Positions 1-64,000 of a stretch of 64,000 bases of DNA are shown piece by piece. The position numbers were made by a program, and so were the translations under genes. The stretch covers positions 1-64,000 of the IMG/VR virus record IMGVR_UViG_3300006735_000025; one strand, given 5' to 3'. The stretch is from a virus. How positions within the stretch are numbered: the stretch's first letter is position 1; each line of letters starts with the position of its first letter. A model generated the notes under the pieces. It was not told the DNA's origin. It ran no database searches and saw only the letters and a program-made list of their open reading frames with translations.

Positions 1-576
1 CTTAAAGAATGGAAATACAAAGCTGATTTTTCAACACAAAAAGGGTCAGCGTTTCACGCCTTTGCTGAAAATTATTTATTTAATAAAGTATTTCCATTTC
101 CTGAAGAAGAAATGACTGAAGTTTTAGGTAGTACAGAAAACATGTTAGAGTGTAGAACGGCTGTAAAAAAGATTATAGAGTTGTTTAAGAAGTTTTATGA
201 CGATTCTTATGGTAAACTAATACCTGTTAGAGCCGAGGTCGTTGTTGGTGATAAAGAATTAGGTTTATGTGGTATGATTGACCAATTATTTTGGAATGAA
301 AAGTCTGGTAAGTTAGAAATATGGGATTGGAAAACTAACAAGAAAATAGATAATAAAAATAAATGGCAACAATTTAAAGACCCTATTGGTCATTTGGATG
401 TTTGTGAACTTAACACTTATTCATTGCAACTCTCTACCTACAAATATATTGTTGAGAAGAATACTAATCTTGAACTGGGTGATTCCTATATTGTTTGGGT
501 TAATGAAAAAAATGACAACTATAAGGTTTTTAAGTGTCATGATTTTAGAGATGAGGTTCTTAATATTTTAAAGTAG
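1..576 (+). CDS. RecB/Cas4-like PD-(D/E)XK nuclease, 5'-truncated by window edge
   Basis: The reading frame is open from base 1 to the TAG at 574-576, so the 5' end lies outside the window; the first internal ATG (112) is not a credible start because conserved sequence precedes it. In the visible 191 residues the early segment KGSAFHAFAENYL matches the conserved His-containing helix of RecB-family nucleases. The core follows: E79, GMID (D94), then EIWDWKT giving D109-x-K111, and the family's QhxxY-like helix LQLSTYKY (Q143, Y147). Such enzymes are metal-dependent DNA exonucleases; in phages they usually act in replication, recombination or DNA-end processing. There is no visible helicase domain or cysteine cluster in this part, so a stand-alone nuclease is likely, but the missing N-terminus could hold a Cas4-type cysteine. 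It is the only + strand gene and its end overlaps the convergent primase gene by 9 bases. Confidence 0.75.
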   Translation, partial: LKEWKYKADFSTQKGSAFHAFAENYLFNKVFPFPEEEMTEVLGSTENMLECRTAVKKIIELFKKFYDDSYGKLIPVRAEVVVGDKELGLCGMIDQLFWNEKSGKLEIWDWKTNKKIDNKNKWQQFKDPIGHLDVCELNTYSLQLSTYKYIVEKNTNLELGDSYIVWVNEKNDNYKVFKCHDFRDEVLNILK

Positions 577-1479
577 TGTAATTTCTTTTAGACCTACCAC
601 CCCTTTTAGTTCGGCAACATCTTTATCTTTAGGCATTTTTATAAGTCTTACTTTACCATTAAGTCTACCCCCATCCAATTTCCTATACAATTTTTGAGCG
701 TCATCCCAAGCATCACCATCTAAACAAATAATAACATTTGATTTGCATTTATCATAAAGTGTTGACCATAATTTATCAGATACTGTTTTTCCAAGAATGG
801 GTATGGAGTTTTCTAAAAATAACATATCAAAAACCCCCTCTACTAAATAAATGTCTTTATCCCAATCTATTTTAGATTCATTAAATATTATTTCTTCTTT
901 AGGAAATTCTGGATTCTTATATTTCATTTTATGGTTTATGTAAGAACGAGCCACAAAATAATTAATTTTATCATTTTCATCAAAAGAAGGTATTATTACC
1001 CTTCCTCGATAAACCCCTTGGGTTGTATACCCAATTGAGTGTTTTAACATTGTATCGTATGATATATTCCTCCTTAAAAGATAGTTTATAGCTTCTTTGT
1101 ATGGTATGGTTAATTTATTACCTTTTTCAAAAGATATGTAATCTTCTGGTAATTTAATTTTTTCATACTTTTTAGATTTTACTTTAAATTCTTCTGGACT
1201 AATTAAGTCCCATGTTTGTTTTTGTTTTTTGTTACCCCACTTCCAAAATAATTTATTTAAACGACCATGGGTGTTATGGGTTTCGGAACAAGACCAACAC
1301 TTATAAACACCTTTCATATAATTAACCTCCAAATTACCTTTACCATCACCACCATCCAAACCTTTCATATCTGAACAAACTGGACAGTCAAAAGATATTT
1401 GACCTTTATTATAATAATGGTTTTTAGGGTCACCTAAAATGTCTGTTAATAATTCTACTATAAGTTCTGATTCTTCCAT
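568..1479 (-). CDS. DnaG-type DNA primase (zinc finger plus TOPRIM, no helicase domain)
   Basis: A 303-residue protein that would make RNA primers for lagging-strand synthesis. A four-cysteine zinc-binding site at the N-terminus (C32-x2-C35 and C61-x2-C64) matches the template-reading zinc domain of phage primases. The middle part has RGRVIIPSFDENDKINYF, typical of the DnaG catalytic core. The TOPRIM motifs are YLVEGVFDML (E214), ICLDGDAWDDA (D254, D256) and MPKDKDVAEL (D285, D287). The family often carries a fused helicase, as in T7 gp4; here the protein stops after TOPRIM and a separate helicase is encoded at 39154-40527. It starts at an ATG 35 bases downstream of the resolvase-like gene. 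Its 3' end overlaps the convergent nuclease gene. Function is well supported by the motif order. Confidence 0.87.
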   Translation of the reverse strand: MEESELIVELLTDILGDPKNHYYNKGQISFDCPVCSDMKGLDGGDGKGNLEVNYMKGVYKCWSCSETHNTHGRLNKLFWKWGNKKQKQTWDLISPEEFKVKSKKYEKIKLPEDYISFEKGNKLTIPYKEAINYLLRRNISYDTMLKHSIGYTTQGVYRGRVIIPSFDENDKINYFVARSYINHKMKYKNPEFPKEEIIFNESKIDWDKDIYLVEGVFDMLFLENSIPILGKTVSDKLWSTLYDKCKSNVIICLDGDAWDDAQKLYRKLDGGRLNGKVRLIKMPKDKDVAELKGVVGLKEITLL

Positions 1480-1514
1480 AATTTAAATTTAATAAAGAAT
1501 CTATAACTTATCAA

Positions 1515-2111
1515 TTACCAAAGTTCGTTTTTTTTCATATAACCTAACACACAAGCATAAGCGTCGGTCATATCAAAATTTTCTTTTTTAAGTGTATTGT
1601 TTCTAGTGTAACTCCAAGATATATGTGGTTGTTGGTCTGATACTTTTTGCCAGATAATTTGTTTTTTATCACAACCTTTGTCATAACCACCAAATAAAAC
1701 TTTTTTACCTTTTTTGTTTTCAACAAATAAATCAGGAAAAGCAAATTTTCTAGAGTTATATGTTGATATTAATTCTGGTATAACACCTAACACATCATGA
1801 ATTGTTTTCATGATAAAAGCGTTATACCTCATTAAAACAGATACTGTAAAAATGTTATTGGAGTTTAATAGTGGTTCTTCTATGATTACCTTGGTGATTC
1901 CCACTCCTTTATATTTTTCAACAACTTCTTTGAATGAATCTGATTTTAATAATAATTGTTCAGTTTTAGATTCTGGTATTGGTTTTAACTTAGGTGAAAA
2001 ATGTGTTAGTTCCAACAATTCTTTACTAGCATAATCAAATAATGCCCAACCTATTGTTTTTGTAGATACGTCTAATCCTAGTACCTTTGGTGTGTTTTTT
2101 ACTTTTGTCAT
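1515..2111 (-). CDS. RuvC-like Holliday junction resolvase (RNase H fold)
   Basis: Using the ATG at 2111, the protein has 198 residues; an in-frame TTG two codons upstream is the only alternative and is less likely. The fold signature is a first strand with D14 (VLGLDVSTKTIGWALF), a second acidic strand VIIEEPLL (E78/E79), and a C-terminal helix FDMTDAYACVLGY giving D180-x2-D183. This D, E, D-x-x-D pattern is that of RuvC-type resolvases, which cut four-way junctions in phage DNA before packaging or during recombination. A role in resolving replication or recombination intermediates fits its position next to primase and the presence of UvsX elsewhere. It sits 11 bases after the last tail gene and probably shares its transcript. 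The broader RNase H-like superfamily contains other nucleases, so resolvase is the best call and not a certainty. Confidence 0.7.
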   Translation of the reverse strand: MTKVKNTPKVLGLDVSTKTIGWALFDYASKELLELTHFSPKLKPIPESKTEQLLLKSDSFKEVVEKYKGVGITKVIIEEPLLNSNNIFTVSVLMRYNAFIMKTIHDVLGVIPELISTYNSRKFAFPDLFVENKKGKKVLFGGYDKGCDKKQIIWQKVSDQQPHISWSYTRNNTLKKENFDMTDAYACVLGYMKKNELW

Positions 2112-2122
2112 AGACAAAATAT

Positions 2123-3343
2123 CTAGTATTTAAACTTCAAAGTAAAGGTTTGTGTAGTATTTGCTGCTTTTGCAATTGGTCTATCTGGTTTTGCTATAGC
2201 TAATAAATTGTCTTGTGAGTCATATAATCCAACTTCAGTAATATAAGAACTATAGTTTTGAGTTCCACCTGTTAAACTATATACCCCAGGGACCGGTGTT
2301 ATAGCACCACCCGCACCATTTTGTAATTCCGGTGAAGCGGTAACATTTTCGGTAACAAAAAATTCACCATTATTAGCTACACAATCCACACTTAACAACC
2401 ATTCTTTTTCAAATGTAAAAAATTCACATCTAGCTGATGTTGATGACGTAAACGTAACTTGTGTCATTCCTGTGTAAGAACCTTCACCTTGTGAACCGTA
2501 TGGGTATCCTGTGGCACCACTAGACGAACCAGAAAAGAAAAAACTACTTACAATATCTGGGTCAGTTATCACTAAAAACCCTTTATCTAAATAAGCTATA
2601 CCAACTGGTTTATCCCCACGTTCTGTTATATTAACTGGTGGTTTTCTAGTTGCGGCATTAATACTCATATTATAAAAAGAAGTATTTCCATTTTCATAAC
2701 CGACTGGTGGGTCTGATGGTTCAGTACCAGTAGTATAAGACCAAGTACTTGGGAATCCGTCTGCCCAGGTAGTACAACAGCTATTCGATGGTGTTGTGTA
2801 GTTTCCATCATTATTAGTAACACTATCTGTAAATAAAAAAGCTATATTAGTACTAGGTTTTCCAACATCAGCAGAAGTTGGGTTTAGAGAATGTCCAAAT
2901 CCAGCCGCATAAGTGTGGTTATCTGAAGACCAATTTGCTTCAGTAACATAACTACTATAAAGGTCAATAGTACCTCCAGAAGCTCCATTTGCTGTCGCCC
3001 CATTTGTATACCCTGTAGGTATCACTAAATGTATAGTTCTACCATCTATTAACTCACCGTAGGTATCTTTTGCTATTTTAACCACAATAGCCTCACTTTG
3101 GTTTAACCCACTAAAATAAGAGTTATTAGGTATAGAAGGCCAAGTATTTCCACTATTACTAGTTATTGGTAATTTAAAAGAACTGTATAGGTTTGAGAAT
3201 TGTCTTCCGTTATCTGGACTTCTTTGTATTGTTGTAAATGTAAGGTTACTACCACTAACTGTAGTGTAACCATTACCACTAAAAGGTACAACGTTATTTT
3301 CTATTTTTTTAGAACTTGTTGGTATTGTTTTTAATATAGGCAT
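2123..3343 (-). CDS. Distal tail/fibre protein with shared C-terminal ITEVGLYD module
   Basis: A 406-residue protein rich in Gly, Ser, Thr and Asn with few charged residues, as is usual for beta-structured phage fibres. Its last 41 residues include YITEVGLYDSQDNLLAIAKP and end in TQTFTLKFKY. The same type of ending closes the 873-residue protein at 6921-9542 (YITEIGLFDNKDG, LMAIAK, QFVIKVDF). Motifs of the form ITEIGLYD..G.LLAI are common in the C-terminal parts of tail fibre and collar proteins, which supports a fibre role. The protein lacks the N-terminal LTxxGR domain of its neighbours, so it resembles only the tip half of the 873-residue protein. It is the last gene of the tail cluster in the direction of transcription, 2 bases after the small 135-residue gene. 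Receptor or partner unknown. Confidence 0.6.
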   Translation of the reverse strand: MPILKTIPTSSKKIENNVVPFSGNGYTTVSGSNLTFTTIQRSPDNGRQFSNLYSSFKLPITSNSGNTWPSIPNNSYFSGLNQSEAIVVKIAKDTYGELIDGRTIHLVIPTGYTNGATANGASGGTIDLYSSYVTEANWSSDNHTYAAGFGHSLNPTSADVGKPSTNIAFLFTDSVTNNDGNYTTPSNSCCTTWADGFPSTWSYTTGTEPSDPPVGYENGNTSFYNMSINAATRKPPVNITERGDKPVGIAYLDKGFLVITDPDIVSSFFFSGSSSGATGYPYGSQGEGSYTGMTQVTFTSSTSARCEFFTFEKEWLLSVDCVANNGEFFVTENVTASPELQNGAGGAITPVPGVYSLTGGTQNYSSYITEVGLYDSQDNLLAIAKPDRPIAKAANTTQTFTLKFKY

Positions 3344-3345
3344 AA

Positions 3346-3753
3346 TTAAATAAATTTATCTACTTCTGGGTTAATGGTTTGAACATATTTAAGTGTGTCT
3401 CTACCGGTAAAGGTTAATCCTAAAACTGTTCCTGGGTGAAAAGAATTATTATTAGGACTATCTTTTTGATTTGTTTTAAAGTCTTGTGGTGAATTTAAAA
3501 TTTCTTCAGTTAGTACAAAAAATAATTTACTGTGTTTCATTATATTTGTTTCTAAAGAAGTATAGTTAGAACTTTGTTTCCAACACAACCTTTCTCCAGC
3601 ATAAGCACCCACATTTTTAACTTTAGGTAAATTTTTATCATCTTGATATTTAAAATTATTTACGTGTGTTAAAGCTACAGGTGTTGATGTACTATGTGTT
3701 AAGGGTGCTCCCTTAATAAAATTTTCGAATTGGTTATTACTGTTTAAAGACAT
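3346..3753 (-). CDS. Small protein of unknown function within the tail-fibre cluster
   Basis: A 135-residue hydrophilic protein with a single cysteine, no signal peptide, no membrane segment and no motif I recognise. It is rich in Asn, Thr and Lys. The ATG lies 7 bases after the stop of the 698-residue tail protein, and its stop lies 2 bases before the ATG of the 406-residue fibre protein, so it is co-transcribed with both. That position would suit a minor tip protein or a fibre-assembly helper, but nothing in the sequence decides this. Tight spacing on both sides and full-length open frame support a real gene. Confidence 0.6.
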   Translation of the reverse strand: MSLNSNNQFENFIKGAPLTHSTSTPVALTHVNNFKYQDDKNLPKVKNVGAYAGERLCWKQSSNYTSLETNIMKHSKLFFVLTEEILNSPQDFKTNQKDSPNNNSFHPGTVLGLTFTGRDTLKYVQTINPEVDKFI

Positions 3754-3760
3754 ATTAATT

Positions 3761-5857
3761 TTATTCTATAACTGTACCTCCGGCTAGAACTTTTCTAAAA
3801 ATTCTTTTACCACTAGTAGAGTTACCTGCTGTTGTAACATCTGTTGGGTCAGAAGTATAAGCGTTTATGGTTTCACCATTTTCACCGTAAAACCTTGGTT
3901 TTCTATCGTTGTAAGCACTAGCACCCTTAGGGATAGTTCTATCAAATATTCTCCAATAAGGAACATGTGGGTCACCAGACCCAAAATCACTATACCCTGA
4001 ATAACCAATACTTTGTTTTGCTGCACGTTTATTATAAACTAAAGTTACTCTACATGTAGCTGGTAAAGCTGCTTTATTATCATCTGAATAAAGTTTAAAC
4101 TCCATTGGTATTTTAATATTGAAGTCGTCCACCCCTTCCGCACTACCATCTGTACCTGTTTTGGAACTAAATTGTGTAACGTAGGTTGGGAATGAATTGT
4201 TACCGTTATTATAGTTGTCACCTACAGCTCTAAAGAAGTAATCCCCTTCAATCATCATCCTACTAAACCAATTATAATAGTGTTTACCATTTTTAACATC
4301 TTCAGCGTTTATTGTAAATAATTTTTCAACTGAAGGTACTGTTTCTGCACCAACACCAATTTTATTAGTACCAGTTGTACCATTAGTATATTCTAAGTTA
4401 GTACCTAACAAAGAGAACGTATCCATAGCGTGGTCGGTAAAAGTTGATTGATGGTATTGTGGAACCACACTATTCATACCTGTTTTTATCAACTCTTTTA
4501 TCTCATCAGCTCTATTACCTTTTATTGGGTAATAGAAGTTGGATAGGTTTTTAAGTGTGTTTGTGTTATCGTAGGATTGTTGATAAAGGTTTGAAACTTT
4601 ATTTATAGCCTCATCTGTTTCTTTATCCAATTTAGGGGCTAAAGGTGGTCTTGTTGTTGATAATTTTAATGTTGGTAGGACTGTTTTAACCATACCATAT
4701 GTAGCTTTTGACTCTGCATCCTGTTGGTCGAACCCTTTAACGTCCACACTTGTACCACCTTGTACACTAACAAAAGTATCTAATTCTGGTGCATTTTCAA
4801 ATTCAACTGGATGTACAAAACCTAAGAAATATTTTTTAGTATCATAATTAACTTTAGAAGAGTAGTTTGGGAAAACTGAAGGGTAGTATTTGTACCCGGA
4901 GTTTGTCCCCCAATTTACACCACCACCTAAAACTAAATAACCAAATTCTGTAGTTGTAAAACCAATACCAGCAGCACCAGAACCTGGTTTTTTTGTTTTT
5001 TCACCACTAGAAAAAGCCATTGTAAATGGTGATGTGGATAAACCTCTAGTGTTTCCATTTAAAGTTTGTAATCCTGTATCAAAAGTTTTTTGTACCGTAT
5101 CATAATTAACATTATTCACACTTCTTAATGAAAGTCTACCGGTTACCGCGGCAGCGTTATTCATATAAGTTTGGTCAGAAGATGTTATGTGTATTTTTTC
5201 TTCCACTAAACCAAGGTTAGGGTAGTTAACATTTACACAATCCCAAAAATCAATAAATTGACCTCTACCTCTATTTTGTATTATATTTAATGCTGTTTTT
5301 ATTGTTTGATTACTCCAAGTACCAGCAGCAACAGATGAAGTACTAGAAAATGAAGTTAAAAATGCTTTATTAAATTCTGTATATGTAGAACTACCACCAC
5401 CACCTAAACTTTCATATAGTAGTTTATGGTCTTCCGCGTAAATGTGTGATAATAATTTACATAAAGCATAGTAGTCATGCATGTATACCTCCACCTCAAC
5501 ATTTGAGTAGTAGGTTTTATTACCTGTTAAATCTTTGTCTATCCCAACTACCACCTGTACATCTTTATCACCGGTATCCACATCTGTTAGTGTTTGGTGT
5601 ATGTAAGATGAACATTTAAACCCATCATTTACTCCCGCAGCACAATCTACGTGGTTACCTGAAACGTCAGGAATTAACCCACCTTGTGATATAGCGGTAT
5701 GTCCGGTATTGATAGGTAATCTATAGTCGATATCAATATCGGATAAACTAAATTTACTTATTCTTGTTTTTAAATCCCCAGTCAACACGACGCCTCTACC
5801 GTAATTGGTAAGTTGTACGTCTAAATAGACCGAAGATGCTGATGATACAAATCCCAT
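3761..5857 (-). CDS. Tail structural protein with N-terminal LTxxGR domain (paralogue 1)
   Basis: A 698-residue Gly/Ser/Thr/Asn-rich protein. Its first 45 residues (VYLDVQLTNYGRGVV, then KFSLSDIDIDYR) match the start of the 333-residue protein at 5919-6920 (LEVNLTDYGKSIL, KFGLRDNDVDYR) and, more weakly, the 873-residue protein at 6921-9542 (ISVKLTDAGRKKL). I have seen this V.LT..GR....G....KF.L.D..VDY pattern in virion proteins of large phages, where it starts fibre or baseplate-attached proteins. The rest shows no enzyme motif and looks like extended beta structure. Its ATG follows a 61-base AT-rich gap, one of the few in this cluster that lack the A-x-TATTTAT motif. Likely a fibre or baseplate appendage; the precise role is unknown. 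Confidence 0.6.
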   Translation of the reverse strand: MGFVSSASSVYLDVQLTNYGRGVVLTGDLKTRISKFSLSDIDIDYRLPINTGHTAISQGGLIPDVSGNHVDCAAGVNDGFKCSSYIHQTLTDVDTGDKDVQVVVGIDKDLTGNKTYYSNVEVEVYMHDYYALCKLLSHIYAEDHKLLYESLGGGGSSTYTEFNKAFLTSFSSTSSVAAGTWSNQTIKTALNIIQNRGRGQFIDFWDCVNVNYPNLGLVEEKIHITSSDQTYMNNAAAVTGRLSLRSVNNVNYDTVQKTFDTGLQTLNGNTRGLSTSPFTMAFSSGEKTKKPGSGAAGIGFTTTEFGYLVLGGGVNWGTNSGYKYYPSVFPNYSSKVNYDTKKYFLGFVHPVEFENAPELDTFVSVQGGTSVDVKGFDQQDAESKATYGMVKTVLPTLKLSTTRPPLAPKLDKETDEAINKVSNLYQQSYDNTNTLKNLSNFYYPIKGNRADEIKELIKTGMNSVVPQYHQSTFTDHAMDTFSLLGTNLEYTNGTTGTNKIGVGAETVPSVEKLFTINAEDVKNGKHYYNWFSRMMIEGDYFFRAVGDNYNNGNNSFPTYVTQFSSKTGTDGSAEGVDDFNIKIPMEFKLYSDDNKAALPATCRVTLVYNKRAAKQSIGYSGYSDFGSGDPHVPYWRIFDRTIPKGASAYNDRKPRFYGENGETINAYTSDPTDVTTAGNSTSGKRIFRKVLAGGTVIE

Positions 5858-5918
5858 AGTTTATATTCTTGTTATTATATAATTATTATAATTATTAGTT
5901 TTCATTAGTAAACAAATT

Positions 5919-6920
5919 TTAATACCCACCTCCACCTGTTGGTGTGTTGTTTCCACCACTACTTACACGTGTGGTTTCTATGTTATTATTTGTACTACTA
6001 GATGAAACATTAGTTTCTATTAAGCTCATTCCATTTTTAGTTTTACCCATTAATTTTTCACAAAGTTCTCTATTTCTCCTATTAAGTGTATAAACTTGTT
6101 TGTTGGCTGGACAAATAAAAGTTTGTGTTGGTTTTGGTTTTGGTACGTAACCTTCACATTTACAACCTAAATTTAACATCATACCCTTAAAATTATTTCT
6201 ATCAGAAACTGTCATTTGACCTCTTAACCCACTATTAGTTTCTAAAACTCCCTTTCTGTAACATTCAACAACCCAACAAAAATCATCACAATTTATCTCA
6301 CCCTCACCTGTAAAATCACCAACTTTATATTCGTCATCTTCAAAATATCTAGGATTTTTAACATAATTATACATCTGTGCGACATCTGTATATGTTGGGT
6401 ATCCTGGTTTTATAGTGCCTTTATCGTTAATGTCGTCCCTATATATACCAAATTGTGAACATTTACAACCATACTCATTTAAACCTAACTCTCTAACATC
6501 AAATTCTTTTTGGAAACAAGATTTTGATTCTAAATCTTCTTTTAAAGAATACCATAAATTACCGTTTCTTTTTGGGTTAAATGTGATAGTACTACCGTCG
6601 GTAGTTGGTCCATCTAACACAGACATATCACAAACTTCTATACCATTTCTACCCCGTATATCCGGATAGTTGTAAAAACAATCACCTGATAATGAGACCA
6701 TGTTTGGGTTTGTTGTTAGGGATTGTGAATAACAAGGACCATAAGTTTGTGTACTACTATCACCAGTAAATCTCCTATAATCCACGTCATTATCCCTTAG
6801 ACCAAACTTAACTATTTGTTCCATAAGACCACCACCAGCGTTACCTACTAATATAGATTTACCATAGTCCGTCAAATTCACCTCTAAGGTGTTAGTATTT
6901 GCTGTGGATATAAAACCCAT
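5919..6920 (-). CDS. Cys-rich tail protein, LTxxGR domain, dockerin-like pair, GGGGY end (paralogue 2)
   Basis: A 333-residue protein that begins with the LTxxGR-type domain shared with its two neighbours (residues 11-49). The centre has two segments resembling the calcium loops of type I dockerins: residues 163-186 (DINDKGTIKP, then TYTDVAQMYNY) and 201-221 (GDFTGEGEINCDDFCWVVECY, with D202, T204, E206 and D213 at loop positions 1, 3, 5 and 12). Cysteines are frequent (for example GCKCSQ, CDDFC, LGCKCEG), suggesting disulfides or metal sites. The C-terminus is TPTGGGGY, a tail shared with the proteins at 9581-13609 and 13622-17272. It starts immediately at the stop of the 873-residue gene. 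Probably a virion protein near the fibre base; calcium-dependent docking is an inference from the loops only. Confidence 0.55.
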   Translation of the reverse strand: MGFISTANTNTLEVNLTDYGKSILVGNAGGGLMEQIVKFGLRDNDVDYRRFTGDSSTQTYGPCYSQSLTTNPNMVSLSGDCFYNYPDIRGRNGIEVCDMSVLDGPTTDGSTITFNPKRNGNLWYSLKEDLESKSCFQKEFDVRELGLNEYGCKCSQFGIYRDDINDKGTIKPGYPTYTDVAQMYNYVKNPRYFEDDEYKVGDFTGEGEINCDDFCWVVECYRKGVLETNSGLRGQMTVSDRNNFKGMMLNLGCKCEGYVPKPKPTQTFICPANKQVYTLNRRNRELCEKLMGKTKNGMSLIETNVSSSSTNNNIETTRVSSGGNNTPTGGGGY

Positions 6921-9542
6921 TTAAAAATCTACTTTTATTACAAATTGTTGTGCGTTATCTCTTCTGACTGGACTCTGAAGTTTAGCGATAGCCATTAAAT
7001 CAGGGTTTCCGTCTTTATTATCAAATAAACCAATTTCAGTTATGTAAGTATAACTAGCATAAGCACTATTTTTATCATAATACTGTTGCCAAGTAGGGTT
7101 AAGAGAACTCCCTTTACCAACATTTCCAGCTCCAAACTGAGATGTTGATAGATTAACATTGTATTTCATTTCATATATAGTAGCCATTATATCACTTTCT
7201 AATAAACCATTAAAAAAGTATTCATCACCAAACTGTAAAGTTTCAGGTCCAGTTAAATTAGCTGCTCCGGTTGTTGTTGATGCAGACGGTATAGTTATAT
7301 AGTCATTTAATTGGTATGTTGTAGCTACCCTTTTAAGGTAATCTGTCAAATAAAACTTAGTGGATGCACTACTTAATTGACAACCACTAAACGGTACATT
7401 CGCGTTTGTGGCACCAGTACGAAAAGTACTATTAGTACCACCTATTTGATTTGTTACATCTACTTTTTTCCATAAATTAGGATTAGGGTCTTCTCCCGGA
7501 TTAGTAACTTGGAATAATAAATGTATTCTATTAGCTTGCCACCCTGTACCCCCGGACACATTAGCTGGACCACCTAAATCAAAAGGTTTTAAATATGGAA
7601 ATTCTTCTCCAAAGTCTATTTCTAAATCCACTGGGTCTGCGTTTGGTACATTAGTTACTGGTACATAATAATTACAATGTAGTCCAGTTGTGTACCCACT
7701 ATTACTTTCTAATAGATAAGTTAGGTAAAGTCCTTGGTCTACTTGTGGGTTATTAAATACACCAACCGTTGACGTTTCACCAGCACAATTTGTACCAGCT
7801 GGTATTTTTGTAACTCTAGGTGCTGGTAAAGTCCAATTTCTATTTGATTTGTACGACATAGCCGCTACTAACTCTTCATCGTGAATTGTAACCATTTTTA
7901 AATCTGGCCAAACTTTACCAACTGGATTAGGACCTACAGTTGTTTGTCCTAAATTAGTAGTTGATGGTCCAGCGTTATCATCGTATAAATAATAATATCT
8001 TAAACCGTCATCATTCATATTGTCATTAACAGAAGACTGCATAACATATGGTTTAGTTGGGAACACGTCAAATCCTGCAGGGTCAGTATAAAAACACTGT
8101 CCAAATTCAGTAGCTCCCATACAACCTTCTTGTTGACTACCAACGTATTTTTTATGCCACATTAAATTAGGCATACATATTCTAAAGTTTTTAGCTTTAC
8201 CAATATCACTTTTTACTAGTGCTGTATCTTCTTTTAAAGCAAATTTTTCACCATAAAAATTAGAAATAGTTTGATTGGTGTAGTGTAATACCGCGATGGC
8301 TTTTTGTCTACTTGGTTTTACAACTCTAGGATTTTTATAAGAATCATAGTACCAAGAAGAACTTTCCATTGTTGGGTCGTAAGTATCAGGAATAGTACCT
8401 GTATCTATTTGTCCTGTGTTACTGTGATAACCTAAGTATTCTTTGGTACCACAGTATCCAGAAGAACCATAATAATCTACTGTTTCAAAGCCTTCACCCA
8501 CACTTGAGTCTCTTACACCAGCTGGCGCTTCTGTCCAGTTTATATTCATATTCCAAATTTTAACATCTTTAACAGAAACATCACAATTATTTTCAAAAGA
8601 TAATGACCCTGGAGACCAATAAGGTACTGGTGTATCTGCACCGTACCAAGTTAACATTGGATTTGTTGATTGTGCTGAATAAGTTCCACCCGTAACATTA
8701 GGGAATACTTTTACACAAGCACCTACTAAAGTACCTGTTTTACCAGAGTATTGTTTTATATCTACCGCGTAGGCTCCAGTTGAAGCTGAATAATCCATAA
8801 AGTTTGGTAGTGCTCTGTCTAGAGTGTACCATAATGGTTTTGCTGTACTACCTGACCAAGATGAACCAGTTCTACCAGATGTACTATTTCCACCAACAAT
8901 TTGGTAAAAAAGTTGAGCTGAACCACCAGTACATGGTAAATCATGACAACTAGTTGTACCTGTAGACCCACTTTGGAAGAAGTACGTAACACCTAGAATA
9001 TCACCAACTACTGGTGTATATCCAGGTAATGTACCAGCAGAAAATGCTTGATCTTGGAATGTATTAGCAGATAAAAGTGTTATTCTACTACCACCAGTCA
9101 TTGCAGATAAAGGGAAAAAGAAATTAGAGTTTAATGTGTAAGCTGAACTTACCTCAGCTCCAAAATCACATGTAGTAGCTGTATTTCCACTATAAAATCC
9201 TCTTTGTGAAGCTCTATTAAACACCTCTTCATAACCATGTGCAGCTTGTGCAGCTCCAAATGTCTGATTACCAGATGTTCTAGTTAATGGTAATGGATAT
9301 TTAACATGTGCCTTATTTTTTTCAGGAACCGGGTTTAAATTCTGTGCGTTAAAGTTTGCTTGTTGTATATTAACACCATTAACGAGAGACGGCAATCTTC
9401 CATTACAGTCGTAACAATATTCACTATCACCAACTTGAAATAGTTCTATATTTAATTGTCCTTTTGATAACTTTTTTCTACCGGCATCTGTAAGTTTTAC
9501 AGATATTATTCCTTGTGTACTGTTTTTTAATATGTAACTCAT
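6921..9542 (-). CDS. Large tail fibre-like protein, LTxxGR N-domain and ITEIGLFD C-module (paralogue 3)
   Basis: An 873-residue protein combining both modules seen separately nearby: an N-terminal LTxxGR-type domain (ISVKLTDAGRKKLSKGQLN, then FQVGDSEY) and a C-terminal module with YITEIGLFDNKDG and LMAIAKLQSP. Composition is typical of fibre shafts, rich in Gly, Ser, Thr, Asn and Tyr. Several scattered cysteines occur (for example YCYDCNG). No enzyme motif is visible. The N-domain probably anchors the protein to the baseplate and the C-module is probably distal, by analogy with fibre organisation. The 38-base gap upstream holds the A-x-TATTTAT motif 17 bases from the ATG, so this gene may open a transcription unit with the 333-residue gene. 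Function as a fibre is inferred. Confidence 0.6.
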   Translation of the reverse strand: MSYILKNSTQGIISVKLTDAGRKKLSKGQLNIELFQVGDSEYCYDCNGRLPSLVNGVNIQQANFNAQNLNPVPEKNKAHVKYPLPLTRTSGNQTFGAAQAAHGYEEVFNRASQRGFYSGNTATTCDFGAEVSSAYTLNSNFFFPLSAMTGGSRITLLSANTFQDQAFSAGTLPGYTPVVGDILGVTYFFQSGSTGTTSCHDLPCTGGSAQLFYQIVGGNSTSGRTGSSWSGSTAKPLWYTLDRALPNFMDYSASTGAYAVDIKQYSGKTGTLVGACVKVFPNVTGGTYSAQSTNPMLTWYGADTPVPYWSPGSLSFENNCDVSVKDVKIWNMNINWTEAPAGVRDSSVGEGFETVDYYGSSGYCGTKEYLGYHSNTGQIDTGTIPDTYDPTMESSSWYYDSYKNPRVVKPSRQKAIAVLHYTNQTISNFYGEKFALKEDTALVKSDIGKAKNFRICMPNLMWHKKYVGSQQEGCMGATEFGQCFYTDPAGFDVFPTKPYVMQSSVNDNMNDDGLRYYYLYDDNAGPSTTNLGQTTVGPNPVGKVWPDLKMVTIHDEELVAAMSYKSNRNWTLPAPRVTKIPAGTNCAGETSTVGVFNNPQVDQGLYLTYLLESNSGYTTGLHCNYYVPVTNVPNADPVDLEIDFGEEFPYLKPFDLGGPANVSGGTGWQANRIHLLFQVTNPGEDPNPNLWKKVDVTNQIGGTNSTFRTGATNANVPFSGCQLSSASTKFYLTDYLKRVATTYQLNDYITIPSASTTTGAANLTGPETLQFGDEYFFNGLLESDIMATIYEMKYNVNLSTSQFGAGNVGKGSSLNPTWQQYYDKNSAYASYTYITEIGLFDNKDGNPDLMAIAKLQSPVRRDNAQQFVIKVDF

Positions 9543-9580
9543 AATTTTTTTCTTTTATTATAAATATTATTCATCATATT

Positions 9581-12500
9581 TTAATATCCTCCACCACCAC
9601 TACCTCCTAAATTTCTTCCTCTTTTTATATAAGGTGAGTAAAATGTGGTTTTATCAATTATAAATGTTATGTTTTTTGTATTATTTTCTGTTGTTATAGT
9701 TTCACCATTTAAAAGTGGGTAATACCTATTAATTTGTGCGTTATAACTATAAGTTCCTGGTTCAGGTACTAATAGATTAAACTGTGTTGTGATTTTACCA
9801 CTTTTAGTGGATTTAAAACTTTTTAGTTCTTCTTGTACAATGTCACCATTTTCATCAAATACTACCAGTTTTACATCCTCTATTAAATTTAATTTTTTAT
9901 TTATAGTCACATTTACCGTAGGTTCTTTTGTACTAGATAATCCCACCACATCGTATTGTGTTAAATAAAACATTGTTATATTGTCTGAAGATATAAAATC
10001 TGTAGTTCCATCTACAACATAAGTTAAAAATTGTATTCTATTGGTGGCTACCTTTTCAAAATCTACCCCTTCTGTCAAAGCTTGACCATTTAATAATAAC
10101 TGTATACCACCAAAAGGTTCGTAATCTAAATTTATATAGTAATTTGCACTATCCTTATACATTACTGAGGTTGTATCAGTACCAACAGTACCTACTGTCA
10201 ATCTTTGATTATAATAACTCCTATTACTATTTGATGGGTATATTACTTGAACTATGTCACCATTTCTAACAGTTCTAGGTGCCATTTGTAGTCTAATTCC
10301 ATCCCAAAAATAATCACCTGTTGTTTCACCTGTGTAATTATTTTTCCAAGGTGCTGTAACTAAAGAACTTGTTTGGGTTAAAGTTATACCATTAACTATG
10401 ACTTGTACGTTAGATTTTGGTGGGTAAGGTAATGTTAATCCTGACCAAGTAAAAGCACTTTGACTACCTGAAAAATCTGGTACCAAATCTACTGTTTCAC
10501 TTTTAGTTACCATTCTTAAATTAGTTGGTCCACCCGTATTTTTAAAACTTATATTTGGATTATATAATGACGGTTCTTCCGGAGTATTCACTAAACACAT
10601 GTAGTAGTCTTGTGATGAAATATAAGAACCACCTATGTTGTTATATGTGTCAACCCATACTGGGTCTTTTGTACTTTTATCTTTAATTAAAAAAGAAGAC
10701 TTTACGATATATTCCCAAGTAGTCGCTGTAGGCAATCCAGATAATGGTATTTGTGTGGTACTACTTAATGAAATACCTCTTTTCCTATCTTGTTCATTAG
10801 ATAATTCACTCATCGTATTAAAAATGTAACTATACCTAGGTCTTTCCTGTAATTTACTTTGTAAATAATCATAACTATATACCTCCATTTTAAGGTAACT
10901 CTTTTTTAATAACAAATCAGAAGTGTTACCAGATGTATTGGCTGTTATAATTGGTGTGTTACCTGTGTACCCTGATAAATTTATAATTTTTAATGTCTCT
11001 AACTTATTACTATAAACACTTAAACCCTCCAATACCACATTTGGTTCTTTAAATGTTTGTAAAGTAGCTGAAGCTTTTGGTTTTATACTTGGGATTGTTA
11101 GCTCGGAACCACATCTTGGATTATAGTCACAGTTTTTAGAAAATTGTACGTTATTGTTACCTACAACATCACCTAAACTTTGTGATTGTATTGTTACATT
11201 AGGGTCGTAATTTGTGGTTTCTGTTAGTGTTATAGCAGAAGTATTTGATATAAAACTATTGGTTGTTGGTGTTACAGTATAATTTGCAGCTGTACCTGTA
11301 AATCCAACCCCATAAAATATACCGAAACTTGAGTTGGCCATGTAACCTGTTCTTGTACCACCTAAAAATCTTTGTAATTCAGTTCCACTAACCCATGTAG
11401 GTGCACTTTCTGAACTTCCAGACCACGTATTACTGTCTGTCAAATCAAAATTAATTTCGTGATATGTTTTGAATACGTTTGAATCTCCAATATCTGTGGT
11501 TGCACCAGTCGCGTAAGTGTTAGACTTCTCTCCCATTGTTGGTGTCATTTGGATTTTAAACCTTTCTCCTTCATCACCGCTTCTTGTAACTCTAACTTTA
11601 ATAGCTCCTTGGGTTGTCATATATCCACTTTGGGTGTAAGGACTTCTATGTGCTGTATCTGGACTAACAACATCCCTAGGTCCATTTCTTAAAACCACAT
11701 GACTAAATTCTTTGTATTGTGTAGTAACATAGGTTGTTTCTCCTGGGTCTAAACTAGCTTCATAATTTTTTAATTCATTAAGTAATATTGCGTCATATAA
11801 GTCTGCAAATGATTTTCCTCCATCTGAAACACCCTCAACAGATGCTCTTACAGCTATTGTTATAAGACTTAGGAAAATATCATCAATACCGTATCTTTTT
11901 AAAGCTTCATCTGCCGTATCTACCCCACCAGCTTTTAACATCTCTGGATTATCACTGAGGTATTGGAGAATCGCTTGTTCTTGTGACTTTCTAACTATTT
12001 CTTGAATCACCCTATCATCAGATTTTTCTGGACTTCCTTGAATTATTTGTCTCCCATACGCATCCTGTTGGAATCCTCTTGCTGATTGTCCTCTATTAAA
12101 ATTAATAGATGTTCCACTAGTTTGGTCAATATCTAATGTTAGGTAGTGGGTAGCACCACTTTGACCATAGGTACCATCACCATCTCTAAAGTAAGCTAAA
12201 ACTACCGAAGCTGAGCCATTTGAAGTAAATTGTGTTGCTCCGCTTTGGAATAAGTAAACGTCGTGTGTGTAGTCTAAGTAACTACAAGAACTTATTAATG
12301 ATATTGGTCTTGGTGTTACTGTAGATGCTGAAATACTAGATAACCTATATGTACTTTGACAATAGTTATTTTCTAATTTACTAGCGTATTCTTTATAGTC
12401 CGTAACCACATCAGATTCACCAATATAAGGAAATATATTATCAGCTCCTGCATGAGCCAACATAACGTATTTAAATGTATTACTATTTTGTGTTAATATT

Positions 12501-13609
12501 TCTGAAGAAACCGGGTCACCTTTAGTATCTCTATCAGCTAAAGGATTAAATGTTACCCAAGCATAATTAGTAGTACCTGTTGTACTATCCCAAACAAAAA
12601 ACTTATTTAAGTATTGATGATAATAATATGTACCTCTATAAGCTGAACTATTAATTGTGCCACCTGTTAAATCTTTTTGTGTTACAGCTACCACTGGGTC
12701 ACCACCCACAACACCACTAGGGCCACAATTCCAACCCTCTTGACATTCACTACTACCACTCACCCCTAAATACCACCATCTACCCGTATCTGTAGTTCTA
12801 GCTGTATTTGGATTTACGTCTGGGTACCTCATCGCCCCACCACTAGCAGAATTACCAGTAAAAAACCAGTGACCTACCCCATCTAAAACGTGACCATAGT
12901 TATTTAAACCAGTAGTATGTAAATCTGCACCTACTGAATACCCATTTCCACCATAATAAACTTTAGAGTTTGCAAAATGTGAGTTTATTGTGTAAGCGGA
13001 TGTTATAGCTGAAAGTCTAAAAGCTGGGTTACTTGTTGCTGATACACTTATTGTTGAAGCTGTACACTCTGAATCTGTAACTTTAAAATGTCTAGTTAAA
13101 CTTTGTTCTCTACCAACACTTAACAAATACTCACCATTAGTTAAATCTTTAAATACTACTGGTGTTTGTGTGTCTGCAGTAGCGATAGTTCTTTGTCTTA
13201 ATAAACCCCCATCTTTATATAATGAATAGTTAAAAGTAGAAGCTGTATATTGCCCAAATAAATTAAGAGTTCCTGATGAATAAACCGTAACTTCACAATA
13301 TTGGTTTGGATTTGTAATACACAAAGATGACGTTATATCGGCAGAAAACGTAGGGTTTGTATAAGCTGAAAGTTTAACATTTGTAGTACCAACATTACCA
13401 TTTGAATCTGTTATAGTAGCTTTGTAAACCCCCTCAGCTAAATTATATTGGTCCCATAAAGTAGATGTCACATAACCATTTACTGTAGCACCAGACCAAC
13501 TAACAGTCCATGGTCCAGTACCACCACTAACATTTACCACATTAATAGCCCCAATTGACTGTCCAGATACCGTAGGGGTTACATAATATTCATTAAGAAA
13601 TGCACTCAT
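9581..13609 (-). CDS. Giant tail protein with SprB-like N-terminal repeat and GGSGGGGY end
   Basis: A 1342-residue protein. Residues 12-82 resemble the SprB repeat of Bacteroidota adhesins: NVSGGTGPWTVSW, then YNLAEGVYKATITDSNGN, followed by TTNVKLSA. A second, weaker copy with KDLTNGEYLLSVG follows up to about residue 190. The remainder is long beta-rich sequence with Gly, Ser, Thr and Asn and few charges. The central part around residues 535-625 is more charged and helical (QEQAILQYLSDNPEML), a likely hinge or trimerisation segment. The last residues are GGSGGGGY, shared with two neighbours. SprB repeats in flavobacterial proteins belong to secreted surface adhesins, so a glycan- or cell-binding role at the tail tip is plausible. 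It begins 12 bases after the 1216-residue gene and is therefore co-transcribed with it. Confidence 0.6.
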   Translation of the reverse strand: MSAFLNEYYVTPTVSGQSIGAINVVNVSGGTGPWTVSWSGATVNGYVTSTLWDQYNLAEGVYKATITDSNGNVGTTNVKLSAYTNPTFSADITSSLCITNPNQYCEVTVYSSGTLNLFGQYTASTFNYSLYKDGGLLRQRTIATADTQTPVVFKDLTNGEYLLSVGREQSLTRHFKVTDSECTASTISVSATSNPAFRLSAITSAYTINSHFANSKVYYGGNGYSVGADLHTTGLNNYGHVLDGVGHWFFTGNSASGGAMRYPDVNPNTARTTDTGRWWYLGVSGSSECQEGWNCGPSGVVGGDPVVAVTQKDLTGGTINSSAYRGTYYYHQYLNKFFVWDSTTGTTNYAWVTFNPLADRDTKGDPVSSEILTQNSNTFKYVMLAHAGADNIFPYIGESDVVTDYKEYASKLENNYCQSTYRLSSISASTVTPRPISLISSCSYLDYTHDVYLFQSGATQFTSNGSASVVLAYFRDGDGTYGQSGATHYLTLDIDQTSGTSINFNRGQSARGFQQDAYGRQIIQGSPEKSDDRVIQEIVRKSQEQAILQYLSDNPEMLKAGGVDTADEALKRYGIDDIFLSLITIAVRASVEGVSDGGKSFADLYDAILLNELKNYEASLDPGETTYVTTQYKEFSHVVLRNGPRDVVSPDTAHRSPYTQSGYMTTQGAIKVRVTRSGDEGERFKIQMTPTMGEKSNTYATGATTDIGDSNVFKTYHEINFDLTDSNTWSGSSESAPTWVSGTELQRFLGGTRTGYMANSSFGIFYGVGFTGTAANYTVTPTTNSFISNTSAITLTETTNYDPNVTIQSQSLGDVVGNNNVQFSKNCDYNPRCGSELTIPSIKPKASATLQTFKEPNVVLEGLSVYSNKLETLKIINLSGYTGNTPIITANTSGNTSDLLLKKSYLKMEVYSYDYLQSKLQERPRYSYIFNTMSELSNEQDRKRGISLSSTTQIPLSGLPTATTWEYIVKSSFLIKDKSTKDPVWVDTYNNIGGSYISSQDYYMCLVNTPEEPSLYNPNISFKNTGGPTNLRMVTKSETVDLVPDFSGSQSAFTWSGLTLPYPPKSNVQVIVNGITLTQTSSLVTAPWKNNYTGETTGDYFWDGIRLQMAPRTVRNGDIVQVIYPSNSNRSYYNQRLTVGTVGTDTTSVMYKDSANYYINLDYEPFGGIQLLLNGQALTEGVDFEKVATNRIQFLTYVVDGTTDFISSDNITMFYLTQYDVVGLSSTKEPTVNVTINKKLNLIEDVKLVVFDENGDIVQEELKSFKSTKSGKITTQFNLLVPEPGTYSYNAQINRYYPLLNGETITTENNTKNITFIIDKTTFYSPYIKRGRNLGGSGGGGY

Positions 13610-13621
13610 ACTTTACAAAAT

Positions 13622-16600
13622 TTAATATCCACCCCCACCACCTGAGGATGTTGTACTACTACCATAACTTACTGGTGTTGGGTTGGTGTAGTTTAGTTTA
13701 TTAGTCGTATAAAAATCTCCTCCCATGATTGGTGTTAGGTCATCATGTGATTCTAATGTGTGTACCGCTCCGACCATAGGGGTACTATCATGTATGTGAT
13801 AAAAGCCAACATAGACATCTCCATTAGGAAGTAAATACTCATCACCAGATGTGTATAAATTACTTTTATCACCAATACAATCTTTTGTGAATACTTTTGG
13901 TGTACATGTATTACCTACATTAGCACAATAATCTTCAGCTTTTTCCTCACACTCCCCACAATCAAATAAAGATGTGTCTGTTATTACATCTGTAGTACCA
14001 TAAAATGGATGTAAATTTTTTGTAAATTTAGTATCTTCACAAACACAATAAAAACTACATTTAAAACCTTCATCTGCTTTTATTTGTGTTATAGGTTCTG
14101 ACCTACTTGTTTTAATTATAACTGGTTGACCATCTATTGTTAATTGATTGTCAACATTATCTAATTGTTCCATAATTTTTATTTCACTTTCAATTAGGTC
14201 ATATTTTTCTTGTAAGGTAGGGGTAAAACAAGGTACGTATATTGTATCTTTTGGTGTTATAACTATGTAATGTTCTTTGTGTACACCTCTAACGTTTGAT
14301 ATTGTATTTTTTATAACATAACTGTGACTTATTTGTGGAAATTTATAGTTACATATTATAGAGTCCTTTTGGTTATACCTAGGTAAGTTAAAAACTAATA
14401 TTCCCGATTTCATCTGAACTAAATCTTTTCGGTTTGGTATGTAATAATCGGTTAATTCATTTTGTTCTAATTGTTTTGCCCAATTATTAGTTGGTGTTTC
14501 ACTAGATATATCTAATTTAAGTGTTTTAATATTTGTCTCATTATCTATAAAAGTTAAATTTTTAAAAGTTTCTGTTGTAACTATAGGTGCTGTAATAGGA
14601 CTGTAGTTTGGGTTTATTACGTATAGGGTACCTTTTGTAGTTTGTTCAGTTTCTATCCCACCAGCATCTATAAATTTTTGTGGTGAAGATATTTTTTGTG
14701 GGTTGACAAATAAACTTTTTTGTAATGTTGATGTACTTCCAGTGGTTGGACTATATTTTGTTACTCTATAAAATGGGGACTCTATTGGGTTTCCCGATAA
14801 ATCCATTTTATGACCTAAATTAACTTCAACTGTAGCGTCACCACCAGTAACTTTAGATACTGACTTAAATGTTAAATTATATTTTAACATTACAGTTTCA
14901 CCACTATTTAGACTAATTAGACCAGTATCTAATATAATTGGTACTCTGGTGTGATACACAGTATTAGCGGATGTACCGGAAGCGTAACAATTACTAAACC
15001 CACTAAACGTATTTTGTACAATATTGGTTGATTCTGTTAAATATTGATTAGCGGAACTGTTTGTTGTTGGACTTGCACCTATAGTGGTACTTACAAGATT
15101 ACTGGTAACCCCACTTATAGTTTCTTTTTCTAAAAAAATATTAAGGTCAAAATTTAACAACCCACTATCACTATTTAAACCATGTTTTCCTGGAAAATAA
15201 ACACCTTCAGTATCTTCTTTTACCGTTTCACCTTCGGTTAAACCATATTCTAGTATCGACGCGTTTATTAATCTTTTTATTTCATATTCTGTAGAAGGGT
15301 AAGAAATAGATGATGTAGTTCCGGATAGGTAATTAGTAGTTAAGTACTCACACCATTTAGTATCTTTATATTTAAAATCTAAGTAGGCACTGTATTGAAA
15401 TTTGTATGTCCCACCACTTAGACTTTTATATATAGTGTAATTTTTAGGGTCACCACTTTGTATTGTAACAGGTCCCGAACCAGATAACGAATTTGTTGTT
15501 CCTGTTTGAGCTGAAAGACTTTGCCAAGAATTAAGTGGTACCCAAATAGGTGAAGTAACACCTACAAAAGGTCGATGTTCTATTCTTTTAGTATTATTTA
15601 AAGGTATTACTATTCCTGTTGTTGGTGATGTTACAGCTGTATATCCATTCCCTGAAAAGTATATATCATAGGTGTTTTGTCCAGTAATACCACCTGAAGT
15701 ATAACCTGTATATTTAGTTGAGGCACTGAAAGATTCCTTTATTGTGGAGTATGTTGTGGCGAAAAAATCATTTCTTAAATCGTATATTGGAGAGTAGTAT
15801 TCCAATTCACAAGTCCAACATTTTTGATACCCTAATTCAGCTTGTTTTTTTCTACATGTATCAGCACAAGATTCCGAAACTTGTGGTGAAACGATAACTG
15901 TTTCTAATTTTTCTAAATTATCATTAGAATATTTACAAGCACACTCAGTTCCTTTATATGTTATATTTTTTTCACTATATTCATTAACTAAAGTTCTTTT
16001 TGATGGACAAACTGTTAAACTTTTAAGTTCACTACCACCATAATAAGAAATTGTTAAATCATTAAAATAATCATGATTTGTTCTAGTAATCCACTGATTA
16101 ATACTATTATATGTACGTGGTTGTGTTTTACCGTAATCTGTAGTGTAAGTTTCTATGTTAGCTATTTGGGTTTCTTTTAGACTTTGTTCAAAACTATTTA
16201 AGTGTTCAGGACTGTAAAAACTAAATTCAACACACCTATTTAAATCTGTAAAATATCTATTATCCCTTAACTCATCTACCCAACTTAGTGGGTAATTAGT
16301 AATACCCCTATTAAAATATGGTGAACTAGCTACTATTTTATTATTTTCTAATTTTCTAGAAATATTGTATGGCAATTCTTTTTCACTATCTTTTAAAAAA
16401 TCACCTAAGGTAAGTTTATATTTTTCTTCATTTTTAACTATAAAAATTTCTGAAGATTTTAAATAATAATCTGTATATTCTTGATTTAAAGAATTAAAAT
16501 AATCAAAATAATTAAACTTAACTTGCCCCAGTTCCAAATCTTTGGTTGTCATTTCAACATAACTAGTAGGTGCTTTATCTAGAGTTTTAATCCTTCTAGG

Positions 16601-17272
16601 TTCTACCAATGTTACTTTGTCAATATCACCTGTTTTATCTTTAAAATACTTTCTAACTAAACCTACGTGAGTCCCTGGTAACCCCAATTTAAAAAATATA
16701 CTAGTTACTGGCCCTGTAGTACTAAAAGCTCTTATGTCAATATCAAAACCTAAACCTAAAAGTTTTTTAGAATTTATTTTTTCCTCTGACATTCCAGGTA
16801 ACAACATTTCTACCTGATGTGTTTTACCGTTTAGTGGTGGTGAAAACGCTTGTAACGCTGCTGTTTCACCCGGTAAAAATATTTCTCTAGTAGATAATAA
16901 AGATTTATTTGTTTTATTACCAACTTGTCCTAAAGATAATGTTCTATTATTTTCTCTATGTAGTCTCAATATAAAATCAGATGAAAATTCTTTTTTGTCT
17001 AATTTATTTTCACCCATTTTAAAATGTTCAGATTTAAAATATAAAAACCCTTCTATTAAATTTTTACCTTTATATGACAAATACAGTTGTACTGGCATAC
17101 TTACGTCATAATCCATTGTAATGTATAATGTTTTATTAAACTTTTTCCCGTATTGGTTGCCTGTAACATAAACTTTAACCTGAAGAGTATCTGTAACCTG
17201 TCTTAAATCTATAAGTTTACTGTATTTTACAATATCACTGTTATTTTTTATATTTTTTTCTATACCATCCAT
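13622..17272 (-). CDS. Giant tail/baseplate-associated protein, Cys clusters, YHIH motif, GGGGGY end
   Basis: A 1216-residue protein with a charged N-terminal quarter unlike its fibre neighbours, then long beta-rich sequence. Two cysteine groups stand out: one before the middle (GTECACKY, ESCADTCRKK, KCWTCELEY) and one near the end (CSFYCVCED, DCGECEEKAEDYC). Near the C-terminus the segment LLPNGDVYVGFYHIHDSTP, followed by MVGAVHTLESHDDLTPI, puts four histidines close together (H1159, H1161, H1171, H1176). I associate this YVGxYHIH pattern with virion proteins of marine myoviruses. HxH pairs bind iron in the T4 long tail fibre tip, so metal binding is possible. The protein ends SSGGGGGY. Its ATG overlaps the previous stop as TAATG, implying coupled translation. 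Host-recognition or baseplate periphery role inferred from context. Confidence 0.58.
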   Translation of the reverse strand: MDGIEKNIKNNSDIVKYSKLIDLRQVTDTLQVKVYVTGNQYGKKFNKTLYITMDYDVSMPVQLYLSYKGKNLIEGFLYFKSEHFKMGENKLDKKEFSSDFILRLHRENNRTLSLGQVGNKTNKSLLSTREIFLPGETAALQAFSPPLNGKTHQVEMLLPGMSEEKINSKKLLGLGFDIDIRAFSTTGPVTSIFFKLGLPGTHVGLVRKYFKDKTGDIDKVTLVEPRRIKTLDKAPTSYVEMTTKDLELGQVKFNYFDYFNSLNQEYTDYYLKSSEIFIVKNEEKYKLTLGDFLKDSEKELPYNISRKLENNKIVASSPYFNRGITNYPLSWVDELRDNRYFTDLNRCVEFSFYSPEHLNSFEQSLKETQIANIETYTTDYGKTQPRTYNSINQWITRTNHDYFNDLTISYYGGSELKSLTVCPSKRTLVNEYSEKNITYKGTECACKYSNDNLEKLETVIVSPQVSESCADTCRKKQAELGYQKCWTCELEYYSPIYDLRNDFFATTYSTIKESFSASTKYTGYTSGGITGQNTYDIYFSGNGYTAVTSPTTGIVIPLNNTKRIEHRPFVGVTSPIWVPLNSWQSLSAQTGTTNSLSGSGPVTIQSGDPKNYTIYKSLSGGTYKFQYSAYLDFKYKDTKWCEYLTTNYLSGTTSSISYPSTEYEIKRLINASILEYGLTEGETVKEDTEGVYFPGKHGLNSDSGLLNFDLNIFLEKETISGVTSNLVSTTIGASPTTNSSANQYLTESTNIVQNTFSGFSNCYASGTSANTVYHTRVPIILDTGLISLNSGETVMLKYNLTFKSVSKVTGGDATVEVNLGHKMDLSGNPIESPFYRVTKYSPTTGSTSTLQKSLFVNPQKISSPQKFIDAGGIETEQTTKGTLYVINPNYSPITAPIVTTETFKNLTFIDNETNIKTLKLDISSETPTNNWAKQLEQNELTDYYIPNRKDLVQMKSGILVFNLPRYNQKDSIICNYKFPQISHSYVIKNTISNVRGVHKEHYIVITPKDTIYVPCFTPTLQEKYDLIESEIKIMEQLDNVDNQLTIDGQPVIIKTSRSEPITQIKADEGFKCSFYCVCEDTKFTKNLHPFYGTTDVITDTSLFDCGECEEKAEDYCANVGNTCTPKVFTKDCIGDKSNLYTSGDEYLLPNGDVYVGFYHIHDSTPMVGAVHTLESHDDLTPIMGGDFYTTNKLNYTNPTPVSYGSSTTSSGGGGGY

Positions 17273-20200
17273 TATAGACTATCTTGATATTTTTGTTTTC
17301 CTAAATCGAATTTATAACCCCAAGGTTCTTTTTTATTCTTACTTAAAGGTAAAGCTCTTTTAACTCTAAACATTATATTATTATTCATTGTACTAAGTAT
17401 ATTATAAGCTCCGTTTATTGTGGAGTCATTACTCGCAAATGTTTCTGTAATTAAATTTATACTATTATTAACCCCTTGGTTTGATGTGTTAGCTGAAGTA
17501 CCATTATAATCTCTAAATGAAGCCCAAACTGATTTACACGTAGCACTTAATGGTCTCATCTGTAACACTGAAGTGTTTTCAGGTAAACCACAACAACTAC
17601 ATGATTTGGTTGGTATGTCTGTTATTGTGTCACCATTTATATCTGTACCGTCTATTTTATTTTCTGTACTACCGGTATTTTGACAACCAGAAGAACATGT
17701 AGAACCTGTATTAGGACTTGTCAACCCTACCCAAGGAAAACTTTCTCTACCTGGTTCTCCTGGTGTACCAGTTGCACCACCTCCATCATAAGTACAACTT
17801 CCATCGTTAGCTGTGGCCAAAGAGTTAAAGTTATTAGCACTAGGGTCGGTACATCCAGGAACGTAACCAGTTTTTATTGGGTTGTTAAATCCTGGTAATG
17901 GAAATACTGGGTAGTGTTTGTATGAAAATTTATCCCTATGGAATAATGAGTTTTCTATCTTTACACCACCCTGCCATAAAGTTGTAGCTGGAACTAATTG
18001 TTCAATAATTCTAATCCAATATGTACCTAAACTTTGTGCATAATCTATCATTTTTGTGTAGGTGTATTGGTTGTTTTCACCACATACTTGTTTTAAGTAG
18101 TCTAAATAAAGTATTTGTAAAAGTGGGTAACCACCTGTTTTACCATCATCTATTGTTTGTCTATTTCTTACATTAATAAATGTATTCCAAAAATTATGAA
18201 TAAAGTCTTTAAAAGAATAATCTTTACCATTTAATAGGGTTACTGTGTCATCAACCCCACCTTTTTGTGGAAAAGGTAGTGGTAAAGGTCCACCACTAAA
18301 AGGACAACCACTTAAAGCCGATTGTTTCCAAACATCATAAACCAAACCTTGACCTACGTTTAAAAATATATCTACATTTTTAACATTTAAAATAAATCTT
18401 TCGTGGTGTGTATGATAACCCGCATACCTATTATTTCCAAAAGTGTAATCTCTATCTATATGGGTAAACTCATCTGTTGTTGTCCAAGATTTTTTATCAT
18501 CAACTACGGGTGTTAATCCCCAACCCATATGCATATAGGGAAACCTTCTAAATCTTTCAAGATATGGTGCTCCAGGGTCGTTAGATGTAACACCTGGTGG
18601 TAAGTTACCAAAGAATCCACCCCAACTAAATTGGTTTAATTTAGTTTTTATGCTCGGTGAACAACCTGATAATACTGAATTTTCTAAATCTAATATAGTT
18701 TCACCGTGATGTTCTTCTGTTTCTTCAAACCAACCCGCTCCTCTTTGGAAATAATAATTAGATGTTTCTCTAGGTTGTGTTGGGAATCCGTATTCGTCTA
18801 TTGGGTAATCTTCCCTTATAAATCCGTGTGATTCCGTTTGAGATGACATTATGGTATCAAAATTAAGTGGGTTTAAAACATAACTTTTTGTGGTGGCTAA
18901 TCCACCGGAAATTGGTTGGTAGTCACTTAAAAATCCATCACCAACATCATAACAACCTAATACCTCTATCGCATTTTGTAACTCTATAATGTCTACACCT
19001 TTTTTAGAAACCCATTTAGGTGTAATACTTGTTTCGTTAGTTTCTTCATCTAAACTAATTACTGATGTTAAGTTTTTATGGTGGGTTTGTGTCTGACCTG
19101 GGTGTCCTCCAGGTTTTTTCGTATTTGTTGACGCATTTAATAAAGCTATTAAAGTATTACATCTTGGGTCTTTTATTTTATTACCCATTTTAATTCTTCT
19201 ATCTGCTAGAACAACATACTCATTAAATTCAATTAATGCTTCTGGAGCACCTATAAACTTTAATAAAAATTCTATAGCTTTTCTTGTACCTTTAGATTTA
19301 AATAAATAAGATGTATTCATTAATATCCTTCTATATATTTCAACATCTAATTCTGCTGGTGTAACACCTATTGACTCACCAGAATATTGTGGTTCATACC
19401 TATCTAATACTGTATCCAAAAATTGTTCCTTTGTTGTTGTTGAAGGTGTTTTCCAACCTAACATTTTTGCTAGATTTTTTAATAATTGATTTGGTACATT
19501 ATTTTTACCTTCGTAAGTTACATTATTCATGTAAGCTATACCATCTATAAACTTTTTAACTTCGTCAAAACTTCTACCATATATTTGTAAAGTTTTTTCT
19601 ACTTTTCTACCACCTGTGTCAAAATCTTTTAAAGCTCCTGTTGTTAAAAATCTTGAAACTAAATTTGTTTTGTACCCATCTATTTCATCACCTATATCTA
19701 CTAATTTTTTTAAGTAATTAGTATATTTTTCTGTTGTTATATCTATGTTCCATAAATCTTGTTTTTCCCAGATTAATTCCTCTATTTGGTTATAGTTTCT
19801 TCCATCTTCAGTTTGTCTAGGTAATACTAACTCTGCTTTATATTGTGGAACACTTTGTTGATTTAGTAAGAATTTTTCTACAGATTCAAAATCATTAAAT
19901 TGATTTTGTGTTTCAAAATTATTTGGTTTTATATAGAAATTTGTTGTAGATGTTGTCGCTGTAGGTCCGAATGGTGCTCCCGATATAACAATGGTTAACC
20001 CTGTGGTACCTTCTTCTATAGGTGTATAGTCTATTACTGGATATTGTGTGGTTCCACTCCCACTAAAACTTAAACAATATTTTTTATATTCTAATGAAAA
20101 ATTTCTTAATGGTGATATTTTTCCTTTTTCAGCTTTAACTGAAGTTGTGGTGATTTTATCTGTGGTTGGGTCACTTATTAAGTAATCAACCTCTAAAGAA

Positions 20201-20736
20201 TTATCTAATAGTATTTCACCATCTTTTGTGAATTCTATATTAAATGGGTTGGATAGTTTGTATTTTGAGATTGTTAATGTTGTTCTATCGTAAATAACAT
20301 CATAAGATATATTATCTACAGTATTACCTGTGTTTTGGTATACTCTATTTATACCATCAAAGTATAAAGCTGCTGGAAAAAAATTAATAATTTGTTGAGC
20401 TGCTACTCGTAATCTATCTTTTAAGGAACCATAAAGAACAAATTTACTTATATCACTAGTGTCATAGTTAAAACTAACTAATAAACTGTTGTTTAAACTA
20501 CTCTTAGTCAAGTCAACATCACCAGCACTTAATTGTTCTAGTGTTATAGGCCCAGAAAAACCACCTAAATTAAAATCTCTATTTTTTTTAGATTCTGAAC
20601 TATCAGATACAGAAAAACTACCCAATGTCATTTGCGGTGAACCTTCAGTAAATTGTAAACCTACTAAATTATCACTAAAAGTGCCAGCTCCATTACCTGG
20701 TGCTGGTGGATAAAAGAATTTCTTTTTGTTTGCCAT
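17272..20736 (-). CDS. Large baseplate/tail-connector protein with one GCTDPSANNF repeat
   Basis: A 1154-residue protein with a mixed, partly helical composition unlike a pure fibre. The segment YLFKSKGTRKAIEFLLKFIG (from about residue 472) is reminiscent of a conserved helix in large baseplate proteins of T4-like phages. A later segment ends IEQLVPATTLWQGGVKIENS, which also looks conserved. Near residue 965 there is one copy of the cysteine repeat CTDPSANNFNSLATANDGS, a motif common in Bacteroidota secreted proteins and repeated in the protein at 21685-24876. A CSSGC and CSCCG cluster follows. It lies 2 bases after the 313-residue gene and overlaps the next ATG as TAATG. A wedge-periphery or fibre-connector role fits the position between baseplate and fibre genes; no homologue name can be assigned by eye. 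Confidence 0.55.
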   Translation of the reverse strand: MANKKKFFYPPAPGNGAGTFSDNLVGLQFTEGSPQMTLGSFSVSDSSESKKNRDFNLGGFSGPITLEQLSAGDVDLTKSSLNNSLLVSFNYDTSDISKFVLYGSLKDRLRVAAQQIINFFPAALYFDGINRVYQNTGNTVDNISYDVIYDRTTLTISKYKLSNPFNIEFTKDGEILLDNSLEVDYLISDPTTDKITTTSVKAEKGKISPLRNFSLEYKKYCLSFSGSGTTQYPVIDYTPIEEGTTGLTIVISGAPFGPTATTSTTNFYIKPNNFETQNQFNDFESVEKFLLNQQSVPQYKAELVLPRQTEDGRNYNQIEELIWEKQDLWNIDITTEKYTNYLKKLVDIGDEIDGYKTNLVSRFLTTGALKDFDTGGRKVEKTLQIYGRSFDEVKKFIDGIAYMNNVTYEGKNNVPNQLLKNLAKMLGWKTPSTTTKEQFLDTVLDRYEPQYSGESIGVTPAELDVEIYRRILMNTSYLFKSKGTRKAIEFLLKFIGAPEALIEFNEYVVLADRRIKMGNKIKDPRCNTLIALLNASTNTKKPGGHPGQTQTHHKNLTSVISLDEETNETSITPKWVSKKGVDIIELQNAIEVLGCYDVGDGFLSDYQPISGGLATTKSYVLNPLNFDTIMSSQTESHGFIREDYPIDEYGFPTQPRETSNYYFQRGAGWFEETEEHHGETILDLENSVLSGCSPSIKTKLNQFSWGGFFGNLPPGVTSNDPGAPYLERFRRFPYMHMGWGLTPVVDDKKSWTTTDEFTHIDRDYTFGNNRYAGYHTHHERFILNVKNVDIFLNVGQGLVYDVWKQSALSGCPFSGGPLPLPFPQKGGVDDTVTLLNGKDYSFKDFIHNFWNTFINVRNRQTIDDGKTGGYPLLQILYLDYLKQVCGENNQYTYTKMIDYAQSLGTYWIRIIEQLVPATTLWQGGVKIENSLFHRDKFSYKHYPVFPLPGFNNPIKTGYVPGCTDPSANNFNSLATANDGSCTYDGGGATGTPGEPGRESFPWVGLTSPNTGSTCSSGCQNTGSTENKIDGTDINGDTITDIPTKSCSCCGLPENTSVLQMRPLSATCKSVWASFRDYNGTSANTSNQGVNNSINLITETFASNDSTINGAYNILSTMNNNIMFRVKRALPLSKNKKEPWGYKFDLGKQKYQDSL

Positions 20737-20738
20737 TA

Positions 20739-21680
20739 TTAACTAACTATTGTACCAAATTGTTTACTGAAATCTATCTGGTTACCCCTATCCTGTCTAA
20801 CTTCAAATAATTTTTCATCAAACTGGTCTCTAATTTCAAATAAATTGTATTGTTTATAAATGTTATTAACTCCTGATAAATCATACATCGTATAAATTCC
20901 ATCTTCTATAGATTTAGTTTGATTACCGTATAAACCTATAGCTAACGTATCGAAGTCATGGTCAGCCATTTCTACTTCTAACACAACCGGATTAAAGTAT
21001 GTGTTTGTTATTATAATTTTTTGTCCTGCTTTTCCAATATCTGGTAATGCATTTGGTTGATTAGTAGGTGCACTACTAGGTGATAATGTTAAAAATACCA
21101 AATTAGAAGGTGAATCAGTATAAGCGTATCTTGGTGATACTTTATTTGGATTTGCCGCTGTATTCATTAATTTTTCACAATAAAAACTAGATGTTACAAT
21201 CCTAAAAAAGTTAGGAATTTTGGTACCCGCTAAATTAGATTGTATATTATCGGAATTCATATATTCTACTCTGTAACCTACTAGACCCATATTTACAAAT
21301 CTATTTTTAAACTGTGAAGGTACTTTAGTTAAATCAATAACCAAACCTTTTACGTTTGGTAATGCTGCTAATATACCACAATCTAAAATTTCTGTTCTTA
21401 TTTCTACTGGTCTTATATATACCGTGTAAAAACCTTTACTGTTAAACACATTAGATGGTAGTGTTAGTTGGTATAGACCACCTAAAATTGTTGTTCCAGC
21501 GACAGCTCCATTTGTCGCTGTTGTATTATTGTGTACATGGTATGTTAAAACCGAGGTTGGTAGGGTACCTAATGTAAAACTACTATTAGCGTCTCTTGTA
21601 GCTTGGTAGTGATATAATATCTCCACATCGTTAGGTGATACGTCTGCTGGTCTTTTAATTCCATAATTTCCTAATGCCAT
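20739..21680 (-). CDS. Structural protein of unknown function (tail/baseplate block)
   Basis: A 313-residue protein without recognisable enzyme motif, signal peptide or membrane segment. The composition is moderately hydrophobic with a balanced charge, more like a globular baseplate component than a fibre. The C-terminal third (DGIYTMYDLSGVNNIYKQY and FEIRDQFDEKLFEVRQDRG) looks globular. Spacing is tight on both sides (4 bases after the 1063-residue gene, 2 bases before the 1154-residue gene), so it belongs to the same operon. It could be an adaptor joining the large cysteine-rich proteins to the baseplate, but this is only positional. Confidence 0.55.
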   Translation of the reverse strand: MALGNYGIKRPADVSPNDVEILYHYQATRDANSSFTLGTLPTSVLTYHVHNNTTATNGAVAGTTILGGLYQLTLPSNVFNSKGFYTVYIRPVEIRTEILDCGILAALPNVKGLVIDLTKVPSQFKNRFVNMGLVGYRVEYMNSDNIQSNLAGTKIPNFFRIVTSSFYCEKLMNTAANPNKVSPRYAYTDSPSNLVFLTLSPSSAPTNQPNALPDIGKAGQKIIITNTYFNPVVLEVEMADHDFDTLAIGLYGNQTKSIEDGIYTMYDLSGVNNIYKQYNLFEIRDQFDEKLFEVRQDRGNQIDFSKQFGTIVS

Positions 21681-21684
21681 ATTT

Positions 21685-24600
21685 CTATTCTTGTATTAAA
21701 ATGTTATAATATCCGTAACCGTGAAGTTCTAATTCTCCGATTGTTGATACTTGTGCTAATCTTTGAGGTCTTTCAAAAACAGAAACTTTTCCTCTTTCAA
21801 TAAATACATCTGAGTATGTTTCTGGTTTCTGAACTACGTTCATCATAAACTCTTCTTTTGTTAATCTTGGTAAACACCCAAATCTTGGTTCTGGTGGGTA
21901 TATACACGGAGGACAATGAACTGTCGCGTTTGGGTTGTAGTTCAATGCTGTAGGGTCCATACAACCACAAGGTTCGTCTGGCGTACAACCATCTTTTTGT
22001 GATGCTCCTAATATTTCATTATGTGGTGGAACAGCTGTAGCATCTACTGGTAATGTTGTTACTATACCAACAGAATTATTTACTGTTAGGGTTGAGTTAT
22101 CAAATTCATAAATTTCCCCACCAGTTAGATTTTGTTGGATTCCGTACCATTGTGGGTTTCCAGCTACTGTCCATCTAAATAAACCAAAGAACCCAGATAT
22201 TCCGGTATCATTAGAAATTAATTCGTACCAATTAGTTGGGTTACCTAGACTGTCTCCCATTTGTGCACCTACACCAGCATTTAAACTAAATTTACCAATT
22301 AATTTACCAGTAACATCTGGTGCGTGAAAATAAGTTATAGTTAAATCGCCAGTATTAGTATCTATAACCACATCACCAGTAGATTCAGCTTGAGACGTTG
22401 CAAACCCTGGATTAACACCCGGAAAGGTTGGACTAGGTAACTTAAATAGTTCTTGAGCTACACCTACTGGACCACTAATATCTATTTCTAAAACTACATC
22501 ACTAACAGATATTAAAGTGGTTACATCTTTAGCAACCAAAGCATTACCTATCGTTTTAAAAATATTACCAGCTAAATCAATCGTTGGGATACCATGGGTT
22601 TGACAAATATCTGTGATATCTATGTCCCTATTGTACGTTGGGTTTATAGCTCCAGCTGGTTGATTTGGTATTGGGGACCCAACATTAAATGGGTTTATTG
22701 TAATATCATATTCTCTAATAATACCTTTTGGTAATCCACTGTTTGGACCCACTGTTTCCAACTGTACTTGACCATAATTAGCCGATAAAGGGTCTATATC
22801 TAGAGCTCTACAAGTGTATAACCATATTTTGTTTTGTTCTGGTACTGTACCTGGAACCAAAGCGTTAGCTATATCCCAAGAACCAGTACCACTCTGCCAC
22901 CCTAAACTGTAACCAGCCCCACCAAATGGTGATAAACTATCTCCGTTGGGTAATGTATTTTCATTAAATTGGTCGTCATGAAATAAGAAAGTTAAGTTAT
23001 TAGGTGCTGTATCTGGTGGTCCATAAAAATAAACATTACCTTGTCTATCGTTTACGAATACAGCACATTCTTCTAACTCTGCTTGTGTACAAATAGTGTT
23101 ACAATCAGCTAGTGCGTTGGCACAAGGATAACCAGTACCTGGACCACAAGGGCCAAAAACGTTAGGGTCACTAGTTGGGAAATAGGGTTGTACTAGTGGT
23201 GACGCGTATAAGTCTATACAACAATCAACCCCAGGTGTACAACCTGGATTATTACTTAAATTACAATACCACCCACCATCACAAGTACAGTAGTTCTCAT
23301 AAGGCATCCCTTGTTCTTCAGCGAGTGGGTCGTAAGAACAAGAAATACAGTCAATACCTGGTGTACAACCTGGTGGAAAATTACTATTAAAAGAAATACC
23401 ACTACCAGCTTGTGGACACAAATGTAAACCATTAGGACATTGTGCTGTTGGTGTTGGGTCTACAAGTATTGTGGTACCATCAACACAACACCCATCGTCC
23501 ATACACCCAACGACTGGAGCGTCTATACAGTTATCTGGAACACAAGGACCAGTTAATTGAGCTGGAGTATATATAAGAGTTGGGTCATGACAAGACTCTC
23601 CATAGTTTAACGCTGTTGGGTCATCACAACCAAAATATTCACAACATTGTGTACCATCTAAAGTTGGGTAAATACAACCGTTAGCTCCTGGAGTATGATT
23701 ACTAGCTGTTGGGTCGGTACATCCAACATAAAAACAATCATTATTTGGTGATGGTGGGATTTCATTAGTAAAACAACTACTAACAGCTGGATTTACTAAT
23801 ATACCACCAGTAGCTGGTATAACTGTATTACCAAAACAATCTAAAGTATTGTTTGCAACGCAACCAATAGGTCCTGGGTCACCGTTTGGTAATGGTGTAC
23901 TAATGTCACAGGGAACCGTTATTGAATCATTACATCCGGGATATTGACAACAACTAGTATCTGTAGGTCCACCAGAAACCCAAGAACCATTACTCCAAGT
24001 ACCACAACCATCATTGTTTGTTGGGTCATAATTAAGTGCTGAGGAATCTGGACATCCTGGATAAATACAACAACCACTATCTAGATTTGGGTTTTGTCCG
24101 TAAACTGTAGGTATGTGTATGTTATTACAATCATAATATTGATTTATAGCATTTGGGTCTAAACAACCATAAAGATTTTCAACACAAGTTTCACAATCTG
24201 TTTCAACTATATTAGTTGGTGTTCCGGCTATTGCCATCCACATAAGTTCGTCATGTTCTATTACATAACCAGCAGCTCTATTATTTATAGTACCATCCAT
24301 AAATTGACTTGGGCATGCTATTGTTGTGTTATCCCAATCATTTTGATTATCTACAATTTTTAAAATTTCCACACAACAATCCAATTGACCATTACCCGTA
24401 GTATTACTAACGATTAACCATTGTGCTCCTGGACCTGTTTGAGTAAAATCTATATTAGGCATTGCGGTGTAAAATTCACCTAAAGCACACTCACATGGTT
24501 GAGTACCGGTATTAGGTATAACACTATCCGTACCAAACCCACAAGTATTAAAACCATTAGACGTAGCGGTTGGACCGGGACATCCATTCCAATTAGGGTT

Positions 24601-24876
24601 TACCGTACCATCATTTAAAAATTCATGAGGATAATCCCAAAACATTTGACCTAACATGCCAAAACAAGCGTGAGGTAAATAATAAGCTCCTGGAAAAAAA
24701 TGGTTAGCTACATCACCTTCTGCTGGACAACAATTACCCAAACCACATATAAGAGGGTCGTTAACTTGATTATAACCATACACAACCCTACCCACCATAC
24801 CAACAAATTGTCCTGTTGGGTTTCCTGAGGCGTCTTGTTTTTCAAATTTTACTAATTCCCAAGTTGCTACTGACAT
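21685..24876 (-). CDS. Cys-rich tail adhesin with multiple GCxDPxAxNY repeats
   Basis: A 1063-residue protein dominated by cysteine-rich repeats. Clear copies of the GCxDPxAxNY motif start at about residues 235 (YGCLDPNAINQYYDC), 275 (PGCPDSSALNYDP), 385 (VGCTDPTASNHTPGA), 418 (FGCDDPTALNYGESC) and 974 (CGCMDPTALNYNPNA), with degenerate copies such as PGCNDSIT and VGCMDDGCC. This motif is widespread in secreted and surface proteins of Bacteroidota. Between residues about 600 and 960 lies a beta-rich domain without repeats. The N-terminus (VATWELVKFEKQDASG) lacks a signal peptide, as expected for a virion protein. Cysteine pairing could stiffen the adhesin outside the cell. It starts 12 bases after the 1018-residue gene. 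Role in host binding is inferred from repeat type and position. Confidence 0.6.
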   Translation of the reverse strand: MSVATWELVKFEKQDASGNPTGQFVGMVGRVVYGYNQVNDPLICGLGNCCPAEGDVANHFFPGAYYLPHACFGMLGQMFWDYPHEFLNDGTVNPNWNGCPGPTATSNGFNTCGFGTDSVIPNTGTQPCECALGEFYTAMPNIDFTQTGPGAQWLIVSNTTGNGQLDCCVEILKIVDNQNDWDNTTIACPSQFMDGTINNRAAGYVIEHDELMWMAIAGTPTNIVETDCETCVENLYGCLDPNAINQYYDCNNIHIPTVYGQNPNLDSGCCIYPGCPDSSALNYDPTNNDGCGTWSNGSWVSGGPTDTSCCQYPGCNDSITVPCDISTPLPNGDPGPIGCVANNTLDCFGNTVIPATGGILVNPAVSSCFTNEIPPSPNNDCFYVGCTDPTASNHTPGANGCIYPTLDGTQCCEYFGCDDPTALNYGESCHDPTLIYTPAQLTGPCVPDNCIDAPVVGCMDDGCCVDGTTILVDPTPTAQCPNGLHLCPQAGSGISFNSNFPPGCTPGIDCISCSYDPLAEEQGMPYENYCTCDGGWYCNLSNNPGCTPGVDCCIDLYASPLVQPYFPTSDPNVFGPCGPGTGYPCANALADCNTICTQAELEECAVFVNDRQGNVYFYGPPDTAPNNLTFLFHDDQFNENTLPNGDSLSPFGGAGYSLGWQSGTGSWDIANALVPGTVPEQNKIWLYTCRALDIDPLSANYGQVQLETVGPNSGLPKGIIREYDITINPFNVGSPIPNQPAGAINPTYNRDIDITDICQTHGIPTIDLAGNIFKTIGNALVAKDVTTLISVSDVVLEIDISGPVGVAQELFKLPSPTFPGVNPGFATSQAESTGDVVIDTNTGDLTITYFHAPDVTGKLIGKFSLNAGVGAQMGDSLGNPTNWYELISNDTGISGFFGLFRWTVAGNPQWYGIQQNLTGGEIYEFDNSTLTVNNSVGIVTTLPVDATAVPPHNEILGASQKDGCTPDEPCGCMDPTALNYNPNATVHCPPCIYPPEPRFGCLPRLTKEEFMMNVVQKPETYSDVFIERGKVSVFERPQRLAQVSTIGELELHGYGYYNILIQE

Positions 24877-24888
24877 ATATTTTTTATT

Positions 24889-27800
24889 TTATCCATCGCA
24901 TGGTTCCCAACAAGTTTGTGACATATATCTAGATTGTCCAGCTACTGTTGGTACTGACATGTTTATTATTGGTGGATTATCACAACTAGGTGCACTTAAA
25001 TCAGTACAAGGGTGATAAGTTCCACTTCCATAAGCTGAAGATTCACATACAGCTATTACAGTTGGGTCACCACAATCATAAGTTGTTGGTGGTACACCTA
25101 CTGTTATTACACCCATAGTAGGGTCACATATTGGGTATGGTTTATACCAATACTTAAATAGTGAATCGTTTTGTGAATTAGTATATAGGGTTCCAATTAC
25201 TACATCAAAAGCGTTGTAACTATCCGAAGAACTATATTGTCTAAAAGGCCATTCAGTAAACCCTTCATTAACTAATGAATTACAAGGTCCACAACCACCA
25301 CCACAAAGAGCACTAAGATTTCCATTACATTGACCTTGACTTACATTTTGACAACCTTGTATAGGCATATCATTTGCAAAGTTCCAATCAATACATGAAC
25401 CTGGATATGGTGTACCATTTGCTACGTGATTAGGGTTAATACATGTTGTATCACTTTGTAAAACTTGTGTACAATTACCACCCATACAAACATACGTGTC
25501 TGGTTCAAAACAATTATCATTACAGCCAGGTATATTTATTAGTCCACCACCATCCCAATATTCTAAACCTCCACTTGGTAGTGTAGTGTCAGAACAAAAA
25601 TCACCAATACTACCACTAGTCACAGAGTTTGGTCCGGAACAATTTCCATTACCATCACAATCCCAAGTCACACAATTATCTTCACAGTCCGATGCTGTAG
25701 CAAAACCACCAGCTGGCCCGTTATTTATACCAACACAAGCTTGACCACCAAACTGTCCAGTACCTAAATCAACAATACTTTCACTAGTTACAGTAAGTCC
25801 TAAAGTACAACGACAATACCACTCTAAAACACTAGAACCACAACCATTTAACTCACAAGTTGTTTTATCAACATAAGGACCTTGTAAAGGTATTACAGCA
25901 TTAACTGGTGGTGAACTACCCTGTACAACAGCTTCACAACCTTGACCTGATGGGTTTGTTGGTGTTATACCCACATCGGAACAATACCACTCATATACTG
26001 TTACGTTTACCGTACAATTAACTTGACATGATGCCAGGTCTGGATATATACCTGCTGGTGTTGCTTGACATTGTGCTCCACCCGAACCATCTGGTACACA
26101 ATTATATCTAGTTGTAACATTTGCACAAATCCCAGCTTGTACATCAGCATTACAATCTGCTAGTGCACTTACACCCACATAATCAGCTGTAGCCCAACCT
26201 AGTGATGATGGGGAAACTGGAGTACAAACACCATTATTACAATTATAATGAATTGGGTCTGATGTGGTTGGTAGACAAGGGTCGGTTACACAAGCCGTAA
26301 GTGCGTCAGCTGTGGTAGCTCCTTGGAATGGTGCTGTAGGATAATAAGTACTTGTTGGTGATATCAGTACACATGTACCATCTATACAATCATACCTACT
26401 AGGTAACTGATTAGATAGTGGACATGACCCATAACACAACCTCCAAAATGGAGATGTTAAATCTAATGGGTCTGGAGTTGTACCCATAGGTACACTACTA
26501 ATAGCAAAATAACAACAACCATCATGAAAAACAAAATCTGTTGGTTCATATTCCTCATCTACATCCCAAACTCCTCTATCGTTAAAAACATCTTGTTGTG
26601 TCCAATTTCCCCCATCATTATATACTTGAACGGCATTACAAACATCACAAGCACCTTGTATTGAATACCCACACTCCCTTAAAAGATAATCCTCTGGGTT
26701 CATACCATATGACAACGTATCAAAAATTGTTTCACCATTTATATAATCAAACATTGTAAAAGTTTGAGTCCCATTTGTTATAGTATAAGCTGTGTATTGT
26801 GAGGTAAAACTATCAACCCAACCTTCCATACTATCAACATATGTTCCGTCTGGTAATTGTGTTTGACCGTTAACACTAATAACATTACCAACTACATACC
26901 CTGGAGGTAGTCCTGGTGTTGATGCTGGGTTATAGGATTGTAAAGAAGATAACATACTATCAGTAAATCCTTGTACTGGGTACGGTGTTACTGTGTAATT
27001 AGAAGTAACATACCCATTTATTTCTAAACCACTATCTAATGGTCCCCAATCAGAAGTTTCATAATCCATACTAACTGGAGTACTAAAACCAGGTGGTGTA
27101 AAAGTATATGTTTGTCCTGTATTTGTAACAGCTGCCCATATATTAGCTCCTGTTTGAAATGGAACCGATATAGAATGTGATGTAGATGTTACACCCCAAG
27201 GTGCTGTCATTTGTACATTAACAATATAAGTACCTGGGTTAGTATAAGTATTAAAAGCTGTATCCATCGGAGCTGTTAAAGTTTGGATTGGACTTACCCC
27301 ATCACCCCAATCAATAGTATATTCTATATTTTCTAAAAATTTAAAAAATTTAAAATCCGTAGTGTTTAATAAACTTACTGTCATTGGGTTTAACAAATCT
27401 CCCGTTACCACAAAATTAGAAAAAGTATCCTGTTGGTCCATATTACCATCCCACATTGTATAATGACCTATATCGTTAATATCTTGTTCTAAAAATATTG
27501 TTAGTTTATTTGATGTTGAGGGTTTTTCAGTTCTATTACAACACTTTTCACACCAAGTACGTGACATAGATTGGTCAGCGACAGTATTAAATCTAAAAGT
27601 TCGACTAGGAAATCTTTGTTGGAAGGAATTCCCCGTACCTCTACATCGTATACAGTACCTAGTTTGTTCTTCAACACTTAATGCGTAAAATTCTGAACAT
27701 GGGTCTTCTATTAAACCACAACAACTTTCATTTTGATTAGGACAACAAGGATTTACCAAACCATTATAACAATCTAAACAAGCATTCATTACAACCATAG

Positions 27801-27945
27801 AATCACCCAAGGCTTCACAAGGTGTACAATCTAATGGTGGTGGCGTTACACCTCTAGTGGGTGTAATGAGTTTTTTATCCTCACACCCTTTTGTTTCAGA
27901 ACCTGGTATATTACCAGTCCATATTCTATATTTGTATATTTCCAT
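24889..27945 (-). CDS. Cys-rich tail adhesin with PKD domain and C-x-x-G-x-C repeats
   Basis: A 1018-residue protein with many cysteines throughout. Residues about 205-260 form a PKD-like Ig domain: IEYTIDWGDGVSPIQ, then TYTNPGTYIVNVQM. The N-terminal 140 residues carry paired cysteines (CTPCEALG, CIRCRGTG, WCEKCCNR) that resemble treble-clef or zinc-ribbon sites. From about residue 510 a repeat of the form Y-x-C-x-x-G-x-C ... L-x-x-C-x-x-x-C recurs: YDCIDGTCVLISP, YNCNNGVCTPVSP, YNCVPDGSGGAQCQATPAG, YEWYCSDVG and later copies. Repeats of this type occur in Bacteroidota surface proteins and their phages. Its stop lies 12 bases before the next ATG and its own ATG overlaps the previous stop as TAATG. 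A cell-surface binding role is likely but unproven. Confidence 0.58.
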   Translation of the reverse strand: MEIYKYRIWTGNIPGSETKGCEDKKLITPTRGVTPPPLDCTPCEALGDSMVVMNACLDCYNGLVNPCCPNQNESCCGLIEDPCSEFYALSVEEQTRYCIRCRGTGNSFQQRFPSRTFRFNTVADQSMSRTWCEKCCNRTEKPSTSNKLTIFLEQDINDIGHYTMWDGNMDQQDTFSNFVVTGDLLNPMTVSLLNTTDFKFFKFLENIEYTIDWGDGVSPIQTLTAPMDTAFNTYTNPGTYIVNVQMTAPWGVTSTSHSISVPFQTGANIWAAVTNTGQTYTFTPPGFSTPVSMDYETSDWGPLDSGLEINGYVTSNYTVTPYPVQGFTDSMLSSLQSYNPASTPGLPPGYVVGNVISVNGQTQLPDGTYVDSMEGWVDSFTSQYTAYTITNGTQTFTMFDYINGETIFDTLSYGMNPEDYLLRECGYSIQGACDVCNAVQVYNDGGNWTQQDVFNDRGVWDVDEEYEPTDFVFHDGCCYFAISSVPMGTTPDPLDLTSPFWRLCYGSCPLSNQLPSRYDCIDGTCVLISPTSTYYPTAPFQGATTADALTACVTDPCLPTTSDPIHYNCNNGVCTPVSPSSLGWATADYVGVSALADCNADVQAGICANVTTRYNCVPDGSGGAQCQATPAGIYPDLASCQVNCTVNVTVYEWYCSDVGITPTNPSGQGCEAVVQGSSPPVNAVIPLQGPYVDKTTCELNGCGSSVLEWYCRCTLGLTVTSESIVDLGTGQFGGQACVGINNGPAGGFATASDCEDNCVTWDCDGNGNCSGPNSVTSGSIGDFCSDTTLPSGGLEYWDGGGLINIPGCNDNCFEPDTYVCMGGNCTQVLQSDTTCINPNHVANGTPYPGSCIDWNFANDMPIQGCQNVSQGQCNGNLSALCGGGCGPCNSLVNEGFTEWPFRQYSSSDSYNAFDVVIGTLYTNSQNDSLFKYWYKPYPICDPTMGVITVGVPPTTYDCGDPTVIAVCESSAYGSGTYHPCTDLSAPSCDNPPIINMSVPTVAGQSRYMSQTCWEPCDG

Positions 27946-28919
27946 TATGGGTTTATATATTCATAAAAACTTATTGCTTGACCTCCCGGTCCAGCACCGA
28001 CTTGTGGGCCTATACCGTTATTAGCAGAATATAGTGTGGTATCAAATTCGTTAAATACGTATGTAAAATCTATTGGGTCAAATATTAACTGGTAATAAAA
28101 ATAATCTGGAGCACTTAAATCATAAGTGTTAGCTGGTTGTATTTTATTAATAAATTTATGCACTTTACCTGTTTCAGCGTTAAAAAACTTACATGTCATG
28201 TAAAAAACATTATATTTTACTAAATCTCTATCTTTTAACCATTGTATAAAATAATTTTCAGTTCTTCTACCTACAGCAGCAAATTCAAATAAAGAACCTT
28301 CTAATTTTTCATAATAATAAGGACCTAATCCTAAACCACCTGTAGTTAAATCCTCTATTTGAGCTTCCCTAAAAGCATTAGGGTCGTAATTTGGATTTAC
28401 ATCTCCGTTTGGTAGTGTAGGTGAATTGTCTATCTCCGCTAAACAACCTAAGTTTTGTGGTGGACCTGGACATGGAAAATCAGCAAAATTCATACCATTA
28501 TTAGCTGGATTAACAATTGAAAAGTATAATCTTTGTTGTTGTGGGTTTGGTGTATCATAAAAATCAAATTTAAAAAAACTTCTAGTGTAGTTTGATTTCC
28601 TTCTATTAACGTCCATATGTGATATGCCCACAGCAGCATAATCTGGAACATAATCAGCAAAACTACCTGTTGGTATGTTATTAGGTGTTATTTGGAATCC
28701 CATTTGGTAATATATCCTATTATTTGGGTCATCGGTTATTGGTCTATATCTTGTGGTTTCAAAATCTTGTATTATATTAATATTATCTTGCATTTCTGAC
28801 CTTTCATATAGAGAAACTAATTGTTCTCTACCTAAAGATTCATCAAAATCATTAGAAATAGGTATTGTTATTTTTTTATCCCTATCTTTTTGTAATATTT
28901 TAATTCTATTCACAGTCAT
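27945..28919 (-). CDS. Structural protein of unknown function (baseplate/tail block)
   Basis: A 324-residue protein with no motif I recognise. It begins with a charged stretch (VNRIKILQKDRDKKITIPIS) and continues as a globular, aromatic-rich protein (YFYYQLIFDPIDFTYVFNEF). No signal peptide or membrane segment is visible. Its ATG lies inside the end of the 574-residue gene (14-base overlap) and its stop shares a base with the ATG of the 1018-residue adhesin. Both overlaps imply translational coupling, and the three proteins are probably made in fixed proportion. A baseplate-periphery or adhesin-attachment role is the natural guess from context. Confidence 0.55.
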   Translation of the reverse strand: MTVNRIKILQKDRDKKITIPISNDFDESLGREQLVSLYERSEMQDNINIIQDFETTRYRPITDDPNNRIYYQMGFQITPNNIPTGSFADYVPDYAAVGISHMDVNRRKSNYTRSFFKFDFYDTPNPQQQRLYFSIVNPANNGMNFADFPCPGPPQNLGCLAEIDNSPTLPNGDVNPNYDPNAFREAQIEDLTTGGLGLGPYYYEKLEGSLFEFAAVGRRTENYFIQWLKDRDLVKYNVFYMTCKFFNAETGKVHKFINKIQPANTYDLSAPDYFYYQLIFDPIDFTYVFNEFDTTLYSANNGIGPQVGAGPGGQAISFYEYINP

Positions 28920-30630
28920 CTAGTGTTGGTAATGTTATAAATGGTAATTCAGTATAATCTTTATCTATTATTATAGGTTTAATATTAAATAGTACATTAG
29001 TATGTGGGTAGTGAGCTCCATTAACAAATGGGTAGTCTACACCGTTGGTTTCCGACTCATAAAACCCAATAGGTAATATTTCTCGCCACCTAAAAAGACC
29101 TTCGTACATAGAAAATGTTGAGTATTCTGAAACGTATTCGTAATTTTTATGAACATTTATAGCCTCTGATTGTTTTCTTATTGGTACCCTATGGTGTGGT
29201 TGGTAGTAGTATCCTCCTTTTATTTCTTCACCTGGACCACCATCTCTATCATAAAAAGAAAACCCATCTGTGTCTACACTATTAAAAGTTAATTTATGAT
29301 AAGCTTCTGACAATACTCTTTCTTTCAATTCCCACTCATTATACTCAACAAAAGCACCAGCAAATGTATCACCACTCTGTGGTAAATTCCAAGGTGTTGT
29401 TAAATTAGCTTCTATATTATTATTAGGGTAAGGGTCCACAACACCATTTGGTACAAAATTCCAATCCCAACCAATACCTACAGGGGAACCTTCCTTACTT
29501 TTCCACAATCTTGTTTCATTAACAACAAAAACACTAACATATAAATCCATTAAAGGTCTTCCTAGATTGTCAGAATAGTCACTAATATCTAAATCGTTAT
29601 TAAAATTCCATAAAAAAGAAGGGTATTCTTCTTTTACAACAACATGCCCTACACCATTAGGTGGTGATTTAACAGCTGGGAAATTTTTTTGTTTTCTAGA
29701 GTGTATTCCCAACTCAAAACCTGTTTTATCTAGGTTGTAATCTTTTGGTTTAGTTAATATTTCATGTGAATGTACATAGTATTGGGATAGGGTTTCTTCT
29801 ATGTTTTCTGGGTCTATTAACCTTTTAAATACACCCATATCAAAATCTGTAATTGTTACACTACTATCTTGTAACAAAATGTTAAATATCTTTTTTTCAC
29901 TATCTAAACTACCATCACCAAAAGAAAATACTGGTAATGTTGTTGTATTATTTAAAGTATTAATAATATTAGTTGGTCCTATTGGTTGTATGTTTACGTT
30001 TGATTGTAGTACTATATGTTCTGTTTCTAATAATCCATGTTCTACAGCACATATAAATTGTACTGCTTTTTTACCTTGTATTTCAACATTTTTACAATAA
30101 AAAGGTATTCCATCACCAGATGTGTATTCGATACCAATATAATTAGAAGGGGTAAATATTCTATACTCCATAGGGTAATTATCTATTGAGCTTTTAATAT
30201 AAGATTCGTATATAACCCAATTATTTTGGTACGCGTTAATTTCAACATAATTGTGAGCCGAAGTTAAAGCTGTGGAAGGAATAAAACTAAAAAATTGATT
30301 TGCTGGGTACCCACAAGCAACCGTATCAGCTGATGTAGATGGTACTGGGTCATAATACAACCCTACACCTATAAATGGACCTAAGTCGTAACTGCACCCA
30401 CTAATTATATTTTGTGTTATAGGATTTATTTTACCGTATAGTCTATATGTCGTACTTTCTTCCCTTTCTCTAAAATACTGGTCTTCTAAATTTAACACTA
30501 GGTTTCTATTTCCTTGTATTAAAGTTTTATTAGAAGACTCTAAAGTATATGGCACCCTTAGGTTATTATCTTGTGCACCTACGTATCTTTGTGAACCCCT
30601 AACTATTCTTAAAATTTCATTATTTCTCAT
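28906..30630 (-). CDS. Structural protein of unknown function (baseplate/tail block)
   Basis: A 574-residue protein rich in aromatic residues and Asn, with no recognisable catalytic motif, signal peptide or membrane helix. The N-terminus (RNNEILRIVRGSQRYVGAQ) is basic. The middle contains SFLWNFNNDLDISDYSDN and a long beta-rich part. The ATG directly follows the stop of the 1175-residue gene with no spacer, and the end overlaps the next gene by 14 bases. It is therefore an integral member of the block that starts at 34158. It may be a baseplate or fibre-attachment protein; no family name can be supported. Confidence 0.55.
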   Translation of the reverse strand: MRNNEILRIVRGSQRYVGAQDNNLRVPYTLESSNKTLIQGNRNLVLNLEDQYFREREESTTYRLYGKINPITQNIISGCSYDLGPFIGVGLYYDPVPSTSADTVACGYPANQFFSFIPSTALTSAHNYVEINAYQNNWVIYESYIKSSIDNYPMEYRIFTPSNYIGIEYTSGDGIPFYCKNVEIQGKKAVQFICAVEHGLLETEHIVLQSNVNIQPIGPTNIINTLNNTTTLPVFSFGDGSLDSEKKIFNILLQDSSVTITDFDMGVFKRLIDPENIEETLSQYYVHSHEILTKPKDYNLDKTGFELGIHSRKQKNFPAVKSPPNGVGHVVVKEEYPSFLWNFNNDLDISDYSDNLGRPLMDLYVSVFVVNETRLWKSKEGSPVGIGWDWNFVPNGVVDPYPNNNIEANLTTPWNLPQSGDTFAGAFVEYNEWELKERVLSEAYHKLTFNSVDTDGFSFYDRDGGPGEEIKGGYYYQPHHRVPIRKQSEAINVHKNYEYVSEYSTFSMYEGLFRWREILPIGFYESETNGVDYPFVNGAHYPHTNVLFNIKPIIIDKDYTELPFITLPTLDDCE

Positions 30631-33600
30631 CTATAAATAAATTTCATCATCATTTTGTAATGGTATATACTTTTTAGCGTATAAATCATAAGAAGTACCA
30701 CCGGGTTTTAATCCAAAATAAAAATGATAACCAGTACCTAAAGCCACTTGAGTTGTACTTTGGTCTGAAGTTATTGGTGTGGTTGGGAAACCCCATGAAC
30801 TTCTATTTTGGAAATCTCCGCTAACTATTTCACCATCTAATGTCATAAAATCACCGAACTCCCACCTGTTAATACCACCATAACCTGGACCTTGTTTATC
30901 CCATTTATAAAATGGTACTACTTGTGAAGTGTTAGATAAAAAGATATTTAAACAATCTCTAATTTCTTGACCAGACTGATTACTTGTTGTCGCTGTTGTT
31001 AAACCTACAGTTAATTGTACAGAATCATTTTGACTTACCCAAGGAATTGTAACCGACCTATCTTCCCAATAATTTTGTCCTTCTGGTAAGAAAGCCGCTG
31101 ACCATTGTGCTGAACCATATGAGTGGAAACTATTGGCCCAAATTGCGGTTTGCCACATAGTTTGTGGACCTCCCTGATTAGGTGTTGCTGAACCTGGTGG
31201 AGCATAATCCCAGTTTAAATTATCCGCTGTCCAAAATATAGTACCTGGAGGTATGTTTGGGTTTGCGTTTGGAAAACCTTGGTTATCTGGGTCATATGGT
31301 GTTGTAACATCAGCACCAAATAAGTAAATACTCCTATCGTCTGGAGATTCATACTCTACAGTACCAACCTCGTTAAATTGGGATAGTATGGATGCCATAC
31401 CACCATTAAGTTCTCTTCTTCTACCGTCACCAGCAAACCAACCTGAACTTTCACTCCTCCTAAATGGTGTTCTTAAGTTTATAAGGTTCCACAACCCAAA
31501 ATTAGCATCTACAATACCGTTTATAGCGTCAAACATAAAATCACCTGGTGGTGTAAATGATGTTACACCCAAATCGTTAGCTATTGAACAACCTTCAGCC
31601 ATACCACCGGTTTCTGCACATATCTCGTCAATATTTTCAATTAGTGGACCTAAATCCATTATAGTCGTAGGTGCTAATATGTTGGCTTCGTTAGCTCCTG
31701 CTGCTGGAGTAACACTAGTAATATCCCTTATTATTGATAATACACCCACTGGACTTAGTAAATTCCAAGCGTTAAATGAATGTGCGTCGTATGCTGCTGC
31801 CCCTTGAAATGCTCCGGTATTAGTGATTGGGTTGTATTCGTAAGGTGTGCACCTATAATAAAACTGTCTTGAGTCTGGGTGAAACACTATTAGGTCGTTA
31901 CACATTTTTACTTTGAATCCAGTACTTGAGTCACTATCAGGTTTTATTTTACCTTTGAATTGGAAGGCGTATAGGAATCCTGTGACCCAGTTATTACTAA
32001 AAAAGTAATTCATTAATCCATCACACATAGACCTAAATAAGTTTTCTCTTTTTCTCCAATCAGCAATTGCAGAAACAGGACCTGGGTCGCCAGCAATTAA
32101 ATCACCTAGTGCACTTAAAATATTATCCCAAGCTATATTATAACAACCATCTTCTAAACCAACACCCGGTTGAGTTGGTCCTTGACAATCTATGTAATCT
32201 TCATTCCCACCACCATCTGGGTCGTCATCACAATTACCATCACAACCTGGTATACAACCACCACCTCCTGCGGTAGAAAAACAACCACATTTTTCACATT
32301 CTGGGTATTTAGTGACTCTTAGATGTAAACACCCAAATATACTACTACAACTAAAGGCTGATTGGAATGACACTTTAGTACATATACAATCAGTACACAA
32401 ACAATATGAAGATACAGAACTTCCCCACTTTAAACTATAAACAACTCTACATATTACACACATAAATCCGTTTATAATACCCATAATTACACCTATAATG
32501 GCACCAATTATATCAATAACGGTACATACAAATACCATAAGAAAATATAATGCGGTATATATACCTTGTAAAAATCTAGTAATAAACTGATTCATTACTA
32601 TCGCAAAATTTACATTTTTGTTTGCTGTGTTTACCGGAAATTTAACAGCTTGACCACCACAATCATCTTCTTCTCTAGGTACTATTTCTTTTACACCTAT
32701 AAAAGAATCTTTAGGTCTAGCTTTCCATTTGTTATGGAATTGAGAAACAGCATAAGCCCTACCATAGTTAAACTCATAAAATACATCCTTACAGGCAATA
32801 ATTTCACCCATATTAATAGAAGCTTCAGCATACTTAAAATAATCTATACCAAAGTAATAAGTTGCTTTTGCAATATTTTTTATGTTTGATATAAAGGTAC
32901 CACCACCTGGTACAGGTATATTAAAGTCTACCGATAAATTGGTGTAATATTCTTTTATTTGAGGCACTAAAAATGCCGCTCTTTTTCTTTGTCTTGCACT
33001 ACCTGTGGTTTGTAGTGGTTTTATTCTAAACCTATATTTTCCTTTTGTTGGTATTCCCACTGTTGGGTCTGGGGATATTTCTCTTTCACCAAATTCGTTT
33101 GTTATAACATAATCTAGATTCATAGGTACATTAATTAAAAACGCACCATTATCATCTATTGTAAACCCACCATTAATATCAAATCTTTCTAAAACTGGTA
33201 TTTCCTCGATTACACCAGGATTTTGGGTAAATCCTGTTGGTCTAGCTTCCATTTTCCAAAAAGGTGTAAACCTTACTGACTCTATTGTTCCAGCTTGTGG
33301 TGTTAAACTACACAACTCACCCATTTGTCTTCTAGGTTTACAATTTTTGTTTACTGAATTTTTTTCTGTGTCGGAAGCTAAAGACCCCATAAATGGTGAG
33401 GTAGGTTTTATTTCTATAGCTCCAGCTTCTCTTAAATCAAAATCTGCTCTAGTAATCGATGCTCCACAACCTGATTCGTCATCACCCCATAATGGTCTAA
33501 CATCTATAGATTTGGACATCATTATAATTTGTGGTAACGAATCTAAATTAGAACCTGTTTTAAATGAAGCTCCATTAAAATCACTTTCTGAAAATCCCTG

Positions 33601-34158
33601 TAATTTAAAATCTTCAGGTACCATAGAAAAACAACCAATATCTGATAAATCTACATTCATGATTAATGATTGTTCACCTAATGGTGCTCCATAAATCATA
33701 AAATCACCAGCATCATTAGTTTTAGCTGTGTATTTATAATATTTTTTATAAACATAACTAACGGTTGGTGTTAAAAGAATTTCATCTACATCTGGAAAAC
33801 TACCCGTTGGTAGGTGTCCTGTATAACTTGGTGAGGTAGGTAATAAATTATATCTATAACCAGCTTCATTTCTAGAATTTTGTGTTTTATAGGGGTAAAG
33901 TGCTTTTACTTTTGGGTTTTGTTCGTCAGTCTCATCTAGTGGTATAAAAATAGATATTTTAGCATTTGGTAATCCGAAACCACCATTTATTATAACTCTA
34001 CCACAAACAACACCGAACTCTGAACAGTCTTTTGGGTATACATCAGTTTGGTGTAAATTTAAACTTAAAATTTCTAATAAATCAAAATCTTGGTTTAGGT
34101 CAAAGGTTACTTCTTTGTCAACACCTATTTCAGTTCTTATTCTTAATTTTTTTAGCAT
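30631..34158 (-). CDS. Large tail protein with hydrophobic membrane-like segment and Cys cluster
   Basis: A 1175-residue protein with three unusual parts. Near the N-terminus, GVVCGRVIINGGFGLPNAKI followed later by AKTNDAGDFMIYGAPLGEQ resembles a carboxypeptidase-regulatory-like (CarboxypepD_reg) beta fold, common in Bacteroidota outer-membrane proteins. Residues about 534-573 form a long hydrophobic stretch (YFLMVFVCTVIDIIGAIIGV continuing into IMGIINGFMCVICRVV), enough for one or two membrane spans. A cysteine cluster follows immediately (CLCTDCICTK, CSSIFGCLHL, ECEKCGCF, CIPGCDGNC). The remainder is beta-rich. Membrane-like segments are rare in tail proteins, and this one could enter the host envelope during infection. 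The gene opens the tail block: the 73-base gap upstream contains the A-x-TATTTAT motif 16 bases before the ATG. Confidence 0.58.
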   Translation of the reverse strand: MLKKLRIRTEIGVDKEVTFDLNQDFDLLEILSLNLHQTDVYPKDCSEFGVVCGRVIINGGFGLPNAKISIFIPLDETDEQNPKVKALYPYKTQNSRNEAGYRYNLLPTSPSYTGHLPTGSFPDVDEILLTPTVSYVYKKYYKYTAKTNDAGDFMIYGAPLGEQSLIMNVDLSDIGCFSMVPEDFKLQGFSESDFNGASFKTGSNLDSLPQIIMMSKSIDVRPLWGDDESGCGASITRADFDLREAGAIEIKPTSPFMGSLASDTEKNSVNKNCKPRRQMGELCSLTPQAGTIESVRFTPFWKMEARPTGFTQNPGVIEEIPVLERFDINGGFTIDDNGAFLINVPMNLDYVITNEFGEREISPDPTVGIPTKGKYRFRIKPLQTTGSARQRKRAAFLVPQIKEYYTNLSVDFNIPVPGGGTFISNIKNIAKATYYFGIDYFKYAEASINMGEIIACKDVFYEFNYGRAYAVSQFHNKWKARPKDSFIGVKEIVPREEDDCGGQAVKFPVNTANKNVNFAIVMNQFITRFLQGIYTALYFLMVFVCTVIDIIGAIIGVIMGIINGFMCVICRVVYSLKWGSSVSSYCLCTDCICTKVSFQSAFSCSSIFGCLHLRVTKYPECEKCGCFSTAGGGGCIPGCDGNCDDDPDGGGNEDYIDCQGPTQPGVGLEDGCYNIAWDNILSALGDLIAGDPGPVSAIADWRKRENLFRSMCDGLMNYFFSNNWVTGFLYAFQFKGKIKPDSDSSTGFKVKMCNDLIVFHPDSRQFYYRCTPYEYNPITNTGAFQGAAAYDAHSFNAWNLLSPVGVLSIIRDITSVTPAAGANEANILAPTTIMDLGPLIENIDEICAETGGMAEGCSIANDLGVTSFTPPGDFMFDAINGIVDANFGLWNLINLRTPFRRSESSGWFAGDGRRRELNGGMASILSQFNEVGTVEYESPDDRSIYLFGADVTTPYDPDNQGFPNANPNIPPGTIFWTADNLNWDYAPPGSATPNQGGPQTMWQTAIWANSFHSYGSAQWSAAFLPEGQNYWEDRSVTIPWVSQNDSVQLTVGLTTATTSNQSGQEIRDCLNIFLSNTSQVVPFYKWDKQGPGYGGINRWEFGDFMTLDGEIVSGDFQNRSSWGFPTTPITSDQSTTQVALGTGYHFYFGLKPGGTSYDLYAKKYIPLQNDDEIYL

Positions 34159-34174
34159 TAGATGAGTTTATATG

Positions 34175-34181
34175 ATAAATA
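34175..34181 (-). promoter_or_regulatory. A-x-TATTTAT motif upstream of the 1175-residue tail gene
   Basis: On the coding strand the gap reads AGTATTTATCATATAAAC, with the motif 16 bases before the ATG at 34158. It is the only regulatory-looking element in the 73-base gap that precedes the roughly 24-kb tail block. Confidence 0.3.
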
Positions 34182-34231
34182 CTTCTTATTGTAAAATCAA
34201 AAATACACTTTCAAACAAATTATGTAAATAA

Positions 34232-36088
34232 TTAGGAGAAGTTTGGTCTATCTATTTGTTTTACTCTAACACGTATATCAACATCTGGATATCTAATTTG
34301 TGGCATTTCGTCAGGTAAAAAGAATAATGTTTGGTCTACTAGATTTATTCTATTATTATTTGGGTTTGTTGATGATATAGCCATATATGGTTGTGAAGTT
34401 TGTGAATCAGAGTAAGTACCCCCAAACTCATTTAAAACTCTAATGTCTATAACATTTAAAACACCTGGTTGTTCAGATACTTTACCGTATAATTGACTTA
34501 AACTAATAGTTTCACCTAACTCATTCGAGTCTATGTTAAAGAAATCTTTAACTGTACTAATAACATTACCTACAACTTGACTTTGATTTACATCATTTGT
34601 TATAACAACATCCACATCTAAACTAATATCAATAACTTTTGCCGATGTAACTTCTATATAATCATTTAACATCCTATAATTAGAAAGGTATTCAGCTATA
34701 TTATTTTTAAGTGAGGAACTTACGTTTGATGTTAATGAACCTTCTGGTGAATAAGATAGTAGACTAACTTTTACTTTATTTTCTACTTCTGTAACACCAA
34801 CTTTTGCTGCAGCTCCAAAATGAGCCGGCATAGTCCTAATTCTAGCTACATAATCATTTATAGTTACAGCTCTATTCTGTGCTGCAAAATTAAAAGTTAC
34901 GTAATTTCTAACTTCTTCAGTCGACATTTGGTCATCACCACCTATTGCTGATGTTACATTAGTAACTTGTAAACTATTGGATACGCTACTGTTTATTAAA
35001 GACACTGGACCGGATACAACAAAATCTATAACACCTAAAGAATTTATAGCTCCAGCACCTAAATTTGAAGCTTTACCACCACCGACTCTATATTGTATAA
35101 AAAGTGTAGTATTTCCTTTAACAGCTGAACCTAAAGAAATATTATTCATAAATTTATTTAGGTTAACATTAACACCATACTTTGAAAATTCGTCTAATAG
35201 GTTTTGTGACCTGTTATTACCACTACCAAACGTTAAAAAAAAGAAACCTTCAGGTGTAAATTCACTAACAAATCTTGTATCGGTACTAATATATTTTCCA
35301 ACCTTCATACCTGGTTCGTCAGCGGGAGTACTAGGGTCTATTTCAAAAATTTCAGATTCAGCTAACGCTTGTACTTCATACCATTTATTGTCATTAGCTG
35401 TTATAAACTCTAGTGATGAAGGTAATGTTGTATAACCTAAACCTTCTTTTTGTATTACGGATGTAACCCCTAATACGTTTCTTTCTGGTAAAAATAATTT
35501 AAAGAATGGCTTACTGTCTATATCTGTTATTTCTTTTTTAAATATTTTAGTGACTCCGTTTACTACAACTTCTCTTTTAGTTATTGTGTAATTTTGTATA
35601 ACACCATTAGCGTTTAAATTAGGAATTTTTGTCCTGTTTACAACACCTTCAACATTATAGGGTGAAGAAAAATCACAATCATTTGATAGTTCAAATACTT
35701 GACCACCACCTCTTACTTGAGCCCCTCTTCTTAAAAAACCTAAATAACGAGCATCTTCTTTATCCCCTCTAGCTGGTACTACTATTGAGAAGTCACATAA
35801 AGTTATAGATGGTCTATTTCCTGGTATTTTTAAACCGTAAGTTCTAGCTATATTAAAAATAGAACTTCTTTCTTGTGCAAAATTTAATACTGTTTCCTGT
35901 AAACTTCTATCAATATTAAAATGTAAGTTATCAGCTACTGCCGCATTTAAATCTAAAAAAACTGAATATATTGACGAATCGTTAGCGTTTTTAATTAGGT
36001 CTGGATAGTATATATTAGTTAATCTTAGTAGTTCATTTCTTAAACCTAGAAAATCTCTTTCTGTGTAAGCTATTTTTTTCTCTGCCAT
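34232..36088 (-). CDS. Baseplate wedge protein, T4 gp6-like / Baseplate J-like
   Basis: A 618-residue protein matching T4 gp6 in size (660) and layout. The N-terminus, YTERDFLGLRNELLRLTNIY followed by YPDLIKNANDSSIYSVFLDL and DNLHFNIDRSLQE, is the characteristic opening of gp6/J-type wedge proteins. The centre has the conserved segment GGDDQMSTEEVRNYVTFNFA followed by AVTINDYVARIRTMP, typical of Baseplate_J proteins. The C-terminal part (VIDIRVLNEFGG) completes the family pattern. These proteins form the ring of wedges that joins the tail hub to the fibres and rearranges when the sheath contracts. The ATG lies 1 base after the gp25-like stop, the usual neighbour of gp6 in contractile tails. 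The wedge role is well supported. Confidence 0.82.
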   Translation of the reverse strand: MAEKKIAYTERDFLGLRNELLRLTNIYYPDLIKNANDSSIYSVFLDLNAAVADNLHFNIDRSLQETVLNFAQERSSIFNIARTYGLKIPGNRPSITLCDFSIVVPARGDKEDARYLGFLRRGAQVRGGGQVFELSNDCDFSSPYNVEGVVNRTKIPNLNANGVIQNYTITKREVVVNGVTKIFKKEITDIDSKPFFKLFLPERNVLGVTSVIQKEGLGYTTLPSSLEFITANDNKWYEVQALAESEIFEIDPSTPADEPGMKVGKYISTDTRFVSEFTPEGFFFLTFGSGNNRSQNLLDEFSKYGVNVNLNKFMNNISLGSAVKGNTTLFIQYRVGGGKASNLGAGAINSLGVIDFVVSGPVSLINSSVSNSLQVTNVTSAIGGDDQMSTEEVRNYVTFNFAAQNRAVTINDYVARIRTMPAHFGAAAKVGVTEVENKVKVSLLSYSPEGSLTSNVSSSLKNNIAEYLSNYRMLNDYIEVTSAKVIDISLDVDVVITNDVNQSQVVGNVISTVKDFFNIDSNELGETISLSQLYGKVSEQPGVLNVIDIRVLNEFGGTYSDSQTSQPYMAISSTNPNNNRINLVDQTLFFLPDEMPQIRYPDVDIRVRVKQIDRPNFS

Positions 36089-36089
36089 A

Positions 36090-36596
36090 TTATAAATTTA
36101 TAATAATAAAGTCTCTAGTACCAAAGACATCATCTTTTATGCTATAATCAATAAAGATTTTAGCTGTATATTCTTCCGTACCATCACCAGCAACCCTATA
36201 AATCCTATCATCTAAATCGGTATCTATTTCACTAGCTTTAGAAGCTATAGATGGGTGATTGGAATCATTAATATTTTTTTCGTTTTTCCTAACATCTTCT
36301 AAATTTTCGATTTTTATTTCATTTACTATAATATTAGGTACGTATTTTTTTATGACATCCCTAAGTTCGGAATCTATAGCTTGGAAAGTAGTACTGTCTA
36401 GTGGTTCAAAAATATATTCATATAGTCTTGTACCAAAATCTGGTAAAAAGTATCTAGAACCTTTTCTTGTTAATATAAGGTGTATTAAATCAGCTTTTGT
36501 CTCTTCCGCGACTGTGGTTGTTGTTTTTAAAAAAAATCCACTATCACTGTCTTGAAAGGGAAAAGCTATACCATATCTTTCTCTAGCTATTGTCAT
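36090..36596 (-). CDS. Baseplate wedge protein, T4 gp25 / P2 W-like
   Basis: A 168-residue protein. The segment AEETKADLIHLILTRKGSRY followed by FLPDFGTRLYEYIFEP is the signature of the gp25/W family: a helix, a conserved glycine and the P-x-F-G-x-x-L strand. In contractile tails gp25 links the baseplate hub and the first sheath ring through an EPR-type core, and sits with gp6 in the wedge. The protein is longer than T4 gp25 (132 residues) because of a charged insertion around residues 100-130 (RKNEKNINDSNHP). The ATG follows a 24-base gap in which an A-x-TATTTAT motif lies 5 bases from the start. The gp6-like gene follows after 1 base. Confidence 0.85.
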   Translation of the reverse strand: MTIARERYGIAFPFQDSDSGFFLKTTTTVAEETKADLIHLILTRKGSRYFLPDFGTRLYEYIFEPLDSTTFQAIDSELRDVIKKYVPNIIVNEIKIENLEDVRKNEKNINDSNHPSIASKASEIDTDLDDRIYRVAGDGTEEYTAKIFIDYSIKDDVFGTRDFIIINL

Positions 36597-36601
36597 ATTA
36601 A

Positions 36602-36608
36602 ATAAATA
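36602..36608 (-). promoter_or_regulatory. A-x-TATTTAT motif upstream of the gp25-like gene
   Basis: The coding strand reads AGTATTTATTTAAT directly before the ATG at 36596, leaving only 5 bases. It separates the DNA-metabolism island from the wedge genes. If it is a promoter, the message would be leaderless or nearly so. Confidence 0.28.
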
Positions 36609-36620
36609 CTATAGTTTAGA

Positions 36621-36830
36621 TTATCTATTAACTCTTTGAAACATCCCCTCTAGAATTTCTTCTATTGCTGATATTACGGCGTACTCGTCATTACCCCAGT
36701 TAGATTTATGACGTTCGATAAGTCTTTCAACAATATATTTAACATCCTTGTCTAGTAATTCCCATTTTCTATCATCTTGGGGTTGCCAATACGACTCTTC
36801 TCTTAATATTTTTTTAATCAGGTTTTTCAT
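36621..36830 (-). CDS. Small charged protein of unknown function
   Basis: With the ATG at 36830 it has 69 residues; a GTG six codons upstream is in frame but less likely. The protein is strongly charged and probably helical (LDKDVKYIVERLIERHKSNW, ISAIEEILEGMFQRV). Its first residues, MKNLIKKILREE, recall the amphipathic leaders of the proteins at 60082-63097, though the match is short. It overlaps the end of the DUF5522-like gene by 17 bases and is the last gene of the DNA-metabolism island. No function can be assigned. Confidence 0.55.
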   Translation of the reverse strand: MKNLIKKILREESYWQPQDDRKWELLDKDVKYIVERLIERHKSNWGNDEYAVISAIEEILEGMFQRVNR

Positions 36831-37053
36831 TATTAATATAAATATCACTTCTAAGTTCTTTATTTAACTTAAGGTGTGATGGCCAAAAAGGACAGTGTCT
36901 ACAACCACTACCACAACAACTACCTCTTTTTATATGATACTCCTCTGTCATTACCATAGTACCATTTTCCCAATAAAAATCTTTTGGTTGTAATTTTGGT
37001 TTTAAAAATTCTTTATAGTGTAGTTCACTAATCCAATCATCATTTCTTTTCAT
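36814..37053 (-). CDS. DUF5522-like small cysteine protein
   Basis: A 79-residue protein with the strongly conserved block MVMTEEYHIKRGSCCGSGC followed by RHCPFWP. This is the pattern of the DUF5522 family (EYH, RG-x-CC-x-x-x-CRHCPY), found mainly in Bacteroidota and in some eukaryotes; its function is unknown. The four cysteines in CCGSGCRHC probably bind a metal or an iron-sulfur centre. It overlaps both neighbours, a zinc-ribbon protein upstream and a small helical protein downstream, so the three are probably co-translated. Its location beside ribonucleotide reductase suggests redox or metal chemistry, but this is a guess. Transfer from a Bacteroidota host is likely. Confidence 0.72.
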   Translation of the reverse strand: MKRNDDWISELHYKEFLKPKLQPKDFYWENGTMVMTEEYHIKRGSCCGSGCRHCPFWPSHLKLNKELRSDIYINNEKPD

Positions 37054-37234
37054 TATCTATCTCTTTTATTTCTTCTTTGTGTCCACAGTATGGACATGTT
37101 ATTAACATAGATACCTTTTTTTCATTTTCTGGTACATTATTAGAAAACAAATGGTAGTCAGCAATTGACCACCATTTGTTACATTTACCACAATTAAAGT
37201 GATATAATATTTCTTTACTAAATTTGTGTTTCAC
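37040..37234 (-). CDS. Small zinc-ribbon protein (GTG start)
   Basis: A 64-residue protein with two CxxC knuckles, CGKC near residue 15 and CPYC near residue 47, spaced as in zinc ribbons. No early ATG exists, so the GTG at 37234 is the likely start. It lies inside the end of the reductase gene (17-base overlap), implying coupled translation. Such small ribbons are frequent in phages and may bind nucleic acid or a protein partner. The overlap chain nrdJ, ribbon, DUF5522, small helical protein suggests a common expression unit. Its function is not known. Confidence 0.65.
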   Translation of the reverse strand: MKHKFSKEILYHFNCGKCNKWWSIADYHLFSNNVPENEKKVSMLITCPYCGHKEEIKEIDNEKK

Positions 37235-39137
37235 TTAGTTCAGTTTCTTTTCCATTTTTTTCTAAAGATTTTAAATCGACATCAATTTCACATTGACCAC
37301 CTGAACAAGCTAATTCACCAGATAAATCTGTATTATCATCTAACTCCACAACTTTAGTTAAGTCTACATTAGTTAATGATTTCATCATTTCTTCATATTT
37401 TTCTTTAGTAATATCCTCAAATGGTGCCTGAGTATATGTACCACCATTATAAGGTAGTACAGATAATCCATTATAATGTTTTCTATTTTCCCACATCCAT
37501 TCACCAGCTGAATCCCATTCGTTTTCTCTTAATGAAATAGTTGCTGATACGTTGTGTGAGTTTGAACCTTTTCTGTGCCCACTTCTAACCCACTCTGTAG
37601 CAATTTTTTTAACTCTCTCTAACAAATCAAAAGGAGATTCCGTTCTCATAATTGCACCTTTTGGGGCTTTTTGTGGGACAGATATTACTGCGGTATCATG
37701 TGGTCTAAAATATTCATCTTCAACCAATTCTGGGTGGTTTAATTTTAAGTAAGTATAAATAGCTTCATTCTTACCAACTCTAACTCTTCTAATATAATAA
37801 TCATTATGCCATGCATGAATACCTGATGATGTACCTAGAGTTAATGAAGTTGTACCAGCTGGTTTAACTGTTGTTGTTCTAGCTGCTGCATTTATACCTA
37901 GTAATTTAGAAACTCTTGTGTTTTCTCTTTTAACTAAACTTGCAGCTTTTTTAGTGTCATAATTAAGTACTTTACCAGAACCAATCCCAGTCATAGACAC
38001 ACCAATAAGAGCATCTTTTTCTGTAGTTTCTCTCCAAACGTCTCTTAAATAATGAAATGAAGTGTATCCAGCTTGTAACGTCCCGATAAAAGCCGCGACT
38101 TTAACTCTTTCATTTAGGTCTTCTTGTGATTCGATGTTTGAAACGTTCACTTCACAAAGGTTACAGAACTGATATGGTCTTAATGCTATTTCACAACACG
38201 GATTGGTTCCCCAATCTTTATCATTGTTCAGATAGATTCCTGGTTCACCAGAATTAGATAATTCAACTCTTTTCCACAAGTCCATAAAAAACTCTTTGGT
38301 TATTTTATGTCTCATTAATACAGCAGAGTTATTAGCCCTACCTCTTTGTGGGTTTAATTCCCACCAATTACCAGCTTTACAACCAATCATAAGGTCATCA
38401 TCAGCTGAAAATAAACTAATTAAAGCAGCTCTTCTAATGCCTCCAGCTAATACCGCATCAGCTATGTAACAAACTATATCATGAACTTCAATTGTTGTAA
38501 GTCGTTCACCATTTTCTTTACCAGATAAAATACCTTCAACTTTAACTAAACATTCTTTAAGAGGTTGTGGTCCAGGAGCTTTTCCTCCTGACGTTATTAA
38601 CCTTGCTCCCTTTGCTCTAATATCAGAATAATCAAATTCTATTCTAGAACCACCACCATTCATATAGGATTTCATAAGAACTTTAATAGAATCTGCCCAC
38701 CCTTCAATTGAATCTCCAATTAAAAATCTTCTTTTTCTTTTTGGGTATGGTTTTTGTATAACTGGTAATTTTGCTACATGGTGTTTTTGGACCGAATATC
38801 CAACACCAGTTCCACCTAGTAATAGGAACATACATTCACTAAATGAATCAATATGGTCAATTGGCATGTACGCACAATTATAAATTCTATTTGGAGATAT
38901 CTCAATCGGTTTACCACCGAATTGCATTGACCTCATAGATGGTAATACTTTTTTATCATAAACTAGTTTGTATTTATCCTCTATTTCATTTTTTAAATTT
39001 GGGTATTTTTTAATGTGCATATTTTTATTCCTAGTAACTAACTCTTCCCAAGTTTCTCGTCTTTCTAGTTCTGGTAGATATTTTGCGTACTTCATGTAGA
39101 CAGTAATATCCGATAAAATTTTGTTCGAAATTTCCAT
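37218..39137 (-). CDS. nrdJ: Class II (adenosylcobalamin-dependent) ribonucleotide reductase, monomeric type
   Basis: A 639-residue enzyme that reduces ribonucleotides to deoxyribonucleotides for phage DNA synthesis. The conserved block YNCAYMPIDHIDSF followed by FLLLGGTGVGYSVQ gives the first active-site cysteine (C88). TNPCCEIALRPYQFCNLCEV gives the radical cysteine C314, E316 and the partner C325, at the same 11-residue spacing as C408 and C419 of the Lactobacillus leichmannii enzyme. The C-terminal redox pair is C611-SGGQ-C616, the C-x4-C seen at the end of that enzyme. No separate radical-generating subunit is encoded nearby, which fits class II. It needs cobalamin from the host or environment but no oxygen. 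The protein is about 100 residues shorter than the Lactobacillus enzyme. It follows the helicase gene after 16 bases. Confidence 0.9.
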   Translation of the reverse strand: MEISNKILSDITVYMKYAKYLPELERRETWEELVTRNKNMHIKKYPNLKNEIEDKYKLVYDKKVLPSMRSMQFGGKPIEISPNRIYNCAYMPIDHIDSFSECMFLLLGGTGVGYSVQKHHVAKLPVIQKPYPKRKRRFLIGDSIEGWADSIKVLMKSYMNGGGSRIEFDYSDIRAKGARLITSGGKAPGPQPLKECLVKVEGILSGKENGERLTTIEVHDIVCYIADAVLAGGIRRAALISLFSADDDLMIGCKAGNWWELNPQRGRANNSAVLMRHKITKEFFMDLWKRVELSNSGEPGIYLNNDKDWGTNPCCEIALRPYQFCNLCEVNVSNIESQEDLNERVKVAAFIGTLQAGYTSFHYLRDVWRETTEKDALIGVSMTGIGSGKVLNYDTKKAASLVKRENTRVSKLLGINAAARTTTVKPAGTTSLTLGTSSGIHAWHNDYYIRRVRVGKNEAIYTYLKLNHPELVEDEYFRPHDTAVISVPQKAPKGAIMRTESPFDLLERVKKIATEWVRSGHRKGSNSHNVSATISLRENEWDSAGEWMWENRKHYNGLSVLPYNGGTYTQAPFEDITKEKYEEMMKSLTNVDLTKVVELDDNTDLSGELACSGGQCEIDVDLKSLEKNGKETELSETQI

Positions 39138-39153
39138 ATTTTTTATTTTTATT

Positions 39154-40527
39154 TTATTTATTTAATATTTTTTCTCTTCTTTCTAGAGCATCCATAACTC
39201 TTTTTCGGTTTCTTTGTGTTTTGTCTTCTTCAAAACCTAAGAAGGTTTGTGTAGATTCAGTATTAATTTCCAATGTAGCATTATTAAATGTACAATTTTC
39301 AAATATAATACCATCTTGACCTAATCTAGACTTAGTTATAGCGATAGTAGCCAAACCAAGTTCTTTTTGTTGTAGTGTTTTTGCCACTGAAATTATGACA
39401 TGTCCAACTTGAGCTTTCTTTATTGACCCACCCATTTGGTCAGTAGTAACCACTTCAGATGAAATAGAAGACCTATTACCTTGTGCGGCGGTCCAACCTA
39501 CTAGATTCAACTCATGGCACATACCTTCAAATTTTCTCATAACTGAACCTTCACCCTTCCACTCATCATTATAACTTCTATCCGGTATCACACAATCTAT
39601 ATAGTCTAAGACAACAATATCTAAATTTGTACCTTCTGCTGTTATTTTTCTAATTTGGTTTTTAATTTGTGCAATGGTAAACTCATCTGAGGCTAACTTT
39701 TTCAATATTAGTTTACCACCATTTGTTTTCATTTCATCAGCCTTTGAGAGTACTTTTTCTTTATTGTCACTTAGTTTTTGAGGTTCTATCCCCGTCCAAC
39801 AGGTAAAGTGCTTTCTTTGTATGATTTTAGGGTTGTCTTCAAAAAATATTTGTAACACGTTATACCCCATATTAAAAGCTGTATTAGCGAACCTTGTTAG
39901 TATTGTAGTCTTACCTACACCGGTAGGTGCTAATATCACACCCAACTCTCCTTTTGCCAACCCACCATTTAATAAATTGTCGATGCCGTCTATCCCAGTA
40001 GGGATTGGGTGTCTATAATCATCTTTTAAAACATCTTCTAAATTTTGGAAAACTTCAACAGTACCTTCATCACCTTCACCAATACTGATGGCTTCTCTTA
40101 TATACTCTTCACATAAATCATAACTTTCAAAGTCACCCTTTTCTAAAATAGTTTCTACTTTTCTAATAGCTTTTTTTAATTCTTGTTGTTTACAAAATTT
40201 TATTGTTTTTTCTTTTATAAACAAATGGTCTTCAAAAGAAGCCTCTTTTATATCCCTTAACATATCAATAACACACTTTTTAGCCATTTCAGAAGAAATT
40301 TCTAATTGTGTTAATTGTTCTATACCTTCAAAAGATGGAATACTATGGTACTTTTCGTGATATTCTTTCATCATTTGCATAATTAATTTAAAGTATTGAT
40401 TGTCAAAATATTTTGACTGTATACTATCAATTATAGATTGTGCAAACAATTTATCAGTAATAATTAGATTTAGTATTTTTAGTTGGAAGTTGTATCCTAG
40501 GTATCCAAAATTTTCGGTATTTGTCAT
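39154..40527 (-). CDS. DnaB-like replicative DNA helicase (T4 gp41 type)
   Basis: A 457-residue hexameric-type helicase. The N-terminal domain (residues 1-150) has the helical DnaB-N look and probably binds the primase. The RecA-like motor begins with PTGIDGIDNLLNGGLAKGEL and the Walker A APTGVGKTT (200-208), followed by the acidic residue of QIFFEDNP (E230). Walker B is VVLDYIDCV (D308, D311). The QxxR-type region GNRSSISSEV and the arginine-finger segment AITKSRLGQDG lie further on. The family unwinds the parental strands ahead of the polymerase and works with the DnaG-type primase at 568-1479. The gene is preceded by a 36-base gap with the A-x-TATTTAT motif 16 bases from the ATG. Confidence is high. 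Confidence 0.9.
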   Translation of the reverse strand: MTNTENFGYLGYNFQLKILNLIITDKLFAQSIIDSIQSKYFDNQYFKLIMQMMKEYHEKYHSIPSFEGIEQLTQLEISSEMAKKCVIDMLRDIKEASFEDHLFIKEKTIKFCKQQELKKAIRKVETILEKGDFESYDLCEEYIREAISIGEGDEGTVEVFQNLEDVLKDDYRHPIPTGIDGIDNLLNGGLAKGELGVILAPTGVGKTTILTRFANTAFNMGYNVLQIFFEDNPKIIQRKHFTCWTGIEPQKLSDNKEKVLSKADEMKTNGGKLILKKLASDEFTIAQIKNQIRKITAEGTNLDIVVLDYIDCVIPDRSYNDEWKGEGSVMRKFEGMCHELNLVGWTAAQGNRSSISSEVVTTDQMGGSIKKAQVGHVIISVAKTLQQKELGLATIAITKSRLGQDGIIFENCTFNNATLEINTESTQTFLGFEEDKTQRNRKRVMDALERREKILNK

Positions 40528-40543
40528 ATAATGTTGTTTAGAA

Positions 40544-40550
40544 ATAAATA
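40544..40550 (-). promoter_or_regulatory. A-x-TATTTAT motif upstream of the helicase gene
   Basis: The coding strand reads AATATTTATTTCTAAAC 16 bases before the ATG at 40527. It lies in a 36-base gap between the 142-residue gene and the helicase, so the motif is not limited to structural genes. Confidence 0.28.
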
Positions 40551-40563
40551 TTAAAATTACTAT

Positions 40564-40992
40564 TTAAAGTTGTTTATCTAGGTAGTAACAATATGGTTTT
40601 CTGTCTGACAAAACGTCAGTTAACTCTCTAAGTATGTAAGAAATTTGTGGTCTAATATCTACAGAAAATTTTACTTTAGGTGGATAAATGTCGGCAGGGA
40701 AAATTCTTTGCATAATTAAATGATTTCCTTTTTTAATAGTTATCGTAAAATACTCTTTTTCTTCCTGTAATTTTGACACATCTTCTTTATAAAATTCATC
40801 AATAATATCTATAGTTTTTAAAATTAACTCATGATTTATAATATCTTTTATGTATTTAACAGTTTCATAAAGGTCAATTGACTTTATAGTTTTTGGGTTG
40901 TGATTTCTTACTGTAAAAAATCTTTGGCATATAATATTATCTTTTATTGATAATACGAATTCAAACTTTTCTTTTTCTTCAAATTGTTTCAT
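40564..40992 (-). CDS. Unknown protein with an internal duplication, in the replication island
   Basis: A 142-residue protein made of two related halves. Residues 10-52 (FEFVLSIKDNIICQRFF, later IDLYETVKYIKDII) align with residues 81-126 (YFTITIKKGNHLIMQRIF, later VDIRPQISYILRELTDVL). The shared pattern is a beta pair ending in I-x-QR-x-F followed by an amphipathic helix; a charged helical linker joins the halves. No cysteine cluster, nucleotide-binding loop or membrane segment is seen. The stop of the exonuclease gene lies 1 base before its ATG, so it is co-transcribed with recombination genes. It may bind DNA or a replisome component, but no function can be named. Confidence 0.6.
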   Translation of the reverse strand: MKQFEEKEKFEFVLSIKDNIICQRFFTVRNHNPKTIKSIDLYETVKYIKDIINHELILKTIDIIDEFYKEDVSKLQEEKEYFTITIKKGNHLIMQRIFPADIYPPKVKFSVDIRPQISYILRELTDVLSDRKPYCYYLDKQL

Positions 40993-40993
40993 T

Positions 40994-42004
40994 TTATAAA
41001 ATTTTTTTAAATTTATTTTTTTCTATTCTGGTTAATGTTAAAAATGGTTTAGTAAAATTTAAGAAAGATTCATCGGAATTTCCAATAAAATTAAATAAAC
41101 CATCTTTCATCATCATTCTTAATAGGTTTTTGTATGAACGCCCTTCTGGGTCCATATTTTCGTTTATTAATTGTTTAATTTCTTTTTGTTCTTGTTCAGG
41201 TAGTAAACTCACACTTAAGTCAACTAAAAATTTATTTCTTTTAAAAAAGTCATCACCTAATTCACCCTCTTTAGTAATACCTTTTACAATATTTTTTAAT
41301 CTAAAATTTTTATTACCTTTTTCGTATTTATCCTTACAAATAGATAAAAACTTTTCAAGTTTTATTTCTTCATCACATATCTCTGGTACTAAATTAATTA
41401 TAGTTTTTATTCCAACATTTTTAATACCACTTATATCATCAGAAGAATCACCACATATAATTTTAATTAATTTTACATTTTCTACAGGAACTATATGTTT
41501 TTCAAATTTAATTTTATCTCCTTTTTTAACTATCTGTAAATTATTTAATAATTTTAAATCTGTAGTTTTAGAAACTAACTGGGTTAGGTCTCTATCGTTT
41601 GAAAGTATTGTAATCTTTTCTTTTTTATTTTGTAGGCTATAAAAAGCTATACAGTCGTCAGCTTCATGACCCTTAAACTCACATTGTCTAATAAAAATTT
41701 CTTCTAGATATTGTTGTACTCTTACTTTTTGTGAATATAGGGATTCACGTTTTTCTTCAGTTAATCTTTTATTGATTCTTTTAATTTTATATTGTGGGTA
41801 TATATTTCTTCTACTTTCGTAATTTTTTTTACCATCCCACGCTACTACAATTTTATTAAAATTATATTCCGATATTAATCTTTTTATTGTATTAAGAAAA
41901 TAAAAAACAGCCCCTAGATTAGTTTCTTTATCTTGGAAGTTTTTTAATCCGTGAAATCCTAATTGTAATAATGAGTTTCCGTCAACAAGAAGTGTTTTGG
42001 TCAA
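40994..42004 (-). CDS. 5'-3' exonuclease / flap endonuclease (T4 RNase H type), TTG start
   Basis: A 336-residue protein with the acidic signature of the PIN-like 5' nuclease family: LLVDGNSLL (D8), VVAWDGKKN (D57), HEADDCIA (E114, D116, D117), LSNDRDLTQL (D137, D139). The helix-3-turn-helix block ICGDSSDDISGIKNVGIKTI includes D186, D189 and D190. These enzymes remove RNA primers and flaps during lagging-strand maturation. The only plausible start is TTG at 42004: a TAG lies nine codons upstream in frame, no ATG intervenes, and the essential D8 strand begins at once. It follows the FKBP gene after 24 bases and is adjacent to the 142-residue gene. Confidence 0.85.
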   Translation of the reverse strand: MTKTLLVDGNSLLQLGFHGLKNFQDKETNLGAVFYFLNTIKRLISEYNFNKIVVAWDGKKNYESRRNIYPQYKIKRINKRLTEEKRESLYSQKVRVQQYLEEIFIRQCEFKGHEADDCIAFYSLQNKKEKITILSNDRDLTQLVSKTTDLKLLNNLQIVKKGDKIKFEKHIVPVENVKLIKIICGDSSDDISGIKNVGIKTIINLVPEICDEEIKLEKFLSICKDKYEKGNKNFRLKNIVKGITKEGELGDDFFKRNKFLVDLSVSLLPEQEQKEIKQLINENMDPEGRSYKNLLRMMMKDGLFNFIGNSDESFLNFTKPFLTLTRIEKNKFKKIL

Positions 42005-42028
42005 TTTTTTATAATTAAAGGTTAAATA

Positions 42029-42463
42029 CTAGTTTTCTATTTCTAAAAGTTCAATTTCAAAATTTAAATTTTTACCAGCCAAAGGATGGTTCATATCTAA
42101 AGTAACTTCTTTTTTGGTAACCTCTACTATTGTAGCTGTGGCTGCCTTACCACTTTTTGTATTACCCTCAATTCTTTCATCAATTATAAATCTGAACTCT
42201 TTTGGGAAGTCTTCTCTTGGTACTTTTATTTCTGCTTGTTCTTCATATTTACCATATGCTTGTTCTAATGGTATAAATATTGATTTTTTTTCACCTTCTT
42301 TCATACCTCTAACAGTATTTTCAAAATCTCTTAGTACCCTACCATCACCAATATTAAACTCTAGTGGTTCTTTTCTTGAGACTGAGTTGTCAAATTCTTT
42401 ACCATCTTCATACGTACCTATGTAATGTACTTTTACTTTTTTCCCTACTTTTATACTATTCAT
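42029..42463 (-). CDS. FKBP-type peptidyl-prolyl isomerase, SlyD-like
   Basis: A 144-residue protein with the full SlyD-type layout. An FKBP half-domain (VKVHYIGTYEDGKEFDNS, FNIGDGRVLRDFENTV, MKEGEKKS) is followed by the insert-in-flap chaperone region (AYGKYEEQ to about residue 118). The FKBP fold then closes with LDMNHPLAGKNLNFEIELLE. It lacks the His/Cys-rich nickel-binding tail of E. coli SlyD. The family isomerises prolyl bonds and prevents aggregation of nascent proteins in the cytoplasm. The ATG at 42463 overlaps the uvsX stop (ATGAATAG); an in-frame GTG 13 codons upstream would lie well inside uvsX and add lysine-rich sequence. FKBP genes are uncommon in phages. Coupling to uvsX suggests a helper role for recombination proteins, or for later virion assembly. 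Confidence 0.88.
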   Translation of the reverse strand: MNSIKVGKKVKVHYIGTYEDGKEFDNSVSRKEPLEFNIGDGRVLRDFENTVRGMKEGEKKSIFIPLEQAYGKYEEQAEIKVPREDFPKEFRFIIDERIEGNTKSGKAATATIVEVTKKEVTLDMNHPLAGKNLNFEIELLEIEN

Positions 42464-43460
42464 TTTCTTTTTCTTCTTTTGTGTCGAATTCACCCCCCAC
42501 ACCTAACTGGTCAGACCAAAAAGAGGCGTATTCTTGTTTGTATTTTTCTATTGATTTTTTTTCTTCTGATGTTTCTTTTCCAGCCAAGAACCCATGTGGT
42601 GTTATTAAAATTTTACCATCTTCATAACCTAAACCATTAACATGGTTTTTCATAATTGTTATTTTAGTTCTTGTTGCAAATTTAACTTTTCTTTTTTCTT
42701 TAACTGCTGAAATATTTGTAGTTCCAGCATTTTTTTGATTACCAAATCTAAAAACTAATGTAGAATTTAACCATAAAGCTTCACCACCTTTTGCTTTAAT
42801 TTTTGGTTGACCAAATGGATTATCGGGTAATTCCACCCATGGTTGATTTACAACCACTAATGTGTTTGTGTATTTTGAGTCTTCTCTTCTAGACTTTCCT
42901 ATTCTTTGGTTAATACCCATACCTATTTTATCAGCGAATACAGCAGCGTTATGCATTTTACCACCCTTACCATCAAAAGTCATTTTACATGGTATCGAAC
43001 CAACTGAATCCCATAAAAATAATAAGTCGTAATCTAACTCTCCCTTTTCTTGAGCATCTAATAAAGAATTTATATAGTCTGTAATTTGTTCTATGTACTG
43101 AAAATCGTTATTGAAAAGAAAAAATCCTTCCCAATCTATTTCACCAGTACTTTCATCTACAACTTCTTCACAATCAAAACCTAATAGTTTGGCATAATTA
43201 AATCCCCATTTTTGTTCCGTTATTAGTATTACTGGTAAAACCCCCTTTTTTTGTGCATCTACAGCTGTTTTAATTAAAGCTGTAGTTTTACCGGTATCTG
43301 AATGACCCAAAAACATCTGTAAATGACCCATGGCTGGACCAGGTATTCCTGTAGCGTCGAGGAATGCCGGTCCTAGGTCAAAAAATTTATCTGTTTTAAA
43401 TTTAGCCTTTTTAGAGAACTTACTTTTTATGTCTGAAAAACTTCTTTTCTTTAATGCCAT
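42456..43460 (-). CDS. uvsX: UvsX/RecA-like recombinase
   Basis: A 334-residue strand-exchange protein. Walker A is GHSDTGKTT (52-60), preceded by IPGPAMGHLQMFLG. Walker B is LLFLWDSVGS. The segment VVVNQPWVELPDNPFGQ followed by IKAKGGEALWLNSTLVFR matches the DNA-binding loop and core of T4 UvsX. It forms filaments on single-stranded DNA with the gp32-like protein and drives recombination-dependent replication and repair. The size is close to T4 UvsX (391) but shorter at the C-terminus, which here is acidic (FDTKEEKENE). It lies 11 bases after the SSB gene and overlaps the FKBP gene by 8 bases. No separate uvsY is recognised. Confidence 0.87.
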   Translation of the reverse strand: MALKKRSFSDIKSKFSKKAKFKTDKFFDLGPAFLDATGIPGPAMGHLQMFLGHSDTGKTTALIKTAVDAQKKGVLPVILITEQKWGFNYAKLLGFDCEEVVDESTGEIDWEGFFLFNNDFQYIEQITDYINSLLDAQEKGELDYDLLFLWDSVGSIPCKMTFDGKGGKMHNAAVFADKIGMGINQRIGKSRREDSKYTNTLVVVNQPWVELPDNPFGQPKIKAKGGEALWLNSTLVFRFGNQKNAGTTNISAVKEKRKVKFATRTKITIMKNHVNGLGYEDGKILITPHGFLAGKETSEEKKSIEKYKQEYASFWSDQLGVGGEFDTKEEKENE

Positions 43461-43471
43461 CTATATATTTT

Positions 43472-44338
43472 TTAAAATGGTAAATCTTCGTCTACTTTTT
43501 GGTTTGCTTGTGGGTCTGGAGTGTTAGTTGTTTTACTCATATCCACAGTACTATTTGTTTTAGCGTTTGGGTCATCGTACGTGTATTTTTTTAGTTCACT
43601 ATCCCACACAGGGTCTAAACCTTTAGAAATAGCTTCTAAATACTCAACTGGTTTTTGAGAGTATACATCCTTCCAAGTTTTTTCATCGGAAGTCCATTCT
43701 ACACCTTTTGCATTATCTTCTGTTAATTTACCTGGGTCTTCATACATCACGGAAGATACTGTTGTATATTCTCCTCTTCCACCTGGTAATGGTACTGCTT
43801 GTAAAATAAGTATTAAGTCTCTACCTTCATTAACATCAGTAACATCTCCTTTATTTCTCCAAATAGGGATTATTTTGTCAATTGGTCCATCCCCTTTCCA
43901 ATTATGTTTAAATCTCCAAAACTTAACACCATCTTCTTCCTTATCTCTATCAATAACTTTTACAATGTAAAATTTTTGTGAACGGTATTGTCTTGCTAAT
44001 TCTTTTGATTGTTCGTCACCAGCTAATCTAAGTGCTTCTTCAACTTCATTTAATGGACTTCTTTCACCTGTTGGCTTACCCGCTGAATCTTTACCTGGGT
44101 CATAAATTTTCATCCATCTACCTTGTACTTGTGTGTTATGAAAAAACACTTCTTTAAATGGAGAACTACCGTCTGTTGTTGGTAGTATTCTAATTCTTTT
44201 TTCACCTTGTTTAACACCTTTAGGTAGTGCAATGGTGAAATATTGTTTTAATCTGTCTTCGTCTGACATTCTTGGTTTTGAAGATGTTGCCTGTTTGTTT
44301 TTTTCGTATTGGGCTAATACAGCGTCTAATGAACTCAT
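43472..44338 (-). CDS. Single-stranded DNA-binding protein, gp32-like, with SSB-type DEDLPF tip
   Basis: A 288-residue protein. The core has RIRILPTTDGSSPFKEVFFH, YRSQKFYIVKVIDRDKEEDG followed by VKFWRFK, and GRDLILILQAVPLPGG, matching the OB-fold pattern of gp32-like proteins in T4-type phages. There is no cysteine at all, so the zinc module of T4 gp32 is absent. The C-terminus is a long polar tail ending VDEDLPF. This resembles the DDDIPF tip by which bacterial SSB recruits partner proteins, and is unlike the T4 gp32 tail. It would coat unwound DNA and load UvsX. It is the first gene of the DNA-metabolism island, with a sigma70-like promoter upstream and a terminator before that. Confidence 0.82.
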   Translation of the reverse strand: MSSLDAVLAQYEKNKQATSSKPRMSDEDRLKQYFTIALPKGVKQGEKRIRILPTTDGSSPFKEVFFHNTQVQGRWMKIYDPGKDSAGKPTGERSPLNEVEEALRLAGDEQSKELARQYRSQKFYIVKVIDRDKEEDGVKFWRFKHNWKGDGPIDKIIPIWRNKGDVTDVNEGRDLILILQAVPLPGGRGEYTTVSSVMYEDPGKLTEDNAKGVEWTSDEKTWKDVYSQKPVEYLEAISKGLDPVWDSELKKYTYDDPNAKTNSTVDMSKTTNTPDPQANQKVDEDLPF

Positions 44339-44375
44339 AATATTTTATTTTTTTTAATAATTAATTTCTTAGATA

Positions 44376-44404
44376 ATAATAACTAATTTATTTGTGGTTG
44401 TCAA
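44376..44404 (-). promoter_or_regulatory. Sigma70-like promoter for the SSB gene
   Basis: On the - strand TTGACA (44404-44399) is followed by a 17-base spacer and TATTAT (44381-44376), 37 bases before the SSB ATG. It lies just downstream of a rho-independent terminator, where a new promoter is needed. The Bacteroidota primary sigma factor prefers a TTTG / TAnnTTTG pair, so the near-E. coli consensus is notable, but AT-rich sequence can give such matches by chance. Confidence 0.45.
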
Positions 44405-44425
44405 TTATATGGGTTAAATAATTCC

Positions 44426-44456
44426 ATAAAAAAAAGCCCTAAATAAGTTAGAGCTT
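44426..44456 (-). terminator. Rho-independent terminator after the 251-residue gene
   Basis: The - strand reads AAGCTCTAA, loop CTTAT, TTAGGGCTT, then a run of T. The nine-base-pair stem contains one G-U pair. It lies 28 bases beyond the stop at 44484 and before the SSB promoter, so it ends the hub transcript and separates it from the DNA-metabolism island. Confidence 0.8.
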
Positions 44457-44483
44457 TAATTATATATTATTTTTTATATACTA

Positions 44484-45239
44484 TCAACCGTTAAAACTTT
44501 GTTGAATTTCTGAGTCTGAAAAGTTTTGTATATCATCTGTGTTTAAAACATATTCTGTTTTTCCTTGAGCTTCAAATTTTTCCTGACTGTCATCCCAAAA
44601 ATTAGCTAATGATTGGTTGTATGGCCCAGAATCTAATTTTCTCATTTCAATTTTTTCTTCCTCTGTTTTTGGTCTATATTTTTCTATTTTTTGTTCTAGA
44701 CTACTAATTTGATTCATTAGTTGGTCCATTCCTGATAATTTTTCTTCCATACCATCTAACATAGTCATTAAAGATTCTAATTTATTATTAGTCTCTTCAG
44801 TATTTTTTTCTAAATTTTCTTGTTTGTCTACCAAATCAGTAACCTCAACTTCAGTTGCGTCTTCTTCAGTTTCACCATCAGCTACTGGTGGTGCTGCTGG
44901 AGTAGGTGGTACTACTGGTGGTGTGGGTGGTGCTGCTGGTGGTGTGTCCGTGGGTGGTGTAGTTTCAATATCTAAAGTATCTTCCACATCATCACCAACA
45001 CCCATCTCATCAAAAGTAGTTACATCTGCTGTTGCATCATCTTCTGGGTTTTCTTGTTCAGACATTTCTTGTTGTCTTTCAGTAAATTTTTTTAATCTTT
45101 CAGATTCACCTTGTTTTGACATAAAACCGGAACCACCACCTACACTACCCAACATCTGTTCCTCTAGGTTTGTAGCGTTATATCCGATTTGATTAAATCT
45201 TTTTAGTTCCTCTTGTAGACTTTTTTGTATATTAGCCAT
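44484..45239 (-). CDS. Unknown protein with Pro/Ala-rich linker and coiled coil
   Basis: A 251-residue acidic protein. Residues about 93-118 are a low-complexity Pro/Ala/Thr segment (TPPTDTPPAAPPTPPVVPP) flanked by acidic stretches. Residues about 135-190 form a coiled coil (VDKQENLEKNTEETNNKLES, MDQLMNQISSLEQKI). The C-terminal part, GPYNQSLANFWDDSQEKFEA and IQNFSDSEIQQSFNG, looks like a compact conserved domain. No catalytic motif is present. It overlaps the small 79-residue gene by 8 bases and is the last gene before the terminator at 44426-44456. A scaffold, spacer or assembly role would fit the linker and coiled coil, but is not shown. Confidence 0.6.
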   Translation of the reverse strand: MANIQKSLQEELKRFNQIGYNATNLEEQMLGSVGGGSGFMSKQGESERLKKFTERQQEMSEQENPEDDATADVTTFDEMGVGDDVEDTLDIETTPPTDTPPAAPPTPPVVPPTPAAPPVADGETEEDATEVEVTDLVDKQENLEKNTEETNNKLESLMTMLDGMEEKLSGMDQLMNQISSLEQKIEKYRPKTEEEKIEMRKLDSGPYNQSLANFWDDSQEKFEAQGKTEYVLNTDDIQNFSDSEIQQSFNG

Positions 45240-45471
45240 TTAATAATTGTTTTACTTTTCCGTTAGGTGATTCTACTTGTACTTTTCTATTTACTCTGAT
45301 TTCGTTTTCTACTCTTTCAATTAATCCATCTCTACTTCTTATCGTATAACAAATTCCAGTATCTAAATCACAAACTTGTTTACCTTCAGTTGTTTCACCG
45401 TTTTCAACAATATTGCTTGTAGCTTTACCTAAAAAATTACCTAATTTTTGTTTTAAATTTTCTGTTATCAT
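45232..45471 (-). CDS. Small protein of unknown function between hub and linker proteins
   Basis: A 79-residue protein. The centre, GKQVCDLDTGICYTIRSRDG, is a two-cysteine beta hairpin, and the rest is basic and polar. No signal peptide or membrane segment is seen. Its ATG follows a 56-base AT-rich gap that contains two copies of the A-x-TATTTAT motif, and its end overlaps the 251-residue gene by 8 bases. The pair is probably one transcription unit. Function unknown. Confidence 0.55.
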   Translation of the reverse strand: MITENLKQKLGNFLGKATSNIVENGETTEGKQVCDLDTGICYTIRSRDGLIERVENEIRVNRKVQVESPNGKVKQLLNG

Positions 45472-45486
45472 AGTATTGTTTATTAT

Positions 45487-45493
45487 ATAAATA
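45487..45493 (-). promoter_or_regulatory. A-x-TATTTAT motif upstream of the 79-residue gene
   Basis: The coding strand reads AATATTTATATAATAAAC 15 bases before the ATG at 45471. A second copy at 45503-45509 lies further upstream in the same 56-base gap. Confidence 0.3.
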
Positions 45494-45527
45494 TTATTAA
45501 ATATAAATAAAATCTTTAAAGACTTAT

Positions 45528-48500
45528 TTATACTGTTTTTTCTTCTTTAAGGTATTCACTATTAAAGTTATTTGGGTTTAAAAATATTTCATTTTCACCT
45601 AGATTTTTATTAATAACATATTTCCTTATTTCATAATGTAAATGGGTCCCTGTTGAATTACCTGTGGTCCCCATAACACCTATTTTAACACCTTTAGTTA
45701 TACCTTCAGTTTCTCCAACCCCAGTTATTGTATTTTCTTTTATATGTGCTAATCTAAATTGGTATCTAGATATAGCTCCCTCAACCCAACCTGTAGTATC
45801 TGTTTGTTTAATTAATACTTTATCTATGTATATAACATTACCATATCCACCACCACACGATTTGGCTTTTTCTGTACTTCCAGCGACACAACCACTAACT
45901 TTTTTGGTAATTATTCCAGAAACAGGTGCAACTATATCTACATTTGTACCTTCAAATTCTAATTTTGGTTGATAGTCTATTCCTTTATGCATTGATATTC
46001 CCTTTTTTGTTTTTCTTCTAGCCCAAAATGCTTGGGTAGGTTCTGGTGTTAAAATCTTATTTATGTCAACTGGGTCTTGTATTGGGAAATCTAATGTACT
46101 AATATCAGATTCGCTATCCATAACTCCATCATCAAATTCTTTCTCTGTTAAATTAAATTCGTCTAACTCAGTATCCACTTTATTGGTAGATACTGTTTCT
46201 TCTAATTCATCAAATTGTTTTAATAGTTTATCCTGAATTGTTGCCAACATATCAGTAACTTTAGGTAAACTTGTAATACCAACTCTAACACCGGTAAATG
46301 TTGTTGACATATCATTAGGTGTTATACTGTGATTAACATCCATAATAAGATAGGGACCACTAAACATAGGTACATACCTTAATTGAAAATAGGTTGTTGG
46401 TTGTATTAACGCGTTACCCATAGAAGTTACTTGACACTTATAAGACCTAGATTTATATAGATTAAATAAATTTAAAGAATTTGTTGACACTTTTGAACCA
46501 CTGGCCATTTTACCCATATCTTCCATAATTCTAAAAGCTTCACTAGTGTTTGGGAATTCTGATTGGTCTAAGGCTATACTTTCAAAAACATTTTGGTTTG
46601 GTATTCCAAAATCAACAGCGAAAGCCATAACTTTATTACTTAATTGTCTTTCTTTTTCAGTATTTGGTATAGGACCACATAGTGGGTTTGGACTTACTCT
46701 ATTTAAAACAAAAGAATCATTATTATATCCATAATTAAAACTTTTTATATCTAGACTGGTTGATGGTGGTCCAATATATTGACATAAGTATTTAGGTGAA
46801 GATTTTGTAGTATCAACCTCCTTAAAAGCACCAAACATAGTATCTCCTTGTGCTTGTGTATTATTACCTTGCATATTATAAAAATTAACATATGATGGTA
46901 ATGGTATAAAATTAAAATAATTCACACTACACATGTGACTCATAAATCCAGCTATTGTTTGTTTTACAGAAGTACTTGGTTCAGCAGTAAATGGTGTGTC
47001 TAACCCTAAAAATAAATAGATATCCACAATAGCCTCATTTCCAATATCTCTATTAGCATTGTCTAAAAACATAAATCTTTCCATTACTGTATTATGAAAA
47101 GCTACACTAGAACTAACACCCCTAGTTGTATTTACATCATCACCTTGTACTTTAGTACCGGATATCCACTTATCATTAAATGTTTTAAATACTTGATATA
47201 ATTCTAATTTTAGATTATCCGCAACTATTTTAGGTCTTTGGTCTTCGGAATCATCATTTGTGGTGGTAGAAGATTCATTTAAAGCTTTAAATGGGTCTAT
47301 TTTAGAAATAGCTTTTAAAAATGTATTAGTATATAATTCTGTAGTTTGTTTTACAGCTCCAAATATATTATCTAAAGCTGTATCAAAATTAGATTTACCC
47401 ATACCTACATTACCACCTGGAGAGTTTTGCTCTGTAGATGTTACATAAAGTTTAAGAATTGGTGCAAATTGGTATACTAATGTATGGGATATGTCATATT
47501 CTTTAAAGAAATCAAAACATATTTTTGTTATCCTATTGAAATCAGTGTTTGCGAAAGAAATGTATTCTCTCGGGTAAACATATTGTGAAATAGCAAAAGT
47601 AAAAGATGGTGTCGGTGATAATACCGAATTATCAAATTTTACTAAATTTAATCCATCATTTGAACCCATCATATAATCTATTAATGATAGTGTTGAGGTT
47701 GTGTCTGCTGTTGATGGTGTTGTGGATGGTGTTACTGTTATGTCAAAACCATTAACTGAACCGTGTTTGTAAATAACTGATTGGTTTAAAAATATCCTAC
47801 ACACACTTAAGAATTTTTTATATTGACTTTTTGATAATTCTTCTGTTGTAGCTATAGGGTTTTCTGATTCTACTTCAGATTTTTTAAGAACCATAAAATC
47901 TTTAAAAATAGATTTAAAGTTATTATACCTACCTTCAACAATACTAGAGTCTGGGTTTTGTGACTGTGAAAAATTTAAAAATTGTTTTTCAAATTCATCT
48001 AAAACTTGTGATGGGAAAACCGATAGTAGTTCATCAAAGCCATCATAATTTGAACCAGGGTTTATATTCCAAGCTTCTTGTTCTGACAAAGATTTATTAA
48101 TTTTTTTCATATAACTACTAGGTGGAACCCAACCGTATATAGCACCGTAAGAACCAGGAGTACCCACATTGTTAACATCAAAAGCACCATACCCAGCACC
48201 AGCCCATAAAAATCTAGCACTACCATCAAAACCAGCCGTATTTATATTGTCACCCATAAAACTTAAATCTGTATTTACCAAACTACCAATAGATGGGTAT
48301 AATATATAGTAAGGGTCTGTTGTCGCATCTACATCTTTAATCCCAGCATTACCTATTGTAGCTGAATCAGCAAAAGTTGTATAAAAATTATATGAAATAC
48401 CACCCTTATCAAATGAAAGGTTTTCTTCTTTTTGTATTTCTAATTGAAATGAGTTTATAAAATTATTTTGTAGTGTTGGTGTTGGTACCCAAGACCCAAC

Positions 48501-51500
48501 AGGGCTTAAAACATTAGTACCAGTTACAATATTATTTGTTACGTCAATAAGTCTTGGCCAAAGACCTAGTGTTATTTCCGTATTGTTTAACCCTGGTATT
48601 ATATTACCATCATGTGTAAAATCATAAAACCCAAAAGCGTTTGAGTATCCAGGGTCTACATAAAATCTATCACAAGATATATTACCATCTTCACCCATAT
48701 TGGTAGTTGGGTCACCACCTAATCCTACAAACATACTTTCTTCAATTGGTTGGGCTATGTTAGTTTTATAGTTCCACCAAATAGAACCCAATTTTAAGAC
48801 AAAAGAATATGGTAACTCATGATAACCAGCTAATTGTTTAATTAATTGTGCGACATAACCACCGTATTGATTTTTATTATTAAATTCTTTTATAACCTTT
48901 TCTAAAGTACTAGATAAGGGTAGTGAATTTAAAAATAAATAAGATGCTTCAACATATGGGTCAGTAGTTGATGTTGTCTCTTTTGTATTTGCTTTATAAA
49001 TCGCGTTTGCAAACCAAGGTGTGTTTAGCATGGACACACACTGTTTTAAAGTAGAAGCATTATTTATACCTTCTGTTAGAGGTTGTAAGAGTATATCTTG
49101 TTCTGTGGTATCATAATACTCAACCCAATCTGTTTCTAGGGTAAACGTTTTTATAACATCTAATTGGTCTGGTTTGGTCATTATACCAAAATTACCATAT
49201 TTGTCACTTTCCCAATTTAGGTTTGAAAAAAATAGTTTGTGATTTTCTGTACCGTAAACGTTTGTTTGGGGTTGTATTCCCAACTCGTCTATTTGAAAAA
49301 AGTCTGAACCTGAAGCTATGCTATCACTATCAGCTAACCTATATCTAACACCACCATTAGTATAGTTAAATGGATAAAAATCGAAAAAAGCATCATTTGA
49401 TTTTTTACTTTCTAAATACAAACTAATGTACTTACCATATTCACCATTACTTGTATATTTTTCTTTTATACTTGTTGTTGGGTATAGTCCGAAGTTTGTA
49501 CCAGTTATATTATTGTTATTTACTCTATTATTTATGTAAGGTGTGTTTATAAAACTAGATTTGTCCCATAATAAAAATTTATCTGGTGATGTAGATTTTA
49601 ACATCTCTATTACTTTATCATAATCTAAACCGTTATCCTTAAAAAACTCTGATAGTTTTAAATTTTCTTTAATAGCAAATTCTAAATTTTTACTATCGTT
49701 GGTGGCTGCTTGTATTATTGTGTCGGATAATTGTTGTGGTTTTCCTAGTTGGTACCCGGTTACCCCAACATAGTTGGTGAAATCTTCAGCTCTATCAATT
49801 ATTTCCCATAATAAATTAAATTTTGTTCTTAGTTGGTTTGTATTTTTATAAGCTTCATTGTTAAATGGAAACTCTCTAACCGATATGGGTGTTACTTCAA
49901 TAAATTTAGTTTCGTTACTTATTGGTGTTGGTGCCTCATTTTTTCTAGTTAAAACAGATTTTGTATATTCCTCTATAAACTCAACTTCTGGCCATATCTT
50001 TTTACTATAAGCTTTTGTGATAGATAGACTACCAGCTGCACCAGGATATTTTAATACTAGTTTATTTTCCTGGTCATCAAACTCATAATACTGAGGCCAA
50101 GGAAATACAGTTGTTTCACCCTTTACAGCGTCTTTGTAACTTTGTTTATCAGTAATTACAGCTTTTATTCTATCAGGATTATTTCTTTGTTCAAAAGCGT
50201 CAGTATGTACTTTATCTAAAATCCTTAAATAAGTGTCTACACCAGCCATAACTATAGCTGTTAAATTTCTAATGGTAGGGTTTATTGTTAAACTTTCTTT
50301 AAATACTTTATTTAGTTTTTTAGTTACTTCATCCTGTATTTCATTATAATTTTTTTCAAACTCCTCTAAAACTCTAGTAAAAACACCACCAAAACTTTTA
50401 GGGGTATCATCTAAAACATACCAACCTTGTTCTGGTACTTCATTTATATTTTTAGCGTTATTACTTCTAGCTCTTTGATTTTCAACTTTAAAATCTTTTA
50501 CTAAATTTACAGAACCAGGTCCTTGATTTAAACCGAAAGTTTGATTTTCACCTAGTATTTTTTTGTAACCTTCTATAATATACTCTAATTTAGATTCGGC
50601 ATCTTGTATATATTCAGTTGTTGTTTCTTTTAATTTAAAAGCTCTAGCTACAATTTTTTTACCATCACCAGTAGAAGAACCCACACTAACATCTAGTAAT
50701 ATTTCAGAACTTTTATCTATATAATTTTCCACCCAACCATTGGTACCAAAAATAGAATTATAGAATGTTTTAAGTTTTTCTTGGTACAATTTTTGGTCGT
50801 TTGTAAACTCTAAATCTACTTTTTTAAAATTTTTCTTTAAATTATCTGTAAAGGTTTCTACTTTACCTATTAATTCAAAGATTGTTAAGTGTGGAAAATT
50901 TTGAGGAATTAATTCAAGTTCTTTGTATATCCCATATACTTCATCCATAATTTTTCTACCGTAACCTTTTTGTTCTGAATCTTCATTACCGGAAATTTGT
51001 GTTGTGGTAGGATATAAATATGGAGCTAACATAGCCTGTTGTAGGTTTATATCATTTAGTAAAGCTATATGATTACCTATAAAATTACAGGTAACATTAT
51101 AATCACCAGAATTACTATCAAAATTAGCCTTAAAGTTTGTTAAAGCTAATTGATACTTTACAGCTTGTCCGTAATATCCTTTGACCGTTAATTCAAATTG
51201 TGGGTATGGTAAGTGAAAAAATGCTGTATAAGGTGTGTTGGTTTCTGCCTGTTCAAATAATGTTTTACCCCTTACATCTACAAATGTTATAGTTACTTCT
51301 GGAACAAAAGAAGAACTTATTTTAATGTCTATATTTTTTATCCCAAATCCTTGAAAATCATTTTTATTTTCTATGGTTTTAGAAATAAAGGTTTGTCCTC
51401 TTTCGTTTGTTTCTTCTTGTCTTTTTATCTTATTAATTGAAGGGTCTGTAAATCCTTCGGTCCAATCACTATCCAATGATTTTTTACCTACTGGTTTTAA

Positions 51501-51755
51501 AAAATTAATTTCACCATCAAACAAATCCACCTTTACTCCAGTGTCAGAAGCTCCTTTACCAACTATTAATTTAGACCTAGGAATAACTCTAGCCACCAAA
51601 TTAATATAAATTACCAAATCTTCATGCCTAACTAATCGGTCTTCAATACTTTGACCATTAGCACTTGTTATTTTATTAGGGTCTATTAAAACTAGATTGT
51701 CACAAATTTGTTCAACATATACCTTTTCACTTGAGTTAATAATTTCATCTGCCAT
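45528..51755 (-). CDS. Giant baseplate hub protein with C-terminal M23 peptidase domain
   Basis: A 2075-residue protein, the largest in the window. The N-terminal region has FGIKNIDIKISSSFVPEVTI followed by TFVDVRGKTLFEQ and FELTVKGYYGQAVKY, the look of a gp27-type hub that grips the tail tube. Around residue 1810, YLIMDVNHSITPNDMSTTF followed by TGVRVG resembles the late-control-D/hub fold. The last 153 residues form a LytM/M23 zinc endopeptidase: MHKGIDY (H1923, D1927), APVSGIITK, the glycine-rich YGNVIYID, RLAH (H2004) and THLHYEI (H2038, H2040). It would cut cross-linked peptidoglycan under the baseplate during infection, the job done by the lysozyme domain of T4 gp5. Its ATG overlaps the gp53-like gene by 11 bases. 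The hub assignment is inference; the peptidase is clear. Confidence 0.83.
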   Translation of the reverse strand: MADEIINSSEKVYVEQICDNLVLIDPNKITSANGQSIEDRLVRHEDLVIYINLVARVIPRSKLIVGKGASDTGVKVDLFDGEINFLKPVGKKSLDSDWTEGFTDPSINKIKRQEETNERGQTFISKTIENKNDFQGFGIKNIDIKISSSFVPEVTITFVDVRGKTLFEQAETNTPYTAFFHLPYPQFELTVKGYYGQAVKYQLALTNFKANFDSNSGDYNVTCNFIGNHIALLNDINLQQAMLAPYLYPTTTQISGNEDSEQKGYGRKIMDEVYGIYKELELIPQNFPHLTIFELIGKVETFTDNLKKNFKKVDLEFTNDQKLYQEKLKTFYNSIFGTNGWVENYIDKSSEILLDVSVGSSTGDGKKIVARAFKLKETTTEYIQDAESKLEYIIEGYKKILGENQTFGLNQGPGSVNLVKDFKVENQRARSNNAKNINEVPEQGWYVLDDTPKSFGGVFTRVLEEFEKNYNEIQDEVTKKLNKVFKESLTINPTIRNLTAIVMAGVDTYLRILDKVHTDAFEQRNNPDRIKAVITDKQSYKDAVKGETTVFPWPQYYEFDDQENKLVLKYPGAAGSLSITKAYSKKIWPEVEFIEEYTKSVLTRKNEAPTPISNETKFIEVTPISVREFPFNNEAYKNTNQLRTKFNLLWEIIDRAEDFTNYVGVTGYQLGKPQQLSDTIIQAATNDSKNLEFAIKENLKLSEFFKDNGLDYDKVIEMLKSTSPDKFLLWDKSSFINTPYINNRVNNNNITGTNFGLYPTTSIKEKYTSNGEYGKYISLYLESKKSNDAFFDFYPFNYTNGGVRYRLADSDSIASGSDFFQIDELGIQPQTNVYGTENHKLFFSNLNWESDKYGNFGIMTKPDQLDVIKTFTLETDWVEYYDTTEQDILLQPLTEGINNASTLKQCVSMLNTPWFANAIYKANTKETTSTTDPYVEASYLFLNSLPLSSTLEKVIKEFNNKNQYGGYVAQLIKQLAGYHELPYSFVLKLGSIWWNYKTNIAQPIEESMFVGLGGDPTTNMGEDGNISCDRFYVDPGYSNAFGFYDFTHDGNIIPGLNNTEITLGLWPRLIDVTNNIVTGTNVLSPVGSWVPTPTLQNNFINSFQLEIQKEENLSFDKGGISYNFYTTFADSATIGNAGIKDVDATTDPYYILYPSIGSLVNTDLSFMGDNINTAGFDGSARFLWAGAGYGAFDVNNVGTPGSYGAIYGWVPPSSYMKKINKSLSEQEAWNINPGSNYDGFDELLSVFPSQVLDEFEKQFLNFSQSQNPDSSIVEGRYNNFKSIFKDFMVLKKSEVESENPIATTEELSKSQYKKFLSVCRIFLNQSVIYKHGSVNGFDITVTPSTTPSTADTTSTLSLIDYMMGSNDGLNLVKFDNSVLSPTPSFTFAISQYVYPREYISFANTDFNRITKICFDFFKEYDISHTLVYQFAPILKLYVTSTEQNSPGGNVGMGKSNFDTALDNIFGAVKQTTELYTNTFLKAISKIDPFKALNESSTTTNDDSEDQRPKIVADNLKLELYQVFKTFNDKWISGTKVQGDDVNTTRGVSSSVAFHNTVMERFMFLDNANRDIGNEAIVDIYLFLGLDTPFTAEPSTSVKQTIAGFMSHMCSVNYFNFIPLPSYVNFYNMQGNNTQAQGDTMFGAFKEVDTTKSSPKYLCQYIGPPSTSLDIKSFNYGYNNDSFVLNRVSPNPLCGPIPNTEKERQLSNKVMAFAVDFGIPNQNVFESIALDQSEFPNTSEAFRIMEDMGKMASGSKVSTNSLNLFNLYKSRSYKCQVTSMGNALIQPTTYFQLRYVPMFSGPYLIMDVNHSITPNDMSTTFTGVRVGITSLPKVTDMLATIQDKLLKQFDELEETVSTNKVDTELDEFNLTEKEFDDGVMDSESDISTLDFPIQDPVDINKILTPEPTQAFWARRKTKKGISMHKGIDYQPKLEFEGTNVDIVAPVSGIITKKVSGCVAGSTEKAKSCGGGYGNVIYIDKVLIKQTDTTGWVEGAISRYQFRLAHIKENTITGVGETEGITKGVKIGVMGTTGNSTGTHLHYEIRKYVINKNLGENEIFLNPNNFNSEYLKEEKTV

Positions 51756-52062
51756 AATATAAGAAATATTTATCTAATTCACTTTTGTAGTCTTGTAGAC
51801 TAACAGTTAATGGAAATGGTACTCTTATAACTCTACCGTCTTTGATGTTCCACTCTTGACCACCATATTCAGGATTAGCTTGTAATATTAACCAGCCAAA
51901 ATATGGTGTATTATAAACTTGTTGTGATATTTTATCTAATCTACTTCTACCAGTCTTGTAAACCAAATACTTATCAGAACTTTTTTTAGGTATTGTTATT
52001 AAAGGTACAGTTTTGGTTTCACCATTAATACTAAAATCTTTATATCTATTGTAATATGACAT
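51745..52062 (-). CDS. Baseplate wedge protein, T4 gp53 / LysM-like
   Basis: A 105-residue protein whose core (residues about 38-85) reads GRSRLDKISQQVYNTPYFGW, LILQANPEYGGQEWNIKDG, RVIRVP. This is the LysM-like pattern seen in T4 gp53 and related small baseplate proteins: a D-x-I-S-x-x-x-Y helix, a W-x-I-L-x-A-N strand and a G-x-x-I-R-V-P strand. gp53 joins neighbouring wedges in the baseplate ring. T4 gp53 is longer (196 residues), so this is a minimal version. It lies 1 base after the 364-residue gene and overlaps the hub gene, matching a hub/wedge block. Confidence 0.75.
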   Translation of the reverse strand: MSYYNRYKDFSINGETKTVPLITIPKKSSDKYLVYKTGRSRLDKISQQVYNTPYFGWLILQANPEYGGQEWNIKDGRVIRVPFPLTVSLQDYKSELDKYFLYYGR

Positions 52063-52063
52063 T

Positions 52064-53158
52064 TTAAGTTATACTTATGTTTTTTGTTATTTTTAAATTA
52101 TAACTACTATTATTGGTACCCATTATAGTAGAATCGTAAAACCTCCTCACTAATGATAACTCACTATTGGTTTGTGTAAAGTTAACTTCGAAACTATCTA
52201 CAGCTTTAGGTGTGCCTTTTAATTGTTTTAACTTACTAGGTAGTTCTGTTTTTTCAAAATAATTCCTATATTTTTTTGTATCATAATTTAATAAGGTTAT
52301 TCCAAATTTTAATAAATTTGTTTTATAAGTTTCTACAATTTCTTTTTTAATACCATCACTATATTTTGTTCTAGATTTTGTTAGGTCTTTAATTAATTGA
52401 TTTGACCTAAGTGATGTTAATTTTTCAGCATACTCATAACGAGTATGTGAATCCATATACCTAATTATATCTTCACTCATTAATTTATCAATAAAAAATA
52501 AGTATTCGTTTGGGTATGGTAGTTTATTTGTATATTCTGGAGTTACTGAACCGTATGCGTTTGAACAAAAAATTTCTAAAGTTTCAGAAGTAGCCGAGAC
52601 TTCCGATATTAAATTAGTAGTACTTGTTCCTGTTGTTAAATTAAAGCTAACTAAACCATTATTAGAACTACCTGTTAAGTAACCACCTACACTAGAAGAA
52701 ATTAAATTTAGTTTATCTATTGAGTTTGTTAGTTGTAATTGTCTATCTCTTAATTCAATTAAAAACTCTAAAAATAATCCTCGTAAATCTACCCAAGAAC
52801 TTTTTACGTATTTTAATAAAACTTTTTTAACATATTCTCTATCTTCAGTATTGGCCCCAAAAGGTAATTCTTGTTGTATACCTGTTGTTTGTGCTGTTAT
52901 AGAATTTGTTAGTTCTAAATATTTCTCATCTATTCTTTTTAATGATTCTTTTGGAAATCCTACAAGGTTTGGGTTGGTGTCCATTATGTTACCCCACTCA
53001 TAACTAACATACCTAAACGATTCCTCTAAAACTCCATGTCCTTTTTTTGTATATAAATCTATAAAACCTGTATTGATAAATTCACTATAATTTTTGGCAT
53101 TAGTTAAAAATGTATTATATAGTACTTTGTATTTTGTTTCTCCAGTTAATAATGCCAT
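52064..53158 (-). CDS. Tail/baseplate protein of unknown function
   Basis: A 364-residue protein, mostly helical at both ends with a Ser/Thr-rich middle (SSSVGGYLTGSSNNGLVSFN). The N-terminal half contains VKSSWVDLRGLFLEFLIELR and the C-terminal half KYRNYFEKTELPSKLKQLKG. No catalytic motif, signal peptide or membrane segment is visible. It overlaps the stop of the 1005-residue gene by one base and precedes the gp53-like gene by one base, so it belongs to the baseplate assembly unit. It may occupy the place of T4 gp48 or gp54 (tube-baseplate junction), but there is no sequence proof. Confidence 0.55.
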   Translation of the reverse strand: MALLTGETKYKVLYNTFLTNAKNYSEFINTGFIDLYTKKGHGVLEESFRYVSYEWGNIMDTNPNLVGFPKESLKRIDEKYLELTNSITAQTTGIQQELPFGANTEDREYVKKVLLKYVKSSWVDLRGLFLEFLIELRDRQLQLTNSIDKLNLISSSVGGYLTGSSNNGLVSFNLTTGTSTTNLISEVSATSETLEIFCSNAYGSVTPEYTNKLPYPNEYLFFIDKLMSEDIIRYMDSHTRYEYAEKLTSLRSNQLIKDLTKSRTKYSDGIKKEIVETYKTNLLKFGITLLNYDTKKYRNYFEKTELPSKLKQLKGTPKAVDSFEVNFTQTNSELSLVRRFYDSTIMGTNNSSYNLKITKNISIT

Positions 53159-56100
53159 TACTCAGTTTCTTCTAAATGTCCTTGTTTATTTGTTTCACCA
53201 GTTTCACCCATAGAAGCGTCCGTACCACCTTCTGGATTTTTAAAGAAGTTTTGGAAATCTTCAGCTACTTCAGATGGTGTTTTAAATGAATCGAAATCTG
53301 AAACCGGTACTTTTTGTGCTCTTTCATCGTATAATTCTGTATTCGCAAAATAACTAAATGATAATGCATTTTGTAATTCACTAACAGGACCATCCAATCC
53401 TTGACCACCAATAAATTTAAAGTTTGTTTGTACACTAACTATCATTGGTTGTACCCCTATACCTTCTGGATTTAAATCTAAAAGGTTTTCATCGTAACTA
53501 AAACTTATAGAATCAAAAACAACTTTAGAATGGTAAAAATCACCAATCCTTAATACACATACTGGTGGTGGTCCAAAAGCCGTATTATCAGCGTCAACCA
53601 TGGTAGTTCCTTGTTCTGTCACTGTAGGTATGGTTTTTCCAGGTCTTAAACATTGTTGTAAAAATGTTAGTCTAGAATTTAACCCCTCAGGTGTTATAGC
53701 GTGGAAAGCTGGATGGAAAAACTTTAAATTATCTCTTAGTGATTGATATATAAATGGATATTGTTCTCTTAAAAATGTAAAGTAGTTGGATTCTCCTAGT
53801 AGTTTTCTAATTATACTAGTAATTGTAGCTTTCTTATCTGTGTAACCAATTCTAAACCCACCATTAACAGTCCCTTGATTAACATTGTCAACATTTAAGT
53901 GTCCATTTTCAGCATCCTTATTTTGATTATTTTCAATTTGTTGTGCCTGTTCTTCAGTTAAGTGACCACCCATATCTGTTTCAGAGGATAAATTATCTAA
54001 AACAGTATTGTTTTGGTCGGCATTATAATCATCTGTAACATCTTTTGACCCACCAGCTAACGACACTTGTACTTGATTTAAAAATTCGAAACTTAAGTTA
54101 GGGTATTGTTCTGCTAGTTGGTATATGTCGTACTTTCTACACCCAGCAAAAAAGGCCTCTAAAATAGCATCGGCTTCCGCGTCTGGCATACCTTTTAATT
54201 GTGTATCTATTATAGAATTTAATATAGATGGGTGGTCAACTACTATTTTCCAAGAAAGAGTACCTAATCTTTCCGTATGGTTATAAGTGTATATTGGTTC
54301 TGTTCTTCCTAGGAAATTTGTTGGACTCCAACTAGTAGAATTAGTATCACCAACTTGTATATCATATGGTGGGAACCACATTATCCTACCACCATTAGGT
54401 CCTTTTTCTGAAGCCGGTAATTTTGTATGTTCACTTGTTCCTCTCCAAGATAAATTTTCAACAGAAAACATATATTTTTTAACTTTAGTCCCATCTGGCA
54501 TTGTTGTGGACTTACCACCATCTAAATTTGTAGGTGCTATATTTAAATTAAATGTAGAATCTAAAACAGAATCTGTATTTTTCCACATGTTACCACCACT
54601 TCTAACTAAATCTTTATATCTGGTATATGGTCTATCTTTAGTCCAAGCTCTACAATATTCCACACAATTCCAAACTACTTCACCAGGTATAAAGTCAACA
54701 ACTCTAGAACCTTTGGATATATTTTTATATCCGTCATTAAAAATTTTGGATACCTGGTCTATAGCGTTACCCGCGTGTTTCCATTTTGCACCCCCAAATG
54801 GTGGTGCTGAATCCATTAAATTTTGTGTATAATCTAATAAACCACCTTTCTTTTTTGGTTTTAAATCAGACCTTGTGGAAAAGAACATCATAGACGAGTC
54901 TATCGACTGTACTGAATTTTTTCCAAACCAAGTAAACCCACCTTCAATTGTTCCACCATCTATGGTAGCTTTACCCAAAGAACCTATTTGATAGTATCTC
55001 CATAGAGCTCTACCGTCTACATTATCAAATTCTTTATAAACTTCTGATGGACCATAAACTAAAGCTCTGATTTCTCTACCAAAAACATCTTTAGGTGTTG
55101 CTTCAATAGGTGATTGTATTAAACCTGGTTCTGTATTTTTACTACCCACATAGTAATATGAAAGTGGTGCTTTTACTGATGGGTCTACCTGTGCTCTAGT
55201 ATAATCTGGTCTGTAGATGTTATAATTAAGATTATTAAATAGTAAAGATTGTTGGTCTTTACCCATATACTCTATAAACTTATCTGATGGTGCGGGTACA
55301 CTTAATGGTGTGTTAGGTAATGGGTTAGAGTTTGCTATCCCATTCCATATAGAATTTAATATCGCTGAAGCTTGACCGGCCATAGTTACTTGAGCTATGT
55401 TATTAGCTCCTTGTCCAGCGATACTATTAATATCTAATGGTGTAACCGGTAAAAAATAATTACCTGGTATAGGTGATTCTACTGAAAATACACCTTCTAG
55501 TCTAGATAGGTAATCTGATTTTGGTGGTATTAAAGCTCCTGGTGATGTTGTTAGGTTTGAAGTGGCGGAACCTTCGTCACTAATGTCAAAATCAAATTGA
55601 GCTATATTATAACCTAAATTATCTTTTAAATAAGGAAATGATGATTTTATTAGGATTGAGTCATCTAGGACCATTGAATTTACAGTAACTAGGTTTCCAT
55701 TATTACTAGTTACTGATTGTAATACTTCTATAGCTGTGTAGTTTGAGTAGGAAAAGTTATCAAATGAAATTCCAGGTTTAAATCCTTGTGGTTGTAGAGT
55801 ATTAGGGCTTATATATTCTAACTGAGCTTCACTAACTAAATTTACAACATTAACTGAAAGTGGGTTACCGTAACCTGTTTGAGGACCATACTTGTTTACT
55901 AAAAATTGTGTTTCTTTTAATGGTATTCCATTAGTATCTGTAACTTCTTCAGGTAATGGAGAATCTGTTACTGATTTCCAAACTTGTGAAGATACTACAA
56001 CACTACCGGGTTGTTGGTCACCATTAGGTGGTATAGGATTACCTCTATCTAGATACGAACCATCTAAATTTCTAGCTAGTAAAGCTTCCCTAATTCTTTG

Positions 56101-56175
56101 TGTACCCAAAAGTGAAATGTTAAAGTCTCCTTGGGTGAATGGGTAGTTTTTTCCTGTATTTTTACCTATTGACAT
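53158..56175 (-). CDS. Large baseplate/tail protein
   Basis: A 1005-residue protein. The first third is Asn/Pro/Ser-rich and extended. Conserved-looking blocks occur later: LGTLSWKIVVDHPSILNSII followed by ADAILEAFFAGCRKYDIYQL, then VVFDSISFSYDENLLDLNPE and SVQTNFKFIGGQGLDGPVSE. The last of these is typical of proteins that build the tail-tube/baseplate junction in large phages, judging from my memory of such proteins. The C-terminal 60 residues are polar and probably flexible. The gene directly follows the tape-measure gene, where baseplate hub proteins are usually encoded. A 40-base gap with the A-x-TATTTAT motif precedes the ATG. The exact function is not resolved. Confidence 0.6.
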   Translation of the reverse strand: MSIGKNTGKNYPFTQGDFNISLLGTQRIREALLARNLDGSYLDRGNPIPPNGDQQPGSVVVSSQVWKSVTDSPLPEEVTDTNGIPLKETQFLVNKYGPQTGYGNPLSVNVVNLVSEAQLEYISPNTLQPQGFKPGISFDNFSYSNYTAIEVLQSVTSNNGNLVTVNSMVLDDSILIKSSFPYLKDNLGYNIAQFDFDISDEGSATSNLTTSPGALIPPKSDYLSRLEGVFSVESPIPGNYFLPVTPLDINSIAGQGANNIAQVTMAGQASAILNSIWNGIANSNPLPNTPLSVPAPSDKFIEYMGKDQQSLLFNNLNYNIYRPDYTRAQVDPSVKAPLSYYYVGSKNTEPGLIQSPIEATPKDVFGREIRALVYGPSEVYKEFDNVDGRALWRYYQIGSLGKATIDGGTIEGGFTWFGKNSVQSIDSSMMFFSTRSDLKPKKKGGLLDYTQNLMDSAPPFGGAKWKHAGNAIDQVSKIFNDGYKNISKGSRVVDFIPGEVVWNCVEYCRAWTKDRPYTRYKDLVRSGGNMWKNTDSVLDSTFNLNIAPTNLDGGKSTTMPDGTKVKKYMFSVENLSWRGTSEHTKLPASEKGPNGGRIMWFPPYDIQVGDTNSTSWSPTNFLGRTEPIYTYNHTERLGTLSWKIVVDHPSILNSIIDTQLKGMPDAEADAILEAFFAGCRKYDIYQLAEQYPNLSFEFLNQVQVSLAGGSKDVTDDYNADQNNTVLDNLSSETDMGGHLTEEQAQQIENNQNKDAENGHLNVDNVNQGTVNGGFRIGYTDKKATITSIIRKLLGESNYFTFLREQYPFIYQSLRDNLKFFHPAFHAITPEGLNSRLTFLQQCLRPGKTIPTVTEQGTTMVDADNTAFGPPPVCVLRIGDFYHSKVVFDSISFSYDENLLDLNPEGIGVQPMIVSVQTNFKFIGGQGLDGPVSELQNALSFSYFANTELYDERAQKVPVSDFDSFKTPSEVAEDFQNFFKNPEGGTDASMGETGETNKQGHLEETE

Positions 56176-56192
56176 AATTTAAACGGTTTATT

Positions 56193-56199
56193 ATAAATA
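56193..56199 (-). promoter_or_regulatory. A-x-TATTTAT motif upstream of the 1005-residue baseplate gene
   Basis: The coding strand reads ACTATTTATAATAAACC with the motif 17 bases before the ATG at 56175, in the 40-base gap after the tape-measure gene. Confidence 0.3.
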
Positions 56200-56215
56200 G
56201 TTTATCTAACCATTT

Positions 56216-58405
56216 CTAGCTAGGGGTTGTAGATTTTGAACCGCTTTGACTAACACCTAAAGCAATTTCATCAAATAATGGTGGTAGTACTTCTCTAACT
56301 TGGTTTGGTGTTAATCTTATTGTATTACCATCATACCTTATTTCTAATGGTGAAAAAACAACTTTTACCTCACCACTATCTGACATATTTTGATTGTTTG
56401 TATTTACTGTGTTATTTACATAATTGTTTATTAATTCTTGACCTTCTGGTGTATTTTGTAAATAATTCTCTATTTCTTTTGGGTTTGACATGTCCATCGC
56501 GGTAGGTTCTAAACCACCACCATAATATAAACCTCCAGTTGCTGGGTTACTAGTTCTTTTTTCAAAATCCTCTTGTGAACCTTTAAAAGCACCACTTATC
56601 GCCTTACCAGTAGCTTCATTAGCTACATTACCAATCATACCACCAGAACTTTCTAACAAAGAAGCTAAATCTTTACCACCTATTATAGTACCACTTAATA
56701 ACTCATCACCTAATCCAGATTTTGCGATTTGACTAGCTAATTCCGAAGCTGATGTTCCTAGGACACCACTTGCTGCGGCTTCTGTTAAAAGATTTTGTAT
56801 AATAGCTGTATTCGCCGCCATACCTTCTTGTACGGTAAGTTGTGCTTTATTAACAGCGTCTAAGTCCATCGCATCTTTTTCAGATTGTGTCCTTAGTTTA
56901 TCCATAATACCACCTTGCATGTTACCTTCTAAAGCTATTTGTTCTTGTAACTGACTAAAAGATAAGTCGTCACCCATGTCTCCTAATTTCACACTAAATG
57001 TTCCATCAGGTTGTATATCAGCCATAGAGGCTATTAATTCTTTATCTTGTTGACTAAGTTCTGGTATCCCACCTAATTTACCAATTGCTTGAGTTCTTTT
57101 AGCTGCTTTAATTGCTGTTTCAGCGAGATTAGTATAATCTTGTCCGGTAGCGTCAGCTACGGCTTTTAACCTCATTCTTTCTCCTGGTGATATTCCAAAT
57201 TCACCAGTTTCTTTATTAAATGTTACAGCACTTTCTGCTGTTTTTACAATCGCGTCTTTTAAACCTTCAACATCATTTTGAGCCATATACATTAACTGGA
57301 ATGGGTCCAGTAATTCACTAGCGGCTCCACCAATCATTTGTAGTTTAGCTGCCATATCTATCGCACCTTCAGGTGTAAACGCTTTATCAGCCATCACCAT
57401 AACATTTTCAAAATTATAACCCAGTACTTGGGATTCTGCGACCATCTTAGTTAAACCATCAACACCGTTTTTAAATCCGTAAGTATTAATTTTAGCTATA
57501 TTTTGTTGTACTTTTGGGAGAAGTTTTGATACTGTGGCACCATACCTACCAGCTGTAGCTACAGCTCTATTAGTTGTTTCGGTAGCCTCTATAGCTCCAA
57601 CACCAATTTTATCAAATTCACTAATAACATTGGCCATATCTATGTTATATAATTCCTCAAGTTTTGTTGCATTAACTAAGGCCTCTTTAGGTATTAAAAA
57701 TGCTCTACCTGTTTCTTGACTGACCCCCTGTAAAACTTTATAAACATCGTTAGCTGTTAAAGCAAAACCAGCTAATTCTTTACTTGCGTCTGTTATACTC
57801 AATATAATATCATCCATGAAGATTTCATCCATCCCCATTTCTTTGATGATACCTTTACGCATACTGTCCGTAAGTGATAAAATATCTAGGTAGGCCTCCA
57901 TAGACCCTCTTGCTTTTGCACCAGCACCACCTTCACTTAAACCAACAAGAGATTGTATCATACCCATCGTATCTCTAAGTGTTAAATCTGCTTGACTTCT
58001 TTGTTTACTTAATTCTAATAATACATTTTGACTTTCACCTAAAAGGTCATAATCTCTATACGGTGTATCACTACCAGTAGACCCTTTAGTATAACCTTCC
58101 TTTCTTAAGACTTTTTCAAATTCAGATTTATCAATTCTAACCTCATCACCATTACTATCTTGAAAAACAACATCAGCAAATGAAGGTATTGGGTTTTTAA
58201 CTCCTAATTTTTTAGCTAATGATAGAGATAGTGGGTTACCTTTTTTCCCTAATTTTTTAATGGATTTAACCCTAGATGGATAATCGGGTTCGTCATAAGT
58301 GTTAAACACACCTAAAGGCACTCCTAATTCTGGGTGGGAAGCTAGATAAGGTTTTCCTTTGGATAGAAAACTCTCTATTTTAAGTTGTAAAGATAATTTA
58401 TACAT
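56216..58405 (-). CDS. Tape measure protein
   Basis: A 729-residue, mainly helical, Ala/Gly/Ser-rich protein lying directly after the tail tube and chaperone-like genes, the canonical place of the tape measure. The centre consists of long helices (ISEFDKIGVGAIEATETTNR, RAVATAGRYGATVSKLLPKV, FTPEGAIDMAAKLQMIGGAA) with little disulfide potential. The N-terminal 130 residues are basic and polar, and the C-terminus is polar with Asn-rich linkers. At the usual 0.15 nm per residue this would set a tail of roughly 110 nm, close to T4. A mild hydrophobic stretch (SKELAGFALTANDV) is present but there is no strong membrane helix, and no lysozyme motif is seen. The A-x-TATTTAT motif lies 14 bases before the ATG. 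Confidence 0.72.
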   Translation of the reverse strand: MYKLSLQLKIESFLSKGKPYLASHPELGVPLGVFNTYDEPDYPSRVKSIKKLGKKGNPLSLSLAKKLGVKNPIPSFADVVFQDSNGDEVRIDKSEFEKVLRKEGYTKGSTGSDTPYRDYDLLGESQNVLLELSKQRSQADLTLRDTMGMIQSLVGLSEGGAGAKARGSMEAYLDILSLTDSMRKGIIKEMGMDEIFMDDIILSITDASKELAGFALTANDVYKVLQGVSQETGRAFLIPKEALVNATKLEELYNIDMANVISEFDKIGVGAIEATETTNRAVATAGRYGATVSKLLPKVQQNIAKINTYGFKNGVDGLTKMVAESQVLGYNFENVMVMADKAFTPEGAIDMAAKLQMIGGAASELLDPFQLMYMAQNDVEGLKDAIVKTAESAVTFNKETGEFGISPGERMRLKAVADATGQDYTNLAETAIKAAKRTQAIGKLGGIPELSQQDKELIASMADIQPDGTFSVKLGDMGDDLSFSQLQEQIALEGNMQGGIMDKLRTQSEKDAMDLDAVNKAQLTVQEGMAANTAIIQNLLTEAAASGVLGTSASELASQIAKSGLGDELLSGTIIGGKDLASLLESSGGMIGNVANEATGKAISGAFKGSQEDFEKRTSNPATGGLYYGGGLEPTAMDMSNPKEIENYLQNTPEGQELINNYVNNTVNTNNQNMSDSGEVKVVFSPLEIRYDGNTIRLTPNQVREVLPPLFDEIALGVSQSGSKSTTPS

Positions 58406-58419
58406 ACATTTGTTTGTAT

Positions 58420-58426
58420 ATAAATA
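58420..58426 (-). promoter_or_regulatory. A-x-TATTTAT motif upstream of the tape-measure gene
   Basis: The coding strand reads AATATTTATATACAAAC 14 bases before the ATG at 58405, immediately after the stop of the small chaperone-like frame at 58429-58590. Confidence 0.3.
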
Positions 58427-58428
58427 TT

Positions 58429-58590
58429 TTATCTTTTGTTTTTGTTTCTAGCTGTCTCTATTGCTTGATTTCTTTGTTGGATTTCTTCTGAAAATTTGTT
58501 AAGGTAGAACCTTCTTTCGAATATTGGCATTTTTAAAATGTCTTCTCTGGTAAAATTAAAGTTTTTAGTTAGGTAGTAAATCTCTTCCAA
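58429..58590 (-). CDS. Small tail-assembly chaperone-like frame, possibly expressed by +1 frameshift
   Basis: A short frame missed by length filters. From the TTG at 58590 it encodes 53 residues: MEEIYYLTKNFNFTREDILK, then MPIFERRFYLNKF, then a basic tail. The pattern of a hydrophobic helix, an acidic D-I-x-x-MPI-x-ER-R segment and a charged helix is typical of the small protein found after gp26-like genes in T4-related phages. No ATG is available except inside the conserved part, so it is either started at TTG or reached from the gp26-like frame. The frame is open upstream to a TAA at 58630-58632 and overlaps the gp26-like end. In many tailed phages two overlapping frames before the tape measure make chaperones G and GT by frameshifting; this arrangement matches. 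Confidence 0.65.
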   Translation of the reverse strand: MEEIYYLTKNFNFTREDILKMPIFERRFYLNKFSEEIQQRNQAIETARNKNKR

Positions 58591-58600
58591 CAGGGCATAC

Positions 58601-59359
58601 CTATAGCCCGAAGAAAGGACGAAAAAAGTTTAAACCAAAATTAATAGTAAAATTAACATCTTTACCAGATGGTGATTTAGCTACTCTCTCTAATTCTAAA
58701 CCAGGTTCAACTATACTTAAAAATTTTCTAATCTGTTGTGCGTCAAATAAAGGTAATTTGTGTATTTCTAAAGATATAGTCATTGGGTCTTTTTCACCAT
58801 CTATTTCCACAACACACTTTTCTAGTTTTTTTGTGGCCATAGGTTTTACTTTCATACTTTTGTAACTTTCTTCTAGTGTTTGGAAATATTTCGTATCCTC
58901 AGGTGTTAGTAGTCTTAATTTACATTTTTTACCTGATTTAGGTAGTGTGTAGTCAAAAGTTCCGTCTGAGTTAGGTTTAGTGTCCACTTCTTTACTTCTT
59001 AAGACTGAAAGGTCTACAGTGTGTTCAAACTCCTTTCCGGTTTCTGGGTCTTTTAAACTAAATTTATATTCTGGACCAAATGCTGTATTTCTTAAAAATA
59101 CATATATAGCTTGTTTATCACATTCGGCTAAATTTACAACATCAACATCTTTATCTAAAACCTTAGCTCTCAATAAGGTATCCATTAATTCACCAGACTC
59201 TGATAAATTAGGTGATGTTAAAATATTTTCATCGGCTGCTGTTAGGTATGAAACTTTTAAAGATTTTTTCTGATTTTTGTAAAAGACACCTTTAGATGGT
59301 AATTCCACTAAGTCATACGGAATTGACGGGTCTATTTCATTTTGTTGTAAATTTTCCAT
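58601..59359 (-). CDS. Baseplate/tail-assembly protein, T4 gp26-like
   Basis: Starting at the ATG at 59359 (an in-frame TTG seven codons upstream is less likely), it has 252 residues. The opening, IPYDLVELPSKGVFYKNQ followed by LKVSYLTAADENILTSPNL and GELMDTLLRAKVLDKDV, matches the gp26-like family of T4-type phages (lPSkG-x-x-Y, then a T-x-x-DE-x-x-L helix). T4 gp26 belongs to the baseplate hub assembly pathway. Here the gene lies between tail tube and tape measure, exactly where tail-assembly chaperones are encoded. Together with the small overlapping frame downstream, this suggests that it may act as the G-like chaperone. A 136-base gap upstream holds the tube terminator and a short inverted repeat but no A-x-TATTTAT motif. 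Confidence 0.68.
   Translation of the reverse strand: MENLQQNEIDPSIPYDLVELPSKGVFYKNQKKSLKVSYLTAADENILTSPNLSESGELMDTLLRAKVLDKDVDVVNLAECDKQAIYVFLRNTAFGPEYKFSLKDPETGKEFEHTVDLSVLRSKEVDTKPNSDGTFDYTLPKSGKKCKLRLLTPEDTKYFQTLEESYKSMKVKPMATKKLEKCVVEIDGEKDPMTISLEIHKLPLFDAQQIRKFLSIVEPGLELERVAKSPSGKDVNFTINFGLNFFRPFFGL
58619..58630 (-). other. Candidate +1 frameshift site (AAC TTT TTT CGT)
   Basis: In the gp26-like frame the mRNA reads AAC TTT TTT CGT. A +1 slip of the Phe-tRNA from TTT to TTC enters the frame VLSSGYRYALLEEIYYLTKN, which continues through the 53-residue chaperone-like protein. The stop in the target frame (58630-58632) lies just upstream and the gp26-like stop (58601-58603) just downstream, so any shift must happen within about 29 bases. 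Confidence 0.4.
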
Positions 59360-59403
59360 TGTATATTCTTTTATTAACAATAATATAAAAAATTATTTAA
59401 GAA

Positions 59404-59419
59404 GTGAATAAAAATTCAC
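59404..59419. repeat. Perfect 6-bp inverted repeat GTGAAT-4-ATTCAC
   Basis: GTGAATAAAAATTCAC on the + strand has two 6-base arms separated by 4 bases. It sits between the tube terminator and the gp26-like gene, in a gap that lacks the A-x-TATTTAT motif. It could be an operator or a weak hairpin; nothing further supports either. Confidence 0.3.
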
Positions 59420-59443
59420 AAATATCTACTATAAGTATTATAA

Positions 59444-59471
59444 AACAAAAAACCCACATAATTGTGGGTTT
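59444..59471 (-). terminator. Rho-independent terminator after the tail tube gene
   Basis: The - strand reads AAACCCACA, loop ATTA, TGTGGGTTT, then TTTGTTTT. The nine-base-pair stem is perfect. It lies 24 bases beyond the tube stop at 59496, so it would give the tube gene its own short message, as expected for a protein needed in many copies. Confidence 0.88.
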
Positions 59472-59495
59472 CTTAAATATATGTTTAAAGTTAAA

Positions 59496-59984
59496 TTAGT
59501 AAACTAATATACATCTATCTGGTCTTAGTGTTGCTGCTATATTGGCCATTCCCTCATCACTATAAGATAAATCATTAAAGTTAACATCTGTTAAGAAACA
59601 ACCTTGTAGTACCCATTTTTCTACTACCACACCTGTTGGGTCTAACATTTCTAAGTCTATATTCTTTTTATATCCTGCAGCGTAACCCATTCTACCAGTT
59701 ACTGACTCTGCGTGTAATCTTACCCATTCCATCAATGCTTGTGAAGCTGACGGTCCGATTGGGTCTCTAAATGTAACATTAATAGTGTTCCATACAAATC
59801 TACCAGCTACGTATGTTGACGTATTTAAGAAAGGTATCTCCACAGAACCTATAGTAACTTGTGGTCTTGAAGTACTTTCTACGTACCATTCGTTAATACC
59901 TAAAGATGAATCAAATCTCATTATAAACCTATTCTTTTTCTTTGGTTCATACGGTACGGGCATTTTCATTAATAAATCGGCCAT
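59496..59984 (-). CDS. Tail tube protein, T4 gp19-like
   Basis: A 162-residue protein, almost the same length as T4 gp19 (163). The pattern KNRFIMRFDSSLGINEWYV, STSRPQVTIGSVEIPFLNT, RFVWNTINVTFRDPIGPSAS, ALMEWVRLHAESVTGRMGY, LEMLDPTGVVVEKWVLQGCF and NDLSYSDEGMANIAATLRPD follows the gp19/contractile-tail tube family throughout. The protein stacks as hexameric rings to form the inner tube through which DNA passes. It is flanked by a 97-base upstream gap with the A-x-TATTTAT motif and by a strong terminator downstream, fitting high-level independent expression. The sheath gene lies three genes upstream rather than next to it, unlike T4. Confidence 0.9.
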   Translation of the reverse strand: MADLLMKMPVPYEPKKKNRFIMRFDSSLGINEWYVESTSRPQVTIGSVEIPFLNTSTYVAGRFVWNTINVTFRDPIGPSASQALMEWVRLHAESVTGRMGYAAGYKKNIDLEMLDPTGVVVEKWVLQGCFLTDVNFNDLSYSDEGMANIAATLRPDRCILVY

Positions 59985-60015
59985 GTTTTTTAATTTTTAA
60001 TTTTTTTATTTGTTA

Positions 60016-60022
60016 ATAAATA
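60016..60022 (-). promoter_or_regulatory. A-x-TATTTAT motif upstream of the tail tube gene
   Basis: The coding strand reads AATATTTATTAACAAAT 31 bases before the ATG at 59984. A further copy lies at 60054-60060, so the 97-base gap before this abundant protein holds two. Confidence 0.3.
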
Positions 60023-60081
60023 TTAGTTAAGTTTAGTATTTACTAGTTTATATATAAATATACGTTTGCAGCAAAATAATA

Positions 60082-60942
60082 TTAACTATCAATCTTAGAT
60101 ATTATAATCTTATTTTTTTCTCCTTGTGATGTGTCATAAATAAAAAATTCTACCCCAGGATATTCTACAGATAATTCTTTTTTAATATAATCCATAACAG
60201 CATCTATATTTTTTCTATCATCATCACTAAAACCAATACTAAGTTTATCGTACTCACCGTTGGTTAATTTTTGAGCTCCATTAACAACTTTTTCTACATA
60301 ATCTTTTAAAGCTATTTTTTTACCCTCTTCTGGACTATCAGCGTCTGAATCTAAACCAAATTTATCTTTAAATTCTGGAGACGATACCGGCGAATAGTCG
60401 TTTTGGGATAGGTAAAAGTCTATTTTTTCCTCCATATTCATTTCACTTGTGGATGGATAAACTTTTTCTATATTTTCTAACATATTTTTAACTTCGTTAG
60501 GTTCAAAAGTCATACCAATTAACAATCTTACACCTTCTTTTATTGCTGCTGGGGGTGTACCTCTAGCTGTAATAATAGAAAATGGGTTAGCATACATTAT
60601 TGACTCTTTAAATTTTTCAAAACTAGGTGCAAACTTTTCTTCTTCTATAGCCTTTCTAACATCTGTTATAAAAGTTTGTGGGTTAGCAAAATCCATAAAA
60701 GCGTGGTCTGTCAATCTATAATCACTATCATTTCTTACATCAGCAAAATCTTCAGTACTCACATTAACCGGTATCCAATCTAATCCGTCTTTTTTTTCCA
60801 TCTTAATTTCAGTAGGCATAAAAAGTATATTATCGTCCCAATCAAAAGAATAACCACGTATTTTTTCTGTAGTCATTACTTCACCTATCTCTTTAACTAA
60901 TTTTGTTAATTGTCTTTCTGTAAGAATTAAACTTCTTTTCAT
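60082..60942 (-). CDS. HAD-superfamily phosphatase-like protein with N-terminal LTERQL module
   Basis: A 286-residue protein. Residues 1-21 (RSLILTERQLTKLVKEIGE) form an amphipathic leader like those of the next two proteins. A HAD-like hydrolase follows: motif I YSFDWDDNILFMP (nucleophile D34, acid/base D36), motif II FSIITARGTP (T125) and the acidic motif IV IGFSDDDRKN (D240-D242). HAD enzymes remove phosphate from nucleotides, DNA ends or small molecules. The C-terminal 45 residues (YPGVEFFIYDTSQGEKNKII) look like part of the same fold. It sits between sheath and tube genes with a terminator 26 bases upstream and no other enzyme nearby. The leader suggests packaging or virion association, but that is an inference. 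Confidence 0.68.
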   Translation of the reverse strand: MKRSLILTERQLTKLVKEIGEVMTTEKIRGYSFDWDDNILFMPTEIKMEKKDGLDWIPVNVSTEDFADVRNDSDYRLTDHAFMDFANPQTFITDVRKAIEEEKFAPSFEKFKESIMYANPFSIITARGTPPAAIKEGVRLLIGMTFEPNEVKNMLENIEKVYPSTSEMNMEEKIDFYLSQNDYSPVSSPEFKDKFGLDSDADSPEEGKKIALKDYVEKVVNGAQKLTNGEYDKLSIGFSDDDRKNIDAVMDYIKKELSVEYPGVEFFIYDTSQGEKNKIIISKIDS

Positions 60943-60947
60943 ATACT

Positions 60948-60954
60948 ATAAATA
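60948..60954 (-). promoter_or_regulatory. A-x-TATTTAT motif upstream of the HAD-like gene
   Basis: The coding strand reads AATATTTATAGTAT directly before the ATG at 60942, leaving 5 bases. The terminator of the upstream gene lies 26 bases from the ATG, so any promoter must fit in this short space. Confidence 0.3.
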
Positions 60955-60967
60955 TTAAGTTATTAAA

Positions 60968-60998
60968 TAAAAAAAACCCCACATTTCTGTAGGGTTTT
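60968..60998 (-). terminator. Rho-independent terminator with GAAA tetraloop after the S74-containing gene
   Basis: The - strand reads AACCCTACA, loop GAAA (a GNRA tetraloop), TGTGGGGTT, then a run of T. The stem contains one G-U pair on this strand; the other strand would have a mismatch, so it is directional. It lies 28 bases beyond the stop at 61026. Confidence 0.85.
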
Positions 60999-61025
60999 AT
61001 AATTCAGTATATTTAATTTATTGTT

Positions 61026-61973
61026 TTAACAAGGACAAGGACCCCATGGACCTCCATTACATGAACACTCATGAAGTAAATTATCAATCCATGCGATAAG
61101 TTTTTTCCACCAACTACGTTTCTTCGCTGTATTTATTTCGTCTATAGTAGTTCTACTTAAATTACCAGCAGACATTTCTTGACCTGCTTTTCTAATTAAT
61201 GCTATAGCTTCCGAAGCCCATGGTATTTCTCTCCCTGTCGGCTCCTTAGCTATATCAGCTTCAAAAGCGGCAAGTTCTTCACTAGCACCCATTATCTTCG
61301 CACCCATTCTCTTTTGTTCATCTGGAGTCATCATCATACCAGAAGGTCTATCGGATTTCATATCAACATCAAATTCCATTTCTTCATTACCTCTAGCCAT
61401 TGGGTCGTCAGAACCACCACCTTGACTCATACCCCCAAAACCACCAAAATCATCAAATGGATTATCTGGAAATGTACCACCTGGGTTTCCTAGTCTATCA
61501 ATATCAAATGGTTCATATAATTTTTCGTTTATGACTCTTTTAATAACATTTGTTAAATCAGATTCTTTTAATCTAATAGATTTTCTTTTAGTTGGCTTAA
61601 TTTCTTCGAAAGCAACATCAATCATTCCATAGTCTACCGTTTTATACCCATTAGAATGTGTTTTTACGGCTTTCTTTGGTGCGTGTTCAGCAAGAACACC
61701 TCTATATGTACCACCACCAAATCTAGCTTTGTTTTTATATTCAAATTCGTAAATAGGTATACCTGATGGTGATTTACCAACTTTTTTAATATTTTTCTTT
61801 AATCTTCCATCAGAAGCCGCACCTATAGTTGTAATAATATCAATTATTGCTTTTACAAACCATTTACGTCTTTTTTTATCTTTTTTCTCCTCAAATATAT
61901 TAGTTTTAGCGTTAGCTATTCGTCTAACAATTTTAGTTAAATCAGATTCTTTTAATTTTATCGTTCTTGCCAT
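61026..61973 (-). CDS. Virion-associated protein with internal S74 peptidase domain between two LKESDL modules
   Basis: A 315-residue protein with a modular order. Residues 4-23 (TIKLKESDLTKIVRRIANAK) and 132-151 (SIRLKESDLTNVIKRVINEK) are near-identical amphipathic modules. Between them, residues 53-125 form a peptidase S74 (intramolecular chaperone) domain: ASDGRLKKNIKKVG with the Ser54/Lys59 dyad spacing of the endosialidase type, then IPIYEFEYK, YRGVLAEHAPKKAV and VDYGMIDVAF. S74 domains normally end tail spikes and cleave themselves off after trimerisation. After the second module comes a Gly/Asp/Met-rich linker, a helical segment and a cysteine-rich end (HECSCNGGPWGPCPC). The upstream 59-base gap holds two A-x-TATTTAT copies and a palindrome; a terminator follows. 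S74 in this setting is unusual. Confidence 0.68.
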   Translation of the reverse strand: MARTIKLKESDLTKIVRRIANAKTNIFEEKKDKKRRKWFVKAIIDIITTIGAASDGRLKKNIKKVGKSPSGIPIYEFEYKNKARFGGGTYRGVLAEHAPKKAVKTHSNGYKTVDYGMIDVAFEEIKPTKRKSIRLKESDLTNVIKRVINEKLYEPFDIDRLGNPGGTFPDNPFDDFGGFGGMSQGGGSDDPMARGNEEMEFDVDMKSDRPSGMMMTPDEQKRMGAKIMGASEELAAFEADIAKEPTGREIPWASEAIALIRKAGQEMSAGNLSRTTIDEINTAKKRSWWKKLIAWIDNLLHECSCNGGPWGPCPC

Positions 61974-62005
61974 TTTTAAATAATTTTTTATTTTATTGTT
62001 ATTCT

Positions 62006-62018
62006 ATAAATATAAATA
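62006..62018 (-). promoter_or_regulatory. Double A-x-TATTTAT motif upstream of the S74-containing gene
   Basis: The coding strand reads AGTATTTATATTTATAG, two overlapping copies (62006-62012 and 62012-62018), 32 bases before the ATG at 61973. This is the only gap where two copies overlap. Confidence 0.3.
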
Positions 62019-62034
62019 CTTTATATAAAGTATT
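62015..62034. repeat. Perfect 20-base palindrome at the end of the Lys-rich gene
   Basis: AATACTTTATATAAAGTATT is fully self-complementary and overlaps the TAA stop at 62033-62035 as well as one copy of the A-x-TATTTAT motif. It could form a weak AT-only hairpin or bind a dimeric regulator. Confidence 0.45.
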
Positions 62035-63097
62035 ATAACCTACCTGGGTTATATTCTCTCCCAGTTTTATTTACCCTATTAAACCATTTTTTCATATCTT
62101 TAATTTCTGATTCTGTAATAGGATTTGTTGTTTTTAAAGTTCTATTTTCAGTTGTTATATTACCTTGTGTTGGTGGTGTTCCCTTACAAGGTACTTTTGT
62201 ACTAGATTTAGGACATCTTCCATTAACAGCGGAAGTAATGACACCATTTCTGTCTCTACAACACATTTTTTTAACTGGTGATGTTTGAGGTTTAAGTGGT
62301 GATTCTTGAGGTTTGTTATCTCTCATTCCTTCATTTGCTAATTGTTCTAATTCTCTCCAAGAATTTGGCATTTTTCCAGACTCTCTTTTAAGTTGTTCTA
62401 ATTTACCACTATATTGAGACTTAAACTCGGCCCATTCTTTAGGGTCATTATCACCATCATCACCAGGAACTACCTTCTGGTCTCTCCATTCTTTCCAGGA
62501 TACCCATACTTTCCAAAGTTGGATGGCTAAAAGCCACCATTCAGTTAAGAGTTGTTTATTTTCATTTAAAGGTTTTTTAGTTGCTGCTTTTTTAACATCC
62601 TTCATTAACTTCATAGCAAAATCAGTTTTTGCTTTTAGTTGTTTTTTCCATTTTGGTCCGGCCTTCATGGTTTTTTTCTTCCAACCATCAACTTTACCTT
62701 TTAAGAATCTTTCAGCTCCTTTAATATTTTTATTTTTTAAAAAAGTATCTACTTTTTTCTTAAATCCTGGTGACCAGGTAGACATATTAAAATTTGGTGC
62801 TGGAGGATTTGTTGGTCCTGTTCCTGTTGTAGGTTTTGGTTTACCCTTTTTCGCCTTATACTTTTTAAGAAAAGCTTTTTTATCCGCAAGATACTTAGGG
62901 TCTTGACCTCCCTTTTTATAGTCTTTAGGGTTAGGGGCACCAGGTGTGTTAACATTTTGTTCACTTATAATCCCAAGTAACCTTTGTAATTGTGTTTCAG
63001 TAATTCTAACTTTTTGTTTTTTATTTTTAGTAAAAGTTTTTTTGTTACTTCTAGGTAACCCTATTTCTTCAGTAAGGTTTCTTTTTTTAAATTTCAT
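62033..63097 (-). CDS. Lys-rich virion-associated protein with ITETQL module
   Basis: A 354-residue strongly basic protein. Residues 30-47 (VRITETQLQRLLGIISEQ) are a copy of the amphipathic module found in the two downstream proteins. Related short ITE/LTE segments occur near the start (RNLTEEIGL), in the middle (LLTEWW) and near the end (NPITESEIKDMKKWFNRVNK). Residues about 60-180 are very rich in Lys and Pro (KKYKAKKGKPKPTTGTG), as in DNA-binding internal proteins. Near residues 275-305 a four-cysteine segment (MCCRDRNGVITSAVNGRC, then VPCKG) could bind metal or form disulfides. No enzyme motif is present. It follows the sheath gene after 9 bases and ends at a 20-base palindrome. An internal or injected protein is the most attractive reading. 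Confidence 0.58.
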   Translation of the reverse strand: MKFKKRNLTEEIGLPRSNKKTFTKNKKQKVRITETQLQRLLGIISEQNVNTPGAPNPKDYKKGGQDPKYLADKKAFLKKYKAKKGKPKPTTGTGPTNPPAPNFNMSTWSPGFKKKVDTFLKNKNIKGAERFLKGKVDGWKKKTMKAGPKWKKQLKAKTDFAMKLMKDVKKAATKKPLNENKQLLTEWWLLAIQLWKVWVSWKEWRDQKVVPGDDGDNDPKEWAEFKSQYSGKLEQLKRESGKMPNSWRELEQLANEGMRDNKPQESPLKPQTSPVKKMCCRDRNGVITSAVNGRCPKSSTKVPCKGTPPTQGNITTENRTLKTTNPITESEIKDMKKWFNRVNKTGREYNPGRL

Positions 63098-63106
63098 AAT
63101 TGTCTA

Positions 63107-64000
63107 TTATATATCTTCAAATGAAGCTCCTGTTGGAGTTATTAGGAATTCGATAAAGATGAATTCTAGTGCTCTTGTTGGTTTAATGTAAATCTTACCA
63201 TTCATTTCATTTCTATCGATTTCTTCTGGGTCATCTGATAGTACAACTCTAAAGTCTGTTAAACCTCTATCTCTTCTTATAGAGTCTAAGATTGGGTTAA
63301 CTAGGTCTAAGAATTGTTGTCTTACCACATCATCATTTTGTTCAAATAATAATCTAACCGCAACTGCTGAAATCAGTTTTCTAGTTTGTAATAGTAATCT
63401 TCTTACATTTATTCTATCCAATGCTGATTCTTTAACTTGTAGTGTTTTGTTACCAAAGATAATTGGACCTACGTCACTAAATGTAGCGATTGGGTTGATT
63501 CTACCAACATATAATGTGTCTCTATCGTCTAAAGTTAATTTTGTTCTAGCTTTTATCGCGTTAACAATACCTCTAGTATAACCAGCCGATGCGAACCATG
63601 GGAAAGCTATATTATCTGTTAATGCCATATTTCTAGTTACTTCAGCTGTTGGTGGAATGTATAGTTGTTTATTTGTGTTATTATCTCTAACTAACACCCA
63701 TGGGTAGTAAGTTGCTGTATAATTTGAATCTATGAAACTATCTTCTACATTATTAACAGCTTCCGTTGGACTAATTTTGTTAGAAGCGTCTGATGTTGAA
63801 CTAACGAATAAGTTGTAGTCAGGTGTTGTAGTGATGTATAACGAATCAGCTCTTTCATTTTCAACCATATCGATAGTGTCATTTACTAAAGCTAAATTAT
63901 TTACATAATCAATACCAGGTGTTGCGAATAAATTAATATCAACAGCTTCTGGATTTTCAAATTTATGAATAGCTTGTCTATAAGCGTCGTAATCTGTATT
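63107..64000 (-). CDS. Tail sheath protein, C-terminal part (5' end outside the window)
   Basis: The frame is open from the TAA at 63107 to the window edge, giving 297 visible residues; the ATG at 63868 is internal because conserved sequence continues upstream of it. The visible part contains INLFATPGIDYVNN, SLYITTTPDYNLFVSS, YYPWVLVRDNNTNKQLYIPP, VTRNMALTDNIAFPWFASAG, RGIVNAIKARTKLTLDDRDT and the C-terminal domain VKESALDRINVRRLLLQTRK followed by LTDFRVVLSDDPEEIDRNEM and FIEFLITPTGASFEDI. This is the pattern of contractile-tail sheath proteins (T4 gp18 and relatives), whose C-terminal domain forms the mesh that contracts around the tube. It precedes the three module-bearing proteins. Confidence 0.88.
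   Translation of the reverse strand, partial: NTDYDAYRQAIHKFENPEAVDINLFATPGIDYVNNLALVNDTIDMVENERADSLYITTTPDYNLFVSSTSDASNKISPTEAVNNVEDSFIDSNYTATYYPWVLVRDNNTNKQLYIPPTAEVTRNMALTDNIAFPWFASAGYTRGIVNAIKARTKLTLDDRDTLYVGRINPIATFSDVGPIIFGNKTLQVKESALDRINVRRLLLQTRKLISAVAVRLLFEQNDDVVRQQFLDLVNPILDSIRRDRGLTDFRVVLSDDPEEIDRNEMNGKIYIKPTRALEFIFIEFLITPTGASFEDI

Follow-up and report, generated by a model that had tools for sequence, protein, structure and literature searches.

Putative capsid-packaging leader tags shared by otherwise unrelated proteins of T4-like phages

Why should three adjacent and otherwise unrelated genes of an uncultured T4-like phage, lying between tail sheath and tail tube, carry the same short amphipathic module? 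The question arises from a stretch of 64,000 nucleotides (hereafter, the window) of the 74,239-base uncultured virus record IMGVR_UViG_3300006735_000025. The initial annotation had noted four copies of such a module in these proteins, three of them ending in I-x-E, and had proposed a packaging or docking tag removed by a T4 gp21-like protease at (L/I)xE. We first asked whether the module is real, then what it most likely does, and finally how well other explanations survive.

The shared module and its distribution

All four copies of the approximately 19-residue module are located where the initial annotation had placed them (Table 1), and three of the four end in IxE (IGE, INE and ISE). The fourth copy, the first one in the S74 protein, ends in IANA, but is followed four residues later by IFE, which is LFE in L004 and ISE in L007, two of the relatives compared here. 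The three proteins show no significant BLASTP similarity to one another. A first profile, built from nine copies aligned on the [T/S/K]E..L core, gave 24 hits of at least 10 bits in nine related genomes (labelled G below), with none in reversed and none in shuffled proteomes. After iteration, and with seven more genomes added, the profile gave 60 hits, again with none in reversed or five-fold shuffled sets. What is more, another set of 68 loci, collected with the sheath gene as bait and including a few from records already used, gave 63 hits of at least 10 bits and none in reversed sequences. In other words, the module is far beyond chance, and such segments do open many proteins, as the initial annotation had stated.

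Table 1. Coordinates of the genes, modules and candidate cleavage sites discussed in the text; a slash marks a proposed cut.
Position	Strand	Feature	Residues	Sequence or motif
36795..36830	-	Short leader of the small ORF 36621-36848, resembling the 3' half of the module; also in its G001 homologue		MKNLIKKILREE
59496-59984		Tail tube gene
60082..60942	-	HAD-like protein
60880..60942	-	Leader of the HAD-like protein; predicted cut after E21	1-21 (module 6-21)	MKRSLILTERQLTKLVKEIGE
60082..60879	-	HAD-like phosphatase core, predicted packaged cargo		DWDDN, IITARG, K208, GFSDDD
61026..61973	-	S74 protein; its putative S74 region matches phage virion structural / DNA ejection protein families	S74 region 41-118
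61890..61973	-	First module of the S74 protein; nearest (I/L)xE is IFE28	1-28 (module 5-22)	IKLKESDLTKIVRRIANAKTNIFE
61524..61580	-	Second, internal module of the S74 protein	132-150 (module 133-150)	SIRLKESDLTNVIKRVINE
62033..63097	-	Lys-rich protein
62960..63013	-	Module of the Lys-rich protein	29-46 (module 31-46)	KVRITETQLQRLLGIISE/Q
62540..62569	-	Further candidate gp21-type sites in the Lys-rich protein	177-179 and 184-186	LNE and LTE
62111..62119	-	Further candidate site in the Lys-rich protein	327-329	ITE
63107-67225 (of the record)		Tail sheath gene

The consensus of the module is (K/I)I(K/R)L(T/K)ES(D/E)LxR(I/L)(I/V)K(R/K)(V/I)(I/V)(K/N)E(N/Q). Column 6 is always E, column 9 is L in 97%, and column 19, the last residue of the motif, is E in 79%, although the first profile did not include that column. 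This glutamate is preceded at -2 by I, V or L in 86%, with V at that place being outside the strict T4 motif. It is the peptide and not the DNA that is conserved: copies within one genome differ mostly at synonymous sites (pN/pS of 0.4-0.5). The copies are also strongly amphipathic, with a helical moment of 0.63 as compared to 0.26 for random 14-mers.

The proteins that carry the module are a mixed group, including HAD-like, S74 and Lys-rich proteins, a UPF0227-like alpha/beta hydrolase, small acidic two-module proteins, and many short proteins of unknown function. G028 (50 kb) has 15 carrier genes and G021 (88 kb) has 10. Most copies are N-terminal, while a minority are internal or at the C-terminus. 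The tail structural genes of the window's contig do not carry the module, whereas module genes lie next to or near the capsid gene in G004, G005 and G019. A tblastn search with a 22-residue consensus against 50,697 phage records gave no match at E<=10, so close copies of that consensus are not seen in isolates, and the genomes of the phages immuto and Mel-JY01 have no LTESDL hits. The Lys-rich protein has no relative among the phage records.

Leader swapping and the (L/I)xE end

What, then, does the module do? In our view it is likely (with a probability of roughly 0.8) a capsid-targeting propeptide that works like the capsid targeting sequence (CTS) of T4. Namely, it would bring unrelated proteins into the assembling prohead core, where at maturation a gp21-type (S77) protease would cut after the terminal (I/L/V)-x-E and leave the cargo inside the head, probably for injection with the DNA. 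Packaging, cleavage and injection are all inferred, as we found no virion proteomics or cleavage data for any module protein, and no virion proteomics of immuto. That said, the computational tests run here support the proposal of the initial annotation.

The HAD family provides the sharpest test. Its predicted phosphatase core (YSFDWDDN...GFSDDD) is conserved in hundreds of phage contigs, with D34, D36, T125, K208 and D240-D242, covering the DxD, T/S, K and acidic motifs I-IV, invariant over 36 sequences. Foldseek matched it to viral PNKP/HAD phosphatase models, while Pfam does not know the family and PDB sequence and fold searches gave no significant match. The 10-30 residues before this core, on the other hand, are not conserved. 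They are of the LTESDL type in the window, of the IIITEKQL, LTESQY, RRLLFEIT or ITEGF types elsewhere, and in some phages, huge ones among them, of a T4 CTS-like type (FDQFIRES, FNHFISES, FELFLNEN; MDILRFDQFIRES, MIKKFNHFISES, KNFELFLNEN). For comparison, T4 IPIII begins MKTYQEFIAEA. Across 65 distinct phage leaders, 56 hold (L/I)xE where shuffling gives 21.7 +/- 3.5, and across 26 non-redundant leaders 22 hold it against 9.7 +/- 2.3, although two HAD leaders (L074 and L079) lack the motif. In 80 homologues from bacterial genomes, mostly Kiritimatiellae and Verrucomicrobia MAGs, the stretch before the core holds it in only 9, the shuffled expectation being 7.5. It should be noted that start codons in this bacterial set were chosen by rule, and that one of the 80 (L216, in a Prochlorococcus record) looks like a phage copy. 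So the motif belongs to the phage context. Consistent with an extension outside the folded domain, AlphaFold2 predicts a core mostly at pLDDT above 90 and a leader below 50 for residues 1-7, 11-13 and 15-25, with a short helix at 9-19, and the matches to most bacterial homologues begin near or after the leader.

The S74 family repeats the pattern. Namely, homologues in L005, L006 and L008 carry a different leader, LLTERFQELAGI...(I/L)NE, and an unrelated neighbouring gene in L006 begins with the same leader. Cleavage of the window's S74 protein into two products, as suggested by the initial annotation, remains an inference, though the second copy and its VINE/VLNE site are conserved in L004 and L007. 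On the other hand, one Lys-rich homologue (L007) has KINP in place of IISE.

Do these phages possess the enzyme that such a scheme requires? The window's own 74-kb contig has neither the protease nor the capsid gene, but it is a fragment and absence there is uninformative, so its protease is inferred from relatives. PF03420 (gp21 type) and PF07068 (gp23) both occur in G005, G007, G019 and G021, which carry the module, and in G030, G032 and G034, whose sheath genes are relatives of the window's. The capsid prepeptides end LINE/Q, LLTE/A or LINE/A in G005, G007, G019 and G021, IVSE/A in immuto, LISE/A in Mel-JY01, and INE/N and MNE/N in huge phages, where the cut position is inferred from alignment and T4 precedent. 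These match leader ends such as RVINE/Q, RVLTE/Q and IISE/Q. Moreover, in module proteins (L/I/V)xE is in excess only inside the module, with 110 observed against 109.9 expected outside it. A polyprotein with many sites is therefore not general, even if the Lys-rich protein has 6 sites against 2.6 expected for the whole protein.

The closest precedent is the CTS of T4 IPI, IPII, IPIII and Alt, a short N-terminal leader shared by unrelated proteins, ending in (L/I)xE, and used together with the gp21 protease, gp22 scaffold and gp23 capsid protein. In T4, gp21 cuts after L/I-x-E, the CTS is 10-19 residues long, the internal proteins co-purify with gp22, and Alt is cut at both ends (PMC9026906), which offers a precedent for C-terminal copies. 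The LTESDL-type tags, however, share with the T4 CTS only the (I/L)xE end and are otherwise unrelated to it in sequence. They are also longer (about 19-22 residues), clearly amphipathic, present in internal and C-terminal copies, and found in 10-15 carrier genes on some contigs. In phage P1, the N-terminal ~30 residues of DarB suffice to package a reporter protein (PMC9024508), but no consensus is shared among Dar proteins and P1 appears to lack a separate scaffolding protein. Ejection proteins of the phiKZ/SPN3US type have N-terminal propeptides removed by a gp21-related protease after a glutamate (PMC5694885, PMC9026906), but these are mostly >100 residues long and rarely shared between unrelated proteins. 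Finally, the injected anti-restriction proteins Ip1-Ip3 of T4 are likewise dissimilar small accessory proteins sharing only a leader (PMC12373910), while the function of the cargo here is unknown. While the class of mechanism is known from T4, the sequence dialects appear to be new: our literature searches found no description of this leader family, only work on T4, P1 and SPN3US, although one in subscription journals or preprints is not excluded.

The proteins that a phage packages and injects are known for very few phages, and in T4 such proteins disarm restriction systems. If our reading is right, a short profile together with an (I/L/V)xE check would turn sequence alone into a predicted list of packaged proteins for large numbers of uncultured T4-like phages, including new candidate anti-defence proteins and enzymes.

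Alternative explanations and possible scaffold mimicry

The alternative that survives best, though we find it unlikely, is a docking tag without cleavage, in which the helix binds a common virion or host partner, such as the scaffold, the capsid lattice or the tail, and stays on the protein. The internal and C-terminal copies and the strong helical moment speak for it. In particular, C-terminal copies (for example, G005_70722 ending KNVVKEQNK) could lose only a few residues by the proposed cut, and for those docking alone is more natural. However, a pure docking role does not explain why the (L/I)xE end is kept by leaders otherwise unlike each other in phages but not in bacterial homologues, nor why it equals the end of the capsid-protein prepeptide. 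Considerably less likely is a cytoplasmic role, whereby the tag would direct early proteins to a host target or assembly site (membrane, RNA polymerase or phage nucleus) rather than the head. Indeed, in G028 and G021 many module genes form arrays of small proteins of unknown function, like accessory early genes. That said, HAD homologues carry T4 CTS-like leaders instead, module genes adjoin head genes in several genomes, and the packaged internal proteins of T4 are themselves dissimilar accessory proteins sharing only a leader (PMC12373910).

Two further readings are very improbable. Ordinary local homology, with one duplicated domain in paralogous genes of one lineage, finds some support in carriers that are homologous across genomes (the small acidic two-module proteins of G003-G006), but not in the three window proteins, which show no significant similarity outside the module, nor in the variety of the carriers. 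A translated DNA- or RNA-level element (a ribosome-binding region or recombination hotspot) or a functionless mobile sequence, although the module is usually near the start codon and occurs in near-identical copies within G028, is disfavored by the use of different synonymous codons, by the internal and C-terminal copies, and by the strong positional residue constraint.

How might the leaders be recruited? One possibility, which we hold as a lead and not as a result, and which is somewhat less likely than not, is that packaging leaders of T4-like phages are lineage-specific dialects imitating terminal peptides of the phage's own scaffold protein (gp22). In this scenario, the cargo would join the core as a false scaffold subunit and be released by the same protease, and cargo genes moving between phages would have to change dialect. 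If confirmed, this seemingly new idea would explain how targeting signals arise and why they differ so much between lineages. Most notably, in the cultured Flavobacterium phage immuto, the scaffold-position gene (between protease and gp23) ends VSEQVSRWQKLAGIIK, and two unrelated proteins begin with a second class of leader, MKKQILSEQFRRMQKLAGIITE/S and MKKQILSEQFKRMQFLAGIITE/S. Their ungapped scores against the scaffold C-terminus are 49 and 42, while the best of 1,098 internal control segments is 30. G005 has one similar case (43 against 30 of 1,217). A pattern made post hoc, after seeing these cases, hits 9 places in about 1,500 proteins: three scaffold C-termini, five N-terminal leaders and one other. 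The LTESDL class itself, on the other hand, resembles the N-terminal helix of the scaffold (MKEEINQLVKESLSEQ in G021) in register, but only weakly, as 4-13% of other proteins score as well, with G021 alone giving p=6e-6. In T4, gp22 begins MLKEQLIAEA, which is close to the end of the T4 CTS.

Proteins near the tail sheath gene and in the immuto scaffold position

The tail sheath is 1372 aa long, about twice the T4 sheath, with large insertions. In the same record, a 534-aa protein appears, by eye, to combine cell-wall-enzyme-like and peptidoglycan-binding-like regions with a dual-specificity-phosphatase-like C-terminus (HCTAGKDRTG), while a 361-aa protein has a leader-like start, MKLVDIIYGVIVEQ, and a long RED-repeat (EREDRERED) stretch. 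Note that the immuto scaffold-position gene, between prohead protease and gp23, is annotated as 'DNA polymerase phi-like protein', which is probably a misannotation caused by its acidic low-complexity stretches.

Coordinates of the features (L numbers, loci; G numbers, genomes)
Feature	Locus	Locus position	Record position
Tail sheath	L001	108-4226	63107-67225
534-aa protein	L001	7960-9564	70959-72563
361-aa protein	L001	10023-11108	73022-74107
immuto scaffold-position gene	L296	16083-17324	MW353176.1 125582-126823
45-aa ORF	L203 (G022)	8993-9127	
45-aa ORF	L210 (G025)	11284-11418	
HAD family	L216-L295		
Lys-rich module protein	L139 (G007)	10381-11679	
Lys-rich module protein	L195 (G021)	13852-14316	

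Leader-like pieces and module proteins in other genomes

The 45-aa ORF is made almost wholly of two leader-like pieces, namely MKIEKKLIKESLGYSQ... and, at its C-terminus, IIITESQLEKLLEKLQK. The HAD family of the window is absent from Pfam, yet it is present in many bacterial genomes, mainly Kiritimatiellae and Verrucomicrobia. Finally, the Lys-rich module proteins of G007 and G021 share a CARGKSAAK(A/S)KF(D/K)VYPSAYANGYAVQVCKGK domain (phrog_27331, unknown function), perhaps a DNA-binding packaged protein.
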